From assembly GCF_000021805.1 (NCBI RefSeq), contig NC_011726.1, forward strand, positions 248,001 to 312,000: a stretch of 64,000 nt of DNA, given 5' to 3'. The translations under genes were made by a program, and so were the position numbers. Shown in pieces: positions 1-64,000 of this stretch. Position 1 is the stretch's first letter; each line of letters starts with the position of its first letter. The DNA comes from Rippkaea orientalis PCC 8801. Lineage in GTDB: Bacteria > Cyanobacteriota > Cyanobacteriia > Cyanobacteriales > Microcystaceae. The notes under the pieces were generated by a model. It ran no database searches and was not told the origin of the DNA. It worked only from the letters and a program-made list of their open reading frames with translations.

Positions 1-484
1 CATTAGTCATATTTTTGCTTCTCCTTTTTTAAGAACAATTCAAACAGCTAACGAAATTGCAGAAATTCTTGATCTGTCTATTAAACTTGAAGCAGGACTC
101 GCAGAATGGCATAATGCGGACTGGATGAGTGAACATCCCCAAACCCATCCTCCTGACTATTTAGAAGAGAAATATCCCCGTATTGACTGGAATTATTGTT
201 CTCGAATTGTTCCTCAGTATCCTGAAACTGAAACAACGATGATAGAGAGAACTGGAGCCATTGCACAACAATTAATTGCTGAATTTTCCGATAATATCTT
301 ATTAGTTGGTCACGGTGCGTCAGTGTTAGGAGCAACTTGGGGATTAGTCCCTGGAAATCCATCGATTAATGCTGCTTTATGTTGTTTAGTCAAATTAGTT
401 AGGGATAGCAATAACTGGCAATTAGAATTAAATGGGGATACGTCCCATTTGACTGTAACAGAAAGTCAAATTCGCTTAGTTTAA
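1..484 (+). CDS. Histidine phosphatase family protein, 5' end outside window
   Basis: The frame is open from the first bases and ends in TAA at 482-484, so the start lies before the window. The visible part begins ISHIFASPFLRTIQTA, which matches the segment of histidine phosphatases (phosphoglycerate mutase superfamily) that follows the N-terminal RHG motif, with the S-P-x-x-R-x-x-Q-T-A signature. Near the end, ILLVGHGASVLG contains the second catalytic histidine of the family. The first catalytic His (RHG) would be just outside. The substrate cannot be told from sequence. An internal ATG at 125 is not the true start, because the conserved phosphatase motif lies before it. Confidence 0.85.
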   Translation, partial: ISHIFASPFLRTIQTANEIAEILDLSIKLEAGLAEWHNADWMSEHPQTHPPDYLEEKYPRIDWNYCSRIVPQYPETETTMIERTGAIAQQLIAEFSDNILLVGHGASVLGATWGLVPGNPSINAALCCLVKLVRDSNNWQLELNGDTSHLTVTESQIRLV

Positions 485-490
485 CAGTAA

Positions 491-604
491 TTAGTTATTG
501 GGAAACCAATCTTCTGCTAACACTAAATCGAGATAATAAGGACAATTTTGAGCAAAAACTGAGATAGCGATACTGGTTTGTCTAGCCGCTTTTGTATTAT
601 AAGA
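491..604 (-). pseudogene. Remnant of a DUF29-family gene (C-terminal end only)
   Basis: On the minus strand a short open stretch reads ARQTSIAISVFAQNCPYY, then LDLVLAEDWFPNN and a stop at 491-493. The pattern A-R-x-x-x-x-x-E/S, then CPY, then L-x-x-V-L-x-x-D-W-F-P is the C-terminal signature I associate with DUF29 proteins, common in cyanobacteria. No start codon or N-terminal part fits: the frame is closed by a stop at 614-616 and the Uma2 gene begins at 621 on the other strand. It therefore looks like the tail of a lost gene. The family assignment is from memory of the motif and is moderate. Confidence 0.42.
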
Positions 605-620
605 CTTAGGACTTTAAATT

Positions 621-1223
621 ATGACAAAAACAATCATTCCTCTAGAAATTTCTCCAGTGGTTTTACAAATGCTTCCAGCAGTTGAAATGACGGATAAACA
701 ATTTTTTGAATTTTGCCAACTTAACCGTAATTATTGCATTGAACGCAGTGCTAAAGGAGAATTAATTATCATGTCTCCAACTGGGAGTGAAACTGGACAT
801 AGTAACGCTAAATTAACTCAACAATTAGGGAATTGGACAGATGAAGATGGAACCGGAATTGACTTTGATTCTTCAACAGGGTTTAAATTACCCAATGGTG
901 CCAATCGTTCTCCTGATGCTGCTTGGATGAAACGGAAAAAATGGGAAAGTATTCCCCCAGAAAAAAGGAGCGGTTTTGCTCCTGTTTGTCCCGATTTTGT
1001 GGTAGAGATTCGCTCTGCTACTGATAATCTTCAAACCCTACAAGATAAACTAGAAGAATATATTCAAAATGGAGCATTGTTAGGCTGGTTAATTGATCGT
1101 AAAAATCGTAAAGTTTATATTTATCGTCCTCAAAAGAATGTTCAATGCTTGGATAATCCCATAACAGTTAGTGGTCATCCAATTTTAGCAAATTTTACTT
1201 TAAAAATGCAAAGAATTTGGTAG
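621..1223 (+). CDS. Uma2 family endonuclease-like protein (DUF820)
   Basis: This 200-residue protein has the usual Uma2/DUF820 length and motifs. There is an N-terminal FEFCQLNRN segment, a central SPDAAWMKR motif containing the first acidic catalytic residue, then CPDFVVEIRSATD (the D-x-E-x-x-S/R part of a PD-(D/E)XK fold), and a C-terminal NGALLGWLIDRKNRKVYIYRP strand region. Members are strongly expanded in cyanobacterial genomes and are predicted nucleases of unknown biological role. It stands alone, facing nadE tail to tail with 14 bp between them. It starts at ATG 621, with no strong Shine-Dalgarno visible. Confidence 0.85.
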   Translation: MTKTIIPLEISPVVLQMLPAVEMTDKQFFEFCQLNRNYCIERSAKGELIIMSPTGSETGHSNAKLTQQLGNWTDEDGTGIDFDSSTGFKLPNGANRSPDAAWMKRKKWESIPPEKRSGFAPVCPDFVVEIRSATDNLQTLQDKLEEYIQNGALLGWLIDRKNRKVYIYRPQKNVQCLDNPITVSGHPILANFTLKMQRIW

Positions 1224-1237
1224 TTTTAATTGCCACT

Positions 1238-2923
1238 TTAATCGATTTTCCAACGACTAGCAATAGGCATTCTCCAACCCGTTCCAAAGGCTCGATCAGT
1301 AACTTTTAATCCTGGGGGAGCTTGTTTTCGTTTAAATTCAGCACGAATAACTAATTTTAAAATCTTATTAATCACGGCTAAATCAAACCCTGCATCATGA
1401 ATTTGACTGACTGATTGATGACGATGAATTAAGCGATCTAAAATCTCATCTAAGATATCATAGGGAGGTAAGGAATCTTGATCGACTTGATTGGGTTTTA
1501 ATTCGGCACTAGGGGGTTTAATTAAAACATTATGGGGAATCACCTCTGTGTGACGATTTAGCCACTGACAAAGCGAAAATACACGGGTTTTAGGAACATC
1601 TGAAATAACCGCTAATCCCCCATTCATATCCCCGTATAAGGTACAATATCCCACAGCCATTTCTGACTTATTCCCTGTGGATAATAAGAGATAGCCAAAT
1701 TTATTAGCGATCGCCATTAATAAATTACCCCGAATACGAGATTGCAGGTTCTCTTCTGCGATACCAAATTCTGTCCCTAAAAATAAGGGGTGTAATAAAG
1801 TATCGTAGGAGTTCATAACATCTTCAATGGGGAATTTATAACTATTAATTCCTAAATTTTTAACCAAAGCTTCTGCATCCGTAATAGAATGTTCAGAACT
1901 AAAAGGAGATGGCATTAATAATCCCAAAACATTATCTTTTCCTAATGCTTCTGTTGCAATGGCAGCAACTAGAGACGAATCAATTCCCCCACTTAACCCT
2001 AAAACGGCTTTAGAGAAACCGCATTTTTTAGCATAATCTTTTAATCCTAAAACTAAAGCCAACCAAATTTCTTCCTCTTCTATTGTAGTATGATCATTCA
2101 AACTTGATGAACAAAAATCTTTTGCTTTTAAATCAAAGTCAACTACCTGAATATTTTCCTCAAACCCTTTTAATCTTAACGCAATTTTACCCTGACGATT
2201 AACCACGAAACTATTACCATCAAAAATGAGATCATCATTGCCTCCAATTTGATTAGTATAAACAATCGGAATTTGATAGCGTTGACTGCTATATTTAATC
2301 ATTTTTTCTCGTATTTTTTGCTTACCTACAGTATAAGGAGAAGCGGACAAATTAACGATTAAATCAACCCCAAAGTCAATTAAATCTGCTAGGGGATTGT
2401 GTTCATAATATTTTTGTCCCCAAAATTCTTGATCGTTCCATAAATCCTCACAGATAGTTACCCCAATTTTTAATATTTCTGATGATTCAAAATCAGTTAA
2501 TTGGAAATAATTACTTTGTCTTCCTGGTTCAAAATAACGTGCCTCATCAAAGACATCGTAATTTGGTAAAAGTCGTTTATGAAAAATTTGCTTAATTTGA
2601 CCATTTTCTAGCCAAGCAACACTGTTAAAAAGCGGCTTTTCTCCCTTGATATAAGCATCAGTATTTGCTGTAACTGTTCCTACTAAAACAGCTAATTGAG
2701 GTGGTATTTTTTTGGACAGTTGTTCTAACTCAAGTGACAGGGATTTAACGAAACTAGGATTGAGCAATAAATCACGGGGAGGATAGCCACATAACGATAA
2801 TTCAGGAGTTAGTAACAGTCGCGCATTCTGACTGGCAGCAAACTGAGCAGCGTCGTTAATTTTCTGGGCATTATTAGCCAGATCTCCAATGATAGGATTG
2901 AGTTGAGCAATGGCAATTTTCAT
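1238..2923 (-). CDS. nadE: Glutamine-dependent NAD+ synthetase
   Basis: It makes NAD+ from deamido-NAD+, ATP and glutamine, the last step of NAD synthesis. It has two domains. The N-terminal nitrilase-type glutaminase carries the Glu-Lys-Cys triad, visible as E41 (LLLTPELSLCGYPPRDL), K116 (FHKRLLPNYDVFDE) and C158 (TICEDLW). The C-terminal NAD synthase domain has the ATP-pyrophosphatase loop LGLSGGIDSSLVAA near residue 310 and STGNKSEMAVGYCTLYGD. I use ATG 2923 as start; a TTG one codon earlier also exists. It is the last gene of the minus-strand pncB-nadD-nrtR-nadE operon, 23 bp after nrtR. Confidence 0.95.
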   Translation of the reverse strand: MKIAIAQLNPIIGDLANNAQKINDAAQFAASQNARLLLTPELSLCGYPPRDLLLNPSFVKSLSLELEQLSKKIPPQLAVLVGTVTANTDAYIKGEKPLFNSVAWLENGQIKQIFHKRLLPNYDVFDEARYFEPGRQSNYFQLTDFESSEILKIGVTICEDLWNDQEFWGQKYYEHNPLADLIDFGVDLIVNLSASPYTVGKQKIREKMIKYSSQRYQIPIVYTNQIGGNDDLIFDGNSFVVNRQGKIALRLKGFEENIQVVDFDLKAKDFCSSSLNDHTTIEEEEIWLALVLGLKDYAKKCGFSKAVLGLSGGIDSSLVAAIATEALGKDNVLGLLMPSPFSSEHSITDAEALVKNLGINSYKFPIEDVMNSYDTLLHPLFLGTEFGIAEENLQSRIRGNLLMAIANKFGYLLLSTGNKSEMAVGYCTLYGDMNGGLAVISDVPKTRVFSLCQWLNRHTEVIPHNVLIKPPSAELKPNQVDQDSLPPYDILDEILDRLIHRHQSVSQIHDAGFDLAVINKILKLVIRAEFKRKQAPPGLKVTDRAFGTGWRMPIASRWKID

Positions 2924-2946
2924 CAATAATTTTCCTCAAATAAACA

Positions 2947-3648
2947 TTAAACAAAAACAAACGGTTTATCTTTAAAAGGCGCAAAAGCTTCGGCATCAAA
3001 ACGATATAAACTCGCGGGTCTTCCTGCACCCCTAGAGACTTTTTTTTCCGTATCAATGAGAAATCCTAACTTTAATAATCGTGAGCGAAAATTAGAATAA
3101 TCAGCAAAATTTTCTCCTAAAATTGTGCTATAAACTTGATAGAGATCATTGAGAGTAAATAACTCAGGTAAAATCTCAAATGCGATGGGACTATATTCGA
3201 GTTTATTGCGCAATCGTTGATAACCATAGGCTAAAATTTCATTATGATCAAACCCTAATTGGGGAACTTCTTGAACGATATGCCAAGTTGTTTTATGATT
3301 ATTATTACTAAGTAGTTGTGCCTCCTCAAAACGAACTAAAGCAAAATAGCTAACGGAGAGGTAACGAACGCCAAAACTATCGGGTGATTCCCTCGGATCT
3401 CGATGAGGACCCCCAAAGGTATATAATTGTTCTAAATAGAGATTATTAACCCGAATTTTCTCAGCTAAAATTCTTTGAGCAGAGGCTTCTAATGATTCTC
3501 CCTTTCTTACTAAAGTTCCGGGTAAACTCCATTGATTAATAAACGGATTCTCTTCTCGTTTAACTAATAAAACTAACAGTCGATGTTCTTGAGAATCAAC
3601 TGAAAAAATCACATTGTCTACTCCTACTTTAAAATCGGCTAAATTCAT
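2947..3648 (-). CDS. nrtR: NrtR-type Nudix-related transcriptional regulator of NAD synthesis
   Basis: This 233-residue protein has an N-terminal Nudix-like domain (DNVIFSV, then WSLPGTLVRKGESLEASAQR) and a C-terminal winged helix ending GRPASLYRFDAEAF. That is the NrtR architecture, in which the Nudix domain senses ADP-ribose or related ligands and the winged helix binds DNA. The catalytic Nudix box (REUxEE) is degraded here to RILAEK, losing most metal-binding glutamates, so it is probably a regulator and not a hydrolase. It sits between nadD (4-bp ATGA overlap) and nadE in the operon. The likely operator is the palindrome at 5591-5610, which would make the operon autoregulated (inference). 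Confidence 0.85.
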   Translation of the reverse strand: MNLADFKVGVDNVIFSVDSQEHRLLVLLVKREENPFINQWSLPGTLVRKGESLEASAQRILAEKIRVNNLYLEQLYTFGGPHRDPRESPDSFGVRYLSVSYFALVRFEEAQLLSNNNHKTTWHIVQEVPQLGFDHNEILAYGYQRLRNKLEYSPIAFEILPELFTLNDLYQVYSTILGENFADYSNFRSRLLKLGFLIDTEKKVSRGAGRPASLYRFDAEAFAPFKDKPFVFV

Positions 3649-4211
3649 CGGTATAATTGCTCTTGATAAATATAATCTTGAATCGGCTGAATTAAAACAT
3701 TGTTATTCCCGTGTTCTCGATAAGCAGTTGAAGAAACGGCTGGCGCATTTAGGTTAGCAATTTGATAATTTCCTCCTAATTCTTCTAACGCGATTAGGTC
3801 TTTTTCAAGAAGAGGATAACCCGGACGAGGAATGACTAAAATATTAACTTTTCTGAGCAATTCTTCAATGTGATACCAATGACGAATCTGCCCAATTAAA
3901 TCAGACCCAATGACTAGCGTATAGTCAGCATTTTCTCCCCAAATTTCCTTAGCTTTGGCAACACTGATTAAACTCCGTCGATGACTCAATTTTTCACTTA
4001 AATAAAGATTATCTCGTCGAGGGTTAATATCATCAATTAATAACCGTAGCATAGCCATGCGGTGAGCTAAGGAAGTTTGATGATTTTTAAAAGGATTATC
4101 TGAAGCCCAAATACCTACCCAATCATAATTTTCAGACAACCAACGCAGAATCGATTGATGTCCTTCTGTGGGGGGGTCAGCACTGGTTCCAAAAAGCGCA
4201 ATTTTTGTCAT
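3645..4211 (-). CDS. nadD: Nicotinate-nucleotide adenylyltransferase
   Basis: It transfers AMP from ATP to nicotinate mononucleotide to form deamido-NAD+. Visible motifs of the nucleotidyltransferase fold are GTSADPPTEGHQ near the N terminus (the H/T-x-G-H site), the central YTLVIGSDLIGQIRHW, LVIPRPGYPL, and the C-terminal SSTAYREHG (the ISSTxIR motif). About 188 residues is normal. I choose ATG 4211; a TTG at 4220 would add three residues. It lies 12 bp after pncB and overlaps nrtR by 4 bp, so translation of the operon is tightly packed. In the first motif Ser-Ala replaces the more common Phe-Asp. Confidence 0.9.
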   Translation of the reverse strand: MTKIALFGTSADPPTEGHQSILRWLSENYDWVGIWASDNPFKNHQTSLAHRMAMLRLLIDDINPRRDNLYLSEKLSHRRSLISVAKAKEIWGENADYTLVIGSDLIGQIRHWYHIEELLRKVNILVIPRPGYPLLEKDLIALEELGGNYQIANLNAPAVSSTAYREHGNNNVLIQPIQDYIYQEQLYR

Positions 4212-4223
4212 CGTATTCAACTA

Positions 4224-5579
4224 TTAACTATTAACCAACAAAGATTGACGTAACGATTCAAGTTTGTCAGAAATATTAACTTGAATTGGAATTGGCTGAT
4301 GAAGATACCGCGTTGCGTCAGGAAGACTCGCTACAGAAGCGTGAGTTCGTTGACGAATTGTTTCTAAAGATTCAGGATTAAATAAAGGTTTTCCTTGCTT
4401 CATAACTAAGTTTAATAAAGGGATTTCGCCCTCTTCAATGGATTCCGAGGCTAAGCCTAACCTATCAAATTGAATAACGCCTTGATCATAGCTCCTAAAG
4501 ACTTGTTTTCGCCCTGGATAGGTAGCTTTCTGGCTAGACTGTTTCATCGTAGGAATGCCATCAATTTCCACTAATTTATAGACCCCATTAACGGGTTTTC
4601 CGGTCACCAGTCGGGTTCCCAATCCATAGCCATCAATAGACGCACCAGCCTCCTGAAGACGGGCAATTTCCCACTCATCAAGATCCCCACTGGCAAAAAT
4701 GCTAATATCAGGGAGTAGCGATCGTACTTTTTGCGATAAACTGGCTAAATCTCCTGAATCTAACCGAACCCCCCTGACTTCCGCCTCTCCTGTGCGAACC
4801 TTGTCTGCTAATCCTTGGGCGGCCGCTACGGTATCATAGGTATCAATCAGCAAAGGAGCCCCCGGAAAATAGCGACTAAAGGCAGTAAAAGCTTCATCCT
4901 CGCTCCCAGAAAGGGCTTTAATGGCCATTACCAAAGAATGTGCCATTGTCCCACTGGGTTTATGCCCCAATTTTAGGGCAGCCAACACATTAGAGGTAGC
5001 ATCTAATCCCCCCGCTAAGGCGGCTCTCGCAGCCCACAGAGAGCCTTGGGGACTAAACGCCCGTCGCGTGCCAAATTCCAGTAACATAGCTTTTTCGCCC
5101 GCAATATCCCGCATTCTGGCCGCTCTCGTGGCAATTAAGGTTTGATAGTTAATGGTGTTTAAGAGATAGGTTTCTACGATTTGCGCTTGCCACAGGGGAG
5201 CATCTACCCGCAATAAGGGCTCATTGGCAAACACCGCCGTTCCTTCAGGAACTGCCCAAACATCACCGGTAAACCGGCCTGATGCTAGGAGTGACCAAAA
5301 TTGCGGGGGCGCATGGTTGAAAATTCCCGTTTTCTCCAAGGCTTCTAACTGTTCTGAGCTAAAATGCAGGTTTTCTAAATAGTGCAACCCCTGAGCAAGT
5401 CCCATGGCAATCAAATAGCCAAAGGATTCGGGCAAATGGCGCACAAAAAGCTCAAAACTCGCTGGATGCTCCGCCAGACCCTCTCCTGTGTAGCAAGCAG
5501 CCATGGTCAGTTGGTATAAATCCGTCAGTAGACTATACTCATCGGGGGATAGGGTTAGTCCTTGATCTTCGGTTAACAT
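4224..5579 (-). CDS. pncB: Nicotinate phosphoribosyltransferase
   Basis: It converts nicotinate and phosphoribosyl pyrophosphate to nicotinate mononucleotide, the salvage entry to NAD. The N-terminal LLTDLYQLTMAACY, the central LEFGTRRAFSPQG and GLDATSNVLAA, VRLDSGDLASLSQKVR and the IDGYGLGTRLVTG phosphate-binding segment are all conserved family motifs. About 450 residues is typical of the bacterial/human-type enzyme. I place the start at ATG 5579; a GTG at 5591 is in frame but touches the palindromic operator and has no Shine-Dalgarno at useful distance. It is the first gene of the pncB-nadD-nrtR-nadE operon, so salvage and final synthesis steps are expressed together. Confidence 0.93.
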   Translation of the reverse strand: MLTEDQGLTLSPDEYSLLTDLYQLTMAACYTGEGLAEHPASFELFVRHLPESFGYLIAMGLAQGLHYLENLHFSSEQLEALEKTGIFNHAPPQFWSLLASGRFTGDVWAVPEGTAVFANEPLLRVDAPLWQAQIVETYLLNTINYQTLIATRAARMRDIAGEKAMLLEFGTRRAFSPQGSLWAARAALAGGLDATSNVLAALKLGHKPSGTMAHSLVMAIKALSGSEDEAFTAFSRYFPGAPLLIDTYDTVAAAQGLADKVRTGEAEVRGVRLDSGDLASLSQKVRSLLPDISIFASGDLDEWEIARLQEAGASIDGYGLGTRLVTGKPVNGVYKLVEIDGIPTMKQSSQKATYPGRKQVFRSYDQGVIQFDRLGLASESIEEGEIPLLNLVMKQGKPLFNPESLETIRQRTHASVASLPDATRYLHQPIPIQVNISDKLESLRQSLLVNS

Positions 5580-5590
5580 AAAACGGTTCA

Positions 5591-5610
5591 CTAGACTAAG
5601 CCTAGTCTAG
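5591..5610. promoter_or_regulatory. Perfect 8+8 bp palindrome, probable NrtR operator
   Basis: CTAGACTA, a 4-bp spacer (AGCC), then TAGTCTAG: both arms match perfectly. It lies just after the predicted transcription start of the NAD operon and just before pncB, where a bound repressor would block transcription. The operon encodes NrtR itself, so NrtR is the obvious candidate ligand. I did not compare it with any published NrtR motif. Confidence 0.65.
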
Positions 5611-5631
5611 TCCTCTGGGTTCTTTGCTTTT

Positions 5632-5660
5632 ATTATAGTAGTTTTTACCAAAAGTGTCTA
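5632..5660 (-). promoter_or_regulatory. Sigma70-type promoter of the NAD operon
   Basis: On the minus strand the -35 box TAGACA (5660-5655, five of six to TTGACA) is followed by a 17-bp spacer and a perfect -10 box TATAAT (5637-5632). Transcription would start near 5624, placing the palindrome 5591-5610 at roughly +14 to +33 and the pncB ATG about 45 nt downstream. Confidence 0.7.
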
Positions 5661-6016
5661 GGACTTGTTGTTCTGATACCAAATCCGCTTTTAAAAGTAG
5701 AGTCCCCCTATACCTCTGTTGCCTGTTCCTTTCCTTTACCAGTATGTTTACATCTCAAACGGACTTGCTATATAATTCGGAAAGGGATCAACAAGAAACG
5801 ACACATTCCTTGATAAAACTTGAGAAAACATTACAAGAACACAAAGTATTATAAATAAATTTCAAGATTAATTACGAACTCCAGCCAAGGTCAAGGATTC
5901 CTTAGATAATCAAATTAGAGGAGGAAATTAAATCTCTTCTAACCTTTAAAAAAATCAAAACTTAGCCATTAAGTTAAGGATTTAATGAAGTTAACGAGAG
6001 TTGAGAGGCAGAGATT
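5661..6016. other. Gene-free stretch between pncB promoter and small protein gene
   Basis: Apart from the NAD operon promoter and operator next to it, I see nothing convincing here. A 66-codon open frame (5654-5854) starts at a GTG inside the pncB -35 box region and has no recognisable motif. The last 100 bp are AT-rich and may hold the promoter of the small gene at 6017. Confidence 0.5.
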
Positions 6017-6166
6017 ATGAATATCAGTACAATGCTACAAAATTTAATTCAATATATCACTGAAGGGTTTGCTCGGATTTTTAGCCCGGCTAAAGATAAG
6101 TATAGCGATATTGGGGTACAGCCTTTTGATTGTGAACCCTATCCGCAAGAACAAAACAAAGCGTAA
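6017..6166 (+). CDS. Small conserved-looking protein of 49 residues
   Basis: ATG 6017 follows a purine-rich Shine-Dalgarno-like GAGAGG with about 8 nt spacing, and the frame runs to TAA at 6164-6166. The product starts MNISTMLQNLIQYI, an amphipathic helix-like stretch, continues EGFARIFSPAKDKYSDIG, and ends VQPFDCEPYPQEQNKA. I recall small cyanobacterial proteins with a similar FARIFSP...D.Y...GVQPF pattern, but I cannot name a function; this family link is from memory. It has its own upstream spacer and is monocistronic, followed by a hairpin at 6222-6240. Confidence 0.6.
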   Translation: MNISTMLQNLIQYITEGFARIFSPAKDKYSDIGVQPFDCEPYPQEQNKA

Positions 6167-6221
6167 ACAAAATGTCTCTCCCGATGTAATGGGGGGAAAT
6201 ATTCGCAAATTGTTAGATTTT

Positions 6222-6240
6222 GGGCGCACGCAATGCGCCC
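6222..6240. repeat. Hairpin repeat GGGCGCA/TGCGCCC
   Basis: Two 7-bp arms (6222-6228 and 6234-6240) enclose the loop CGCAA. This hairpin followed by CCTAC resembles a dispersed intergenic repeat I know from several cyanobacterial genomes. Lying between the converging ends of the 49-residue gene and the 6283-6684 gene, it could also act as a terminator, although no T-run follows. Confidence 0.55.
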
Positions 6241-6282
6241 CTACTATTGGTGGGTGTTCGCCCTCTTTTAATGATTAAGCCC

Positions 6283-6684
6283 CTACTGACTGAGTTGATC
6301 TTTTTCCCAATCAGGACAATGGAGATCCTCCCAACCATAGGGGTGCATCCCACAGACCAATAAAGTATTTTGATAGACACGACCATGATAATGACGACAC
6401 CCGATACAAGCGGGGTGAACGTTAGAAGAGGGATTAACTTTAGGAGAAAGCATCCCATCAGCATCTACGATAAAATCTGATGAAACGGTTCTATTATCGG
6501 GGTCAGAAAAATCAATAATGGGTTCAAAAACATCCTCTAAAAACTGTTCTATTTCTCCAATAAAATCCCTTTCAAGTTCGATGGCCATGTTTTCAACGGT
6601 TTGACTGACTTCCTCAAAAAAATCTTCAACCGCGACCGTAACGGTGTCTAACCATTCCATCAAGTCTTTTTGCCAGTCTTCCAT
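6283..6684 (-). CDS. Conserved hypothetical protein with four-cysteine motif
   Basis: This 133-residue protein has an acidic, helical N-terminal half (residues 1-60, rich in Glu and aromatic residues, such as WLDTVTVAVEDFFEEVSQTV). A linker leads to a C-terminal Cys/His cluster: HPACIGCRHYHGR (C93, C96), LLVCGMHPYGW (C111) and HCPDWE (C123). The four cysteines suggest a bound zinc or Fe-S centre. I recognise the HPACIGCRHYHG...CPDWE pattern as a cyanobacterial hypothetical family, but no function is known to me. It is 40 bp downstream of the phasin-like gene on the same strand, possibly in one transcript. Confidence 0.75.
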   Translation of the reverse strand: MEDWQKDLMEWLDTVTVAVEDFFEEVSQTVENMAIELERDFIGEIEQFLEDVFEPIIDFSDPDNRTVSSDFIVDADGMLSPKVNPSSNVHPACIGCRHYHGRVYQNTLLVCGMHPYGWEDLHCPDWEKDQLSQ

Positions 6685-6724
6685 AGGAGATATCGTAGAT
6701 CAACTTATTAGTTTATGCGGTTGA

Positions 6725-7096
6725 TTAATCGCGTTTTAAACGGCGTAATTCTTCCTGTAAGGATTCTAACTGTTTTTGCAGTTGATCCACCTCTTGTGAT
6801 TTTGAAGGGTGTGCTTCTTCTTCATCTTCTGAGATAATTTCAATTAAACGAGGTTCCTTATCTTCAGAGGATTCAGCAGCTTTTGGAGGAGTTTGTTGAG
6901 CTTGTTGAATTAAATCATCGACATATTTACGCGCTTCTTCGGCAGTCATTTCGCCACGAAGAACCATTTCATCAGCCAGTTTTTGGGCTTTGTCTTTTAA
7001 CTCCTGTAGGGTGCCTTCGGCTTTTTCCACCCCATAAGAGGCAAGTCCTATGCCAAGATAGAGTGCTTTTTGAACCAAATTGTTAAGATTGGCCAT
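6725..7096 (-). CDS. Phasin family-like protein
   Basis: The first half (residues 1-67) is a single amphipathic helix region with GLASYGVEKAEGTLQELKDK and the LVLRGEMTAEEARKYVDDL-type segment (here MVLRGEMTAEEARKYVDD) seen in short proteins annotated as phasin or polyhydroxyalkanoate granule-associated. The second half is low-complexity acidic sequence followed by a coiled-coil C terminus (QLQKQLESLQEELRRLKRD). At 123 residues it is close to the short cyanobacterial members. A granule role is not proven, since no polyhydroxyalkanoate synthesis gene is in the window. It is divergent from hflX. Confidence 0.65.
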   Translation of the reverse strand: MANLNNLVQKALYLGIGLASYGVEKAEGTLQELKDKAQKLADEMVLRGEMTAEEARKYVDDLIQQAQQTPPKAAESSEDKEPRLIEIISEDEEEAHPSKSQEVDQLQKQLESLQEELRRLKRD

Positions 7097-7249
7097 GGTT
7101 TCATTTTATCCTTATGACTCCTTTCTTTTAGTATAGCTTTAGTGAAAAGAGGTTCAAGATCACTCAAGTCAAAAATCAAACAAAAAGGGTAAGATAGTTT
7201 CATCGTTTTACTTCCCACCCTCCCCACACTCTTTATTAAGGAGTCGCCT

Positions 7250-8944
7250 ATCGAAACCATCTATGGCAACCTGCAAGGGTTAAAAACCAGTCAACTCAAG
7301 CAACTGCAAAACCTGTATCATCAAAGACTCAGAAGCGATCGCTTGACTACCCCAGAATTTGCCCAACGGTTAGCCGCCATCAGCAGCGAAATTAATCAAC
7401 CCGTCAGTGCCTATGTCAACCGTCGGGGTCAAGTCATTCGAGTAGGGGTCGGAACACCACAACAGACCCAAATCCCCCTCCTAGAATTGCCCCGTTATGG
7501 CGCAGAACGGTTATCAGGGATTCGTTGCCTAGCCACTCAATTAAAACCCGAAGCCCCCAAAGAGTCCAGTTTAACCGCCATGGTGCTGCAAAGACTCGAT
7601 GCGTTAGTCGTATTACCCCTAAGCGGAGAAGGCAAACTCCGTCGAGGGGGAGGAGCCACAGGATACGTCAAAGAAGCCTATTTAGCCCATTTGTTGCCCT
7701 CCTCAGACCTCAACCCCAATCAACAATACTACTGGACAGTTTCACCGCCGATGAGCCTGGAAACCCTGGCCGAACAGGATTTTTTGAGCTTAGTCGAAGG
7801 ACTAGAAACAGAATTTCGGCGGGAATACGTCGCCCAACAGGTCGATAGTGACCACGAACGAGTCATGGTGGTGGGACTGCAAACCGACGACCTCAGCGAT
7901 CGCCAATTTGAAGAAGGACTCGCAGAAGTAGGACGGCTGGTGGAAACCGCCGGAGGAGAAATTCTCGAAACCCTTCGACAAAAACGCGCGACTCCCCATC
8001 CCCAAACCGTTGTCGGGTCAGGAAAAGTCCAGGAAATTGCCCTACGGGTGCAAACCTTGGGAGCCAATTTAGTCGTTTTTGATCGGGATCTCTCCCCGGC
8101 TCAAGTTCGCAATTTAGAGAGACAATTAGGAGTCCGAGTGGTCGATCGCACGGAAATTATTCTCGATATCTTCGCTCAGCGAGCCCAGTCAAGAGCAGGT
8201 AAATTACAAGTCGAATTAGCCCAATTAGAATATATGCTGCCCCGGTTAGTGGGTCGGGGTCAAGCCATGTCTCGCTTAGGAGGGGGGATCGGAACCCGTG
8301 GACCAGGGGAAACCAAATTAGAGACAGAACGTCGCGCCATTGGCCGACGGATTTCCCGTTTACAGCAAGAAGTTAACCAATTACAAGCCCATCGCTCTCG
8401 TTTACGCCATCAGCGACAACAACAAGAAGTCCCAAGCGTCGCCATTGTTGGCTATACTAACGCAGGAAAGTCTACCCTAATTAATGCGCTTACCAAAGCT
8501 GACGTTTACACCGCCGATCAATTATTTGCGACCCTAGATCCCACCACTCGTCGTCTTCAAGTCGTTGAGCCAACCACTGGGGAATCTACGACCCTTCTCT
8601 TAACCGATACCGTAGGATTTATCCACGAATTGCCTCCGTCTTTGGTGGATGCGTTTCGGGCGACGCTAGAGGAAGTGACTGAAGCCGATGCCCTTCTGCA
8701 CGTTGTTGACTTGTCCCATCCGGCTTGGGAGCATCAAATTGAGTCTGTTATGACGATTTTAGAGGAGATATCCCTAACACCCGGGGTGATCCTCCTAGCC
8801 TTTAATAAAATTGATCAAGTCGATAGTGATACCCTAGAACGGGCTAAACTTAACTATCCTGAAGCTGTATTTATTTCAGCGCAGCAAGGATTTGGATTAG
8901 AAACCTTAAGACAACAGTTGGTTAGGGTAGGGGTTGGAGGTTAG
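7250..8944 (+). CDS. hflX: GTPase HflX, probable non-canonical ATC start
   Basis: HflX is a ribosome-associated GTPase involved in ribosome splitting/rescue under stress. The C-terminal G domain shows G1 GYTNAGKSTL, G3 DTVGF and G4 NKID, preceded by the HflX-specific GIGTRGPGETKLETERR region. The N terminus needs care. The only ordinary start is TTG 7343, which has no Shine-Dalgarno. Protein-like sequence continues upstream in the same frame (ETIYGNLQGLKTSQLKQLQN), and I remember orthologs beginning MExIYGNL. The codon where Met would be is ATC 7250, exactly 6 nt after AAGGAG (7238-7243). No ATG, GTG or TTG occurs in frame between the stop at 7190 and 7343. Confidence 0.88.
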   Translation: METIYGNLQGLKTSQLKQLQNLYHQRLRSDRLTTPEFAQRLAAISSEINQPVSAYVNRRGQVIRVGVGTPQQTQIPLLELPRYGAERLSGIRCLATQLKPEAPKESSLTAMVLQRLDALVVLPLSGEGKLRRGGGATGYVKEAYLAHLLPSSDLNPNQQYYWTVSPPMSLETLAEQDFLSLVEGLETEFRREYVAQQVDSDHERVMVVGLQTDDLSDRQFEEGLAEVGRLVETAGGEILETLRQKRATPHPQTVVGSGKVQEIALRVQTLGANLVVFDRDLSPAQVRNLERQLGVRVVDRTEIILDIFAQRAQSRAGKLQVELAQLEYMLPRLVGRGQAMSRLGGGIGTRGPGETKLETERRAIGRRISRLQQEVNQLQAHRSRLRHQRQQQEVPSVAIVGYTNAGKSTLINALTKADVYTADQLFATLDPTTRRLQVVEPTTGESTTLLLTDTVGFIHELPPSLVDAFRATLEEVTEADALLHVVDLSHPAWEHQIESVMTILEEISLTPGVILLAFNKIDQVDSDTLERAKLNYPEAVFISAQQGFGLETLRQQLVRVGVGG

Positions 8945-9318
8945 GAAAAATTTAAGTCCTAAAAGCTAATCTTGTACTATAGACGATTCATCACCGCTAT
9001 GAGAACAATCACTCCGATTAAGGGTAGAATAGGATCATAGCTAGCTTGTTTGAACAATGGCAAGTATGGCAGTCGAAGTATGGGTTAGAACAGGCTGAAT
9101 GTTTCTTGTCTCAAGTACACCAAAGTGTTTTACTTCTGAATTACCAACTTCTGACTTGTGACTTATGACTTGGTGCTAGTCGTGGGGAGACGAAAATCCA
9201 ATCCCAGGTGTTTCGTTGATTTTAACTCAAGACTTAGCGTTTGTAATCTACAATTTTGAGGGGCTGAAGTGTAGATTAATTTTGTAAAATCTTTTCACCG
9301 TTTTCAAGGATCTAACAA
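8945..9318. other. Gene-free stretch with a heptanucleotide repeat
   Basis: There is no convincing gene. A short tandem repeat CTTCTGA-CTTGTGA-CTTATGA occupies 9148-9168, a 7-bp period like the short tandemly repeated sequences known in cyanobacteria. An open frame from TTG 9046 (LFEQWQVWQSKYGLEQAE) to a stop near 9171 looks slightly protein-like and may be a gene fragment, but I cannot assign it. The region just before 9319 should hold the promoter of the DUF3365 gene. Confidence 0.5.
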
Positions 9319-10224
9319 ATGCTAAAGAATCTCAAACTGGGGGCAAAACTTAATATTCTCTTGATCTCAATTTTTTTCTTAATTCTGATTATTTGCGGTG
9401 GGTTTCTTTCCGTTGTTTTAGAGCGAAATGTTGAACGAACTGTAACGGATAAAGCTTTACTGTTAATTGAAACAATGGGAGCAGTCCGCGATTATACAAG
9501 CACTCAAATTAACCCTGAGTTAGCTGCTCGATTGGAAACGGAAGAGCAATTTTTACCCCAAACTGTTCCAGGGTATTCAGCCCGTGAAGTGTTTGAAGGA
9601 TTAAGAAATCAACCAGAATACCGTAACTTTTTCTACAAGGAAGCTACCTTAAACCCAACTAATTTAAGGGATAAAGCGGATTCCTTTGAAGCACAAATTG
9701 TGGAAAGGTTCCGTCAAGATCCTAAGCTTAGAGAAGTTAGTGGTTTTCGTCGTGATTTACCAGGAGAGGATATTTTTTATATTGCTCGTCCCATTGCTAT
9801 TAAGAAAAAAAGCTGTTTACGCTGTCACAGTACCCCTGAAGCAGCACCCAAGAGCCAATTGATTACCTATGGCAGTGAAACGGGATTTGGTTGGAAATTA
9901 AATGAAATTGTTGGGGTTCAAATGATTTCAGTCCCCGCTAGTCGTGTCTTGACAACGGCTCGGGAACTCCAATTAAATGTTCTGGTAATTCTCGGTGCTT
10001 TCTTGTTATTAGCGATGGCTTTGATTAATTTCTTCTTAAAACAAACCATCACTAACCCCATCAAGAAAATGGCTCAATTGGCACAAAAAATTAGTACTGG
10101 CGATTTATCCAGAGAATTTGAACATCCTGCCAATGATGAAGTGGGAATGTTGGCAGCTTCTTTGAATCGTATGAAAGTTAGTTTAGAAATTGCCATGAAT
10201 ATGTTGAACTCTGAAGCAGACTAA
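9319..10224 (+). CDS. Membrane heme-sensor-like protein, DUF3365 (Tll0287-like) plus HAMP
   Basis: Residues 10-33 form a membrane segment. A periplasmic Tll0287-like/DUF3365 domain follows, with DIFYIARPIAIKK and the heme-binding motif CLRCH at residues 166-170. A second membrane helix lies at about 218-240, then a HAMP domain (TNPIKKMAQLAQKISTGDLS ... EVGMLAASLNRM). The protein ends about 15 residues after HAMP, with no kinase, cyclase or methyl-accepting domain. Known members are heme-binding redox or gas sensors, usually fused to an output domain, so this one must signal through a partner or represent a truncated sensor. It is monocistronic: a strong hairpin follows, and murE is on the opposite strand. 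Confidence 0.85.
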   Translation: MLKNLKLGAKLNILLISIFFLILIICGGFLSVVLERNVERTVTDKALLLIETMGAVRDYTSTQINPELAARLETEEQFLPQTVPGYSAREVFEGLRNQPEYRNFFYKEATLNPTNLRDKADSFEAQIVERFRQDPKLREVSGFRRDLPGEDIFYIARPIAIKKKSCLRCHSTPEAAPKSQLITYGSETGFGWKLNEIVGVQMISVPASRVLTTARELQLNVLVILGAFLLLAMALINFFLKQTITNPIKKMAQLAQKISTGDLSREFEHPANDEVGMLAASLNRMKVSLEIAMNMLNSEAD

Positions 10225-10270
10225 GGAGGGAAGGGGCAAAAGGAACTCGTTTTTGCTCCCCTTTTCCCTT
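10223..10270. terminator. Bidirectional hairpin terminator between DUF3365 gene and murE
   Basis: AAGGAGGGAAGGGGCAAAA and TTTTTGCTCCCCTTTTCCC pair as a long stem (with small bulges) around a loop near 10241-10248. Runs of A and T flank it on both strands, so it could stop transcription from either side, which suits two converging genes. Confidence 0.7.
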
Positions 10271-10300
10271 AACCTGCGTCTTAGAATTGACGCGATCAAT

Positions 10301-11806
10301 CTAGAGTACGGTTTGACCCAGTTTAACAGCTAAGGCTTTTTTGGCTTGTTCTCGATCATCAAAGTGAATTTTTTCAGTCCCCAAAATTTGATAATCTTCA
10401 TGGCCTTTTCCGGCAATTAAAACCCCATCTCCCGGTTGTGCTTGTTGAATCGCCTGATCAATGGCGAGGGCGCGATCGCTAATAACCATGGGGTTTACCC
10501 CTTCAGGAATCCCCGCTAAAATATCCTCTAAAATTTGTTGCGGATCTTCAGTGCGGGGGTTATCGGAGGTCACAACGGAAACATCGGCTAGTTTAGCGGA
10601 AATCTGACCCATTAAAGGGCGTTTAGTGCGATCACGATCACCCCCACAGCCGAACACACAAATCATTTGACCCGGAATAAAAGGACGGGCGGCTTTGAGC
10701 AAGTTCTCTAGGCTATCGGGGGTATGGGCATAGTCCACAATGACGCTAATCTCTTGTTGATCGCTAATTTGCACCCGTTCCATGCGCCCCGGAACCCCCA
10801 TAAACTGAGGCAATTGGTTAATGATTTGGTTGAGATCTAACCCCAGATGCACAACAGTCGCTACAGCAGCTAACAGGTTTGATAAATTAAATTGACCCAC
10901 CAAAGGAGAGGTAAAGGGGATCGTTCCTTGGGGGGTGTGTAAGGTTCCCCCGACTCCAGTCGCTTGATAGGTCAGATCACTGGTATAAAAGTCGGCAGAC
11001 GGATCACTAACGCTATAACTCCAGACTTGACCTTTGTCTAACCCCTGAATTAATCGCTGACCATAGGCATCATCTAGGTTAATAATCGCCCGTTTTGCCA
11101 AATAGTCTGGACTGAATAGCAAACTTTTGGCCGAAAAATAGTCTTCCATGTCTCGATGGTAGTCTAGATGATCCTGCGTCAAATTGCTGAACACCGCTAC
11201 CTCAAACTGACACCCTTTAACCCGTCCTTGGGCTAAGGCATGGGAACTCACTTCCATGACACAATAGTGATTACCTGCATCCACGGCTTGGGCCAGTTGT
11301 TCCTGTAATTGGACAGCAAAAGGGGTAGTATGGGTGGCAGTTTGTTGAAACCCCTGCCAACGGGTGTATAACGTCCCTAATAGGGCAGTGGGATATTGGC
11401 TTTGGGTGAGGAAAAATTCAATTAAATGGGTAGTCGTCGTTTTACCGTTGGTTCCAGTGACCCCAATCATCTTTAATTGTTGGGTAGGATAATTATAAAA
11501 AGCCGTCGCTAGTTGGGCTGAGACGCTGATCATATCCTCAGCAATAATAACGCAAACATCAGGGGTTGGGGGAAAGTGGGCGGCTGCTTCGGGGGTAATA
11601 ATTGCAGCGACAGCCCCCGCTTCGAGGGCACTTGTCCAAAATTGACCCCCATCGACTCGCGTCCCTGGCATTCCGATAAATAAATCTCCCTGTTGACAAG
11701 CATGGGAATTGGTGCAAAGGCCTTTAACTTCGCGTTGGAGGGAGGGGTGAGGGGGAATTTCTTGGATAGTAGGAACTTTGGCTAATAAATCTTGTAGCTT
11801 TACCAT
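10301..11806 (-). CDS. murE: UDP-MurNAc-tripeptide synthetase (meso-diaminopimelate-adding)
   Basis: It adds meso-diaminopimelate to UDP-N-acetylmuramoyl-L-alanyl-D-glutamate in the cytoplasm during peptidoglycan synthesis. The Mur ligase ATP loop is MIGVTGTNGKTTTTHLIE; the central domain has VMEVSSHALAQGRVKG and FSNLTQDHLDYH; the C-terminal domain carries VTSDNPRTEDPQQI, whose DNPR is the diaminopimelate-specificity motif. At 501 residues it has normal length. ATG 11806 is the start. It is monocistronic here, with no other mur genes nearby, which is common in cyanobacteria. Confidence 0.95.
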   Translation of the reverse strand: MVKLQDLLAKVPTIQEIPPHPSLQREVKGLCTNSHACQQGDLFIGMPGTRVDGGQFWTSALEAGAVAAIITPEAAAHFPPTPDVCVIIAEDMISVSAQLATAFYNYPTQQLKMIGVTGTNGKTTTTHLIEFFLTQSQYPTALLGTLYTRWQGFQQTATHTTPFAVQLQEQLAQAVDAGNHYCVMEVSSHALAQGRVKGCQFEVAVFSNLTQDHLDYHRDMEDYFSAKSLLFSPDYLAKRAIINLDDAYGQRLIQGLDKGQVWSYSVSDPSADFYTSDLTYQATGVGGTLHTPQGTIPFTSPLVGQFNLSNLLAAVATVVHLGLDLNQIINQLPQFMGVPGRMERVQISDQQEISVIVDYAHTPDSLENLLKAARPFIPGQMICVFGCGGDRDRTKRPLMGQISAKLADVSVVTSDNPRTEDPQQILEDILAGIPEGVNPMVISDRALAIDQAIQQAQPGDGVLIAGKGHEDYQILGTEKIHFDDREQAKKALAVKLGQTVL

Positions 11807-12165
11807 AGTAATTCTGACTTTTTATAACTTGGGTGAGGTTTAATGATCTGTTGTGAGAGATGTTAACAAAATTCTCTAACAAAGGTTTCGGGCTTTTGAG
11901 GCAAACCCTACTTAAGCTGTTGAGAAACACTGCTCCTCAAACCTTACCCGCGCATAGATAGATGACGCGATCGCACTCTAGCTATAATAGAAATCGCATT
12001 ATTCTTGACTAGCCAATGTTTCCTGAGAAGCGTTAACATAAGTTAACAAGTGTTATCGTTTTGGACAAGTTCCTAGAGTGCCATAACTGAGAATCTTGAT
12101 TCATTCCCTGGTATACATTCTCAAATTATCCCTATCCCTATCTTTACCGAAAGGAGACTAACAGC
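11807..12165. other. Intergenic region between murE and ftsH, promoter candidates
   Basis: This is the shared upstream region of the divergent murE and ftsH genes. A HIP1 octamer lies around 11967. A perfect TATAAT (11983-11988) on the plus strand could be a -10 box for ftsH with a leader of about 170 nt, but no good -35 accompanies it. AAGGAG stands about 9 nt before the ftsH GTG. I found no gene. Confidence 0.45.
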
Positions 12166-14016
12166 GTGAGCAAAAATAATAAAAAATGGCGTAATGCCGG
12201 ACTATATGCACTATTGTTAATTGTTGTTTTAGCCTTAGCTTCCGCCTTTTTTGATCAACAGCCCCAAAGCCGAGAACCCCTGACCTATACCGAGTTTATT
12301 AATCAAGTAGAAAATAATCAAATCACCCGCGTTAGCCTAAGTGCTGATCGCGCCGAAGCCAGAGTCCCCAACCCCAACGGGGGAGCCCCCTTAGTGGTTA
12401 ACTTACCCAATGATCCTGATTTAATCAACATTTTGACCAAACACAACGTTGATATCTCAGTTCAACCCCAAACCGACGAAGGGTTATGGTTTCGGGTAGC
12501 CAGTAGCCTCTTTCTCCCCATCCTACTCTTAGTCGGACTCTTCCTCCTTTTACGTCGTGCCCAAAGCGGCCCCGGTTCCCAAGCGATGAACTTTGGCAAG
12601 TCCAAAGCGCGAGTCCAAATGGAACCCCAAACCCAAGTTACCTTTGGCGATGTTGCAGGGATCGAACAAGCTAAACTCGAACTCGCTGAAGTCGTAGACT
12701 TCCTGAAAAACGCCGATCGCTTCACTGCCATTGGTGCAAAAATTCCCAAAGGAGTCCTCTTAGTTGGCCCTCCAGGGACGGGTAAAACCCTCTTAGCTAA
12801 AGCCGTCGCCGGAGAAGCCGGAGTCCCTTTCTTCTCCATCTCTGGGTCAGAATTTGTGGAAATGTTCGTCGGGGTGGGTGCATCTCGCGTTCGGGATCTC
12901 TTTGAACAAGCCAAAGCCAACGCCCCTTGTATCGTCTTCATCGATGAAATTGATGCCGTTGGTCGCCAACGGGGGGCTGGTTTAGGCGGTGGTAACGACG
13001 AACGGGAACAAACCCTCAACCAATTACTCACCGAAATGGACGGGTTTGAAGGCAATACCGGCATTATCATCATCGCTGCGACTAACCGTCCCGATGTCCT
13101 CGATGCTGCCCTATTGCGTCCGGGTCGTTTTGACCGTCAAGTGGTGGTTGATCGCCCCGACTATGCGGGTCGTCAGGAAATTCTCAAAGTTCACGCCCGT
13201 GGCAAAACCCTCTCCAAAGACATCGACCTCGATAAAATTGCCCGTCGTACCCCTGGCTTTACGGGGGCTGACCTCTCCAACCTGTTAAACGAAGCCGCTA
13301 TTTTGGCTGCCCGTCGCAACTTGACCGAAATTTCCATGGATGAGGTCAATGACGCGATCGACCGCGTTTTAGCCGGTCCTGAGAAGAAAAACCGCGTCAT
13401 GAGTGAGAAACGCAAGACTTTAGTGGCTTACCATGAAGCTGGCCACGCCCTAGTCGGTGCGTTGATGCCTGACTACGATCCTGTACAGAAAATTAGCATT
13501 ATTCCCCGTGGTCGCGCGGGTGGGTTAACTTGGTTTACTCCTAGTGAAGATCGCATGGAGTCGGGGTTATATTCCCGTTCCTACCTGCAAAACCAGATGG
13601 CTGTCGCTTTAGGCGGTCGTGTTGCTGAAGAGATCATTTTTGGGGAAGAAGAAGTTACTACCGGGGCTTCTAATGACTTACAACAGGTCGCACGAGTTGC
13701 CCGTCAGATGGTGTCCCGGTTTGGTATGAGCGATCGCTTGGGACCTGTGGCCTTGGGACGGCAAAATGGCAATGTCTTCTTAGGTCGGGATATTGCTTCT
13801 GATCGGGACTTTTCTGATGAAACAGCAGCCGCGATCGATGAAGAAGTTCGTCAATTAGTCGATCAAGCTTACAAGCGGGCTAAGGATGTTTTGGTCAATA
13901 ACCGTCACATCCTCGATAAATTAGCTCAAATGCTGGTGGAAAAAGAAACTGTTGATGCTGACGAATTACAGGAAATTTTGACCAGTAATGAAGTCAAAAT
14001 GGCTGCCTTAGCCTAA
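12166..14016 (+). CDS. ftsH: ATP-dependent zinc metalloprotease FtsH (FtsH3-like)
   Basis: This is a membrane-anchored hexameric AAA+ protease; in cyanobacteria FtsH complexes handle photosystem II repair or regulatory proteolysis. It has TM helices at about residues 12-29 and 110-130 with a lumenal domain between, Walker A GPPGTGKT (201-208), Walker [16 protein letters not shown], the second region of homology [20 protein letters not shown], and the zinc site HEAGH. At 616 residues, and with its N terminus [16 protein letters not shown], it resembles Synechocystis FtsH3 more than FtsH1, 2 or 4 (from memory). GTG 12166 is preceded by AAGGAG. A clear terminator follows, so it is monocistronic. 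Confidence 0.95.
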
Positions 14017-14039
14017 TAAGTCAAAATTTACCCTAGTTT

Positions 14040-14079
14040 CCCCCGTGAATTGAATTATTTCATGGGGGATTCCTTTTTT
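14040..14079 (+). terminator. Rho-independent-type terminator of ftsH
   Basis: CCCCCGTGAA (14040-14049) pairs with TTCATGGGGG (14059-14068) as a 10-bp stem with one G-T pair, followed by a T-rich stretch (TTCCTTTTTT). It is 24 bp after the ftsH stop. Confidence 0.8.
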
Positions 14080-14325
14080 CAGTAATATTACTTAGCCTAA
14101 AGTGAACGTCGAGGGAAGTTTGGGTATCCGATGAGATTTTCACTACACCCCACACCCCACACCCTGTCTACACTTTAACCCCCTTGTCACCCTGTCAGTT
14201 ATTAAGCTGTTGTGCATTTAAACTGGGTATAGTGGAAATCAGTAAAAATTGCCAATCTCTCTCCCCATCTCCCCCTCCCCCCCTCTCCCCCTCAGTCTCA
14301 ACGACCAAATTAAATGATGAACAGC
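14080..14325. other. Intergenic region with C-rich tracts
   Basis: There is no gene between ftsH and the LysR gene. The stretch holds CACACCCC-type repeats around 14150-14165 and a polypyrimidine tract of CT runs around 14258-14292. Such tracts are common between cyanobacterial genes. I see no further structure. Confidence 0.5.
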
Positions 14326-15219
14326 TTAAACCCAAGGATCAAGTTTAAATTCTTCGGCTAAAAAATCAATAAAACAAGTTATTTTTGCGGGATAAAAACG
14401 ACTACGACGATAAACTGCATGAATGGGTAAAGAAGTGGGTTGATAATCTGATAAAACTACTTTAAGATCGCCTCGGTTAATTTCATCCCCAAACATCCAA
14501 ACGGGAACAACGGCAATACCCAAATCTGATAATACAGCCGCCCGAATTGCTATAGAACTATTGGTCTGAAACTGTCCCCCGACTTGCACCTTAATAATGC
14601 CATCTTTTCCTTGAAAATGCCACTCATTACCAGTGCTTAAACGGGTATAAACAATACAATGATGATGCACTAATTCTTCTGGGGTTTGAGGTTCTCCTGC
14701 TTGCTCAAAATAACGTTTAGTTGCTACGGTAACACGCCGAGTTGTGCCGATACGATGACTAATCAGAGAGTTATCTTGGATATTACCAATGCGGATACAA
14801 AGATCTAACCCTTCTTCTACAATGTTGACAAAATAATCGGCCATCATGAGATCAATTTTAACATCAGGATAACGGCTAATAAAGGTTTTTAAACGAGGGA
14901 CAATTTGCATTTGTCCAAACAGGACTGAACAGCCCAAGCGTAAGATGCCGATCGCCTGTTCTTTTCCTCTCAAACTTGCTTCGGCTTCAGCAACTGTTTC
15001 TAATATTTGTTGACAGTATTGATAATATTTTTTGCCCTCTTCCGTCAAACTTAAATTGGTTGTAGAACGAATTAGTAATTGCACCCCTAACTGTTTTTCC
15101 AGGGCAGCAATTTGCTTACTAATGGTTGGTTGAGTTGTCTGTTGTTCCCGCGCGACAGCCGAAAAACTATTGAGTTCGATCGCTCGAACAAAACTTTGCA
15201 TACAGACAATCCGATCCAT
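14326..15219 (-). CDS. LysR family transcriptional regulator
   Basis: The N-terminal helix-turn-helix (FVRAIELNSFSAVAREQQTT, then PTISKQIAALEKQLGVQLL) and the following RSTTNLSLTEEGKKYY segment are typical LysR. The C-terminal co-inducer domain contains DLCIRIGNIQDNSLISHRIG and LSDLGIAVVPVW, as in members of the CrgA/DmlR-like group. I use ATG 15219 (MDRIVCMQSF), which fits the family start; an upstream ATG at 15243 would add eight residues. It is divergent from the secreted 125-residue protein at 15343, a common arrangement for a LysR target, so that gene may be regulated by it (inference). Confidence 0.88.
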   Translation of the reverse strand: MDRIVCMQSFVRAIELNSFSAVAREQQTTQPTISKQIAALEKQLGVQLLIRSTTNLSLTEEGKKYYQYCQQILETVAEAEASLRGKEQAIGILRLGCSVLFGQMQIVPRLKTFISRYPDVKIDLMMADYFVNIVEEGLDLCIRIGNIQDNSLISHRIGTTRRVTVATKRYFEQAGEPQTPEELVHHHCIVYTRLSTGNEWHFQGKDGIIKVQVGGQFQTNSSIAIRAAVLSDLGIAVVPVWMFGDEINRGDLKVVLSDYQPTSLPIHAVYRRSRFYPAKITCFIDFLAEEFKLDPWV

Positions 15220-15342
15220 TATGTACTTATTCCCAAATGGCATATAACATATTCTATTTTGCCTACTTCCCCAAAAAAGTGAAATGGAGCATCATGGTTT
15301 TTAGAGTGCCATGTCAACCGTTTTCACTGCAAAAACAATAAG

Positions 15343-15720
15343 ATGCTCAACTTCAAGTCCTTTAGTCCGTTATTGGCTCCTTTAGCCCTTGCTAGTGTCA
15401 TCAGTCTAGGAGATGTCGCTATCGATAGTTTTGTCCCCCAATGGCAAAATACTGCGATCGCTGCCCCACAACTGACAGATGAACAAAAGATCGAGGTAGT
15501 GACCAAAAATAAGGGTCAAATCGGTAGTGGTGACCAATTACGGCGATTTTTCTACGGTGATTTATTACCTTTAGGAGTGCAACCCGGTGGAGCAGGAATG
15601 GTTGTCAATCTTTACAACAAGGCTAATGATGTGACCTTTTCCTATTGTGCAACCTATGATGTGGTTGTCGCGGTTAAAAGAGGCCAAGTAGCGATGTTTC
15701 CAGCCTCAGAAGTAAAGTAA
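15343..15720 (+). CDS. Small secreted hypothetical protein
   Basis: This 125-residue protein starts with a likely signal peptide (LAPLALASVISLGDVAI), then QWQNTAIAAPQLTDEQKIE, where cleavage after AIA-A is plausible. The mature part has a Gly-rich segment (GDLLPLGVQPGGAGMVVNLY) and a single Cys (FSYCATYDVVVAV). I do not recognise the family. It is divergent from the LysR gene, with about 120 bp of shared upstream sequence. Confidence 0.6.
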   Translation: MLNFKSFSPLLAPLALASVISLGDVAIDSFVPQWQNTAIAAPQLTDEQKIEVVTKNKGQIGSGDQLRRFFYGDLLPLGVQPGGAGMVVNLYNKANDVTFSYCATYDVVVAVKRGQVAMFPASEVK

Positions 15721-15752
15721 CCTCAGTTGAGGTTCACCCACAGTAGTAGATT

Positions 15753-15869
15753 ATTTCATCTAAAATAGGGCAAATAGCTCTAGGTTCGCTGTGAGGGCTT
15801 TAGCCCGATCATAAGCTCTAAAGAGCTTACTATAAACCTAAATGCTCAAGCAACATTTTTAGATGAAAT
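15753..15869. repeat. MITE-like palindromic element with 13-bp terminal inverted repeats
   Basis: ATTTCATCTAAAA (15753-15765) and TTTTAGATGAAAT (15857-15869) are perfect inverted repeats. Inside are nested hairpins: GGGCTTTAGCCC and AAGCTCTAAAGAGCTT. An extra TAGGTT/AACCTA pair extends the symmetry. At 117 bp it has no coding potential, and no target-site duplication is obvious. It looks like a small non-autonomous element or a palindromic intergenic repeat unit. Confidence 0.6.
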
Positions 15870-15908
15870 CGCCTAACGTCATTTCAAGTATTAATTTTTA
15901 TTGATTTT

Positions 15909-15935
15909 TAAGGGCTTAACTGTGTTAAGCCCTTA
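15909..15935. terminator. Perfect 12-bp hairpin TAAGGGCTTAAC/GTTAAGCCCTTA
   Basis: Two perfect 12-bp arms flank a TGT loop. It could end transcripts of the 15343 gene, although no T-run follows. The GGCTTAA/TTAAGCC core recurs at 56049-56069, so it may instead belong to a dispersed hairpin family. Confidence 0.5.
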
Positions 15936-16062
15936 CTTAATTTTAGACATTTCGTGAAAAAGTAGTACTTGACTATTAATTTTGTTGAGCTACAGTAATG
16001 TGGAAAGAATCAATCAATTTAGCTATTAAAGTACAATAAATTACATAAAAAGGGCGAAAATC

Positions 16063-17811
16063 TTGAGTTTCTGGGTTTGGTGTTTGACTTTAATCCTATT
16101 CATTGTGTTGGAACTAGATGGGGTAGTCGGCTTGTCTAGAAATCGGACATTGGCTCAGAGTCCTAATTCCCCACGACTCCCACAACAGCCCGTCCCGTTT
16201 ATTCTACCGCCGAAAGTCCCTGAACCTATCCCCATTCCCCAACCTCCTCCATCGACTCCCCTGGATATTCCCCCCGCAACGGTTCCTACTCCCACACAAT
16301 TGCCTCAGCTACCGGGAAGCATTACCGTCATGCGCTTTGAGTTTGAAGGGAACACGGCTTTTCAGGATGAGGAATTAGCCCAAGTCACTGCACCGTTTAC
16401 GAACAAACCGATCACCTTTATTCAACTGCTTGAAGCCGAAGCAGCCATCACTCAACACTATATCAAGGCCGGCTATCTCAATTCAGGGGCAGTTATCCAA
16501 GCCGGACAAGTCCTTTCTCCCAAGGAAGCGGTGGTCAAAATTCAAATCGTAGAAGGGGGGGTTGAAGAGATTCGCGTCACGATTGACGGACGATTAAACA
16601 GTGATTATGTCCGCAGTCGCTTAGCCATTGCTACCGCTAAACCGTTAAATCAAAACCGAATCCTAGAAGCCTTACAACTGTTACAACTAAATCCCCTAAT
16701 CAAGACGATTTCAGCTAATTTATCGGCAGGAACTCGCCCAGAATTAAGTATTCTATCGGTGAAAGTCCAAGAAGCGGATACTTTTACAATGGGTCTTTTT
16801 GCCGATAATGGGCGTGTTCCTAGTATTGGTAGTGTAGAAAGGGGGATTAGCCTCAACCAAGGCAATTTATTAGGCTTTGGGGATAGTTTCACGCTAGAGT
16901 ATAACAATACAAACGGTAGTAACGCGGTCTACGTTGACTATACTGTGCCCATCAATCCCTACAATGGCACAATTCAACTGATGGGTCGCATGACCAGTAG
17001 TGAGGTCATAGAGGAACCCTTTGATCGGTTGGATATTGAAGGAGACTCGGTTTATGTTGATTTGAGCTTGCGTCAACCCATCATTGAAACGCCTACCCAA
17101 GAATTAGCCATCGGACTTACTCTATCTCGTCAGCACAGTCAAACCAGTCTTTTAGGAGTAGGCTTTCCTTTGTCCCCTGGAGCCAATAATCGCGGAGAAA
17201 CTCGGCTATCTGTATTACGATTGTTTCAAGAATGGACAAAACGCGGCTCTGAGGATGTTTTGGCTCTTCGTTCCCAGTTCAGTTTTGGGATAGATGCTTT
17301 TGATGCAACTATTAACGATCAACCCCCCGATGGTAAGTTTTTTGAGTGGCAAGGACAAGGACAATATGTGCGGTCTTTGGCTCCAGATAGTTTATTCGTG
17401 TTACGGTCTAATGTACAGTTAACCTCACGACCGTTGGTTCCTCTAGAGCAATACACTTTAGGGGGATTGTATAGTGTCCGAGGGTATCGACAGGATTTGT
17501 TTCAGACCGATAATGGGTTTTTTACCTCGGCAGAACTCCGTTTACCTGTTTTACGAATTGCTCAGGTTGAAGGACTACTGCAGGTCGTTCCTTTTGTGGA
17601 TTTTGGGGTCGCTTGGAATGATGATGATAATATTATCCCCAATCCTTCCCCGAATGCCTTAGCCTCCGTTGGTTTGGGTTGGCAATGGCAAATGGGGGAT
17701 AATTTTACCGCACGCTTGGATTGGGCTATCCCCCTGACTGACCTTGAAGAGGGGGGAGAGCGATCGCCCTATGAAGACTTTCATTTTACCCTTAATTATC
17801 GCTTTTTTTAG
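16063..17811 (+). CDS. Two-partner secretion transporter, TpsB/ShlB-FhaC-HecB family
   Basis: This outer-membrane beta-barrel exports a TpsA partner. Residues 1-33 form a signal peptide (LTLILFIVLELDGVVGL). A long Pro-rich linker (about 40-88) follows, then a POTRA-2 domain starting ITVMRFEFEGNTAFQDEEL with YIKAGYLNSGAVI. The ShlB barrel carries the diagnostic loop motif YSVRGYRQD and ends in aromatic NYRFF, the usual barrel terminus. At 582 residues it has normal size. The start is TTG 16063; no better start is visible. Its likely substrate is the TpsA protein at 21512-25120, 3.7 kb downstream, not directly adjacent as in classic tps operons. Confidence 0.9.
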   Translation: MSFWVWCLTLILFIVLELDGVVGLSRNRTLAQSPNSPRLPQQPVPFILPPKVPEPIPIPQPPPSTPLDIPPATVPTPTQLPQLPGSITVMRFEFEGNTAFQDEELAQVTAPFTNKPITFIQLLEAEAAITQHYIKAGYLNSGAVIQAGQVLSPKEAVVKIQIVEGGVEEIRVTIDGRLNSDYVRSRLAIATAKPLNQNRILEALQLLQLNPLIKTISANLSAGTRPELSILSVKVQEADTFTMGLFADNGRVPSIGSVERGISLNQGNLLGFGDSFTLEYNNTNGSNAVYVDYTVPINPYNGTIQLMGRMTSSEVIEEPFDRLDIEGDSVYVDLSLRQPIIETPTQELAIGLTLSRQHSQTSLLGVGFPLSPGANNRGETRLSVLRLFQEWTKRGSEDVLALRSQFSFGIDAFDATINDQPPDGKFFEWQGQGQYVRSLAPDSLFVLRSNVQLTSRPLVPLEQYTLGGLYSVRGYRQDLFQTDNGFFTSAELRLPVLRIAQVEGLLQVVPFVDFGVAWNDDDNIIPNPSPNALASVGLGWQWQMGDNFTARLDWAIPLTDLEEGGERSPYEDFHFTLNYRFF

Positions 17812-17812
17812 G

Positions 17813-19696
17813 TTACTTTGCTGATTTGGCTGACCTCAGTAGAAAACTAAAATTAGCAGGTTTTTTTGATAATCCTGCTGTTTGTGCGGTGGCATGGCAT
17901 TTAACACAAGATGCTTTTTGTCGGTAAGTTTCCATGACTGTATTGGTCAATTCAAAGGGTTGTATCGGACTGAAGTCTGTATATAAATTTTCAGTTAAAT
18001 TAGGGGAAGCTTGTCGCCACTGAGTTCCGACTAATTGATAATATTGCCAAACTGAATGACAATTTTCTTGAGAATTTGAACAACTTTTCTGGTCAACAAT
18101 TTTCTTTAATAACTCTTGCCAATCTTGATTATTACCCAGCACAATTTTATTGGGTTGAATTAAATTGATGCTCTCTACTTGAGTCGGTTGAAACTGACTT
18201 GCATAGGGAGGCTCAGATGACCAAGTAAATAAACAATTTTTATCGACTTGATCGGTAGCTCCCTGAGAAGAACTACAGTACAAAAAATGTTGATAATCTG
18301 CTTCAGGTTCATGATTAGGTACACAGTCCAGGCCAAACTTATCTTTCTGACAATCGGGTTGCCAAAATGAAAATTTTTCCGAGTCTAAATTGGTAGATAT
18401 TGCTTGTTGTTGGGGAGCATTATCGACTTGTTCAAACGTAGACCAAACCCACTGAGGTTGGTACTTCATTCGTCGCACAATATGAAAACCAATTAATCCA
18501 ACTTTTTGAATTTGACAAATCGTCTGATTATTTTGAGTATATTTTGCGGGTACATAAATTAAAGCATTTTGGGTATAGTAACGTTTTTGCTGATTAGTAG
18601 GCATATTTTGCGGGATAATCCTCCATGCTGCCCTGATTTCCATCGCTCCTAGGTTGGTTTCACTACTAGCAGGAAAGTCAATTTCTTTGATGTTAAATTG
18701 ATAGTCAGCATCATAGAGTTTATTGTCACGAATGTAGTTAAACTCATCCTCATTGATGACATCTTCATAAAGAACATAATTCTTGTCTTTATCAATTAAA
18801 GGAACTTCGGGAATCGCTTGCAAGATATTGGCACTTTGAGTCGTTTCTTGGTCATTGACAGAGAGCGATAATACCTTGATTTGGCGATTTTGAATGGATG
18901 CAATGACCTGATTATTTAACCACCCTTGACAAGCTTTTGGGACAGTTGGTTGATCTAAAAAAGTTGACGAAAGTTGATGAAACGGATTGTCTTTATTTTG
19001 GGGATCTGGATTAATAAAAACTTTCTTGACATTTTTATAAAATTCCCATACCCTAGGGGAAGTTAAATCATTACCAATAATCTCAGATTTGAGGGGATTT
19101 CCCAAAGAATCTGCTGGCCAATTAAGCGCAATAAAGCTTTGCCATGATAAAAAATCTAAGTCCATTTGTGTAAAATTCTTGGGATTAATCACGGTTGTTT
19201 TTGAATGATGATCTTCAATTAGATGAGGAATATTATAACTTAAACACGGATATCGACTTTTCGCTTCTTTTCCTAGTAAAATAATGTTTTTAAATTTAGT
19301 AATTGTTGGAATAATTTGATATAAAGACTCTAATTGCAAGGCAACTTTTGCAGAGTTTCCTGATTGTGTAATAATTGGTTGAACCAGGGTTTTTAAATTG
19401 TCAAGATTAATTTTCTCATTCCTAATAGTTTCATTTTTTAGATCGCCTAAGATAGTTTCTAGCTCCACTTGTTGTGTTTGGTTAAAAATATTGGGGTATT
19501 TTTGTTGAGTTATTTCAAGGGTTTTAATCAAGTTTTTTCTAACTGAATCAAGGGTTTCGTTGGAAGTTAGACAAATTTCATCTTTGGGTAACTCATCAAT
19601 TGTTTGAGCTATCATGTTAGGTGCAAGGCTATTGAACTCGAAGGGCAACCCCAAGGCTAATTGTAACGTTAAAATAATCGATAATAATAAACTCAT
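17813..19696 (-). CDS. Secreted hypothetical protein with C-terminal CxxCH heme motif
   Basis: This 627-residue protein begins with a signal peptide (SLLLSIILTLQLALGLPFEF). The middle contains FLSWQSFIALNWPADSLGNP, RAAWRIIPQNMP, and IGFHIVRRMKYQPQWVWSTF. The C terminus has ASCVKCHATAQTAG, a CxxCH cytochrome c attachment motif. I recall related proteins, annotated only as hypothetical or cytochrome c family, with the same LSWQxFIALNWPA pattern in other bacteria. A single CxxCH near the end suggests a periplasmic c-type heme protein; the partner is unknown. It converges on tpsB with a one-base gap. Confidence 0.7.
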   Translation of the reverse strand: MSLLLSIILTLQLALGLPFEFNSLAPNMIAQTIDELPKDEICLTSNETLDSVRKNLIKTLEITQQKYPNIFNQTQQVELETILGDLKNETIRNEKINLDNLKTLVQPIITQSGNSAKVALQLESLYQIIPTITKFKNIILLGKEAKSRYPCLSYNIPHLIEDHHSKTTVINPKNFTQMDLDFLSWQSFIALNWPADSLGNPLKSEIIGNDLTSPRVWEFYKNVKKVFINPDPQNKDNPFHQLSSTFLDQPTVPKACQGWLNNQVIASIQNRQIKVLSLSVNDQETTQSANILQAIPEVPLIDKDKNYVLYEDVINEDEFNYIRDNKLYDADYQFNIKEIDFPASSETNLGAMEIRAAWRIIPQNMPTNQQKRYYTQNALIYVPAKYTQNNQTICQIQKVGLIGFHIVRRMKYQPQWVWSTFEQVDNAPQQQAISTNLDSEKFSFWQPDCQKDKFGLDCVPNHEPEADYQHFLYCSSSQGATDQVDKNCLFTWSSEPPYASQFQPTQVESINLIQPNKIVLGNNQDWQELLKKIVDQKSCSNSQENCHSVWQYYQLVGTQWRQASPNLTENLYTDFSPIQPFELTNTVMETYRQKASCVKCHATAQTAGLSKKPANFSFLLRSAKSAK

Positions 19697-20012
19697 TGTT
19701 TGTTTTCTTCTATTAACTTTGTGTGATTGTTCAAAAAAGTTTAACTTTTGCCAGCTAATTCCTTAACAGTAAAGTACAATCTTTACAAGATCGTTACATG
19801 GGTTGATAATTTGACAAAAATATTATACCTTTTTAGTGACATAGCTCTATTTCCTGCTGCCAATAATCAATAAACCTCGTCTTAGGCAATGGTAGCAATA
19901 CTTAGTATACTTTGCGACAAACAGAAAGCAGTAAATCATCAAAAATAATTCAGGAAATCGTCATAGATTTCTTGTTGTTATAAATTCAAATCCATTACTT
20001 TAGGTACATAGT
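19697..20012. other. Gene-free stretch between divergent genes
   Basis: This is the shared upstream region of the 17813-19696 gene (minus) and the 20013 gene (plus). A TTGACA occurs at 19811-19816 on the plus strand, but no -10 box stands at the right distance. I see nothing else specific. Confidence 0.4.
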
Positions 20013-20327
20013 ATGAGCAACGATTCTATTGATCAAGCAACCTACGCAAGATTACAGGACTACGCGCAAACCTTTATTGTTGGCAATCAAGAACTAGAAA
20101 CGTTTTTTTCAGACTATGCCAAAACCCATACCCTGGAAGAGATTATTGAGGTGTATAATGCCAATATGGTAGAAAATGGTTATGAGCCGGTTTCTGTCAA
20201 GGCAATGTATGCAGCCATTGACCAATTTATCAAAACTAATCCTGAGAAATATGTTCCCCCTACGCGCGAACAATTTAAAAAAGTTCTCGAAGAATACGGA
20301 ATTAGTGCAGAAAAAGGACTGTGGTAA
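20013..20327 (+). CDS. Hypothetical protein, 104 residues
   Basis: It is a soluble, mostly helical protein (IDQATYARLQDYAQTFIVGN, then ETFFSDYAKTHTLEEIIEVY, and PTREQFKKVLEEYGIS near the end). No signal peptide, membrane segment or metal motif is visible, and I do not recognise the family. The start at ATG 20013 is supported by a protein-like reading from the first residues. A palindromic repeat element follows at 20330-20433, which separates it from the next gene. Confidence 0.55.
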   Translation: MSNDSIDQATYARLQDYAQTFIVGNQELETFFSDYAKTHTLEEIIEVYNANMVENGYEPVSVKAMYAAIDQFIKTNPEKYVPPTREQFKKVLEEYGISAEKGLW

Positions 20328-20329
20328 TC

Positions 20330-20433
20330 TATAGCAATTGCCATGCTCGTGAGGTACAAAGTAGGGAAGTGCTTTCCACGCCCGTAAACCATCTAAGCGT
20401 TAAGTGTACCTCATCAGAGTAAGAAATGCTATA
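20330..20433. repeat. MITE-like imperfect palindrome, about 104 bp
   Basis: The outer arms are TATAGCA (20330-20336) and TGCTATA (20427-20433); the inner arms are TGAGGTACA (20350-20358) and TGTACCTCA (20405-20413). Symmetric spacing of both arm pairs indicates one long foldback element. It has no coding potential. It sits directly between two same-strand hypothetical genes. Confidence 0.55.
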
Positions 20434-20459
20434 TCTGTATTGATTGCTAATCAAAAAAT

Positions 20460-21515
20460 ATGACAGTTTCTATCGCAGATTATTTAAAAGTTGTTACAGC
20501 CGATATGAGTTTAGCCTTAGTATCGGCTAACGCTTTATCTAAGATTGAAACCTTGGCAAAAAATCTGCCTCCCCTTGCGATCGCTGCTTTTGAATGTCGT
20601 TTGCAACCGGATAATTCCAGGGTAGATTTTTCTGTCAGTCTTCCGTTTATGACTATTAATCCCCCCACTCTTTGGTTGAGTCATCCGGTGTGGCAAAGCA
20701 TACAAAAACTCAGTCAAGAGTGGGTGGTTTCCTCCTATGATCTTCGTGGTATTATTGATCGCAATTGGTTAGAATTTGACTTAACGGATTCTTGTGGCTC
20801 TATTTTGGTTCCTTGTTTAGCATTTTCCCTCAATCAAACAACCTTTAATGATCCTCAACTATGGAGAAAGGTTACTCAATTTTTATTCAATATTCAAAAT
20901 CATTCACATCCACAACCCCTTCAAAAAAAACTCAATCATTGTCTGAAGTGTTTACCTGAGAATGCTAGAATTTCCCATATAGGAGCCATGTTATCGCGTC
21001 CCACAAAACCTATCCGATTGGTTGTTACAGGAATTGCACCAAAAGAAATTACTAACTACCTTAATCAAGTCGGGTGGACAGATAACAATCAAGAATTATC
21101 CTTGCTAATAGAAACTTTAGCTACGGCTGTTGATTCTATCAGTTTAGCCTTCGATGTAGAAGAAGAAATAGCTCCTACGATTGGGTTAGAATGTTATTTT
21201 AATCGTTCAGCTTTTAATGAAAAAGAATGGAAATCATTTCTGGATAATTATTTAATCCCCTACGATTTATGTACTCGACAGAAAAGAAGTGCCTTGTTGG
21301 AGTGGATAGGAATTTCTGATCGATTTACTCATCCGCAATTGTGGCCACATAACTTAACTTTTCTTGACTTCTTATTAGGAAATAGATATCATGTTTTTTT
21401 TAATCGAACCATTAACCATATTAAACTTGTCTATCAACCCGGTGAACCCCTATTAGCTAAAGCTTATCTTTTTTTTCAGTATTTTCATATTAAAATTAAT
21501 AATCATGAATTATGA
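20460..21515 (+). CDS. Hypothetical protein translationally coupled to tpsA
   Basis: This 351-residue protein has no clear signal peptide or membrane helix. Recognisable stretches are LALVSANALSKIETLAKNLP, CLPENARISHIGAMLSRPTK, PIRLVVTGIAPKEITNYLNQ and a C-terminal INHIKLVYQPGEPLLAKAYL. I cannot assign a family. The stop overlaps the tpsA start by 4 bp (ATGA), so the two are almost certainly co-translated, and the protein may act in TpsA synthesis, folding or modification (inference from linkage only). Confidence 0.6.
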   Translation: MTVSIADYLKVVTADMSLALVSANALSKIETLAKNLPPLAIAAFECRLQPDNSRVDFSVSLPFMTINPPTLWLSHPVWQSIQKLSQEWVVSSYDLRGIIDRNWLEFDLTDSCGSILVPCLAFSLNQTTFNDPQLWRKVTQFLFNIQNHSHPQPLQKKLNHCLKCLPENARISHIGAMLSRPTKPIRLVVTGIAPKEITNYLNQVGWTDNNQELSLLIETLATAVDSISLAFDVEEEIAPTIGLECYFNRSAFNEKEWKSFLDNYLIPYDLCTRQKRSALLEWIGISDRFTHPQLWPHNLTFLDFLLGNRYHVFFNRTINHIKLVYQPGEPLLAKAYLFFQYFHIKINNHEL

Positions 21516-24500
21516 AACAATTGACTTTTTTGAATTCAAATAATCTTAAATTTAGATTAACTTTAATCAGTGGCATTATTCTATTATCGACGGGATTAAC
21601 TATCGATTCTCTTGAAGCACAAACGTCTCCTATTATTCCTGATAATACCTTACCGATTAATTCCCAAGTAACGCCTAATGGCAATCAATTGATTATCAAC
21701 CAAGGAACGTCAGCAGGAAACAATCTTTTTCATAGTTTTGAAGCCTTTTCACTGCCTACAGGTTACGAAGCTTTTTTTAACAATTCTTTGGCGATTCAGA
21801 ACATTTTTAGTCGAGTAACAGGGACTTCAATTTCTAATATTGATGGAATCATTCGAGCCAATGGGATAGCCAATTTATTTTTCTTAAATCCTAATGGAAT
21901 TATCTTTGGATCTAATGCACAATTAGACATTGGCGGTTCTTTTTTTGGCAGTACAGCTAATAGTATTCTCTTTGAGGATAACAGTGAGTTTAGTGCAACT
22001 AACCCAAATAATTCCTCATTACTCTCTATATCCATGCCTATTGGCTTACAATTTAGAGACAATTCCGCTCAAATTCAAGTCCAAGGAGCGGGACATCAAT
22101 TACAATTAGTTGATCCCCTAATTTTCTTTTCTGTTCAACAACCTAATAACCCCAACCTAGGACTTCAAGTTCAAGATGGAAAAACCTTAGCCTTAGTTGG
22201 AGGATTGGTTAATCTAGAAGGAGGGATTATTACAGCACCAGAGGGAAATATTGAATTAGGTGGAGTAAAATCTGGTTTAGTCCGACTTAATTCAAGTGGC
22301 ATAGGTTGGACGTTAGACTATCAACAAGTAGACAATTTTCAAAACATAGCACTCACCCAAAAAGCCTTAGTAGATACCAGTGGCAACAGTGGGGGATCTA
22401 TCCAAGTTCAAGGATCTCAAATTGCCCTCCTAGATGGCTCCGTTATTTGGATAGAAAATAGGGGATCTCAACCCAGTGGTAATATAGCAATTCATAGTTC
22501 CCAATCAGTTGAATTAAAAGGATTAAATGGAGATAGAAGCACGATTTTTCCTAGCACAATTTTTACGCAAGCAATAGGACAAGGAAAAGGCGGTGATATT
22601 CTTATTTCTACCGAGCAATTGAATATGGATGAAATATCCCGTGTAGACGCTTTAACCTTATTAGGAGGAGCAAGAGGGGGTAATCTGGTACTCAATGCTC
22701 GTGATTCTATCAATATGAATTCAGGTTCCCCGTTGATTGATACCAGTATCCTGTCTCGAACCCAATTTTCAGGAGACGCAGGAAACATTACCGTATCAAC
22801 CAATAAGCTAACCATCACCAATGGAGGTACGCTGATCTCTCCGTCCAATATTGGAACTGGGAATGCAGGGGATGTCACCGTCAAGGCTGTGGAAATTGAG
22901 ATAATAGGAGTCAACCCTGGAAACTTAGTGTCTAGCCAAATTTCTACCCCTACCCGTGATGGGAATGCTGGCAACGTAGAAATTAATACCGCAAGGCTCA
23001 TTCTTCGGGATGGAGGCTTAGTTAATTCCGCTACCTTAGCCACTGGCAATGCTGGAAGTGTTAGGATTAATGCCTCCGAATCCGTCGAGATTAGTGGTAC
23101 ATTTCCTCAGTCTATTCTGGCCTCTCAAATCAGTTCATCGGCTCTAATTATTGATGAAGCATTACAGCAACTGTTCGGAATTGACCCTATCCCCACTGGT
23201 GCATCAGGGAATGTAACCGTTAATACCCCTCAATTAACCATTACGAATCAAGGATTAATCAGTGTTCGTAATGATGGAACAGGTGATGCAGGGAATTTAG
23301 AGATCAATGCTGATTCGATTGTTCTCGATAATCAAGGTGGTATTGCTGCATCGACTGCCTCTGGAGAAGGTGGCAATATTTTCCTTAATCTAGGGAATAA
23401 TCTACGAATGAACAATAGCAGTTTTATCACCGCTACCGCAGGGGGAGGGGGTAATAGTGGCAACATAACCATTGATACCCCCATCTTAATCCTTCAGAAC
23501 GGTGCAACTATTTCTGCTTTAAGCATCTTAAGACAAGGGGGAGATATTGAGTTAGAAGGTCTACAAACCCTAGAAATTAGAGATAACAGTGAAATTTCTG
23601 TTTCTACTGAAACCGGAGAAGCTGGCAGTATTGGGATTAATCAAAATCAAACCCCAGTGAAAACAGTTGACATCACCAACGGTAGCCGCTTAGCTGCCCA
23701 AGCCACTCAACCCCAAGGGGAAGCGGGAAGTATCAGCGTTAACACTACAAATCTAGCGGTTAATCAAGGTTCCTCCATCTCTGCAGCTAATATCTCAGGA
23801 AGAACTGGAGGCGATATTAACCTCCTGAATTTAGGTCGTTTAGAAGTCAATGGGGCAGAAATTTCAGCAACTACTCGCGATGGCAAGGCAGGTAACTTAG
23901 CGATTAATCAAGGTCAAACTCCCGTCAAGATAATCGAACTGAATGCAGGTAGTCTCACCGTTGAAGCTACCGGAATGGGAGAATCTGGCAACCTTACTGT
24001 TAACGCACTAAGCTTAAATTTACAAAATAACGCTGAAATTTCAGCCTCAACGAATTTCGGACAAGGGGGGGACATAACCCTAGAAGGGTTAGATACCCTT
24101 GAGGTCAACAATAGTCAGATTTCGGCTTCAACTCAGGCTGGACGCGGTGGCAACTTAACCATTAAGACGACTAATTCTGTTCAGCTAAGTGGGCAAGGAA
24201 AGCTATCAGTGGAAGCAACACAAGGCGGTAGAGCGGGGAATTTAAGCCTAGAAACCGGGCAAATGAGCATTAGCGAGAGGGCAAACGTGACCGTTAGCAG
24301 TCCCCAAGGACAAGCCGGGAATCTGACCATTAAGGCGAATAGCTTGTCATTAAATAACGGTTTTATAACGGCTGAAACCGGGCAAAGTGAGGGCGAAGAA
24401 GGCGCGAATATTACTTTGAGGATCTCAGACTTCATCACCCTGGAAAATGAAAGTCTCATCTCTGCTACGGCTAATGGGTCTGCCGATGGGGGTAACATTG

Positions 24501-25120
24501 ATATCGAAACCCCATTTTTAATCGTTTTCCCAAGCAGTCCTAATGGTAGCGATATCATTGCCAAAGCAGAACAGGGTAGCGGGGGTCGTATTGCCATTAA
24601 CAGCCAAGGAATCTTCGGGATTGAAGAAGGTATAGCCACGCCAGGGAATCAACGCAATGACCTTGATGCTAGTTCAGAATCGGGTTCAACGGGAGAAATT
24701 CTGCTCAACCGCGAACTTGACCCCAACCGAGGCTTAGTGGAACTCCCTGAAACCATTGTTGATCCCAATAGTCTCATTGCTCAAAATGCTTGTCAACGGG
24801 GGACACAAAGCGAATTTTCTGTAACCGGACGCGGGGGATTACCCCCTAGTCTCAATGAAGACTTGAGCAGCGAGGCAACTCAAGTCGATTTAGTGCAACC
24901 TGCTCCGTTTATGAAGTTAGAAGGCAGGAGGCAGGAGGCAGGAGGCAGGAGGCAAAATATTTCCCCACCCTCTACTTCTTCAGGACAGACCCCCGTAATT
25001 CCGGCTCAAGGCTGGATATTTAATGAGAAAGGAGAAATCGTCCTTGTTGCCTATGATCCTACGATGACGGATTCCCAACGTTTGCGAAAACAGGGTAATG
25101 GCTGTCATCAGCAATCATGA
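21512..25120 (+). CDS. Filamentous hemagglutinin-type two-partner secretion exoprotein (TpsA)
   Basis: This large secreted beta-helix protein of 1202 residues has a signal peptide at about 14-37 (LTLISGIILLSTGLTIDSLEAQ). The TPS recognition domain follows, with VTPNGNQLIINQGTSAGNN and the family motif ANLFFLNPNGIIFG and DIGGSFFGSTANSI. Residues 250-1060 are imperfect repeats of G-N-I-x-V/L and N-x-S-x-I-S-A/T type, forming the filament. The C-terminal part has NACQRGTQSEFSVTGRGGLP, seen in many cyanobacterial homologs. A heptanucleotide repeat (24922-24954) is inserted in frame near the end. It is probably exported by TpsB at 16063-17811; its role is probably adhesion or surface contact. Confidence 0.92.
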   Translation: MKQLTFLNSNNLKFRLTLISGIILLSTGLTIDSLEAQTSPIIPDNTLPINSQVTPNGNQLIINQGTSAGNNLFHSFEAFSLPTGYEAFFNNSLAIQNIFSRVTGTSISNIDGIIRANGIANLFFLNPNGIIFGSNAQLDIGGSFFGSTANSILFEDNSEFSATNPNNSSLLSISMPIGLQFRDNSAQIQVQGAGHQLQLVDPLIFFSVQQPNNPNLGLQVQDGKTLALVGGLVNLEGGIITAPEGNIELGGVKSGLVRLNSSGIGWTLDYQQVDNFQNIALTQKALVDTSGNSGGSIQVQGSQIALLDGSVIWIENRGSQPSGNIAIHSSQSVELKGLNGDRSTIFPSTIFTQAIGQGKGGDILISTEQLNMDEISRVDALTLLGGARGGNLVLNARDSINMNSGSPLIDTSILSRTQFSGDAGNITVSTNKLTITNGGTLISPSNIGTGNAGDVTVKAVEIEIIGVNPGNLVSSQISTPTRDGNAGNVEINTARLILRDGGLVNSATLATGNAGSVRINASESVEISGTFPQSILASQISSSALIIDEALQQLFGIDPIPTGASGNVTVNTPQLTITNQGLISVRNDGTGDAGNLEINADSIVLDNQGGIAASTASGEGGNIFLNLGNNLRMNNSSFITATAGGGGNSGNITIDTPILILQNGATISALSILRQGGDIELEGLQTLEIRDNSEISVSTETGEAGSIGINQNQTPVKTVDITNGSRLAAQATQPQGEAGSISVNTTNLAVNQGSSISAANISGRTGGDINLLNLGRLEVNGAEISATTRDGKAGNLAINQGQTPVKIIELNAGSLTVEATGMGESGNLTVNALSLNLQNNAEISASTNFGQGGDITLEGLDTLEVNNSQISASTQAGRGGNLTIKTTNSVQLSGQGKLSVEATQGGRAGNLSLETGQMSISERANVTVSSPQGQAGNLTIKANSLSLNNGFITAETGQSEGEEGANITLRISDFITLENESLISATANGSADGGNIDIETPFLIVFPSSPNGSDIIAKAEQGSGGRIAINSQGIFGIEEGIATPGNQRNDLDASSESGSTGEILLNRELDPNRGLVELPETIVDPNSLIAQNACQRGTQSEFSVTGRGGLPPSLNEDLSSEATQVDLVQPAPFMKLEGRRQEAGGRRQNISPPSTSSGQTPVIPAQGWIFNEKGEIVLVAYDPTMTDSQRLRKQGNGCHQQS
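24922..24954 (+). repeat. Heptanucleotide tandem repeat (AGGCAGG, 4.7 copies) inside tpsA
   Basis: Units lie at 24922-24928, 24929-24935, 24936-24942 and 24943-24949, then the partial unit AGGCA. It translates to a Gly/Arg-rich segment unlike the rest of TpsA. The period is 7, so gain or loss of one unit would shift the reading frame for the last 60 or so codons. Confidence 0.85.
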
Positions 25121-25142
25121 TGTGTGACTCCGAACTCCAAAC

Positions 25143-25589
25143 TCAAATCACTTGAGTTTCTTCGGGTTGAGAATCCTTATTCATAATCCAAGTGGTGACA
25201 ATATGAGAGAGTAATCCTAATGGACCAGCAAATAAACAAAGTATCAAAGAATGAATAGTCCAAACTCCTGTCCGTTGTCCAGCTAAATAAATATAGCGAC
25301 CGACAAAAAAATCGAGGACAATAAAGTGAACCCAACCCGTTAAGGCAATTTTTTCTTGACTAAACAGTTGAGCAATCACTGAAAGGGTAGGATTAGAAAA
25401 AGCGGCGGCTGATTCGGGATCTAAGGTGAGAATAAATAAGGACAAATACAACAGTGTTAGGGGAACAAAGGGAAGGTAAGAAGCAATGACTTTTTGAGTC
25501 AGTCCCCACTTCGGCAAAACAATCATCATTAACCAAAAAGGTAAGACGAAAAGATTAGCACCATTAAATATTAAATCAAGATCAAGCAT
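25143..25589 (-). CDS. ABA4-like family membrane protein (DUF4281)
   Basis: This 148-residue protein has about four membrane helices: 10-28 (NLFVLPFWLMMIVLPKWG), 36-56 (YLPFVPLTLLYLSLFIL), about 82-100 and 108-135 (TIHSLILCLFAGPLGLLSHI). WVHFIVLDFFVGRYIYL and AGPLGLLSH are typical of the ABA4-like family, whose plant member is needed for neoxanthin synthesis. Bacterial members have no settled function; a carotenoid link is plausible in this organism. It is convergent with tpsA (22-bp gap). Confidence 0.8.
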   Translation of the reverse strand: MLDLDLIFNGANLFVLPFWLMMIVLPKWGLTQKVIASYLPFVPLTLLYLSLFILTLDPESAAAFSNPTLSVIAQLFSQEKIALTGWVHFIVLDFFVGRYIYLAGQRTGVWTIHSLILCLFAGPLGLLSHIVTTWIMNKDSQPEETQVI

Positions 25590-25750
25590 AGCAAAATTGA
25601 ATTAAGCGCGTTTTTTAAGAAATATCACTACTCTACTATAGATCATTAATCTAAAGAATGTAAACCTTTGAAGCAGAAAGTCAAAGAAAGAGGTTCGAGC
25701 AAGTGAATTTCAAGATTAAAATATCTAGTTTTATTACTCAAAAATAAATT

Positions 25751-26545
25751 CTATAAAGGAACTTCTTCTATTTCTTCAAGGGTTAATAACCAATCATTTT
25801 GACTGTTGATATGTCCTAATTCATGGACAGTTTCACCCCTAGTAGTTTGATAATAGGGGCAAGTTGTTTGACAATTAGCTAAATGGGGAAAATCAATTCC
25901 TTTTTGCCAATAATTTTCTAACCAATTTTGCAGTTGATTTAACAAGTGTATTAAATCTTGATGATTTTTTTGGTGTTGTTGACTATCATAGGAAAAAGTT
26001 AAAGATTGGGGTTGAGTAGGTAGCTTAACAAACCAATAGGTCAGAGAAATTTCTTCAGGTAAATAATCAGAGGTTTCAGCTAAGATATATAAATATAATC
26101 GCGTTTGCCAATGGGTAGCCAATTTTTGGGGTTTTTCCGGTTGAAGATAGGTTTTCCAATCCAAAATCTCAGCTTTATTGGGTTCAGCAATTAGCAAATC
26201 ATAAATAACGGTTAATAAATATCCTTCTAATTCTAAGGTTCGGCAATGTTCGGCTTCTTTCCAATTGCTCAAAGAAATATTATTGAGATAAGGAACTGTA
26301 TTAACTAACGCTTGTAAAGAGGATTTTAATTGCTCATCTTCTTCTAACAAATAATCAATTGATAATCCTAATTCTCGCTGTTGCATTAAGCGATGAAATT
26401 GACTTCCCCAAGTTAATTTATCCTGTTGTTCTGGACTAATTGGGGTTCCTAATTGTTCTAAATAAAGCCTTTGAAATTGCGGAGGACAAGTTTCTAACAA
26501 ATTCAAATGAGACTGAGATAAACGAATCAACCCTTGTTCGTCCAT
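25751..26545 (-). CDS. PD-(D/E)XK nuclease family protein (RecB-like)
   Basis: The protein begins IRLSQSHLNLLETCPPQFQR, the S-x-S-x-L-x-x-Y/L-x-x-C-P entry motif of RecB/AddB-type nucleases, followed by WGSQFHRLMQQRELG (the conserved His) and EILDWKTYLQP (the D-x-K core). Cysteines at the N terminus and in the C-terminal NCQTTCPYYQ fit the four-Cys Fe-S cluster of AddB-like nucleases. About 264 residues means a stand-alone nuclease without helicase. I use ATG 26545, 5 nt after the aldo/keto reductase stop; a GTG at 26560 is also in frame. It is likely in an operon with that gene. Confidence 0.82.
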   Translation of the reverse strand: MDEQGLIRLSQSHLNLLETCPPQFQRLYLEQLGTPISPEQQDKLTWGSQFHRLMQQRELGLSIDYLLEEDEQLKSSLQALVNTVPYLNNISLSNWKEAEHCRTLELEGYLLTVIYDLLIAEPNKAEILDWKTYLQPEKPQKLATHWQTRLYLYILAETSDYLPEEISLTYWFVKLPTQPQSLTFSYDSQQHQKNHQDLIHLLNQLQNWLENYWQKGIDFPHLANCQTTCPYYQTTRGETVHELGHINSQNDWLLTLEEIEEVPL

Positions 26546-26550
26546 AATCT

Positions 26551-27537
26551 TTAAGTCCACTGTCTAAAAAACGTATTATCTTCCCAAACGTGGGCTGTTA
26601 ATTGTTCAATCGCCTTCATCGTTTCTGGTGGCAACGGTTGAAAAGCTGCTGCAACTTGAACATTTCCTCTTAATTGTTCAACTGTTTCTGCAGCAATAAT
26701 ACAACAATGAACCCCCGGCAAAGACAAAACATATCCCATCGCTTGTTCCATTCCTTTTAATACCCCTGGTTTAAATAATCGTCCATAGGCAGGAACTTTC
26801 ATAGCAATCACCCCGACATTTTTGTCCTTCGCAACGGGTAAAACTGTTGTCATAAACGGATGGGGATGATGGATATCGGCTGCATTTAACGCGATCAAGG
26901 TTGTGTCAAAATTATAACGGGTTAAGGCAGTGGCAATGACATCGGGATCATGGTGTCCGGTAATGCCAGCAAATCGAATGATTTTTTGGGCTTTTGCCTC
27001 TTCAATCGCTTTTATTGCTCCATTTTGTCCAAAAATCTCCGTCAATTCTTCGTCAAAAGAGACATGATGTAATTGCCACAGATCTAGATAATCTGTCTTC
27101 AAACGGTTGAGCGATCGCTCCAAGTCTCGCCAAGCTCCATCGCGATCGCGTCGATCAGTTTTACTGGCTAAAAAGACCTCGGAACGATAAGCGGGTAACA
27201 CTTGGCCTAAATAATCTTCACTCGGTCCATAATTGGCTGCTGTATCAAAATAACGAATCCCCAGACTGATAGCGGCTTCAATGAGGGCGATCGCTGACTT
27301 TTCTTGTCCTTGCCTCGATAGAGGAGTCTGTCCCGCACCTCCTAACCCCAACACGGGTACAGATACCCCCGTATTACCCAAAAGAACCTCTGGCATCGAT
27401 TGAATGACGGTCGTTGATGGTTTAGGATTGGCTTGTGATCCTTGCCAATGTTTGCCTGAATGACAGGCAATAGTACTCATCATCGTTAGACCAGTCAATA
27501 GAAAAATACGACGGGTACTGGTGTTATCCATAGACAT
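26551..27537 (-). CDS. Aldo/keto reductase, predicted Tat or lipoprotein-anchored
   Basis: The N terminus has TRRIFLLTGLTMMSTIACHS: twin arginines, a hydrophobic stretch and a lipobox-like TIAC, so the enzyme is probably exported and may be lipid-anchored. The barrel starts PEVLLGNTGVSVPVLGLGGA and carries DTAANYGPSEDYLGQVL (catalytic Asp and Tyr), FLASKTDRRD (Lys) and LDLWQLHHVS (His), so the catalytic tetrad is intact. It is an NADPH-dependent reductase of unknown substrate. At 328 residues it has normal length. It is upstream of the PD-(D/E)XK gene on the same strand. Confidence 0.85.
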   Translation of the reverse strand: MSMDNTSTRRIFLLTGLTMMSTIACHSGKHWQGSQANPKPSTTVIQSMPEVLLGNTGVSVPVLGLGGAGQTPLSRQGQEKSAIALIEAAISLGIRYFDTAANYGPSEDYLGQVLPAYRSEVFLASKTDRRDRDGAWRDLERSLNRLKTDYLDLWQLHHVSFDEELTEIFGQNGAIKAIEEAKAQKIIRFAGITGHHDPDVIATALTRYNFDTTLIALNAADIHHPHPFMTTVLPVAKDKNVGVIAMKVPAYGRLFKPGVLKGMEQAMGYVLSLPGVHCCIIAAETVEQLRGNVQVAAAFQPLPPETMKAIEQLTAHVWEDNTFFRQWT

Positions 27538-27755
27538 TAGTCAATCAATTGGTCAAAAGTTAAGAATACTTTTTAGGGTAAATTAAGCGTCTTGTCTCTC
27601 TATTCTAAAGAAACATTAGAAATTAATTGACAAGTCTACCGTCTACGATTCCAGAAATTATCCCCTAGCTGTGATTGAGATCACTTCTATAGGATGTCAT
27701 CAGTGTGTATACTGAAGGGAATCAGGTAAAGTTTTGTAACAAAACGGGTATCAAA

Positions 27756-28595
27756 ATGGCTAACCAAGATCACATCGACCTCCTCACACGCAGTGTAGAA
27801 ATCTGGAACGAATGGCGCGATAACAACATCGATGTTATCCCCGATCTCCAAGGAGCGAACTTAAGCCATAATGACCTCAGAAATGCTAACCTGATTGGAG
27901 CCAATCTCGAAGGAGCTATTCTTTACGGGGTTAATTTAACGGGGGCTTTCTTGCGTAAAGCCAGTCTCCGTAATGCCGATCTAACCTCGGCAACTTGTTT
28001 TAGAACCATGTTAGGAAAAGCTGATTTAAGTTATGCTTTTTTAACCAATGCAGATCTCAGTAAAGCCTATTTGTCTAAGGCAAATCTAACGGGTGCTTAT
28101 TTAATTGAATGTTATTTAGTTGATACTAATCTTCAAGAAGCTATCCTTTTTGAAGCGGATCTTAGTAATGCTTATTTAACCGGTGCTAATTTAGAGCAAG
28201 CTAATCTAGAAAAAGCTAATCTTGTTAAGGCAGACTTAAGCGGAGCTAAAATTACGGGAGCCAACTTTGAAGGAGCAAATATGACTGACATTATTTGCGC
28301 TAACTCCTTAGCAAATGATGAAAGCTATGAGACAACAATAAATGTTTCTCAAATTATGGAAAGCGTTGTTCAGTCAACTCATCAAAGGGTTAATTATAAC
28401 AATAAAGTTTCTGTCAATTCTTTAGACCGATCATCTTGTGTTCAGGAAGATATCATTGGCAAGATGGAAAGATTGGAGTTTGAAAATATAACGTTGAAAT
28501 TGCAAATCCAAAAAATTTATGAAGAACGCTCCCATTTACTTCAGGAAATTTCTAAGCTAACTAATTCTATCTCTAAATATTCTGTCAATAATTAA
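27756..28595 (+). CDS. Pentapeptide repeat protein with C-terminal coiled coil
   Basis: The start MANQDHIDLLTRSVEIWNEW is typical of cyanobacterial pentapeptide proteins, so I choose ATG 27756 over the upstream GTG 27705. Residues about 30-180 consist of A(D/N)Lxx units (NLSHNDLRNANLIGANLEGA and so on), forming a right-handed quadrilateral beta-helix. The last 60 residues contain a coiled coil (KMERLEFENITLKLQIQKIY, then EERSHLLQEISKLTNSIS), which could drive oligomerisation. No signal peptide is seen. The function of such proteins in cyanobacteria is mostly unknown. Confidence 0.85.
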   Translation: MANQDHIDLLTRSVEIWNEWRDNNIDVIPDLQGANLSHNDLRNANLIGANLEGAILYGVNLTGAFLRKASLRNADLTSATCFRTMLGKADLSYAFLTNADLSKAYLSKANLTGAYLIECYLVDTNLQEAILFEADLSNAYLTGANLEQANLEKANLVKADLSGAKITGANFEGANMTDIICANSLANDESYETTINVSQIMESVVQSTHQRVNYNNKVSVNSLDRSSCVQEDIIGKMERLEFENITLKLQIQKIYEERSHLLQEISKLTNSISKYSVNN

Positions 28596-28924
28596 AATTG
28601 TGAAATGAGTCAATTTAGTTAAATCATTCATGTTTTTTCCATCACTGTTTATATTTTCTAAGTCTGTGTAAACAAACTATATCGCCTTGTAACATCATTT
28701 TGATTGACTTGAACTAAAGATATCGATATTGTCGGGGTAAACAGCTGTTGACGCCGACAAAGATGTCTAACTAGACTTTTTGAAATTGCGATAATAATCC
28801 ATTGAGACTCAGCCCTATTGATGTTGATTGGGTATCTATGATAACCTTAGTAGTGAAAAATAAACTATTCTAACTTGCTTTTTCCTATTTTTCTTTTTAT
28901 CTCAAACTCAGGTTATATCTATTT
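28596..28924. other. Gene-free stretch with a 30-bp imperfect palindrome
   Basis: At 28730-28759 TGTCGGGGTAAACAG and CTGTTGACGCCGACA are inverted repeats with 13 of 15 positions matching, centred on CAGCTG. A short GTCT/AGAC hairpin with a T-run follows at 28765-28781. Together they may terminate the pentapeptide gene transcript or act upstream of the SNF2 gene. No gene is visible. Confidence 0.5.
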
Positions 28925-31900
28925 ATGTCTATATTACATGGCAGTTGGATTAATGAAATAGACCAAAGTTACTTATTTATTTGGGGGGAAACTTGGCGTA
29001 GTGTTGAGCCCCAATTATCTAATGATGACTCTGTATCGTTGCATCCTTTTAGTTTAAATCAAGCAGAATTAATTAATTTTTTACAATCGAAAGAATTAGC
29101 TTTAAAAATCAATCCCGAACAACAATCAAAGAGAGAAATTATTTATTTACCTAGTATTAATAAAGTTATTAAATCTGAGCAACGAAGTCTACCAATATTA
29201 TCTTCTCAAGTTACGGATAAAGATCAACTAATCAAGAATGATGCTTATGAGTTATCCCCTTGGCAAGTAGAAGGATTATCTCTAAATGCACGACAAACCA
29301 TTAATTTATTAAATCAATTACCCCTAGGGTTTTCCGAAAAAAATACTCAGTATTTAGGAGAAGATCTCAGATTTTGGACTCATGTTTATCGTTGGAGCCT
29401 TGATTTATTGGCTCGCAAGAAATTTTTACCAGGAGTCATCCATTTAGATAATGATACGGCTCAAAGTCAATGGTTTCCCATCCTAGATAGTACCTTAGAT
29501 CAAACGCGCTTTTCTCAATTTAATCAATGGATTCCTAGGGTTTGTTTGTCCTATAATATAACCGATAAACCTTTAGTCTCACAACCCTTAATTTTAGATT
29601 TTTTAAGAAATATTATCAATGTTAATATTCCTTTGATAACTTCATCTATACCTCTACCCAATAAAAACTTATTAGTTCAACGATGGCTTAGATCGTTAAA
29701 AGAAAAAGAAAAAAATTTTGGAGCCAATGAAAGGGATATTAAAAGACTTGAAAATGCTCTACATAATTGGGTATTATCGATAGAAGAATATTTGGTTACT
29801 CCGACGAATAAAAACTTAGGCATTAATCAATTTAGGGTTTGTTTTCAACTACAACCGCCATCATCGTCACAAGTTAATAGCGGTGACGTTAATTGGAAGT
29901 TAAACTATTATTTACAAGCTTTAGATGATAGCTCATTTCTAGTTGATGCCCAAACCATTTGGAGATCTCCGTTTGAAAAATTGTCTTGGCAAGGCCGAAC
30001 CATTGAACATCCACAAGAAACCCTATTAAAAGGCTTGGGATTAGCTTCTCGTCTCTATTATGCCATTGCAGAAAATTTACAAGAAAGCCAACCCCATTAT
30101 TGTGAATTAAATCCCATTCAAGTCTATGAATTTATCCGCTCTACTGCCTTAATATTAGAGGATAATGGACTAGGGGTTATCCTCCCGTCTAGTTTAACCA
30201 AAGGGGAAGAAGAAAAGCGATTAGGAATTAGTATTGAAGCACAGGTAACTCCCAAAAAAGACGAACGTTTAAGCTTAAAAAGCTTACTAAATTATCAGTT
30301 AAAAATTGCTATTGGAGATCAAAGTATTTCTCAACAAGAATTTGAGAAATTGTTAGCACAAAAATCTCCTTTAGTAGAAATTAATGGAGAATGGATTGCG
30401 CTACAACCAGCCGATGTTCGAGCAGCACAAAGCATTTTTAATCAATCCTACGAACCGATTAAATTATCCGTAGAAGATGCTCTGCGTCTGAGTACAGGAG
30501 AGACTCAAGTAATAGCGAAACTTCCTATTGTGAAATTTGAAGCATCGGGTACTTTACAGGAATTAATTAATAATTTAACCAATAATCAATCAATTCAAAT
30601 TATTGATAATCCCCCCGGATTTAAAGGTCAATTACGACCCTATCAACAGAGAGGAGTAGGATGGTTAGCTTTCCTAGAAAAATGGGGGTTAGGAGCTTGT
30701 TTAGCTGATGATATGGGGTTAGGAAAAACTCCACAATTAATTGCATTTTTGCTCCATTTAAAAGCAGAAAATCTCTTGAATAAACCCACTTTAGTTGTTT
30801 GTCCAACTTCAGTGTTAAATAATTGGGAGAGAGAAGTTAAAAAATTTGCTCCCACCCTATCCACTTGGATTCATCATGGAGACAAACGAAAAAAAGGCAA
30901 AAATTTTGCTCAAGAAGTGAAGACAAAAAATCTTGTCATTACTAGCTATTCTTTACTCTATCGTGATGCAAAAATATTAGAAGAAATTGAATGGCAAGGA
31001 GTGGTGCTAGACGAAGCACAAAATATTAAAAATCCTCAAGCAAAACAGTCCCAAGCAGTGCGTAAATTAAAGACAGAATTTCGCATTGCATTAACCGGAA
31101 CTCCCGTAGAAAATCGACTAGCAGAATTATGGTCAATTTTAGATTTTCTCAACCCCACTTTTTTAGGAACACAACAATTTTTTCAACGTCGTTTTGCAAC
31201 ACCAATTGAAAAATATGGTGATCGCGAGTCCTTACAAATTTTGCGATCGCTGGTTCGTCCGTTTATCTTACGACGCTTAAAAACTGATCAAGATATTATT
31301 CAGGATCTCCCTGAAAAACAAGAAATGAATGTGTTTTGTGGGTTATCCTCAGAACAAGCAGAACTCTATCAAAAACTGGTCGATAGTTCCCTCGAAGAAT
31401 TAGAAGATAAAACGGGGATTCAACGACAAGGACTGATTTTAAGTTTACTGGTTAAATTAAAACAAATTTGTAACCATCCCGCACAATTTTTAAAAGAAAA
31501 GCAGTTAAATTTTCCTCACCGTTCCGGTAAATTAATGCGTTTAGAAGAGATGTTAGAGGAGTTGATAGAAGAAGGCGATCGCGCTTTAATTTTTACTCAA
31601 TTTTCAGAATGGGGAAAACTTCTACAACCCTATTTAATGGCTAAATTTTCCCAAGAAGTTCTTTTTTTGCATGGAGGAACCCGTCGAGAACAACGACAAG
31701 TAATGATTGATCGCTTTCAAAATGCACCCGACGGACCACAGCTTTTTATTCTCTCTTTAAAAGCTGGAGGAACGGGATTAAATTTAACCCGTGCTAATCA
31801 TGTTTTTCATATTGATCGGTGGTGGAACCCTGCGGTAGAAAATCAAGCAACTGATCGCGCTTTTCGTATTGGACAAAAACGCAATGTTCAAGTCCATAAA

Positions 31901-32068
31901 TTTGTCTGTACAGGAACCTTGGAAGACAAAATTAATGAAATGTTAGAAACTAAAAAACAATTAGCAGAACAAACTGTTGATGCAGGAGAAAATTGGTTAA
32001 CACAATTAGATACCGATCAATTACGCACGCTGTTATTATTAGATCGGGATGCGATTATTGATGAATAA
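28925..32068 (+). CDS. SNF2-family DNA/RNA helicase-like ATPase
   Basis: This 1047-residue Swi2/Snf2 ATPase of the bacterial HepA/RapA-like class has an N-terminal 550 residues resembling the SNF2-associated DUF3670-type region (ending with VEINGEWIALQPADVRAAQS). The core follows: motif I LADDMGLGKTPQL, Ia LVVCPTSVLNNW, II VVLDEAQNIKNP, III ALTGTPVENRLAELWSILDF, then V LSLKAGGTGLNLTRANHVFH and VI DRWWNPAVENQATDRAFRIG. The Pro after GKT in motif I is unusual. It translocates on DNA and probably remodels protein-DNA complexes. It stands alone, convergent with the LpxB-like gene. Confidence 0.9.
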   Translation: MSILHGSWINEIDQSYLFIWGETWRSVEPQLSNDDSVSLHPFSLNQAELINFLQSKELALKINPEQQSKREIIYLPSINKVIKSEQRSLPILSSQVTDKDQLIKNDAYELSPWQVEGLSLNARQTINLLNQLPLGFSEKNTQYLGEDLRFWTHVYRWSLDLLARKKFLPGVIHLDNDTAQSQWFPILDSTLDQTRFSQFNQWIPRVCLSYNITDKPLVSQPLILDFLRNIINVNIPLITSSIPLPNKNLLVQRWLRSLKEKEKNFGANERDIKRLENALHNWVLSIEEYLVTPTNKNLGINQFRVCFQLQPPSSSQVNSGDVNWKLNYYLQALDDSSFLVDAQTIWRSPFEKLSWQGRTIEHPQETLLKGLGLASRLYYAIAENLQESQPHYCELNPIQVYEFIRSTALILEDNGLGVILPSSLTKGEEEKRLGISIEAQVTPKKDERLSLKSLLNYQLKIAIGDQSISQQEFEKLLAQKSPLVEINGEWIALQPADVRAAQSIFNQSYEPIKLSVEDALRLSTGETQVIAKLPIVKFEASGTLQELINNLTNNQSIQIIDNPPGFKGQLRPYQQRGVGWLAFLEKWGLGACLADDMGLGKTPQLIAFLLHLKAENLLNKPTLVVCPTSVLNNWEREVKKFAPTLSTWIHHGDKRKKGKNFAQEVKTKNLVITSYSLLYRDAKILEEIEWQGVVLDEAQNIKNPQAKQSQAVRKLKTEFRIALTGTPVENRLAELWSILDFLNPTFLGTQQFFQRRFATPIEKYGDRESLQILRSLVRPFILRRLKTDQDIIQDLPEKQEMNVFCGLSSEQAELYQKLVDSSLEELEDKTGIQRQGLILSLLVKLKQICNHPAQFLKEKQLNFPHRSGKLMRLEEMLEELIEEGDRALIFTQFSEWGKLLQPYLMAKFSQEVLFLHGGTRREQRQVMIDRFQNAPDGPQLFILSLKAGGTGLNLTRANHVFHIDRWWNPAVENQATDRAFRIGQKRNVQVHKFVCTGTLEDKINEMLETKKQLAEQTVDAGENWLTQLDTDQLRTLLLLDRDAIIDE

Positions 32069-32084
32069 TCCATCAGTTAGTTGA

Positions 32085-33323
32085 TTAACAAAAACCTTGA
32101 TTAAATAAACACTCAGCAATGCGTTTAGCTGCACCAGGATCTCCTAAGCGTTTGCGTCCATTTGCTGCTATAGAGTGTAATCTTTGGGGATCTTGTAATA
32201 ACGACTGAATAGCCCTTGTAACTTGTTCTGGATGCTTCACTAAGATAACAGATTCTCCTAAAAGATAGGTTTGTTTTTTAGCAAAATTCAAGGTGAATTG
32301 TGGACCCTTTCCAGGGATAGTGATAACGGGTTTACCTAACCCGACAAATTGTTCAGTAGCGGTTCCTGACATAGCGATCGCTAAATCTGCTATTTGTAGA
32401 CAATTAGAATAGGAATGCTGAGTTAAAATTAATCTTGCTCGCTGTTGAGTAAAGACTAATTGCTCAGGATCATTTAAGCTAATTAGTGCCTTTTCTTGTT
32501 TCTGATTAATCCATCCTTTAGAGAGAAGATCTTGACTGAAAAAATCAAGAGATAAAGAAGGTGCAATCGCTGCTAAAAATAGTAGAGATTTTTCAGAAAA
32601 ATTTGCTATTAAACAGCCAACAGATTCTAGGATAATCTGCCAATTTTCTTGGCTTTCTGGACTTCTTGAACCTGGCAATAAAAGAACTGTTAATGAATCT
32701 TTATTGGTCATTAAAATAGGAGTTTTACTTACTTCAAGACCGTCCATCATCGGATTACCTAAATCAAAAATAGGAATTTGCCATTGTTGTAAAATTTTAG
32801 CAGTTAAGCTATCTCTCGGAAACACTGCTTGACAGCGACAATCACTCATTAACCAACGTTCCCAAGGAAAATACATCGAGCCAAACCAACGTTCTAACAG
32901 TGAAGTTTGAGGCAACCAATCAGTTTCATTGCGTAAATAATATTCTGATTTAGCAGTTCCCACAAACCCATAATCTGCTCCACTTAACCATGCTAAGAGT
33001 AAAGGAACTAAATCCCCTACTGCTAAGATTTTACCTCCGTTTTTTCCCCATTGACGAATGGTTTTATATTGATAATAAGTTAAACCAAGTAATCCCCCTA
33101 AAATATCTCTTAATAGCTGTTTAGGATCTTGATTAAACCCTCCCGATGGCATTTTTTTTACTAAACCAGTAATCGGAATATCAGCCTTTTTATAAGCGTG
33201 TCCTTCTCCTACTAAGGGTAAAGCGGTAATGTCAAGAGTATTACATAAATCCTGTAATTGTTGTGCAATAGAAACAGCAATTACATCTTCTCCATGACCA
33301 TTACTTAAAATCAAAATTGCCAT
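32085..33323 (-). CDS. Lipid-A-disaccharide synthase-related protein
   Basis: This 412-residue protein has a GT-B fold like LpxB. The N-terminal ILILSNGHGEDVIAVSIAQQ matches the cyanobacterial LpxB-related family and not true LpxB. The C-terminal half has IAMSGTATEQFVGLGKPVIT, the nucleotide-sugar binding region. A central Leu/Trp-rich segment (LGLTYYQYKTIRQWGKNG, LAVGDLVPLLLAWLSGADYG) is conserved. Its substrate is unknown. It is followed closely upstream (10 bp) by the cytidylyltransferase gene on the same strand, so both probably act on a surface glycolipid. Confidence 0.8.
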   Translation of the reverse strand: MAILILSNGHGEDVIAVSIAQQLQDLCNTLDITALPLVGEGHAYKKADIPITGLVKKMPSGGFNQDPKQLLRDILGGLLGLTYYQYKTIRQWGKNGGKILAVGDLVPLLLAWLSGADYGFVGTAKSEYYLRNETDWLPQTSLLERWFGSMYFPWERWLMSDCRCQAVFPRDSLTAKILQQWQIPIFDLGNPMMDGLEVSKTPILMTNKDSLTVLLLPGSRSPESQENWQIILESVGCLIANFSEKSLLFLAAIAPSLSLDFFSQDLLSKGWINQKQEKALISLNDPEQLVFTQQRARLILTQHSYSNCLQIADLAIAMSGTATEQFVGLGKPVITIPGKGPQFTLNFAKKQTYLLGESVILVKHPEQVTRAIQSLLQDPQRLHSIAANGRKRLGDPGAAKRIAECLFNQGFC

Positions 33324-33333
33324 ATTATGTTAA

Positions 33334-34011
33334 TTAAAAACTAGCATTATTCAATAAAGATTCAATAATGGTAAAATCCGTTAAAGAGTCAATTTCCCAA
33401 GCGGCTGCTTCCCCCATCTCAAACAAAACAATTTTGCCTCCCAAGCGATTCCCTAACGCTTTAATGACCCACGGTTTAAAAATATAAATTGAGCCATTTT
33501 CAAGATACTGAGGCTGCATATCTTGACGGCGAGGACGCTGACGATAATCATAGTTAATAGACTGAGCTAATCCATCGACTTCTTGCCATAAAAATCGATG
33601 GGAAGGAGACACAGATAATAAAGAATCTGCATCCTTAGCTTGTAATTTTTCAATCGCTTGATCAATTTCGGCTCCAGTCCGAATAGGAGATGTACATTGA
33701 AGAAAAACGATTAATTCTGGTGTTATTCCTTCTGTTTCGAGTTCCTTTAAACCATGAAATAAAGCCGATTCTGAAGATGCAGTATCTCCTGCTAATTCTA
33801 AGGGACGATGGATAATTTTAGCTCCATAACCTTGAGAAATCGAGGCAATTTCAGGATCATCGGTGGAAACATAGACTTCATCAACTAATTGAGCTTCTAG
33901 ACAGTCTAAAATAGAATAAGCGATTAAGGGCTGACCGGCTAGTAAGCGAACATTTTTGCGAGGGACTCCCTTAGAACCCCCACGAGCAGGAATTATGGCA
34001 ATTGTTACCAT
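33334..34011 (-). CDS. Acylneuraminate cytidylyltransferase family protein (CMP-sugar synthase)
   Basis: It activates an acidic sugar with CTP. The N-terminal IAIIPARGGSKGVPRKNVRL is the CTP-binding loop (ARGGSKxxPxKN). VSTDDPEIASISQGYGAKII, LIVFLQCTSPIRTGAEIDQA and the C-terminal AWEIDSLTDFTIIESLL are all family-typical. At 225 residues it is the single-domain NeuA-like form. No NeuB-type sialate synthase or KdsA is in the window, so the actual sugar (sialic, pseudaminic, legionaminic or other) cannot be named. It shares a transcript with the LpxB-related gene and diverges from the Wzt-like gene. Confidence 0.85.
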   Translation of the reverse strand: MVTIAIIPARGGSKGVPRKNVRLLAGQPLIAYSILDCLEAQLVDEVYVSTDDPEIASISQGYGAKIIHRPLELAGDTASSESALFHGLKELETEGITPELIVFLQCTSPIRTGAEIDQAIEKLQAKDADSLLSVSPSHRFLWQEVDGLAQSINYDYRQRPRRQDMQPQYLENGSIYIFKPWVIKALGNRLGGKIVLFEMGEAAAWEIDSLTDFTIIESLLNNASF

Positions 34012-34229
34012 GTTTGTGATAAGGTATGGGTTAAGCTAGTGGCTCGACTATAGCAGATTATACAATTTTGTTGGCAATTTGTAATATTTATGATAGTTTG
34101 TTGAGAGGTAAAAGCTTTAGTCGAGCTAGATTCTATCAATCACTGTTCGCTGAATCTATCGCCTAAATAGTTAAGCTGAGGCTTAAATATCTTTAAAATT
34201 GAACGTCGTTAACCCATATATAAACTCTT

Positions 34230-35423
34230 ATGACCGATGACACTCTCATCAAAGTAGAACACCTCTCCAAAAAATTCTGTCGTGATCTCAAAACGTCGCT
34301 CTGGTACGCTGTTCAAGATATTACTTCAGAAGTAACCGGACATAAGTATGAACGTGAACTGCGTAATGACGAATTTTGGTCAGTCAACGATATTTCCTTT
34401 GAATTAAAACGAGGAGAATGTTTAGGGTTAATTGGACCCAATGGAGCGGGAAAAAGTACTCTTTTAAAGATACTTAATGGGCTAATTAAACCCGATAAAG
34501 GAAGAGTTGAATTAAGAGGAAGAATTGGCTCGCTAATTGAACTAAGTGCTGGCTTTAATGCTATTTTAACAGGACGAGAGAATATCTACAGCAGAGGGGC
34601 GGTTTTAGGCTTTACAACAGCAGAAATTGACAAAAAATTAGATGCAATTATTGAATTTTCTGAGTTGGAAGACTTTATTGATACTCCTGTGGTTAATTAT
34701 AGCTCTGGGATGAAAGTTAGGCTAGGTTTTGCAGTAGCTGCTCAAATGGAACCCGATGTTTTATTACTGGATGAAGTCTTAGCGGTAGGAGATGTTGGGT
34801 TTCGGGCTAAGTGTTTTAATGCTATCTATAAAATGATTAATAATGCAGCAGTAATTTTAGTTTCTCACTCCATGCCACAGATAGCCAGAGTATGTTCTGA
34901 TATTATCGTTATGGATCATGGAAAATGCGTATTTCAAGGTCGAGATATTGCTGCGGGAATTGATAAATTTTACTCCTATTTTCAAGGGGAAGAACTGTTA
35001 ATTAGTGGTAGTGGTGAAGCTGTTATTCACAAAATCGATATGCAGAGTAACGGCAACACAGGAATAGAAAGCATTGACTATTTAGATGAACTATCAATCA
35101 ATTTAGATGTATCTGTTCAGTCAGAGATAGAAATTTTTGATGTTGTCCTTGTTCTAGTGACTCAAGAGTTACAACCTATTGCTTATTGTAATTCTCACTT
35201 TAATGAAGTTCATTTTACAAACTCTAAGGAAGTCATGAAGATTTGTGTAGATTTAGGTAAAATCAATTTAAGCCCAGGCTGTTATTCTTTAACGGTCGAA
35301 GTTACTACAAAAAATAATGGGAAAGTATTATGTAAACACAATAATTGTTATCGAATTAAGGTCGCTGGTAGTAATTTTTGTTCAGCACCTCTTCAAATAG
35401 TTGGAAACTGGAGAGTTAGTTAA
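34230..35423 (+). CDS. Wzt-type polysaccharide export ABC ATPase
   Basis: This is the ATPase of an O-antigen/polysaccharide ABC exporter. Walker A GPNGAGKSTLL, signature NYSSGMKVRLGFAVA, Walker B VLLLDEVLAVGD and switch His LVSHS are all intact. RELRNDEFWSVNDISFELKR is the usual start of the Wzt/TagH group. Residues 265-397 form a C-terminal beta domain, as in Wzt proteins that bind the glycan's end group before export. No Wzm-type permease gene lies next to it, which is unusual. The next gene overlaps it by one base (TAATG), so the two are translationally coupled. Confidence 0.9.
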   Translation: MTDDTLIKVEHLSKKFCRDLKTSLWYAVQDITSEVTGHKYERELRNDEFWSVNDISFELKRGECLGLIGPNGAGKSTLLKILNGLIKPDKGRVELRGRIGSLIELSAGFNAILTGRENIYSRGAVLGFTTAEIDKKLDAIIEFSELEDFIDTPVVNYSSGMKVRLGFAVAAQMEPDVLLLDEVLAVGDVGFRAKCFNAIYKMINNAAVILVSHSMPQIARVCSDIIVMDHGKCVFQGRDIAAGIDKFYSYFQGEELLISGSGEAVIHKIDMQSNGNTGIESIDYLDELSINLDVSVQSEIEIFDVVLVLVTQELQPIAYCNSHFNEVHFTNSKEVMKICVDLGKINLSPGCYSLTVEVTTKNNGKVLCKHNNCYRIKVAGSNFCSAPLQIVGNWRVS

Positions 35424-37480
35424 TGAAACTTAATCTATTATTGCAATCAAGTTGTAGAAATAAGTTTTTAATACTATTTTTGACTATTTTACTATTGATT
35501 ATTCCTCTTCAATACCACTACTCTCAAGATATAACTAGCAAGTGGTTTATCAGCAAACCGATAGTTTTCAATGCTTACAATTTATTTGACGTAGGTGTCA
35601 CTGATATTAACAATGACAATAATCTTGACATATTTACGACCAACCATAATTCTCTAAATAATTTAATGATTGGTGATGGCAAGGGAAATTTTACTGATGT
35701 AGTTTCTCAGTGGAAGTTTGACCATATTGCCGAATTTCCAGGATTCGCTGATTCAGAAAAAGAACCTAAATTTGAGACTCCCGGATTATATGTATTTTGG
35801 CAGAAGAGAACCTTGATAATCAAAAATTATAAAATGAATAATCCTCAACAATTAGATGGAGAAATCAAAATATTATCAGAGGTTAAGATTGAGAATGATT
35901 CATTAAGTAAAGTAAGTTTCACACAAAACCAGTTATCTAACTCAGAAGTAAAGACACAAATTAATTTTGAACTCGCAAAAGATAGCTGGTTAACAATAAC
36001 TCCTAAAGATCCTATGCAAACTTCTTTACAATTGAATGAAAATATTCCCTTGAAGAATGTTTATGTCGGTCTTCAAAAAGTAAATCCAAAGACTCATAAT
36101 TTAGATTTGAAAATTTTAAGAGATCGCCATAGTATTTCTTGGGCAGACTATAACAGTGATGGAAATATTGATGCCTTTATAACTCGTAGTGGAGGCAGCC
36201 TTAGTTCTAAAGAACGTTTTAGGAAAATTTTTCAGCGTCATCTTTTATCTAATCGAGGTAACTTCTTTGAAGACGTGACTGAAAAATCAGGAATTGTAGA
36301 GACTGCTTGTCGAGCAGTTACAGCAGCATGGGTTGATTTTGATAACAACAACAGTCTTGAACTTTATGTTGTGTGTATTGATGGAACAAGTCGTTTATAT
36401 CAAAAGAACAATAACGGAAAATTTGTTGATATTGCTGTAAAAGTTGGACTAAGTCCATCACAAACTACTCCTGACCAAGCAGGTTGGAATAAAAACGGGC
36501 TTTTTGTTTGGCTTGATACGGATGCAGATGGAGACGTAGATTTATTAAGATCTTATCAAAATTCCTTGAAATTGTATGTTAATGAATTAGGCTTATTTAA
36601 AGAAAAAACAATTACTCCTCACTCTCCGTTAATAGATATCTTTAGCTCAAAGTTTAGCGTTACAGATTATGATTTAGATGGAGACTTAGATATTCTTTTT
36701 GTTTCAGGATATGGAAGCATCTTGTTAAAAAACCTAGATGGAGAGTATGCTTTAACTAATCCGAGTAATATTGGTTTGCCTGATAATCCCTTAATAGCTA
36801 ATTGGGTAGATTATGATAATGATGGTTTCCCAGATGTCCATATGATACCAGGGGGAATTTATCATCAGCTACCTAACCATAATTTTACCAAAGCACATAT
36901 TTTGGATCGTGAATTTATTGGTTTATCATTTCCTCTAGATCCTCAATGTATTTGGTTTGATTTTGATAATTCTGGAACTCAAGACGTGCTCATGACATCT
37001 TTACCTTATCATCATTGGAAATCAGTTTTTTGGAATTTTTCAGTCTCCCCTAATATGAGTTTTATCAATGGTTGGCTTCAGAGAAATTTACATCCTCACA
37101 GTGAGTTTAAAAATCTTAGGGAAGACCGCCTAAAAACGGCTGACCATACAAAAAGTGACTTTGTTTGGCAAGGAAAACTTTATGGTAATATTAACTCTCA
37201 AAATCACTGGCTTCAGATTAAGCTAATAGGTCTGCCTAAAAATCCTCAAGCAATAGGTGCTAAAGTAATTATGGTTACTGATCATGGTCAACTCTTGCAG
37301 CAGGTTGGAGCAATGGAAAACTCTCGTTACTCCCAAGGGTATTCTCCCTTGCATTTTGGTTTAGGAAAGAACAAAAGGCCTAAGCTTATTAAAATTTTTT
37401 GGAATGACGGCAAATTCCAAGAAATTCAACAGCCTGAAGGAGATAAACTATTAATCATTAAACGGGAATCTAACTTGTAA
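35423..37480 (+). CDS. FG-GAP/VCBS repeat protein with ASPIC/UnbV C-terminal domain
   Basis: This 685-residue protein has an N-terminal membrane anchor or signal (FLILFLTILLLIIPLQYHYS). Seven calcium-binding-like loops of D-x-D/N-x-D/N-G-x-x-D type follow, such as VTDINNDNNLDIF, WADYNSDGNIDAF, WLDTDADGDVDLL, VTDYDLDGDLDIL and WVDYDNDGFPDVH, spaced as in an FG-GAP beta-propeller. The C terminus (about 595-680) resembles the ASPIC/UnbV domain: HWLQIKLIGLPKNPQAIGAK and SPLHFGLGKNKRP. It is probably extracytoplasmic and may bind glycan or Ca2+. It overlaps the wzt-like gene, suggesting a role in the same surface polymer. Confidence 0.82.
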   Translation: MKLNLLLQSSCRNKFLILFLTILLLIIPLQYHYSQDITSKWFISKPIVFNAYNLFDVGVTDINNDNNLDIFTTNHNSLNNLMIGDGKGNFTDVVSQWKFDHIAEFPGFADSEKEPKFETPGLYVFWQKRTLIIKNYKMNNPQQLDGEIKILSEVKIENDSLSKVSFTQNQLSNSEVKTQINFELAKDSWLTITPKDPMQTSLQLNENIPLKNVYVGLQKVNPKTHNLDLKILRDRHSISWADYNSDGNIDAFITRSGGSLSSKERFRKIFQRHLLSNRGNFFEDVTEKSGIVETACRAVTAAWVDFDNNNSLELYVVCIDGTSRLYQKNNNGKFVDIAVKVGLSPSQTTPDQAGWNKNGLFVWLDTDADGDVDLLRSYQNSLKLYVNELGLFKEKTITPHSPLIDIFSSKFSVTDYDLDGDLDILFVSGYGSILLKNLDGEYALTNPSNIGLPDNPLIANWVDYDNDGFPDVHMIPGGIYHQLPNHNFTKAHILDREFIGLSFPLDPQCIWFDFDNSGTQDVLMTSLPYHHWKSVFWNFSVSPNMSFINGWLQRNLHPHSEFKNLREDRLKTADHTKSDFVWQGKLYGNINSQNHWLQIKLIGLPKNPQAIGAKVIMVTDHGQLLQQVGAMENSRYSQGYSPLHFGLGKNKRPKLIKIFWNDGKFQEIQQPEGDKLLIIKRESNL

Positions 37481-37499
37481 AATTAGAAAATAATTGTTT

Positions 37500-38342
37500 A
37501 TGAATATTAACTCAAAAACCCTACAATATTTCTTCTGTATTGGCTGTCAAAAAACTGGCACTACTCTTTTAGCAAGAGTTTTGGATCAACATCCTAAGAT
37601 TGCCTGTATATGGGAAAGCTATCTACTTCAACCAGATTCAATAAGTTGTATTGCTAACCCAGAGTCATACAATTGGAAGAGACACGGTTTTGCAGAAGAA
37701 AATGTACTAAAATGGTATAACATTTTATCTAGTAAACCAGGAATTAAAGATCGTATTCTTCAGTATTTAACAGGACGCAATTATTCAATAATTCGCAAGT
37801 TTCGTCAAACAGCATCAAATGTTTTCTCAGACTTTGCTAACCGATGCGGAGCATCAGTCGTTGGAGATAAATGGCCTTGGTATATTGATAATATTGAAAT
37901 TGTACTAAGAGCATTTCCTAATGCAAAGTTTATCTATAATGTGCGAGATCCTAGAAGTCATTGGAACTCTGCACAGAGGTTTAGAGAAAGAAAATTAGGA
38001 GATGCAGTTGTTCATGAAATGTTAAGCAAGGACAAGATAATTTCTCCTTACTTGAATCAGCCTAACTTTATGACTATTCGTTACGAAGATTTGGTAATTA
38101 ATCCAGCAGATACTTGTAAAAAACTTTATGAATTTTTGGGAGTTAATTTTTCAGAAATGTATCTAACCTATGATCCAATCACTGATCCTTATCCAGACAG
38201 ATGGAACTGGATTCCTGAAAGCAAAAACACTTTCAATGTCTATCATACTGTTAAGTGGAAACAACAGATGGAAAAACATGATATTGAAAGAATTAACAAA
38301 TTGGCTCATTGGTTTGTTGAAAAGTATGGATATGAATTATGA
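37500..38342 (+). CDS. Sulfotransferase family protein
   Basis: It transfers sulfate from PAPS to an acceptor, probably a glycan here. The 5'-phosphosulfate loop is CIGCQKTGTTLLARVLDQHP. The 3'-phosphate motif is KFIYNVRDPRSHWNSAQRFR, and FMTIRYEDLVINPADTCKKL is the third conserved block. About 280 residues is normal for the single-domain bacterial enzyme. ATG 37500 is the best start; a TTG at 37494 is also in frame. It lies 19 bp after the ASPIC protein gene, same strand. A sulfated exopolysaccharide would fit a cyanobacterium. Confidence 0.87.
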   Translation: MNINSKTLQYFFCIGCQKTGTTLLARVLDQHPKIACIWESYLLQPDSISCIANPESYNWKRHGFAEENVLKWYNILSSKPGIKDRILQYLTGRNYSIIRKFRQTASNVFSDFANRCGASVVGDKWPWYIDNIEIVLRAFPNAKFIYNVRDPRSHWNSAQRFRERKLGDAVVHEMLSKDKIISPYLNQPNFMTIRYEDLVINPADTCKKLYEFLGVNFSEMYLTYDPITDPYPDRWNWIPESKNTFNVYHTVKWKQQMEKHDIERINKLAHWFVEKYGYEL

Positions 38343-38414
38343 TTGTAATAATGTCTCATATCCACTTGATAAATTCTTTAGTTAAAACAGTAGCAATTTA
38401 AAGTTCAGAAAACC

Positions 38415-39395
38415 ATGAAATGTCTAATCTGCAATCTCACATCACTAAGGTATGTAGGTCAAAATCCATCCTTTAAAAAGGGGAAAATTTATCGATGTAA
38501 ACAATGTCAATTAGCCATGACACATCCTTTGCCAACAGTTAAAGAATTATTAGAGTTTTATCAGTCTGGCTATTATATAAAAACGATAACTAAAGAGGCA
38601 ATAGAACAACGCTTGTTGGCTAGTCAGCAAAGAGCTTCGTCTCAATTTGAATTTATACGTCAGTATCTTCCTGAAAATACAACTTTGGGCAAAGTGTTAG
38701 ATTTAGGTTGTTCTGACGGCTCATTACTATTATTGTTAGATAAACATGGATTTGATGTATGGGGTTATGAACCTGATACTCAAATGGCAGAATTAGCCAA
38801 CAAAAGATTATCAAAAGATCAAGAGAAAGTAAGCAATGATATGTTTCCAGGTAAAGAAGTAGAAAAAAATACTTATGATTTAATTTGCTCCTCACATTTG
38901 TTTGAGCATATAGTAGATCCAATAACTCATCTTGAACAAATTAGAGAGAGTCTAACAGTTAATGGCTTGTTATTTATGGAAATCCCTAATCAATATAGCA
39001 GACTTAAAGATTTTCTTTGTCCTGGTGCTCAAATGTTAGGACATCTTTATTATTACTCTCCTCATAGTATTAAATGTATTCTTGAGAATCATGGATTTAA
39101 AGTGATTTATATTACGACTTGTGGCATAAATATCAAAAATTTTAGAAAACCCTATGGCAAAAGCTCAATAGAAATTCAAATTGATAATCTAATAGTATCT
39201 CTTTTAAAGATAGTTTCAAAGGGACATTTGATTAAAAAACTTTATGACAAAATAGAAAAAAAGGTTTTGCAGTTAAATAAATTATATTTATCTAAAGAAA
39301 CAACGACTCATGAAGTACAATCGCCTTATACTACCTACTGGGAAGGTAATGAACAGGGCAACGCCATTCGTCTCATTGCCAAAAAAATGATATAA
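38415..39395 (+). CDS. SAM-dependent methyltransferase with N-terminal zinc-ribbon-like motif
   Basis: The N terminus has MKCLICNLTSLRYVG then IYRCKQCQLAMTHPLP: two CxxC pairs as in methyltransferases with an N-terminal zinc-binding segment. The Rossmann domain follows with motif I GKVLDLGCSDGSLLLLLD and SSHLFEHIVDPITHLEQIRE, and LFMEIPNQYSRL later. This is the Methyltransf_23-like class common in polysaccharide and O-antigen loci, acting on sugars or glycan ends. It is 326 residues long. It is AT-rich in the same way as its neighbours. Confidence 0.83.
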   Translation: MKCLICNLTSLRYVGQNPSFKKGKIYRCKQCQLAMTHPLPTVKELLEFYQSGYYIKTITKEAIEQRLLASQQRASSQFEFIRQYLPENTTLGKVLDLGCSDGSLLLLLDKHGFDVWGYEPDTQMAELANKRLSKDQEKVSNDMFPGKEVEKNTYDLICSSHLFEHIVDPITHLEQIRESLTVNGLLFMEIPNQYSRLKDFLCPGAQMLGHLYYYSPHSIKCILENHGFKVIYITTCGINIKNFRKPYGKSSIEIQIDNLIVSLLKIVSKGHLIKKLYDKIEKKVLQLNKLYLSKETTTHEVQSPYTTYWEGNEQGNAIRLIAKKMI

Positions 39396-39496
39396 TAGAA
39401 TTTTTATGAAGCATCAAGTTCTACTGGAAAAATGAAGCTAGAGAACTTATATCACTCAAGCAAAAAAACTTTAAATATCGAGGAGTTTCAGCACCA

Positions 39497-40396
39497 ATGA
39501 TAAAAAAAACTATCAAAAATCTACTTCATACAATGGGCTATGATTTGGTTAAGTCTAATTCCATTACAGTTGATAAAAATCAAAAACGATCAGCTAAACC
39601 CATACAACCAATAGACAATATAGCTGACAGTTATCTATATACTAACTACTCAAGTATAGCTTTAGAAGAAAGGAAATTTTATAATATCGGAGCTGGTAAC
39701 TTTTTCCACCCATATTGGACTAATGTTGATTATGGCACTGATTGGTATAAAGAATCTCAAAAAAATCCATTTATTGAATATAATCTTATGAAGTGTGAAC
39801 CCTTACCTTTAGAGGATAACACTGCTGAGATTATCTATACAAGCCACACAATAGAGCATGTTACTAATGAAGCTGTCTTAAATTTGTTTAAAGAAGCTTA
39901 TCGAACTATCAAACCAGGAGGAGGTATTAGAATTGTTTGTCCTGATGCTCGTCTTTTATATGACACAATAGCCACGAATGATTTATCATTTTGGAAGCCA
40001 TATCATGAATGGATTGATTTTAAGGATAAACTCAGTGAAGTCACTGTATTTGACTTTTTTGTTAGAGAACTGGCTACATCTAGATGTAGATTTTATCAAC
40101 AGGGCAATAGTGATAATGTCTTAACCCTAGAGATTCTTAAAGAATTATATGAAAAGTTAGATTATAGGGATTTTTGTGAGCAAGTTTGTTCAGGTTGTTG
40201 CTTCAGAGATCAATTTCCTGGAGATCATATCAACTGGTGGGATGAAAACAAAGTCAAAGATTGTCTTAAGCAAGCTGGTTTTACTAATATCTATATTTCC
40301 AGATATGGACAATCAAAGTTACCCCCTTTAAGAAATACAAATCTTTTTGATAATTCTTTTTTTATGATAGCTTTGTATATTGAAGCTCGCAAATAA
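39497..40396 (+). CDS. SAM-dependent methyltransferase-like protein
   Basis: This 299-residue protein has an N-terminal extension of about 60 residues, then FYNIGAGNFFHPYWTNVDYG, which replaces the classic glycine-rich motif I, followed by PLPLEDNTAEIIYTSHTIEH and LFKEAYRTIKPGGGIRIVCP. These are typical of the predicted SAM methyltransferases in surface polysaccharide clusters. CSGCCFRDQFPGDHINWWDE and FTNIYISRYGQSKLPPLRN form the C-terminal part. The substrate is unknown. It is on the same strand as its neighbours, about 100 bp from each. Confidence 0.78.
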   Translation: MIKKTIKNLLHTMGYDLVKSNSITVDKNQKRSAKPIQPIDNIADSYLYTNYSSIALEERKFYNIGAGNFFHPYWTNVDYGTDWYKESQKNPFIEYNLMKCEPLPLEDNTAEIIYTSHTIEHVTNEAVLNLFKEAYRTIKPGGGIRIVCPDARLLYDTIATNDLSFWKPYHEWIDFKDKLSEVTVFDFFVRELATSRCRFYQQGNSDNVLTLEILKELYEKLDYRDFCEQVCSGCCFRDQFPGDHINWWDENKVKDCLKQAGFTNIYISRYGQSKLPPLRNTNLFDNSFFMIALYIEARK

Positions 40397-40500
40397 ATTA
40401 GGCTTGTTTTTCATTTCCCTTTTTGTTGAAGCAACAAAAACTAACAAATTTCTTTAATTAAACCATGTTTTTGAAACCGAAAATGATGCTCTAATAAATT

Positions 40501-41379
40501 ATGCTAATGAACAATTTGAACATAAGTCAAATGATTAATAGTGATGGTTTTGTCCTTATTAGAGACGTTTTCTCTGGTGAGGAAATTAAAAGATTAAGAA
40601 AAACGGTAAAGACTTACTTTAGAAATAAAGGATTATTAGCCAATTCAGGACTAACTCAACCCAATGCTGCTGTTGAGTTTACTGATATTGGCTGGTTATT
40701 TTATCATCCTAAAATGTTAGCAGTAATGCGTCAATTGCTAGGACAAAAAGACATTATGTTTACCAGTCATTGTGATGTTCATTGTCGAACTTTATCCGCA
40801 TGGCATAAAGATGATGGAATGGGGGTAATGGAAGGAGGGTATTTTGGATTTCCTGCTTATGATCAACAAGACTGTCGTGTTTATAAAGTAGCACTTTATC
40901 TTCAAGATCATGATAATAATACTGGAGGACTAACGGTTAGAAAAGGTTCTCATAAATTCTCGGAAATTCATCAAGGAGAAGAAGTTTATCTAAAAACCAA
41001 AGCTGGTGATATTGTGGTTTTTGATGTAAGATTAAGTCATACTGGTCAACAAGATATTATTCCTTTTCCTTCTTTACAAAAACCTAATTTAATCTTACAA
41101 AAAGCTCTTAATAAGTCTTTAAAAATTCCTCCTAATAAATCTCAAAAATACCTTAAAGATATTTACGATAAGTTATTTGTAGAAAGATTATCTATTTTCT
41201 TTACCTATGGTTTACCGAATGACTATACTAAAGCTTTTGCTATTAATAATATGAAACGTCAATTATGGCAAAATAAAAATACTAATATCTTTCTTTCTCC
41301 AGAAACCAGACAAGCATTTATTAATAATAATGTTCTTCTAGCAGAGGATTATTTTAGCGAACTTATCAATGAAAATTAA
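40501..41379 (+). CDS. Phytanoyl-CoA dioxygenase (PhyH) family protein
   Basis: This is an Fe(II)/2-oxoglutarate oxygenase. GFVLIRDVFSGEEIKRLRKT is the usual start. The iron ligands are in HCRTLSAWHKDDGMGV (His-x-Asp) and DVRLSHTGQQD (distal His), and NTGGLTVRKGSHKFSEI is the conserved central block. At 292 residues it is single-domain. In this location it may hydroxylate a lipid or sugar of the surface polymer, but that is inference. ATG 40501 is used; a second ATG lies at 40507. Its 3' end overlaps the endonuclease V gene by 11 bp. Confidence 0.85.
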   Translation: MLMNNLNISQMINSDGFVLIRDVFSGEEIKRLRKTVKTYFRNKGLLANSGLTQPNAAVEFTDIGWLFYHPKMLAVMRQLLGQKDIMFTSHCDVHCRTLSAWHKDDGMGVMEGGYFGFPAYDQQDCRVYKVALYLQDHDNNTGGLTVRKGSHKFSEIHQGEEVYLKTKAGDIVVFDVRLSHTGQQDIIPFPSLQKPNLILQKALNKSLKIPPNKSQKYLKDIYDKLFVERLSIFFTYGLPNDYTKAFAINNMKRQLWQNKNTNIFLSPETRQAFINNNVLLAEDYFSELINEN

Positions 41380-42058
41380 GGCTACTTTCTCGTGTCCTCA
41401 CTCTCTTGAAGAAGCAAAAACAATTCAAGAAAACCTCAAGAAAAAAGTGATTCTTGAAGATCAATTCTCAGAGGTTAATTATGTTGCTGGTGTTGATGTA
41501 GGTTTTAGAGATAATTATCAACTAACCCAAGCAGCAATAGCTGTCTTATCGTTCCCAAAATTAGAGTTAGTTGAAACCCAAATTGCTTGTCTTCCGACAA
41601 CCTTTCCTTATATTCCAGGTTTCCTATCATTCCGAGAAATTCCCGCCATCTTAAAAGCATTAGAAAAACTTAAAATTCCCCCTAATATTATTTTATGTGA
41701 TGGACAAGGAATCGCCCATCCCCGACGCTTAGGAATTGCTTCCCATTTAGGGGTATTAATTGATCTTCCTACCATTGGAGTTGCTAAATCTTTATTAGTC
41801 GGAAAACATGAAGAAGTTCCCCCCGAAAAAGGCAATTGGCAACCCTTAATAGACAAGGGAGAAATCATTGGGGTTGTCTTGCGATCGCGGACTAATATTA
41901 AACCCATTTATGTCTCTATTGGCCATAAAATTAGTTTACCAACAGCGATTGATTATGTCATGCAATGTCTGACTAAATATCGCTTACCAGAAACCACCCG
42001 ATGGGCAGATAAATTAGCCTCAAATAAAGGAAATATGATAAACTTATCTAAAATCTAA
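41369..42058 (+). CDS. nfi: Endonuclease V (deoxyinosine 3'-endonuclease)
   Basis: It cleaves DNA one nucleotide 3' of deoxyinosine and related lesions. Motifs present are VAGVDVGFRD (catalytic Asp), YIPGFLSFREIPAIL, IILCDGQGIAHPRRLGIASH (catalytic Asp), and IGVAKSLLVG. At 229 residues it has normal length. It overlaps the PhyH gene by 11 bp and precedes the glycosyltransferase by 15 bp, so a DNA-repair gene is embedded in a polysaccharide transcript. This may be positional chance. Confidence 0.93.
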   Translation: MKIKATFSCPHSLEEAKTIQENLKKKVILEDQFSEVNYVAGVDVGFRDNYQLTQAAIAVLSFPKLELVETQIACLPTTFPYIPGFLSFREIPAILKALEKLKIPPNIILCDGQGIAHPRRLGIASHLGVLIDLPTIGVAKSLLVGKHEEVPPEKGNWQPLIDKGEIIGVVLRSRTNIKPIYVSIGHKISLPTAIDYVMQCLTKYRLPETTRWADKLASNKGNMINLSKI

Positions 42059-42073
42059 CTATCTAAAAATACC

Positions 42074-43285
42074 GTGAATATCTTAATGATTTGTGCTACC
42101 TTTCCTTATCCACCAACCAGAGGAGGAACTCAAGGAAGAACCTTTAATTTACTGAAAACCCTTACTCAATACCATAACATAACACTAATTACTCAAAAAG
42201 CTGACGATGTAACCGACGATGAAATAACCCAACTTCAGAGGTATGTTCAAGAATTAGTCATTTTTTCGCGTCCAAAAGAACAAGGTACAGGGGTTTTAGA
42301 AAAAATACAACGCTTTGCTCAATTTGTCTTAGAAGGAACTCCTCCTAATGTTCGTTCTCTCTATTTGTCAGAGATTCAAAATTGGATAGATCAAGCGGTT
42401 AAAACAAAAAAGTTTGATGTTATTACCTGTGAACATAGTGTCAATGAAATCTATATTCGTCCCCAGTGGAAAAAACAGCTAAAAACCATTATTGATATTC
42501 ATAGTTCTGTTTATAAAACCTGTCAAAATCAATTAGAAACGAATACATCAGATCACCCTTTACGCGATCGCCTCTACCTTCCCCTGTTACGTCGCTATGA
42601 ACAGCGTACTTTAGCTAAATTTTCTCAAATTGTTGTCACCACCGATGAAGATGAACGACAGATGCGCGAATTTTCTCGCCAAGCTAATATTACCTTAATT
42701 GCTAATGGTGTTGATTTAGAAACCTTTCCCTATCGTCCTAGAGATCCAGGGGGACATCATCTGATGTTTGTGGGAGGATTAGATTATTTTGTTAACATCG
42801 ATGGGGCAGTTTTTTTTAGTCAAGAAGTTTTCCCTATTTTACAACAAAAATACCCTGATGTTACCTTAACCTTAGTCGGTTCAAAACCAGCACCAGAAGT
42901 ACAAAAATTAACCGAAAATCCGAGTATTAAAGTAACCGGAAGAGTCCCTTCGGTTGCTGAATATTTGCATCAAGCAACGGTAGCTGTTATTCCCTTAAGA
43001 ACAGGGTTTGGAATGAAATTTAAAACCCTTGAAGCAATGGCATCCGGGGTTCCTGTTGTTGCCAGCGATCGCGGTTTAGAAGGGATGTCTGTTGATACTC
43101 CAGATGTTCCTTTAAGGGCATTACGCGCTAATACTATCGATCAATATATTATCACTATTAGCCGACTTTTTGAACAACCTGAATTAAGAGAAGAATTATC
43201 TAAAAATGGACGACAATTCATCGAAGAAAACTATACTTGGGAACGGTTAGGAAAACAGTATGAACAGTTAATAGTTAATAGTTGA
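42074..43285 (+). CDS. Glycosyltransferase family 4 protein
   Basis: This GT-B fold enzyme of 403 residues starts NILMICATFPYPPTRGGTQG, the sugar-acceptor N-terminal motif of GT4 enzymes of the exopolysaccharide type. The C-terminal donor domain has LMFVGGLDYFVNIDGAVFF, VTLTLVGSKPAPEVQKL, IKVTGRVPSVAEYLHQATVA and FGMKFKTLEAMASGVPVVAS, the E-x7-E-like region. The start is GTG 42074. It probably adds a sugar to the surface polymer made by this cluster. It is convergent with the 43328-44467 gene. Confidence 0.88.
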   Translation: MNILMICATFPYPPTRGGTQGRTFNLLKTLTQYHNITLITQKADDVTDDEITQLQRYVQELVIFSRPKEQGTGVLEKIQRFAQFVLEGTPPNVRSLYLSEIQNWIDQAVKTKKFDVITCEHSVNEIYIRPQWKKQLKTIIDIHSSVYKTCQNQLETNTSDHPLRDRLYLPLLRRYEQRTLAKFSQIVVTTDEDERQMREFSRQANITLIANGVDLETFPYRPRDPGGHHLMFVGGLDYFVNIDGAVFFSQEVFPILQQKYPDVTLTLVGSKPAPEVQKLTENPSIKVTGRVPSVAEYLHQATVAVIPLRTGFGMKFKTLEAMASGVPVVASDRGLEGMSVDTPDVPLRALRANTIDQYIITISRLFEQPELREELSKNGRQFIEENYTWERLGKQYEQLIVNS

Positions 43286-43327
43286 GTAGGGGTGGGTTGA
43301 TCTTGCCCGTTCCCTGTTCCCTAAAAT

Positions 43328-44467
43328 TTAGGAATGTAGCGCTAAAAAGGCTAAGCTTCCTAATCCTGAACCTAACAAAAGTCCTGTTTTTAAAGGTAGT
43401 TTACTAGGATTAATGATTAACAATAGGAAAAAGTAGAAATCCATAAAAACTCTCGAGTAATCTAAATAATACCCTAAAATTGTCATACTACTCATAGCAA
43501 ACATGGTACTATAAAGAAGAGTACTCAATTCAATCAATTTATTGTCTTTTTGCCGATAATAAGCAATTATTAATACTGTTGTTAAAATCGCTAAAAGTAA
43601 AATAAATAGATAAGCTTCAAATAAATTCCGACCATTCAATCCCCCCGTAATTAAAGAAACAAATTTTTGATAAATACCCACAAAAGGATAACCAAAATTT
43701 GCCTTGACTCTAACGGCTCCTGGTAAATTCAAAAAACTAATATAAACCGTCCAAAAAATAGGAAGAATTAAAGCCGCAAAAAGATACTTAATCTGTGCCT
43801 TTTTCTTTTGTAAAATGCTGGTTATTAGAAGGGCTAACCAAATTAACAGCAACGTTTCTCGTGTTAAACAAGCCAAAGCGATCGCAATAGCCGTTCCTAG
43901 GGGTTTATCAAAGCGATAACAATAAAAGGCTATAATTAATAATAAACTACTCAATAAATCCGCCGTTCCCAAAGAAAACACCATCCAAACCCCAGGAATA
44001 CATAACGTTAAGAGAGGTTGCCATCGGTTGACTGGATTAGGGTTAAAATAGAGACTGGTAATCCCAACAATGGCAATAATTGATAAACCATTAATAGCCA
44101 CCATCATGTAGGGAATTAACGGACGATAACCGAAACTTAAAACATAACTTAGTAAGGGATAGAAAATACGACGGTAACGGTAAATAGGATGATCCAGACT
44201 ATCAAGAGTAGCAGGGTTGTGCAGAAACGGATCAAAGGCAAGACTGAGAAATTGCTGACCATCATAGCCAATTTCCCCACGATAGATTAGGGTCCTGTTT
44301 GGGTCAAGATAGGGAGAAAGCGGTAAAATTGAACCAATGCGAAAAAACCCTGTAATCTGACCGTGGAACTTGATCAAGTACAAATAAAGGGTAATGGCCA
44401 TTACAACAAGAATAGCAATCAGTAAATTAATAATTTGAGGAGATAACTTAGAGGCAAAACGCTGCAT
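43328..44467 (-). CDS. Polytopic membrane protein, glycosyltransferase-like
   Basis: This 379-residue protein has about nine hydrophobic helices. After the first helix comes a periplasmic loop with YRGEIGYDGQQFLSLAFDPF and DHPIYRYRRIFYPLLSYVLS. That GYDGQxF...YRYRRIxYPLL pattern resembles the AZOBR_p60025-type cell-surface glycopolymer proteins and GT-C enzymes that use lipid-linked sugars (from memory). The loop is rich in Asp and Arg, as in GT-C active sites. It is the last gene of the polysaccharide region. Confidence 0.68.
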   Translation of the reverse strand: MQRFASKLSPQIINLLIAILVVMAITLYLYLIKFHGQITGFFRIGSILPLSPYLDPNRTLIYRGEIGYDGQQFLSLAFDPFLHNPATLDSLDHPIYRYRRIFYPLLSYVLSFGYRPLIPYMMVAINGLSIIAIVGITSLYFNPNPVNRWQPLLTLCIPGVWMVFSLGTADLLSSLLLIIAFYCYRFDKPLGTAIAIALACLTRETLLLIWLALLITSILQKKKAQIKYLFAALILPIFWTVYISFLNLPGAVRVKANFGYPFVGIYQKFVSLITGGLNGRNLFEAYLFILLLAILTTVLIIAYYRQKDNKLIELSTLLYSTMFAMSSMTILGYYLDYSRVFMDFYFFLLLIINPSKLPLKTGLLLGSGLGSLAFLALHS

Positions 44468-44841
44468 AATGGTAGAAAAAATTAATAAGCTGAGACAAAC
44501 ATGGATTGACCCGTCAACAAAGATTCAGAAATTTTTGAGAAGACCGATCCATTTTGTTGTATTTTGAAAGAGGAGAGTTATCTTTTGTGTGAAATTTCCC
44601 TCAATATTTAGGATAACGACCAAAAGTTATTAGTTAAACTAATAGCTATGATACTTTCGACACAAACTTGGGAATATTTAGAAAAGACGGCCAAAACGGG
44701 GAATTGTCTCTTGGAATACCTTAAGGGGATAACTCCCTGCACAATCATAATTCAATGATCGGCCAACAGATTGGGATAATCACCCTGATCAATTCTCCGC
44801 GCTTGCACTTTCATATTGCTAGAATCTAAACAATAACGACT
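44468..44841. other. Intergenic region upstream of the ParA-like operon
   Basis: This gene-free stretch is the shared upstream region of the 43328-44467 membrane gene (minus) and the ParA-like operon (plus). It includes the perfect palindrome at 44628-44644. No other clear element or gene was found. Confidence 0.45.
44628..44644. promoter_or_regulatory. 17-bp perfect palindrome TATTAGTT-A-AACTAATA, candidate operator
   Basis: Both 8-bp arms match exactly around a single central base. It lies about 200 bp upstream of the ParA-like operon, which encodes a winged-helix protein that might bind it. No ligand is known; AT-rich palindromes can arise by chance. Confidence 0.4.
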
Positions 44842-45615
44842 ATGACCAACATTGTCTCTATTCATTCCTACCGTGGTGGAACGGGAAAATCGAATACAAC
44901 CGCCAACATTGCTACAACCATGGCTATGTTAGGCAAGCGAGTGGCGATGGTCGATACAGACATCCAATCTCCGGGTATTCATGTCCTATTTGAGCTCGAT
45001 GAAAGCAAAATCAAGAAAACTCTCAATGACTATTTGTGGCATGAAGGTTGTAAAGCACAAGAGATTTCCTATGATGTCAGCTATATCCTTGAGGATGTTC
45101 CCGACGAGATGAAAACTCCAGGGGGTGAAATTTTCCTGATTCCCTCAAGTATGAAAAGTGAAGACATCGCCACCATTCTCAGTGAAGGTTACGATGTAGA
45201 ACGACTACAAGAAGGATTCTATGAAATTAGCGAATCCCTAGAACTGGATTATCTCTTTGTAGACACCCACCCAGGGATGAACGAAGAAACCCTACTTTCT
45301 ATTGGACTCTCAGAAACCCTAGTGATCATCCTGCGACCTGACCAACAGGATTATCTCGGAACCGCCGTTATGGTAGAAGTGGCCAAAGAATTGGAAGTCC
45401 CTCAGATGTTGCTAGTGATCAACAAAGCCTTACCCGACTTTGATTTTGGGGTTCTCAAAGATAAGGTAACAGAAACCTATAATATTCCCGTAGCGGGTGT
45501 TATGCCCCTCTCAACCGATATGCTACGCCTAGGAAGTCAAGGATTGTTTTGCTTAAAATTCCCCGATCATACCCTAAGTAAAGAATTCCGCAACATCGTT
45601 AGCCACATCAACTAA
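44842..45615 (+). CDS. MinD/ParA-like ATPase
   Basis: This 257-residue deviant Walker A ATPase has SIHSYRGGTGKSNTTANIAT, where the signature Lys of KGGxGKS is Arg. Walker A' is VAMVDTDIQSPGIHVLF; LDYLFVDTHPGMNEETLL is the Walker B region, and MLLVINKALPDFDF follows. LIPSSMKSEDIATILSEGYD is unusual for MinD. Family members act as dimeric switches on membrane or DNA. There is no C-terminal MinD amphipathic helix and no ParB partner nearby. It is the first gene of a three-gene operon (18-bp gap, then 41-bp gap), so it probably drives or positions the membrane Fe-S protein. Confidence 0.85.
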   Translation: MTNIVSIHSYRGGTGKSNTTANIATTMAMLGKRVAMVDTDIQSPGIHVLFELDESKIKKTLNDYLWHEGCKAQEISYDVSYILEDVPDEMKTPGGEIFLIPSSMKSEDIATILSEGYDVERLQEGFYEISESLELDYLFVDTHPGMNEETLLSIGLSETLVIILRPDQQDYLGTAVMVEVAKELEVPQMLLVINKALPDFDFGVLKDKVTETYNIPVAGVMPLSTDMLRLGSQGLFCLKFPDHTLSKEFRNIVSHIN

Positions 45616-45633
45616 AGCTAAGAGGAACAGTCC

Positions 45634-45981
45634 ATGACAAAATTTTACGAAAATCAGGAATCTGAGTCCTCTGGATTAAGCTTTAGCGATCTTCAACAAC
45701 TAGGCGAAGAGGAAAAGAGTTTAATCAATTGGCTAAGACGGTCGGGGAAAAAGAGTTTACCCGAAATTGCCGAAAAACTGTCCAAAGATGAAAACTCTGC
45801 CCTAGCCTTGATTACCCCCTTAGTTGACCAAGGCTTTATTAAAGAAGTCCCTGGAAATCCCGATGGCTATCAAGTCAAGCAACCCCAAAGACGCAAACAA
45901 ACAGCGATTGGGTTAATTGGCAAGAAAAAGTCAAAACCGCCCGAAGACTCTGCAACAGACGATGCAGCAGAAGACCAATAA
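45634..45981 (+). CDS. Small winged-helix protein
   Basis: This 115-residue protein has a winged-helix-like middle: QQLGEEEKSLINWLRRSGKK, then SLPEIAEKLSKDENSALALI and LVDQGFIKEVPGNPDGYQVK, with helix, turn, helix and a wing. The tail (RRKQTAIGLIGKKKSKPP) is basic and then acidic (DDAAEDQ). It resembles small MarR/ArsR-like DNA-binding modules. It sits between the ParA-like ATPase and the large membrane protein in one operon, and could be a transcription factor of the operon or an adaptor linking the two. Confidence 0.68.
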   Translation: MTKFYENQESESSGLSFSDLQQLGEEEKSLINWLRRSGKKSLPEIAEKLSKDENSALALITPLVDQGFIKEVPGNPDGYQVKQPQRRKQTAIGLIGKKKSKPPEDSATDDAAEDQ

Positions 45982-46022
45982 TTGATGATTTCTCATTTAT
46001 GAGCTCATAGGTTCTAACTCCC

Positions 46023-48887
46023 ATGTTGGCTAAAATTCCCGAAAAGCAGATGCACATCGTCCGGTCTATCCTAGCCGGGGGTTGGCTGCTCCTAATCTGT
46101 TCCCTATTCTACGATCCCATTTCCCCTTGGTTAACCTACCCCGATAGCACTTGGAGTCCTTTTCGGTTAAACCCCAACGCTTGTATCCAAGTCCAAGGCC
46201 AATGTCTTCCCCAAGAACCCTATCCCATGGGGGCTTCCCTCTTTTGGGGGTTAATTGTTCCTACAGGGGTCTTTGTCCTGTTAGTCTTTGGCCATGAATT
46301 TTGGCGGCGCATCTGTCCCTTGAGTTTTTTCTCCCAACTCGCCCGCCGCTTGGGGAAACAACGACAACGTAAACGGGTCAATGCCGAAACAGGTCAGGTT
46401 CGCTATGAGTTAGTCAAAATCAAACATGATTCCTGGTTAGGCCAGAACTACATTAAAGTCCAAATGGGCTTATTGTACGTTGGAGTCTGTGGCCGTATCC
46501 TTTTCTACGACTCGATGCGACCGGTTTTAGGAAGTTTTTTGCTGTTTAGCATTGGTGCAGCTATTCTAGTGGGCTACCTCTACGGGGGAAAATCTTGGTG
46601 TCAGTATTTCTGTCCTATGGCTCCGGTGCAGGAATTTTATAGCGAACCGAGAGGGTTACTCAACAGTATCGCCCATGAAGGTCAAAGTGGTGTCATTACT
46701 CAATCGATGTGCCGTCAAATCAACGAAGATGGCACAGAATCGAGTGCTTGCGTGGCCTGCCATAGTCCCTGTGTCGATATTGATGCCGAAAGAGCCTATT
46801 GGGATCGCATGAAACGCCCCGATTATAAATTGCTCTACTATAGCTATGCGGGGTTAGTGGTGGGCTTTTTCTCCTACTATTACCTCTATTCGGGCAATTG
46901 GAATTACCTCCTATCAGGAGCCTGGACTCGTCACGAAAATCAATTAAATCTCCTGTTTACCCCAGGATTTTATTTTTTTGGAACTCCTATCCCTATTCCT
47001 CGGTTAGTGGCTGCTCCCCTAACCATTGCCGTCTCTATGGCGGTTGCTTATTATATCGGACGCTATCTCGAAAAATTCTACATCACCTATCAACGGCGAC
47101 GGAGTCCGAATATAGCCCCCCTACAGCTACAACACGAAATTTTCACCCTGACGACCTTTTGGGTGTTCAATTTCTTCTTTATCTTCGCTGGACGCTCCTA
47201 TATTTCTAAGTTACCCATCCAGCTACAATACCTCTTCAATATAACCGTGGTGGTGGTCAGTACCCTCTGGTTATATCGGACTTGGGGACGAACTAATGAT
47301 CGCTATTCCCGTGAAAGTTTGGCAGGTCGTTTACGTCAACAATTAACCCGTCTACAGGTGGATGTCTCCCGTTTCTTGGAAGGCCGTTCCCTGGAATCCT
47401 TAAACTCGGATGAGGTGTATGTTTTAGCCAAGATTCTCCCCGGATTTACAGGAGATAAGCGTCTAGAAGCCTATAAAGGGATTTTACGCGATTCCTTGGA
47501 AGAAGGCTACGTCAACAGTTCCAGTAGCTTAGAAGTGTTGCGTCAGATGCGCGAAGAATTGGGGGTCAGTGAACAGGAACACTTGACCATTTTGACCGAA
47601 TTAGGCGTAGAAGACCCGGATTTATTCGATCCGAACCAACAACGGAGCCGAGAAAATCAACTACGGATGCAAAGCTTACGCTCTCGCATTCGAGGAATGG
47701 TCGGGGGTGGAAAACGCCGACGGGGAGCCCAAGGGTTAGCCAAAGACCTGTTTAAAGTGGTTAAGAAGGAGAAATCCATCGGGGATGTTATTGAAAAAGA
47801 AGGAACGGTGCGATCGCTGTCCCAACAATACGGGTTAACCCTCGAAGAAGAAGCCCAAATTCTGGCGGATTTAGACGAAGACTCTCAAATCCTCCGTCGG
47901 GGTAATATTCTCCTTGAACAACTCAACAACCTACGGGAACAAGAATTAGCTCTCCTAAACCCCCCGTCGAGTTTGCACTCTCCCCACCTACGGACGGGAT
48001 TACAAATTTTACGGTCTACTGTCGCTCAAAAGCAGCGCGTCATTGCTAAAGGGGTACTCAGTATTCTTGAAGAATTGGAGACGGGAACCGAAGCAACTCG
48101 CTTTGCCTTAGCTTTGGCTAGTTTAACCCACCATGTTTTACCTGAATTATTGGAAAATGGTGATCCGTTGTGGGAAGATCGCCTTGATGGGACGATTTTC
48201 TCCCGCATGGAAGAACAACTCAAGCAAACCGATGATCAATCGACTCAGGTTGAGGATACGGTGATGGTAGGCTATTTGGAGGCGTTATTTACCGAACCCG
48301 ATTCGTTAACTAAAGCAGTTAGTCTGTATCTCTTAGCCAAAGTCAACCAGGAACGGGCACAACAACAAGCGCGTCAATTATTAGAGAGTCAGTTGATGTT
48401 AAATACCCTCTTAAAAGAAACCGCACAACAGATTCTGCAAACGTCTGAGGAGAAAGAGTCTATTACCCCCCTCGAAAAACTCTTGTATCTGTCGAGTTAC
48501 GAGTTATTAATGGGGTTAAAAGCGGAAAGCTTGATGAATTTAGCCTATCAAGTTTCCTTGAAGGAATACGAGCGATCGCAGGTTATCTTAGAACAAGGAG
48601 AAATCTCTAAAGACCTCTTTTTGTTACTACGCGGCAAGTTAGAAGCGAAGCATCGCTTAGAAGATGGGGAGGTCGAGACAGAGGAAGTCGTCCCGGTGGT
48701 TCCTTTAAATGAGTTAGAAGTCTTAGGAAGAATGGAAACCGACTCTACCTATACTGTAACCTCTGCTAAAGCGTCTCTGTTGGCGATCGAAGTAGCCATG
48801 TTTGACTCGCTTCTATCTCAAGATACTGCTTTCTCTCGTCAAGTGATCGAGCAAGAAAGCCGTCGCTTACAACAGTTAAGCAGCTAA
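46023..48887 (+). CDS. Membrane NapH-like Fe-S protein fused to a cyclic-nucleotide-binding domain
   Basis: This 954-residue protein has a membrane N-terminal half with about seven or eight helices. Cys motifs in it are RRICPLSFF (C98), SWCQYFCPMAP (C193, C197) and MCRQINEDGTESSACVACHS (C230, C243, C246, with C250 next), which resemble the 4Fe-4S sites of NapH/CcoG-type polyferredoxins but are not identical to them. The middle (about 430-830) is soluble and helical, possibly with repeats. Residues about 850-940 form a cyclic-nucleotide-binding domain: QVILEQGEISKDLFLLLRGK, then VLGRMETDSTYTVTSAKASL. This domain set suggests a redox-active membrane protein controlled by a nucleotide or other ligand. 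A strong terminator follows. Confidence 0.82.
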   Translation: MLAKIPEKQMHIVRSILAGGWLLLICSLFYDPISPWLTYPDSTWSPFRLNPNACIQVQGQCLPQEPYPMGASLFWGLIVPTGVFVLLVFGHEFWRRICPLSFFSQLARRLGKQRQRKRVNAETGQVRYELVKIKHDSWLGQNYIKVQMGLLYVGVCGRILFYDSMRPVLGSFLLFSIGAAILVGYLYGGKSWCQYFCPMAPVQEFYSEPRGLLNSIAHEGQSGVITQSMCRQINEDGTESSACVACHSPCVDIDAERAYWDRMKRPDYKLLYYSYAGLVVGFFSYYYLYSGNWNYLLSGAWTRHENQLNLLFTPGFYFFGTPIPIPRLVAAPLTIAVSMAVAYYIGRYLEKFYITYQRRRSPNIAPLQLQHEIFTLTTFWVFNFFFIFAGRSYISKLPIQLQYLFNITVVVVSTLWLYRTWGRTNDRYSRESLAGRLRQQLTRLQVDVSRFLEGRSLESLNSDEVYVLAKILPGFTGDKRLEAYKGILRDSLEEGYVNSSSSLEVLRQMREELGVSEQEHLTILTELGVEDPDLFDPNQQRSRENQLRMQSLRSRIRGMVGGGKRRRGAQGLAKDLFKVVKKEKSIGDVIEKEGTVRSLSQQYGLTLEEEAQILADLDEDSQILRRGNILLEQLNNLREQELALLNPPSSLHSPHLRTGLQILRSTVAQKQRVIAKGVLSILEELETGTEATRFALALASLTHHVLPELLENGDPLWEDRLDGTIFSRMEEQLKQTDDQSTQVEDTVMVGYLEALFTEPDSLTKAVSLYLLAKVNQERAQQQARQLLESQLMLNTLLKETAQQILQTSEEKESITPLEKLLYLSSYELLMGLKAESLMNLAYQVSLKEYERSQVILEQGEISKDLFLLLRGKLEAKHRLEDGEVETEEVVPVVPLNELEVLGRMETDSTYTVTSAKASLLAIEVAMFDSLLSQDTAFSRQVIEQESRRLQQLSS

Positions 48888-48911
48888 AGACCAATCAGTT
48901 AGCCTAAAATT

Positions 48912-48940
48912 AACGCGGGTAATAAAATACCCGCGTTTTT
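48912..48940 (+). terminator. Rho-independent terminator of the ParA-like operon
   Basis: AACGCGGGTA (48912-48921) and TACCCGCGTT (48928-48937) form a perfect 10-bp stem with a six-base loop, followed by TTT. It is 25 bp after the stop of the membrane protein gene. Confidence 0.88.
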
Positions 48941-49360
48941 CATGACTTTGTGTTATTGTTAATTCGTTGTGGGGTCAATCTCAAATCTACAATCAGTAAT
49001 CAGCAATTGCCTGACCCCCCACGCTAATTTTGAAGAAGATAATCGGCGAGAAAAGTGCCAACTAAGATTAAAGAAAGGGATATTAGCTCCATGGGGGTTT
49101 CTCCTGCTGAAATTACATAATCGGAACAAAAGACTTTAGTTGTGCCATTGCGTGTTATTCACTAGGCTTTCATTACTACCTAGTTTAAGGCGATACTCCT
49201 CCTAAGTACTTCCCCCAGGTAGCTCATCCATTTGGGTTAAATCCATTAAGTAAATATAATGAAATATGGGAGTCAGGAGTCAGGAGACAGAAGTTCAAAT
49301 ATATTCTGCCTTTTCCCACCTTCCCCACATCTTCCCCCATTCCTCAATCAATAATCTTTT
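48941..49360. other. Gene-free stretch with a heptanucleotide repeat
   Basis: There is no gene. GGAGTCA-GGAGTCA-GGAGACA lies at 49269-49289, a 7-bp tandem repeat like the one in tpsA. C-rich sequence follows at 49310-49340 before the TPR gene. Nothing else stands out. Confidence 0.5.
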
Positions 49361-51172
49361 ATGTCTGACTCAACTACTTTATCTGATCGCTATTTTGCTT
49401 TAATTGATTCGATTGTTGAAACAACCCTAAAAGGGAATATTCGTTCTAAAGAACAAGTTTATCAATTATTAGTTAACGGGATTACTAAAGGGACGGGGGA
49501 GGTATTTGAACGTGCTTTATTTGAACGCATAGAAAGCACAAAAAGTCAATTAGAAACGAAAGTTAAAGCCACTCGTATTTTAAGAGCGTTACAAACCATT
49601 GAAGCAGAGTGGAAACGATGGGAAAAAGAGAATCAAACTGATCAAGCGATCGCGCGTTCTATTGAGCAAATTTTGGGGAGTAATCCTAATGAGTATCTAT
49701 TGACTTTTTTTAAGTTAATTGATCCCAATAATTCACCGAATTTAACCAGAGATCAACTCAAAAAATTAGGACAAGCTTTATTAACACAAACTTCCTCTGA
49801 AACCTTGCCAGAATTAGGACAAGGAATTATCGATGGATTAAACACTTTCGCTCAGTTAGAACCTGATTTAATCACCTGGATTTATGAACAAAATCAAAGT
49901 CTTTTAGGGTTTGGATCTCAAAAAAATAGTCCTTGGAGTTGGTGGGAAAAAAAGATTAGTAGTCCCTTAGCTAAACAACTCTTTGAAACCCTCAATCAAC
50001 AGACTTCTATTCTACAATTTACTGAGGTTACTTATCAGGTAGAATTGAGAGCTTGGGTTGAATTAATGCTCTTACTTGATTATCTGCAACAAGGCTTAGT
50101 TAATTGGTTTGATCAACAGCCTTATAATGCCCAATTTGGCAAAAAATTATCCTATAGCACCTTTTTAAGTTTTGCCGTTATTTGGGGACAATTATCCGAA
50201 GGATTTTATCGTCATCAAAAACAGTTACAAGAAGGCTGTTTTTTACTCATGCTACAGACTTTACGGAAATTTGCTAGACGGGAAGACTTTCCCCTTTATG
50301 GAGGTATTTTTGCTTCATTTTCTGGAGATTATTTGCAAGAAACCCTTAATTATTTTGATGATCCATTAAAACAGGTTGAAAGAACCCAAGAAAAGGCTAA
50401 AATTCTTACACTATTGGGCTATTCTCAGGGTACTTTAGGACAGTATAATAAAGCTAAATCCTTTCATGAAGAAGCATTATCCATTGCTCGTGAAGCGTCT
50501 GATGCTATTACAGAAATTGCCAATCTCAATCATTTAAGTCGTCTTGAAGTATACCAAAAAAACTACAATGAAGCCATTAATTATAGTCAACGTGCCTTAA
50601 TTTTAGCTCGTCAAGTGGGTAACAGATTAGGAGAAGCTAATGGATTAGTCAATTTAGGTTATAGTGAAGTCTTTAAAGCGCGTGAATTGGAAACAATGGA
50701 AACAACGATTTATGAGCAAGCGATTAGTTATTTAGAACAGGGATTACAAATAGCTCAACGCTTAGAAGACTCCCAAAGTCAAGCATTAGCTTATAATAGT
50801 TTAGGTATTGCTTATGTTGTTTTAGCTAAACCCACTGCTGCTATTACAGTACTAGAAAAAGGGACAAATATCGCCTTGCTTTCAGGGGATATTTATCTAC
50901 AAGGATTGAATTTTACCTATCTAGCAGAAGCTTATTATAGTTTAGGCAATCAGGAAAAAACTATCGTTTATGGTGCTATAGGAATGTCACTTTTAGCGCG
51001 AATTAATTCTCAAGAATGGCGACAAGCCGCAGGATTAATAACAATTGTTAAAGGAAAAATGCAACATAATCAATTTCAGAATTTATTAGAAAACAATCGA
51101 TCTAATATTATTAAAATTATTGGCATTGATGGCTATAATAGTTTAGCAGAATTACTAGAAAAATATCAATAA
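49361..51172 (+). CDS. Tetratricopeptide repeat protein
   Basis: This 603-residue soluble protein has an N-terminal helical region (YFALIDSIVETTLKGNIRSK ... QLLVNGITKGTGEVFERAL). The C-terminal 270 residues carry TPR units: ILTLLGYSQGTLGQYNKAKS, LNHLSRLEVYQKNYNEAINY, NGLVNLGYSEVFKARELET, and LAYNSLGIAYVVLAKPTAAI. TPR units bind peptides or other proteins. No kinase, peptidase or nucleotide motif is seen, and there is no signal peptide. I do not recognise the N-terminal family. A terminator follows directly. Confidence 0.8.
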   Translation: MSDSTTLSDRYFALIDSIVETTLKGNIRSKEQVYQLLVNGITKGTGEVFERALFERIESTKSQLETKVKATRILRALQTIEAEWKRWEKENQTDQAIARSIEQILGSNPNEYLLTFFKLIDPNNSPNLTRDQLKKLGQALLTQTSSETLPELGQGIIDGLNTFAQLEPDLITWIYEQNQSLLGFGSQKNSPWSWWEKKISSPLAKQLFETLNQQTSILQFTEVTYQVELRAWVELMLLLDYLQQGLVNWFDQQPYNAQFGKKLSYSTFLSFAVIWGQLSEGFYRHQKQLQEGCFLLMLQTLRKFARREDFPLYGGIFASFSGDYLQETLNYFDDPLKQVERTQEKAKILTLLGYSQGTLGQYNKAKSFHEEALSIAREASDAITEIANLNHLSRLEVYQKNYNEAINYSQRALILARQVGNRLGEANGLVNLGYSEVFKARELETMETTIYEQAISYLEQGLQIAQRLEDSQSQALAYNSLGIAYVVLAKPTAAITVLEKGTNIALLSGDIYLQGLNFTYLAEAYYSLGNQEKTIVYGAIGMSLLARINSQEWRQAAGLITIVKGKMQHNQFQNLLENNRSNIIKIIGIDGYNSLAELLEKYQ

Positions 51173-51178
51173 AAACAG

Positions 51179-51230
51179 GGAACAAGAGTATAAAGCTTGT
51201 TTTACTTTGTTAAACTCCTGTTCCTTTTTT
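51179..51230. terminator. Terminator between the TPR gene and the TOPRIM-like gene
   Basis: GGAACAAGAGT (51179-51189) pairs with ACTCCTGTTCC (51214-51224) with one mismatch, and a run of six T follows. The convergent gene on the minus strand ends just after it, at 51268. Confidence 0.75.
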
Positions 51231-51267
51231 ACATCTCATTTAAAAATGCCTTAGCATAAATTTAAGT

Positions 51268-51816
51268 TTAATTCAAGAATATTTGATATTTTTTAATAAA
51301 ATAGTTGAGAGATTTATTAGTTTGATTTTCCATTGCATGGGATAGATTATATAGCTTTAGTATTTCTTCCATAAAATCAATTCTAGAATTTTTAAATTTG
51401 GTAGGGATACTATCATTAAATTGTTCTTTTGTTAAGCTATCTGTGTTTTTAAACTGAGTTGGTTTGTCTATTTTTAATCCTTCTAAAGTGTCTTGAGTTA
51501 GTCCTCCATAATACCAACTTTCAATTTCTTTACAGACAACGACTATTCTATTCTTATCAATATTTTTGATATTTTTTGTGATCCTGTCTTTTTTTTCGGT
51601 GATACAACTACATAAGTCAATATCCGCTAAATAAATATAGTCTGCTTTCATTTGAATAATGCTTTTAAGAAAGTTTTCGATATATTCATTTTTCTTCTTA
51701 GCATATTCAATAATATTGACGAGATTATCTTGTTTTTCTAAACAAGGTTTAATAATATTCTCAACAAATATTGTATCGTCAGAACCTTCTACCCAAATAA
51801 ATAATTGTTTATTCAT
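51268..51816 (-). CDS. TOPRIM-like (DUF4435-type) small protein, partner of the ATPase upstream
   Basis: This 182-residue protein has an N-terminal acidic motif LFIWVEGSDDTIFVENII (E10, D13, D14), a central DYIYLADIDLCSC with DxD (D65, D67), and VVVCKEIESWYYGG. That order (Glu early, D-x-D, then E) is the TOPRIM pattern of OLD-type nucleases, and resembles the DUF4435-like subunits of ATPase/TOPRIM defence pairs such as PARIS AriB. The gene starts 5 bp after the ATPase stop, so the two form an operon. The catalytic reading is inference, and no homolog search was run. It is AT-rich. Confidence 0.65.
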   Translation of the reverse strand: MNKQLFIWVEGSDDTIFVENIIKPCLEKQDNLVNIIEYAKKKNEYIENFLKSIIQMKADYIYLADIDLCSCITEKKDRITKNIKNIDKNRIVVVCKEIESWYYGGLTQDTLEGLKIDKPTQFKNTDSLTKEQFNDSIPTKFKNSRIDFMEEILKLYNLSHAMENQTNKSLNYFIKKYQIFLN

Positions 51817-51821
51817 TTTTC

Positions 51822-53168
51822 TTAATTATTACCCATATCTAATAAATTTTGAACATAAAGTTCTTCTATTTCAATTTCATTCTCTAAAAAGATTTTAATT
51901 GCTTCTTTGTCAGCAGGTCGAGAAATTTGAGAAAATCCGTTTTTATCCCTTGTCATTAAGAGAATATCATCCAAGTCAACATATTTGACAATTTGGGGGT
52001 TATGGGTGGTAATAATAATTTGTTTATTCTGGGATGCTTCTTTCATCATTCTAACAACTTTGGACATTAAATGAGGATGGATGTTTCTTTCAGGTTCTTC
52101 TATGATAGCTACTGATGACTTATCAAAGTATAAAGCAACTACTAGATCAATAATATTAATTGTACCATCAGAAATTAAGGATGAGGGGAGATGTTTGTCA
52201 TTTTTAGCGTATTTCTCCTTAAGACTAAAGATTAATGAGTTCCCTGCAAATTTTTCAATTTCTATTGAATCAATAAACGGTAATAAATAAGTCAGTAAGT
52301 TAGTAAATTTTCTTTTGTTCTCATCATCAGAAAGTATCTTTTTTAAAACAATGGCTAAATTACTCCCATCTTCTTCTAAATCTATTTTACCTGTAATTGG
52401 TGTTGCTTTTTTAGGGATTTTTGGATCAAAGTCAAAAATTCCAATTTTATCGAATTTATCTTCATGAATACTACGAAATAATAGCCAAAATAAAGGAGTT
52501 TGAACAAGTAATCCTTCTTGTTCGTACGATCCTTCTAATTGAAAATAATCTGTACTTATGTTTCCCTGTGCTTCAAATCTTCCTAACGTATTTAAAATCA
52601 AACTGCTTTTAGATCTTAAAATCAAATCATATAATATTTCTGATCCAGAGATAAGCAACTTATTTATAGCATGATTTATTGTTAATTCAATTGTCTTTTG
52701 ACTAAAATTTTTATCATTAATTTTAGAACTATTTGATCTCTCATTTAAAGCAACTTCATGAGTTAGTTGATCTTTCTTTATTCGTTTTATACTAATTCCT
52801 TGTCCTGACTCAAACTCAAACCTAAATTGATATTGTGATTTATTTATTTCAACATTTATAAGATCCAGAGAATTTTCTTGTTTAGAAACATCTACGAGAT
52901 ATTGATTGTCATTACTTTTAAACTCAACTTCAAACAAAAAGTCTTGACTTGCACCAAGATTATTATTAATCAAAAATTCGACATCACCTTGTAACGAGAT
53001 AGCATTTTCTAAACCATGTAATTGAATATCCCGAAGAAAGCGAAAGATTTGCAAAAAATTAGATTTACCCGAAGCATTAGCACCAATAACCACATTAAAA
53101 TCTTTTAGCTTCACCTCACAATCATCAAAACTCTTAAAATTAGCAACTTTAACTCGTTCAAACTTCAT
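51822..53168 (-). CDS. AAA-type ATPase (AAA_15/AAA_21, RecF/OLD-like)
   Basis: This 448-residue SMC-like ATPase begins RVKVANFKSFDDCEVKLKDF, the typical start for AAA_15/21 proteins. Walker A is VIGANASGKSNFLQIF (residues 29-37 core), Walker B is SVAIIEEPERNIHPHLMSKV, and the His switch is ITTHNPQIVKYV. The region between (90-340) is the lid with low similarity. Such ATPases occur in RecF, OLD, Gabija and PARIS systems, often with a nuclease. Its 5-bp spacing to the TOPRIM-like gene makes them a likely two-subunit complex. There is no transporter domain. Confidence 0.82.
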   Translation of the reverse strand: MKFERVKVANFKSFDDCEVKLKDFNVVIGANASGKSNFLQIFRFLRDIQLHGLENAISLQGDVEFLINNNLGASQDFLFEVEFKSNDNQYLVDVSKQENSLDLINVEINKSQYQFRFEFESGQGISIKRIKKDQLTHEVALNERSNSSKINDKNFSQKTIELTINHAINKLLISGSEILYDLILRSKSSLILNTLGRFEAQGNISTDYFQLEGSYEQEGLLVQTPLFWLLFRSIHEDKFDKIGIFDFDPKIPKKATPITGKIDLEEDGSNLAIVLKKILSDDENKRKFTNLLTYLLPFIDSIEIEKFAGNSLIFSLKEKYAKNDKHLPSSLISDGTINIIDLVVALYFDKSSVAIIEEPERNIHPHLMSKVVRMMKEASQNKQIIITTHNPQIVKYVDLDDILLMTRDKNGFSQISRPADKEAIKIFLENEIEIEELYVQNLLDMGNN

Positions 53169-54958
<1,790 letters not shown>

Positions 54959-54965
54959 CCTTGAT

Positions 54966-55051
54966 ATCAGCCATTTTGCAGATCCTTAAAAGATCTTCCT
55001 TCAATAAAGTGACTAAACGCTCATTGAATGCGACAATGCTAAATGGCTGAT
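54966..55051 (+). repeat. Long inverted repeat in the crtP-crtB gap
   Basis: ATCAGCCATTT (54966-54976) and AAATGGCTGAT (55041-55051) are perfect 11-bp arms spaced 64 bp apart, so the 145-bp gap can fold as one large stem-loop with a smaller AGATC-containing structure inside. It could modulate crtB expression or be a small mobile foldback element. Confidence 0.6.
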
Positions 55052-55103
55052 GGTCAATCAATCCTTCCCCAAACCCTATAGACACTCATTCTGCCTGCGC
55101 TGA

Positions 55104-56036
55104 ATGCTGCAACTGCCTAAACCACCCCAACCCCAAAAAAACCTCACCTCTGTTGATGAGGCCTACGAACTCTGTCGCCAAATTACAGCGAAGTATTCCA
55201 AAACCTTCTATTTGGGAACTGCGCTGATGCCCCCCGAAAAGCGTCAAGCGATCTGGGCTATCTATGTTTGGTGTCGTCGGACGGATGAATTAGTCGATGG
55301 GCCGCAAGCCCAATTTACGACCCTCGAAACCCTGCAAGAATGGGAAGATCACCTAGAAATGGTCTTTTCTGGTCATCCCCTCGATGATCTCGATGTCGCT
55401 TTAGTCGATACCCTAGAACGTTTTCCTATCAAAATTGACCCGTTTCGGGACATGATCGCTGGACAGAGGATGGATCTCTATCGCAGTCGCTATGAAACCT
55501 TTGAGGAACTGAAACTCTACTGTTACCGTGTGGCTGGAACCGTAGGGTTAATGTCCAATGCGGTGATCGGGGTTGATGGAGATGGATCACGAGTTCCTTG
55601 GAGAAGTCATCGAGACCATTATATCCCCGAAGAAGAAGCGATCGCTTTGGGTATTGCCAACCAATTAACCAATATTCTGCGGGATGTGGGGGAAGATGCC
55701 CAACGCGGACGGATTTATTTGCCTTTAGAAGATTTAGAACGCTTTAATTATAGCCAAGAAGACTTGTTTAAGGGGGTTATTGATGACCGTTGGCGTGAGT
55801 TGATGCGTTTTCAGATTGAACGAGCTCGTCACTATTATCGGGAGTCTGAACGGGGTATTTGTCATCTTTGTCGAGATTCTCGTTGGCCGGTTTGGTCGGC
55901 TTTGATGCTTTATCAGGGGATTTTGGATGTCATCGAAGCGAATAATTATGATGTGTTTAAAAAACGCGCTTTTGTTCCCACTGCCAAGAAAATGCTCTAT
56001 CTTCCGGTAGCTTGGTTGCGGGCTCAGGTTCTTTAA
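55104..56036 (+). CDS. crtB: Phytoene synthase
   Basis: It condenses two geranylgeranyl diphosphates to phytoene. AIYVWCRRTDELVDGPQAQF contains the first Asp-rich motif (DELVD), and ANQLTNILRDVGEDAQRGRI the second (DVGED). YCYRVAGTVGLMSNAVIGV and FVPTAKKMLYLPVAWLRAQV are conserved. At 310 residues it is typical. It begins ATG 55104 in the context CTGAATG. It is co-directional with crtP and probably co-transcribed, with the inverted repeat 54966-55051 in the leader. Confidence 0.97.
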   Translation: MLQLPKPPQPQKNLTSVDEAYELCRQITAKYSKTFYLGTALMPPEKRQAIWAIYVWCRRTDELVDGPQAQFTTLETLQEWEDHLEMVFSGHPLDDLDVALVDTLERFPIKIDPFRDMIAGQRMDLYRSRYETFEELKLYCYRVAGTVGLMSNAVIGVDGDGSRVPWRSHRDHYIPEEEAIALGIANQLTNILRDVGEDAQRGRIYLPLEDLERFNYSQEDLFKGVIDDRWRELMRFQIERARHYYRESERGICHLCRDSRWPVWSALMLYQGILDVIEANNYDVFKKRAFVPTAKKMLYLPVAWLRAQVL

Positions 56037-56048
56037 TCACCACCGTAG

Positions 56049-56069
56049 GGGCTTAATATTATTAAGCCC
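56049..56069. repeat. Hairpin repeat GGGCTTAAT/ATTAAGCCC
   Basis: Two perfect 9-bp arms (56049-56057 and 56061-56069) around a 3-base loop, 12 bp after the crtB stop. It shares the GGGCTTAA/TTAAGCCC core with 15909-15935. It is either a crtB terminator or a dispersed repeat. Confidence 0.6.
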
Positions 56070-56183
56070 TTATGAATCCTTCGCTTCTCTTAAGTTATGG
56101 ATATGGATTAATTTGATTATATCTTAGGTTTAAATAATTTGTAGCCCGGACATCTTGTTTGTTAATTGCTTTGGATTTGTTGT

Positions 56184-56208
56184 GTTGGGTTTCGCGGTTC
56201 AACCCAAC
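56184..56208. repeat. Hairpin repeat GTTGGGTT/AACCCAAC
   Basis: Perfect 8-bp arms at 56184-56191 and 56201-56208. Sequences of the form GTTGGGTTTCG...AACCCAACCTAC are frequent intergenic repeats in cyanobacteria. Here the element overlaps the last codons of the DUF4926 gene, so it forms part of that gene's 3' end. Confidence 0.6.
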
Positions 56209-56423
56209 CTACTGACCTCTTTTTTTTCTGTCACAATGGCAGATTTAGGAACAATAACTACATCTATTGATTCTCCTTCAGCATCAAAAATCTCTAAAAC
56301 ATAACCTTCTTCTCCTCTAGTGGGATGGGGAACGGTATCAACAAGAATTGCTAAATCTCCTTTTTTGAGATTGTATTCTGGAAAATCGCAGTTTAAGGAA
56401 ACTTCTTGATAGAGTTTAGTCAT
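56199..56423 (-). CDS. DUF4926 domain protein
   Basis: This small protein of 74 residues begins MTKLYQEVSLNCDFPEYNLK and continues KGDLAILVDTVPHPTRGEEG, YVLEIFDAEGESIDVVIV. This is the DUF4926 pattern (LYQEV.L..DFPE..L..GD.A.LVDxVPHP..GE.G.VLEIFNA). I choose ATG 56423 because the preceding AAGGAG sits about 10 nt upstream; a longer start at 56477 has no support. The gene overlaps the DUF6883 gene by 8 bp. The pair resembles small toxin/antitoxin-like modules, but a toxin role is not shown. Its 3' end contains a hairpin repeat. Confidence 0.8.
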   Translation of the reverse strand: MTKLYQEVSLNCDFPEYNLKKGDLAILVDTVPHPTRGEEGYVLEIFDAEGESIDVVIVPKSAIVTEKKEVSRLG

Positions 56424-56757
56424 TTTGTGTTTTCTCCTTGTTAGGTTTAAGGGTAATAAATTGAAACTGATTGTCAATTTTGCGCTGTAACCAAATTGTA
56501 ATTACTGATAAATTTCGTCGATTAATACCGATTAACTCTCCTGAAACTTTATAGAAAATACCGTACTCATTTTCTCCGTCTTTGATACCTCTGTTGGTTT
56601 GAATTAACTCATAAATAGCTATTTTTAATTGTTCTGGATTATCTTGAGTAAATCCTGCTTGAGATAGATATTGAGATTTATCGTTCTTTGTTTTGTATTT
56701 TAATAAATATTCAGTTAGTTTGGCTTGAGGGATAATTGCATTAGGTGGAATTTGCAT
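56416..56757 (-). CDS. DUF6883 domain protein
   Basis: This 113-residue protein begins IPPNAIIPQAKLTEYLLKYK, then NDKSQYLSQAGFTQDNPEQL, IYELIQTNRGIKDGENEYGI, FYKVSGELIGINRRNLSVIT. The P-x-A-x-I-x-x-x-K-L-x-x-Y-L-L opening and the later I-x-R-x-x-x-V-x-T-x-W segment are the DUF6883 pattern I recall, usually found beside DUF4926. It is a small soluble protein with an RNase-like size. It is transcribed ahead of DUF4926 with an 8-bp overlap, and lies 3' of the NACHT remnant. Confidence 0.75.
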   Translation of the reverse strand: MQIPPNAIIPQAKLTEYLLKYKTKNDKSQYLSQAGFTQDNPEQLKIAIYELIQTNRGIKDGENEYGIFYKVSGELIGINRRNLSVITIWLQRKIDNQFQFITLKPNKEKTQND

Positions 56758-56790
56758 TAATTCGGGGTAATAAAATTAAAACTTTTTAGT

Positions 56791-56880
56791 TTAACTATCC
56801 TCTTTAAGTTTAGTTTCTACTGCTTGAATCATCGCTGCAAATTCTGATTCGCGGTGTAAGTCGGGGGTGAGGGTATTCAT
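56791..56880 (-). CDS. Possible 29-residue small protein
   Basis: ATG 56880 opens a frame reading MNTLTPDLHRESEFAAMIQA, then VETKLKEDS and a stop at 56791-56793. It starts 5 nt after the stop of the NACHT-TIR remnant and ends 33 bp before DUF6883. It looks like genuine protein (amphipathic helix) but may only be the relic of a larger gene. Function unknown. Confidence 0.35.
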   Translation of the reverse strand: MNTLTPDLHRESEFAAMIQAVETKLKEDS

Positions 56881-56885
56881 GTCTT

Positions 56886-57785
56886 TTACCGAATAATCTC
56901 AATTCCTTTATGTGCAAATGCTTGGACGAGTTGATTAGCCATTTCGTTGCTGTCTTCTTGCCAGTTATAGGAGATGTAAACTTGTGGTTGTGTCATTAGT
57001 TTTTGAGGTTGATAATATTTGAGTTTATCTTGGATGGTGGAGATGGCAGAATATGCCTGATAGAAGGTATCTCCGTTATTAGCGGTGACAAAATTAGGAT
57101 TTTTTAAGGCGTTGAATAAGGACGTTAGGGTTGATTCTGTGGCAATATTAGCCAAAGCCTCTGCTGCTTCACTACGAATGTACTTATCAGAGTGTTTTAC
57201 TAAAGCGTCGAATAACATACGAATGGCTACTTCTGAGGGCAATTCGTTAATACCATCAAACAATAATAATAAGGTAAAATCATTATTTTCAAGCAGGAAT
57301 ATTTCTAGGGTATTACTATCAATAATTAAGTCGTGGCGTTGCAGAAATTGTAAAATAAGATCGAGGATTGAAGTTTGATAGTAACGTAGTTCGATTAGAA
57401 TAGGGATTGATTTTTCCTGATTCTCCTTAATAAGCGTGGAGTTAATGTTAGATTTTTGAGCAAAAAATGATTGTAAATTTTTAGATTCCTCTAACAATAA
57501 ACGCGCTAATGCTGTTGATTTTCCTGAACCTGGACGACCCCTGAATAGGATATGATTAGGAGCATACTTGCGTAAACCTTCTAATACCGTAAATCGTTCC
57601 GTTTTTTCTGCTCTTTCGTCTGGTTTCTCCCGTTCTTTCTTAATTTCCTAAACCCACAAATCCGTTAACAAAGGCCGCGTTTTCGGTAAGCGTGTCTTTC
57701 CCTCTACGTCTGTTAGGGTGTAAACGTCCCACCATTGTGCGTACTTGGTACAGATTGATTCGAGATAGGGAGTCCAGTCAATCAT
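56886..57785 (-). pseudogene. Decayed NACHT-HEAT-TIR type (NLR-like) gene
   Basis: The minus frame opens at ATG 57785 with MIDWTPYLESICTKYAQWWD, VYTLTDVEGK, the usual start of cyanobacterial NACHT proteins. Codon 46 is a TAG (57648-57650). Downstream in the same frame come Walker A FRGRPGSGKSTALARLL (residues 83-91) and Walker B LLLLFDGINELPSE. The frame then passes directly into a HEAT-like segment (YIRSEAAEALANIATESTLT) without the several hundred residues expected between. It ends in the start of a TIR domain (VYISYNWQEDSNEMANQLVQ), cut by a stop after GIEIIR. Nonsense mutation, internal deletion and C-terminal truncation all indicate a dead gene. Confidence 0.78.
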
Positions 57786-57863
57786 TTAGGATCTTAGTCA
57801 ATTTCAGTGGGAATCCAGATTGATTTTGCTAACATCCTTATGATTATATTTCATCTAAATTTT

Positions 57864-57923
57864 GTGCGTTACGACGGATTGTTTAATGTTAGTCATAGCA
57901 AAGATTATAGCCGTCTAACGCAC
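57864..57923. repeat. Inverted repeat GTGCGTTA...TAACGCAC
   Basis: GTGCGTTA with CGACGG (57864-57877) is mirrored by CCGTC with TAACGCAC (57911-57923). The pattern GTGCGTTA...TAACGCACCCTAC is a common dispersed repeat in cyanobacteria. It lies in the gap between the NACHT remnant and the coiled-coil operon. Confidence 0.6.
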
Positions 57924-57939
57924 CCTACAGGGATTATTA

Positions 57940-59037
57940 TTACTTCCCTTTTTGTTGATTTTTGGCTTGTTCTAAAGCGATTTCTTTCATTGCCTCGAAG
58001 GAACTACGGTTAGATGTCCCTTCAATAGCTTTAACCGCTAAATCTTGAACTTGTTTTAGGGATGCTTCGAGTTGTTGGGTTAAACTTTGAATCCTCACTT
58101 CTTGATTGTTTAAAGTTTGTTCTAACGCTGCAATTCGTAACTGGTAATTTTGCTTTTCTCCTTCAATTTCTTTATTTCGTAAATCGGCTTTTATTTTTGC
58201 CTGATAGATACCAATTCCTTTGCCTTGTTCTTTTGCTTGCTTAATTTTACTGTCTAATTCTTGTTCTAAGTTGTCAGCTTTAAGCTTGACTTCTTGATAG
58301 TCTTTTTCCCGTTTAGCAATGCTTTCTTCCCGTTCTTTCCATTGTTTTTCTTGACTACTTTTAATGTCTGCTAATTCTTGATACAATGCTTTTTTTTGTT
58401 GTTCATAGGTTTCCTGATCTAAATTTCTTTCTAATTGCAAATTGTACTGATATTCTTCTTCATCCCGTTGTTTTGTTTTCAGATGGTTTTGATCTCTTTC
58501 TTGAGTTTCAATCTGATGAGTTTCTTTTTCCTTTACCCAAGCTTTTTGTAATTCCTCTACCTGTTTTTCTAAGGTGTTTTTTTGTTGATTGAGTTCTTCT
58601 TGAAAGGTTTTAGAACTCGCTTCATAGGATTGAATTAGGGTGTCTAATGTATCATCCTCAACGGTTTCTAAGTCGTGTAATTCATTTAATTGTTCTAATT
58701 CTTCGGTAAAGATATCCTGTAAGTCTTCTAAGCTAGAAGCTTCGGTAATCAATTGCTCAGATAAATTACTGACAGCACTCCCGAAATTAGTTTGTAATTT
58801 TTCGAGATTTTCAATAATCAGAATAATGTTATTATCAACATAAATTGGCGTTTTCATAGGTTTATTTTCCGCTTGAGTTTTAGGGGTTTCTTGGGGTTGA
58901 GGAGTCGTAAGGGTTTTAGTTTGGGTTTTCTCTAGTTGCTTCAGTTTAGCTTCTAAGGTTGCTTTCTCCTCTTGCAGTTCTTCGTAAGCTTCCATAATTT
59001 GTACTTTCGTACTTTTAGAATTGATTTTCTGTGTCAT
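57940..59037 (-). CDS. Coiled-coil-rich protein (paralog of next gene)
   Basis: Most of the 365 residues form long coiled coils: KVQIMEAYEELQEEKATLEA near the N terminus, a Pro/Thr/Gln linker (TLTTPQPQETPKTQAENKP), then DNNIILIIENLEKLQTNFGS and continuous heptads to the end. The conserved C-terminal block KIKADLRNKEIEGEKQNYQL, RIAALEQTLNNQEVRIQSLT, QQLEASLKQVQDLAVKAIEG is shared with the 59075 gene. There is no signal peptide or membrane segment. It resembles cyanobacterial coiled-coil-rich filament-type proteins; function unknown. It is second in the operon, 37 bp after its paralog. Confidence 0.75.
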   Translation of the reverse strand: MTQKINSKSTKVQIMEAYEELQEEKATLEAKLKQLEKTQTKTLTTPQPQETPKTQAENKPMKTPIYVDNNIILIIENLEKLQTNFGSAVSNLSEQLITEASSLEDLQDIFTEELEQLNELHDLETVEDDTLDTLIQSYEASSKTFQEELNQQKNTLEKQVEELQKAWVKEKETHQIETQERDQNHLKTKQRDEEEYQYNLQLERNLDQETYEQQKKALYQELADIKSSQEKQWKEREESIAKREKDYQEVKLKADNLEQELDSKIKQAKEQGKGIGIYQAKIKADLRNKEIEGEKQNYQLRIAALEQTLNNQEVRIQSLTQQLEASLKQVQDLAVKAIEGTSNRSSFEAMKEIALEQAKNQQKGK

Positions 59038-59074
59038 GATTAAGATCCTTGTCTAAACAGTAATATTAGTTAAG

Positions 59075-60067
59075 TTAGCTATTGACAGAATTAGAGCTAC
59101 TTTGAAACGCTCTTAAAGCAAGATTTTGCGCTTGGTTAGTGGCTGTTTGTAATTGGGTTATTAGTTCTGTAATCTGTTGATTATTTCGTTCGATGGCTGC
59201 TTCTAAGGATTGAATTTTTAGGTCATATCCTTGTTTAATTAACTCCCATTCTTTTTCGAGTAAATCAGCTTTTATCTTGGCTTCTCGTTCGGCATCTTTA
59301 ATCGCTTCACCCTTGGCTTTATTGCACTCTTCTGTGAGTTTTTCCTCAAATCCTTCGAGTTTCTTCTGATTCTCTTGATACTCGGTTTCTTGTTGAGATA
59401 AAAGATTTTCTCGTTCTAGCCAAGCTTTTTCTTTTTCAATATTGCTAGACTGAATCTCTCTTTCTTGTTGTCGTTTTGTTTCTTCATATTTATCTGTTTC
59501 TAGTTTGCGTTTTCGCTGTATATGATAGTTATAATCTGCTACTTCTTGTTCCCTTTTTTTAGTAATTAATTCAGTTTCTTCTGCTACTTTTAAGCTAAAT
59601 TCTTCCTGTTCTACTTGCCAGAGGAGACGAGTTTTTTCCATCTCCCCTTCTAACGCTTCTCTTTGCTGCATCGTTTGTTGTTCTACAATTCTCAATTTTT
59701 CTTGATGTTCTTGTCGTAAAATGTAAATAGCATCGGCTACTAATCGAACTTGACGCAACTGTTTGAGTTGCTCTTTTTTGACTGCGATCGCAGTTTTAAG
59801 TTCTTCTAATTTCGATGACTCTGTTGTTAAATTTTCTGACAATTCTTGAATAATTCGACCAAAAGATAATTGAAGAGATGCCATCTGGTTAACAATATTG
59901 TCAACCGTATATTGAGATGCTGTCTCTAAAAGTTGCTTATTTTTCTCTTTTTCTAGTTCCTCTTCTTTGGTAAAAACTTTTAACTCTCCTGTTTTATGTT
60001 GAACCAGAAATTGATTAAAAGCAGACATAATCTGTTCTTTAGTCTCTTTGACTGTGGTTTCACTCAT
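59075..60067 (-). CDS. Coiled-coil-rich protein (paralog of previous gene)
   Basis: This 330-residue, almost wholly coiled-coil protein has KEQIMSAFNQFLVQHKTGEL at the N terminus, IVNQMASLQLSFGRIIQELS, then heptads with many E, K and Q. The C-terminal KIKADLLEKEWELIKQGYDL, KIQSLEAAIERNNQQITELI, TQLQTATNQAQNLALRAFQS aligns with the block in the 57940 gene, showing a tandem duplication. No enzyme motif is seen. It is the first gene of the pair. Its promoter should lie in the stretch 60068-60230, which borders the 123-bp repeat array. The two may assemble together. Confidence 0.75.
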   Translation of the reverse strand: MSETTVKETKEQIMSAFNQFLVQHKTGELKVFTKEEELEKEKNKQLLETASQYTVDNIVNQMASLQLSFGRIIQELSENLTTESSKLEELKTAIAVKKEQLKQLRQVRLVADAIYILRQEHQEKLRIVEQQTMQQREALEGEMEKTRLLWQVEQEEFSLKVAEETELITKKREQEVADYNYHIQRKRKLETDKYEETKRQQEREIQSSNIEKEKAWLERENLLSQQETEYQENQKKLEGFEEKLTEECNKAKGEAIKDAEREAKIKADLLEKEWELIKQGYDLKIQSLEAAIERNNQQITELITQLQTATNQAQNLALRAFQSSSNSVNS

Positions 60068-60182
60068 AACCTAAATTCTCCCTGGACGAATATCTTTAAA
60101 ATACCCACAAAACTCCGTCATGTTATCTCTTCATACTTGAGTAACATTACTGTGACTATGAATTTTGTTGTTATTACTAGAC

Positions 60183-60200
60183 ATAATACTTATGTATTAT
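60183..60200. promoter_or_regulatory. 18-bp AT-rich palindrome upstream of the coiled-coil operon
   Basis: ATAATAC-TTAT-GTATTAT has 7-bp arms. It lies about 115 bp upstream of the coiled-coil operon start, between it and the tandem array. It could be an operator or promoter region. AT-richness makes chance symmetry possible. Confidence 0.4.
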
Positions 60201-60230
60201 TTTGTTGTCAAGTTTTTCAGCTAACTCTGT

Positions 60231-61285
60231 CTACGGGAGATACTTTATATGCTGTCACATCCTTAACTACAAAAGTAATCGCCATACAAGTTGAGGTTTC
60301 TTATCGACAAAACAGGGATCGAAAATAGATAGTAGCGATCGCAGTTATTCCATCTACGGGAGATACCTTATATTCTGTCACATCATTAACTACAAAAATA
60401 ATCGCCATACAGGTTGAGGTTTCTTATCGACAAAACAGGGATCGAAAATAGATAGTAGCGATCGCAGTTATTCCATCTACAGGAGATACCTTATATTCTG
60501 TCACATCATTAACTACAAAAGTAATCGCCATACAGGTTGAGGTTTCTTATCGACAAAACAGGGATCGAGAATAAAGATAGTAGCGATCGCAGTTATTCCA
60601 TCTACGGGAGATACTTTATATTCTGTCACATCATTAACTACAAAAATAATCGCCATACAGGTTGAGGTTTCTTATCGACAAAACAGGGATCAAAAATAGA
60701 TAGTAGCGATCGCAGTTATTCCATCTACGGGAGATACTTTATATTCTGTCACATCCTTAACTACAAAAGTAATCGCCATACAGGTTGCGGTTCCTTATCG
60801 ACAAAACAGGGATCGAAAATAGATAGTAGCGATCGCCGTTATTCCATCTACGGGAGATACTTTATATTCTGTCACATCATTAACTACAAAAATAATCGCC
60901 ATACAGGTTGAGGTTTCTTATCGACAAAACAGGGATCGAAAATAGATAGTAGCGATCGCCGTTATTTCATCTACAGGAGATACCTTATATTCTGTCACAT
61001 TATTAACTACAAAAGTAATCGCCATACAGGTTGAGGTTTCTTATCGACAAAACAGGGATCGAGAATAGAGATAGTAGCGATCGCCGTTATTCCATCTACA
61101 GGAGATACCTTATATTCTGTCACATTATTAACTACAAAAGTAATCGCCATACAGGTTGAGGTTTCTTATCGACAAAACAGGGATCGAGAATAGAGATAGT
61201 AGTGATCGCCGTTATTCCATCTATGGGAGATACTTTATATTCTGTCACATTATTAACTACAAACATAATCGCCATACAGGTTGAG
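60231..61285 (+). repeat. Tandem array of about 8.6 direct repeats, 123-125 bp each
   Basis: Units begin (CTACGGGAGATAC or close) at 60231, 60354, 60477, 60602, 60725, 60848, 60971, 61096 and 61221, the last being partial. Six intervals are 123 bp (including the first two) and three... the exact steps are 123, 123, 125, 123, 123, 123, 125 and 125. Units differ by only a few bases. Units 1-7 each carry a HIP1 octamer GCGATCGC near their end; unit 8 has GTGATCGC. Units 7 and 8 are nearly identical, pointing to recent duplication. No spacers occur, so it is not a CRISPR array. It fills most of the 1.4-kb gap upstream of the coiled-coil operon. Confidence 0.93.
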
Positions 61286-61302
61286 TCTTCCAATGGAGTA
61301 TC

Positions 61303-61338
61303 AGTTTTTAAAAACTCAAGTTAGTTTTTAAAAACTAA
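61303..61338. promoter_or_regulatory. Two 14-bp perfect palindromes spaced 20 bp
   Basis: AGTTTTTAAAAACT occurs at 61303-61316 and again at 61323-61336; the second extends to 18 bp (TTAGTTTTTAAAAACTAA, 61321-61338). Start-to-start spacing is 20 bp, about two helical turns, as for a dimer-of-dimers operator. It adjoins the end of the repeat array and is downstream of the xylanase gene. Confidence 0.55.
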
Positions 61339-61499
61339 TTAAGAGTTTTAGAAATCAAAAAGGAGTAGGATTATATGAAAAAAAGAAGCAGAAATGATTC
61401 TAAATTTATTAAAATAAGAAAGTAGAATGATGATTAGTTTTATCCAAAAGTTAGAAAATTAACATCTTTTCCCTGTTCCCCGTTTCCTTAAACAAGTAT
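61339..61499. other. Remainder of the gene-free stretch after the array
   Basis: This is AT-rich sequence between the palindromes and the end of the GH10 gene. I see no terminator, gene or further repeat. The whole stretch without a gene runs from 60068 to 61499, most of it being the tandem array. Confidence 0.4.
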
Positions 61500-63065
61500 C
61501 TATCTCCATTGTTGAACTAAGCTTTTTAAACGATAGAAAGCTTCTTTGGGTTGTCCATCAGGTCTAAGAAGTCCCCCATGAGCCCAAAAATGATAGCCTT
61601 TATCGGATAATTCCCACCAAGTAATAGCCTTAATGTACGATTTGCTATAACACAGGGTATAAAACTGTTCAATCCAATCCGCTTGAATCGTTTCTGACCA
61701 AGGATTATGCCATAAACCAAAGGGCGTTTTCATCCAAGAATTTTCATCTTCTGTGGTGTCAGAGGGTACTCCTAATTCGGTGATATGAATAATTTTTCCT
61801 AATTGTCCAAACCGTTCTATTAAGCGATTAATTTCAAACAAATCCCGGTCAGGATAATAAAGCTGTAATCCAATAGCTTCAAAGGGAATATTAGCAGCTA
61901 AACAAGCTTTTATATATTGATAAGGGGTCAAAGGATTTGGTTGTTCTAAAGCACGATGTCTAGCCCACAAACAACAATCATTAATAATACGAAAAGCTTG
62001 GGGATTACCTTGATAACAAGCAGTAGCAGTAACCCCTGAAAGTTCCACTAATTCTTCTGAAGAATAACCCGGTTGATTGGCAAAAGCCCGACCACTAGCT
62101 TCATTAATAATATCATAATAGGGAAATCGTTGACCAAAATATCGAGTCACTTCTTGAATATGTAAATCAAGTTCTCTTTTCATCGTTTTAAAACTCGTAT
62201 CTTTTAACCATTCAGGAATGCCAAATTCAGCAAACCAAGCTAAGGGATGGCCTTTTGGGGTAATCTTATTTTCTTCTAACCAATCGAGCATTTGATTGAG
62301 GGGTTCATAATTTTTTTGACCTTGTTTTTTTTCTAAATCTCGCCAATATAGGGGAAGGGTTGTAAAATTAAAAACCTCTTTAAAGTAAGCTTTATCCGTT
62401 TCTCCCCCATAGGGAAACCCACAGCCAAATAGAAAATTAGGACGCTTTTCTTGCTGAGAAATTTGATATTTTGCATGGGCTAAAACCGCTTCTTCTCCAC
62501 TCCATAAACTCTCAACCAAACTCTGTTGACACCATGGGATTTGTTCGGTGATTGACGAGCTATTTTCTGCTTTTTTTAGATAAAAAAAAGCTTGATTGAG
62601 ACGATTAATTACTGTTGAAGCAGAAGTATAACCTTGCTGTTTCCAGGTATTAATTAAAGACTGAACACGATCGCAACGAGTCCGAGTCAATTCTAGGTTA
62701 AGATTAAGAGGGAAATCAGCAATAGTATAGCCTTTTCCTTGGTTATCAGCATAAAGATAAACTTTGCCAAAACCAGACACTAATAAGTTAATGGCAATCA
62801 TGACAGGAAAGGGAGGAAAAGAAGAGATCAATTTTCCGCCTTCTACCTGACGAGGAGGATTAAAAATCGGGTTTTCTTCTAAATCCAAAAAATGCAGCGT
62901 TTCCCATCCAGACTGATCTAAAGGTATCCCTTGAAAATCCCATCCTTGTAAAGTAACTGTTTCTTGGGAAGCATTTTTGACAGTTTCAGAATTAGAGGGT
63001 TGAGAAATCAGAGGAAAAAGAGTTAATCCTGCTGTAAATTCTAAAAAGCGACGACGTTGTATCAC
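61500..63065 (-). CDS. Glycoside hydrolase family 10 (endo-1,4-beta-xylanase-like)
   Basis: The N terminus MIQRRRFLEFTAGLTLFPLI is a Tat-type signal (RRRFLEF). Residues 30-200 form a beta-rich extension. The GH10 barrel has GHPLAWFAEFGIPEWLKDTS (the GHxLxW motif), acid/base E322 in YYDIINEASG and nucleophile E430 in IIHITELGVPSD, so both catalytic glutamates are present. AITWWELSDKGYHFWAHGGL is the last barrel motif. The extracellular substrate may be xylan or another beta-1,4 glycan, possibly the organism's own polysaccharide. At 521 residues it is larger than a bare GH10 domain because of the N-terminal extension. Confidence 0.87.
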   Translation of the reverse strand: MIQRRRFLEFTAGLTLFPLISQPSNSETVKNASQETVTLQGWDFQGIPLDQSGWETLHFLDLEENPIFNPPRQVEGGKLISSFPPFPVMIAINLLVSGFGKVYLYADNQGKGYTIADFPLNLNLELTRTRCDRVQSLINTWKQQGYTSASTVINRLNQAFFYLKKAENSSSITEQIPWCQQSLVESLWSGEEAVLAHAKYQISQQEKRPNFLFGCGFPYGGETDKAYFKEVFNFTTLPLYWRDLEKKQGQKNYEPLNQMLDWLEENKITPKGHPLAWFAEFGIPEWLKDTSFKTMKRELDLHIQEVTRYFGQRFPYYDIINEASGRAFANQPGYSSEELVELSGVTATACYQGNPQAFRIINDCCLWARHRALEQPNPLTPYQYIKACLAANIPFEAIGLQLYYPDRDLFEINRLIERFGQLGKIIHITELGVPSDTTEDENSWMKTPFGLWHNPWSETIQADWIEQFYTLCYSKSYIKAITWWELSDKGYHFWAHGGLLRPDGQPKEAFYRLKSLVQQWR

Positions 63066-63232
63066 AATAAATACCTATTTTTTTATCCCCATTAAAAATC
63101 AAAAAACCCTGACAATTTTAGCTAATCTTAAGCTTTGATCTCCTAATTTGTATAGTATGATTCAGATTATAGAGCTACGCGCTTAAGGGTGATGAGGAAT
63201 ATCCCCCATACATAGAAAGCAAGGAAATCAAT

Positions 63233-64000
63233 ATGATTGCAGTCGCACCATCTTCCAATGCAACAGACATACAAGGATTAAAACACGGATTACCTCCCAT
63301 TAGTGGTTGGGAACAAGACATCGCTTCAGTAGTTCAGCACAATGAACGCATTTTTGCACCCATTAGCAACATTGACATCAACAACGTCAAAGCTGGATTT
63401 GCCTGTGCTCTCCATATGCACCAACCCACCATTCCCGCAGGACATCATGGTGAATTGATTTGTAATCTCCAGTATATGTATGAACATCAAGGACAAGGAG
63501 ACAATCATAATGCGGATACCTTCGCTTGGTGTTATCGTCGGATAGCTGACTTTATCGGCGAACTCGTCCATAATGGGACAAGTCCTCGGATTATGCTTGA
63601 TTATTCAGGCAATCTCCTCTGGGGATTCCAGCAAATGAACCGTCATGATATCCTTGATAACCTCAAACGCATTACCTGCGATCCTCGCTACTATCTGAAT
63701 GTGGAATGGTTAGGAACTATGTGGAGTCATGCAGTTGCTACTTCCACTCCTATCCCCGATCTTAAACTCCAGATCCAAGCGTGGCAACACCATTTTGCCT
63801 CGATTTTTGGCTATGATGCCCTTCGACGGGTTAAAGGGTTCTCACCCCCAGAAATGCACCTTCCTAACCATCCTGATACCTTCTACGAATATATCAAAGC
63901 TCTTAAAGAGTGTGGTTATCGTTGGTTATTGGTGCAAGAAGACTCCGTTGAACGGTTAAATGGAGACAATTTACACAAAAACCGCGATGATAAATACGTT
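63233..64000 (+). CDS. Glycoside hydrolase family 57-like protein, 3' end outside window
   Basis: ATG 63233 opens a frame that runs past the window end, with at least 256 residues visible. KAGFACALHMHQPTIPAG contains the HxHQP motif that opens GH57 domains; LDYSGNLLWGFQQMNRHD and VKGFSPPEMHLPNHPDTF follow, the second with a Glu at the position of the GH57 catalytic residue. Family members act on alpha-glucans such as glycogen or make branches. Start choice: ATG 63233 follows AAGGAAATCA. It is divergent from the GH10 gene, with 167 bp between. Confidence 0.82.
   Translation, partial: MIAVAPSSNATDIQGLKHGLPPISGWEQDIASVVQHNERIFAPISNIDINNVKAGFACALHMHQPTIPAGHHGELICNLQYMYEHQGQGDNHNADTFAWCYRRIADFIGELVHNGTSPRIMLDYSGNLLWGFQQMNRHDILDNLKRITCDPRYYLNVEWLGTMWSHAVATSTPIPDLKLQIQAWQHHFASIFGYDALRRVKGFSPPEMHLPNHPDTFYEYIKALKECGYRWLLVQEDSVERLNGDNLHKNRDDKYV

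Follow-up and report, generated by a model that had tools for sequence, protein, structure and literature searches.

What do a ParA-like ATPase, a small winged-helix-type protein and a membrane redox protein with a C-terminal cNMP-binding-like domain have to do with one another? The question is raised by three adjacent genes in the window, a 64,000-nt stretch of Rippkaea orientalis PCC 8801 DNA. A first-pass annotation had described the genes as tightly spaced and followed by a terminator, and this was borne out (Table 1): the intergenic gaps measure 18 and then 41 nt, and the terminator stem (arms 48912–48921 and 48928–48937) yielded a z-score of −4.38 (positions 48885–48950 against 200 shuffles). 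It was absent from the output of a simple consensus scanner.

Table 1 Features of the three-gene locus (positions in the window).
Feature	Position	Strand	Basis
ParA/MinD-superfamily ATPase, 257 aa	44842..45615	+	Pfam and MinD structure matches
Small winged-helix-type protein, 115 aa	45634..45981	+	Weak HTH matches; profile
Putative membrane Fe-S protein, 954 aa, with C-terminal cNMP-like domain	46023..48887	+	Pfam, alignment
Membrane Fe-S core, residues 1–550, conserved	46023..47672	+	Invariant columns, hydropathy
cNMP-binding-like domain, residues 847–934, lacking the phosphate-binding Arg	48561..48824	+	Pfam (31.5 bits)
Intrinsic terminator stem-loop	48912..48937	+	10-bp stem, 6-nt loop, then Ts

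The membrane half of the 954-aa protein matched Fer4_5 with 39.6 bits (Pfam cut-off 22), and some other members of the core family scored slightly under this cut-off (e.g., 20.6 bits). All seven cysteines highlighted by the first-pass annotation (C98, C193, C197, C230, C243, C246, and C250) proved correctly placed: they are invariant in 55/55 aligned relatives and are kept in each of 22 core rows that together cover all tail types. Equally invariant across the 55 relatives are C54, C61, H91, and H371, which had been missing from that list; C54 and C61 fall into an outer loop of the core predicted from hydropathy, and residues 430–545 form its charged helical end. The core motifs read C98P, C193xxxC197P, C230, and C243xxC246xxxC250. 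Hence, while the cysteines and the Fer4_5 match stand, the term 'polyferredoxin-like' overstated a core with one CxxCxxxC-type motif and two CP motifs, the first of which has a single cysteine.

NapH/CcoG/NosR-like (Fer4_5) proteins are defined by two CxxxCP motifs. The window core resembles NapH, CcoG (RdxA, FixG), and YccM in having membrane helices and, facing the cytoplasm, CP motifs. However, only its second motif (C193–C197P) is intact, the first offering one cysteine and W94 at the other place, so that the window protein lacks the defining pair; moreover, it carries one CxxCxxxC region rather than two full ferredoxin motifs, and its family adds a helical part and sensor tails. NapH and CcoG models each touched 8 of 22 core rows, weakly, and the NCBIfam napH_ model gave 16.9–18.5 bits, far under its cut-off of 213.05. 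Membership of the NapH/CcoG group was therefore ruled out, the likeness being weak, at the level of motifs and confined to the CP motifs (CcmB, an unrelated control, gave nothing). Full-text literature searches returned no description of the core family. From its sequence, the 954-aa protein appears to belong to a family of cyanobacterial membrane Fe-S proteins, apparently uncharacterised so far, with one core and varied sensor tails.

These C-terminal tails are interchangeable on the one core. From 158 loci, 135 with a core, we retained 127 distinct sequences and placed the 126 of at least 500 aa in a tree; 93 of these rows carry a cNMP tail, 16 FHA plus cNMP, and ten, by motif, EF-hands, the latter confirmed in all five tails tested with Pfam. 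The window protein's own domain passed the cNMP_binding threshold (PF00027; cut-off 27.5 bits), a match it shares with CRP-type domains. Canonical cNMP-binding effector domains possess a phosphate-binding cassette with a glutamate and an arginine. In the window domain the glutamate is present and threonine replaces the arginine, and within the clade that shares the three-gene order (hereafter, the trio) the arginine is found in 0/7 rows and the glutamate in 5/7. More broadly, the arginine occurs in none of 40 relatives without FHA versus four of seven FHA-bearing near relatives. Thus, the cNMP domain reported earlier is real by Pfam, but its pocket lacks the phosphate-binding arginine; the suggested cyclic-nucleotide input to the 954-aa protein is not supported, and input through a canonical pocket was ruled out since the arginine is gone in 7/7 trio-clade rows.

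A potential partner of the core is a reductase with FHA, FAD, NAD, and [2Fe-2S] parts (FAD, NAD, and Fer2 by Pfam), whose gene adjoins that of the core in the same orientation in 13/16 FHA+cNMP rows and additionally in one cNMP and one core-only row. It occurs in 27 of 148 related genomes, all 27 among the 76 that bear a core, and in 12 of the 27 it sits on the same strand within 4 kb of the core. Trio genomes contain it in 11/12 cases, compared with 16/64 other core genomes—related genomes being treated as independent in the linkage p-values—yet there the gene is unlinked to the trio. The window's genome encodes a Pfam-confirmed copy after kaiABC; because kaiABC does not precede the reductase gene in the other trio genomes examined, we take this neighbourhood to be chance and rule out a clock link. 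The reductase cannot be a universal donor, given that it is missing from the 7/7 genomes checked that have EF-hand cores only and from five genomes with BCT1-linked cores. In the trees, one supported branch separates trio and reductase-linked rows from EF-hand and BCT1 rows (99/95 in a 48-row tree of the window protein plus label-chosen rows, six divergent rows and near-copies omitted; 95 in the 126-row tree); both trees are unrooted, so a sister relationship between the trio branch and the reductase-linked branch does not follow.

We favour, at about even chances, a reading of the 954-aa protein as a sensor-gated membrane electron-transfer protein that would be fed by the reductase and, at this locus, controlled by the ParA-type and winged-helix proteins. 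The shared core, with its several membrane helices, would take electrons from the cytosol and pass them into or across the membrane; one or two [4Fe-4S] clusters probably sit on its cytoplasmic-side cysteine motifs, and candidate acceptors are quinone, an external oxidant and the pair of invariant cysteines C54 and C61. The branch-specific tails (cNMP-like, FHA+cNMP or EF-hand) would gate this flow by different signals. In the window branch, the separate reductase, encoded elsewhere in the genome, would be the likely cytosolic donor in trans, and the presumably co-transcribed ATPase and winged-helix protein may gate the core via its helical and degenerate cNMP region, the ATPase probably by ATP-dependent binding and release. 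Against this reading count the unlinked position of the reductase in trio genomes and the state of Crocosphaera watsonii WH 8501, where the ATPase is truncated and the reductase has an in-frame stop although the membrane gene remains open. Comparable parts—a membrane redox core, an FAD/NAD reductase and, in one branch, a calcium-type sensor—are found in the EF-hand-controlled NADPH oxidases NOX5 and DUOX (for DUOX, PMC7794343). The cyanobacterial core, however, is predicted to be of the Fe-S type, its reductase is a separate protein, and the two systems are non-homologous as far as tested: Pfam detected no ferric-reductase haem domain in the window protein and four relatives.

That the membrane redox protein is under regulatory control, as first proposed, fits the family as a whole. 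One core branch adjoins the bicarbonate transporters BCT1 or SbtA (20/82 rows versus 0/22 control loci). A solute-binding protein is encoded within 6 kb in 12 core rows, and the two of these 12 that were tested are both CmpA-like (628 versus 441 bits, and 699 versus 428), on which basis a nitrate transporter beside this sister branch was ruled out. The same neighbours lend themselves to a rival explanation, in which the core is a redox sensor rather than a conduit, its clusters reading the redox state of plastoquinone or the cytosol and its tail informing partners (the ATPase and winged-helix protein at this locus and, for the sister branch, BCT1 or SbtA). The tails are of a signalling type, and the ATPase family, too, is found near CHASE2, cNMP, FHA, and glutaminase genes. 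A dedicated FAD/NAD/[2Fe-2S] reductase following the core in one branch is better suited to catalysis, although it could also reset a sensor; we regard this explanation as rather unlikely.

Under the favoured electron-transfer reading, the leading idea for a physiological use is that the state of reductant or light may be coupled to nutrient uptake, namely of bicarbonate in the sister branch. In a review (PMC13249358), native BCT1 is reported inactive upon expression in E. coli, darkness is believed to leave the bicarbonate transporters inactive and light to reactivate them quickly, and phosphorylation, SbtB, and the regulatory domain of CmpC are favoured as means of control. The BCT1/SbtA-adjacent branch renders these points testable. 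The EF-hand tails are further candidate calcium sensors besides CSE, called the sole known one in Anabaena in PMC7065334. If the reading is true, cyanobacteria would gain a regulated family of membrane electron-transfer proteins. An extended version is speculative and probably goes too far: a family of sensor-gated transmembrane electron valves on one Fe-S core, under interchangeable calcium, phospho-threonine, cNMP-like or ParA-type control and partly fed by a dedicated NAD(P)H reductase, with one branch integrated into the operon of the bicarbonate pump and acting as the missing light/redox switch of BCT1 and SbtA.

As to the trio itself, conservation of its order across cyanobacteria had been proposed as a check; we found it in a single clade. 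The order is kept in 12/12 genomes encoding a membrane protein of 69% identity or more, on which basis chance assembly was ruled out, and the exact trio is restricted to this Crocosphaera/Cyanothece-type clade. The core itself is present in 76/148 related genomes (weak hits in G051, G067, and G145 left out), mostly without the other two genes adjoining. Conversely, the ATPase/winged-helix pair occurs at nine loci with no membrane gene nearby, so that outside the clade the independent occurrence that the first-pass annotation had named as refuting its proposal largely prevails. Nitrogen fixation was ruled out as the common factor: the core is absent from four genomes that have nifH but whose PSI genes are broken or missing, and several core-bearing genomes have no nifH.

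ParA/MinD ATPases are defined by a deviant Walker A motif with a signature lysine. The window ATPase belongs to the same P-loop fold family, matching MinD structures and, above cut-offs, PF10609 (66.3 bits), PF01656, and PF13614 (ParA/CbiA/AAA_31); it has switch residues D38/D40 and D141. Its Walker A, SYRGGTGKSN, nonetheless holds an arginine (R11) in place of the signature lysine, as do 44/44 rows of its family, and no partition or division partner was seen. The family sits mostly in other, signalling-like contexts. For the 115-aa protein, winged-helix matches were sub-threshold only and a Csa3/CasR-type HTH match was also weak; by profile, its gene lies beside the ATPase gene in 12/12 trio genomes.

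Could the three genes merely share an operon by descent within one clade, with the ATPase/winged-helix pair functionally unrelated to the membrane protein? Each part is found without the others in many genomes, and C. watsonii WH 8501 has a truncated ATPase gene next to its membrane gene. The order retained throughout the 12 close relatives speaks against it, as does the recurrence of ATPase–core adjacency in G024, G111, and Symploca, the last two at a different tree position from the trio clade; we deem it unlikely. Most doubtful is the earlier proposal that an ATPase of the ParA/MinD type directs the membrane protein to a position or into clusters in the cell, with cyclic-nucleotide input. 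The superfamily match and the clade's conserved gene order speak for it; the lost pocket arginine, the replaced signature lysine, the family's other contexts, and the WH 8501 truncation speak against it.

The ParA-like ATPase gene, the small winged-helix (wHTH) gene and the membrane Fe-S protein gene in the window are co-directional, separated by gaps of 18 and 41 nt, and belong to a genome of 4.79 Mb.

Coordinates of the three-gene unit within the window
Feature	Position	Strand	Evidence
ParA-superfamily ATPase, 257 aa	44842-45615	+	domain matches
Small wHTH protein, 115 aa	45634-45981	+	weak winged-helix matches only
Membrane protein, 954 aa	46023-48887	+	Fer4_5 and cNMP_binding matches
Stem-loop, 10-bp stem, 3' of the three ORFs	48912-48937		z -4.38

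The conserved membrane part of the third protein (residues 1-550, hereafter the core) can occur without the other two genes beside it. A sequence search placed it in 76 of 148 related genomes (79 matched, from which three weak matches were judged non-core), and relatives were present in 49 of 386 genomes sampled from the phylum; in a species collection, the best 80 of 193 matching stretches were retained, all of them cyanobacterial by title. Full-text searches of the literature met no description of this family. Across 55 aligned relatives, nine cysteines (C54, C61, C98, C193, C197, C230, C243, C246 and C250), H91 and H371 were invariant, and C156 was present in 51. The same nine cysteines and H371 were also invariant among 22 sequences spanning all tail types, with H91 conserved in at least 90% of them. 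Hydropathy indicated several helices N-terminal to about residue 410; on this topology, the positively charged loop following C98 is presumed to be cytoplasmic and C54/C61 to sit in an outer loop.

What follows the core is exchangeable. Among 126 distinct core sequences, 93 carry a cNMP-like tail, 16 an FHA plus a cNMP domain, ten an EF-hand motif and seven no recognised tail, some of these seven ending at contig ends. Pfam confirmed EF-hands in five of five proteins tested and the FHA-cNMP tail in the single one tested; the second core copy in the window's genome is an EF-hand paralogue. Within the cNMP tails, the phosphate-binding Arg was found in none of seven sequences from the trio clade (a Crocosphaera/Cyanothece-type group with the exact trio in 12 genomes), in none of 40 other non-FHA sequences and in four of seven FHA-type ones, the Glu being kept in five, 40 and seven of these, respectively.

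A careful tree of 48 core sequences contained a branch (support 99/95) that splits the trio and FHA/reductase clades from the EF-hand and bicarbonate-transporter (BCT1) clades, and a quick 126-sequence tree recovered it with support 95; both were rooted at midpoints, so sister relations of clades are not demonstrated. ATPase-linked cores fall at two places, the trio clade together with genome G024, and near the EF-hand clade (the tail-less cores of Symploca L139 and genome G111). In all three of these additional cases, the ATPase gene precedes the membrane gene with no wHTH gene between.

The ATPase family itself is spread much wider than the trio, with cNMP, CHASE2, FHA and glutaminase genes as neighbours; its Walker A motif reads SxRGGTGKSN, the signature Lys being replaced by Arg in 44 of 44 sequences. 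In every one of the 12 trio genomes the wHTH gene adjoins the ATPase gene, as it does at nine loci that have no membrane gene nearby; two further wHTH profile matches were not adjacent to an ATPase gene. In C. watsonii WH 8501 (L078, G023), the trio ATPase is truncated: the stretch next to the wHTH gene encodes residues 150-256, and the front part lies at another place on the same contig. In this strain a separate FHA-FAD-NAD-[2Fe-2S] reductase also carries an in-frame stop while the membrane gene is open, which counts against an obligate link. Genome G045 has a stop within the membrane gene.

This reductase lies downstream of the core on the same strand in 13 of the 16 FHA-cNMP cases (one of the three others, L110, has only 50 nt of downstream sequence), and likewise accompanies one cNMP-type (L218) and one core-only (L221) sequence. 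It was found in 27 of the 148 genomes (E at most 1e-60), all among the 76 with a core (hypergeometric p about 1e-9, assuming independent genomes, which they are not), and 12 of the 27 have a same-strand core within 4 kb. Trio genomes carry it in 11 of 12 cases, the exception being an 87% complete genome, versus 16 of the remaining 64 genomes with a core (Fisher p 2e-5; genomes not independent), and in every trio genome looked at it is distant from the trio. It was absent from seven EF-hand-only genomes and from five with BCT1-linked cores. In two genomes (G131, G147; L253:5255-5968, L254:8186-8893), the reductase gene adjoins one whose product, a stand-alone protein of 235-237 aa, is similar to the window protein over residues 634-844; Pfam gave no match for the one tested.

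The invariant cysteine set, the reductase partner and the swapped sensor tails argue that the core may move electrons under signal control. For the window trio, the reductase would donate electrons in trans, and the ATPase/wHTH pair would control the membrane protein.

Neighbouring genes vary with the branch, and one clade comprises 82 core sequences. Genes for BCT1 (cmp) or the bicarbonate transporter SbtA lie within 6 kb of 20 of them (18 with cmp, three with SbtA, one with both), as compared to none of 22 control loci around ATPase family members elsewhere. In 12 of the 18 cmp-linked cases, the membrane gene lies no more than 300 nt downstream of a co-directional cmpD; in two Synechocystis sequences the cmpD match is a downstream remnant. 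Of 12 cores with a solute-binding protein gene nearby, two were tested and both proteins were of the CmpA type, and Pfam confirmed SbtA in three of three. This sister branch hints that bicarbonate uptake is one physiological setting, with no automatic transfer to the trio; the window's genome has cmp, nrt (nitrate transporter) and SbtA genes, all far away from it. At L113 and L144, CO2-hydration genes, by similarity of the ChpX/ChpY type, NdhF and NdhD, lie within 8 kb on the opposite side of the cmp-linked membrane gene.

Two genomes of 1.4-1.5 Mb with nifH and PSI genes and no PSII reaction-centre match retain the core, which is of the EF-hand type in the one whose sequence was retrieved, and four of 2.5-3.1 Mb with nifH and missing or broken PSI genes have none. 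By size and gene content these genomes resemble UCYN-A and diatom spheroid bodies. The pattern fits core retention tied to photosynthetic electron flow, but it comes from six related genomes, and the core is also missing from many PSI-bearing genomes.

Several neighbouring genes were observed in passing. The reductase gene of the window's genome comes directly after kaiA, kaiB and kaiC (L244:8328-13616, Pfam), an arrangement that the other trio genomes retrieved do not share. Eight heterocyst-type loci have a Cu/Zn superoxide dismutase gene just beyond the reductase (e.g., L126:14308-14889), and in eight (L126 and like loci) a DUF928 gene precedes the core. A gene for a 603-aa TPR protein (49361-51172, +) downstream of the window trio has an 80% identical copy in the corresponding position of L070; in L158 a copy with 67% identity precedes the trio by about 5 kb. 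None was found near the trio in eight other loci searched. Finally, a 448-aa AAA_21 ATPase and its partner of 182 aa (51268-53168, -) match the two components of HEC-01, a candidate defence system in PADLOC; the best match to the A part scored 166.7 bits and that to the B part 30 bits.
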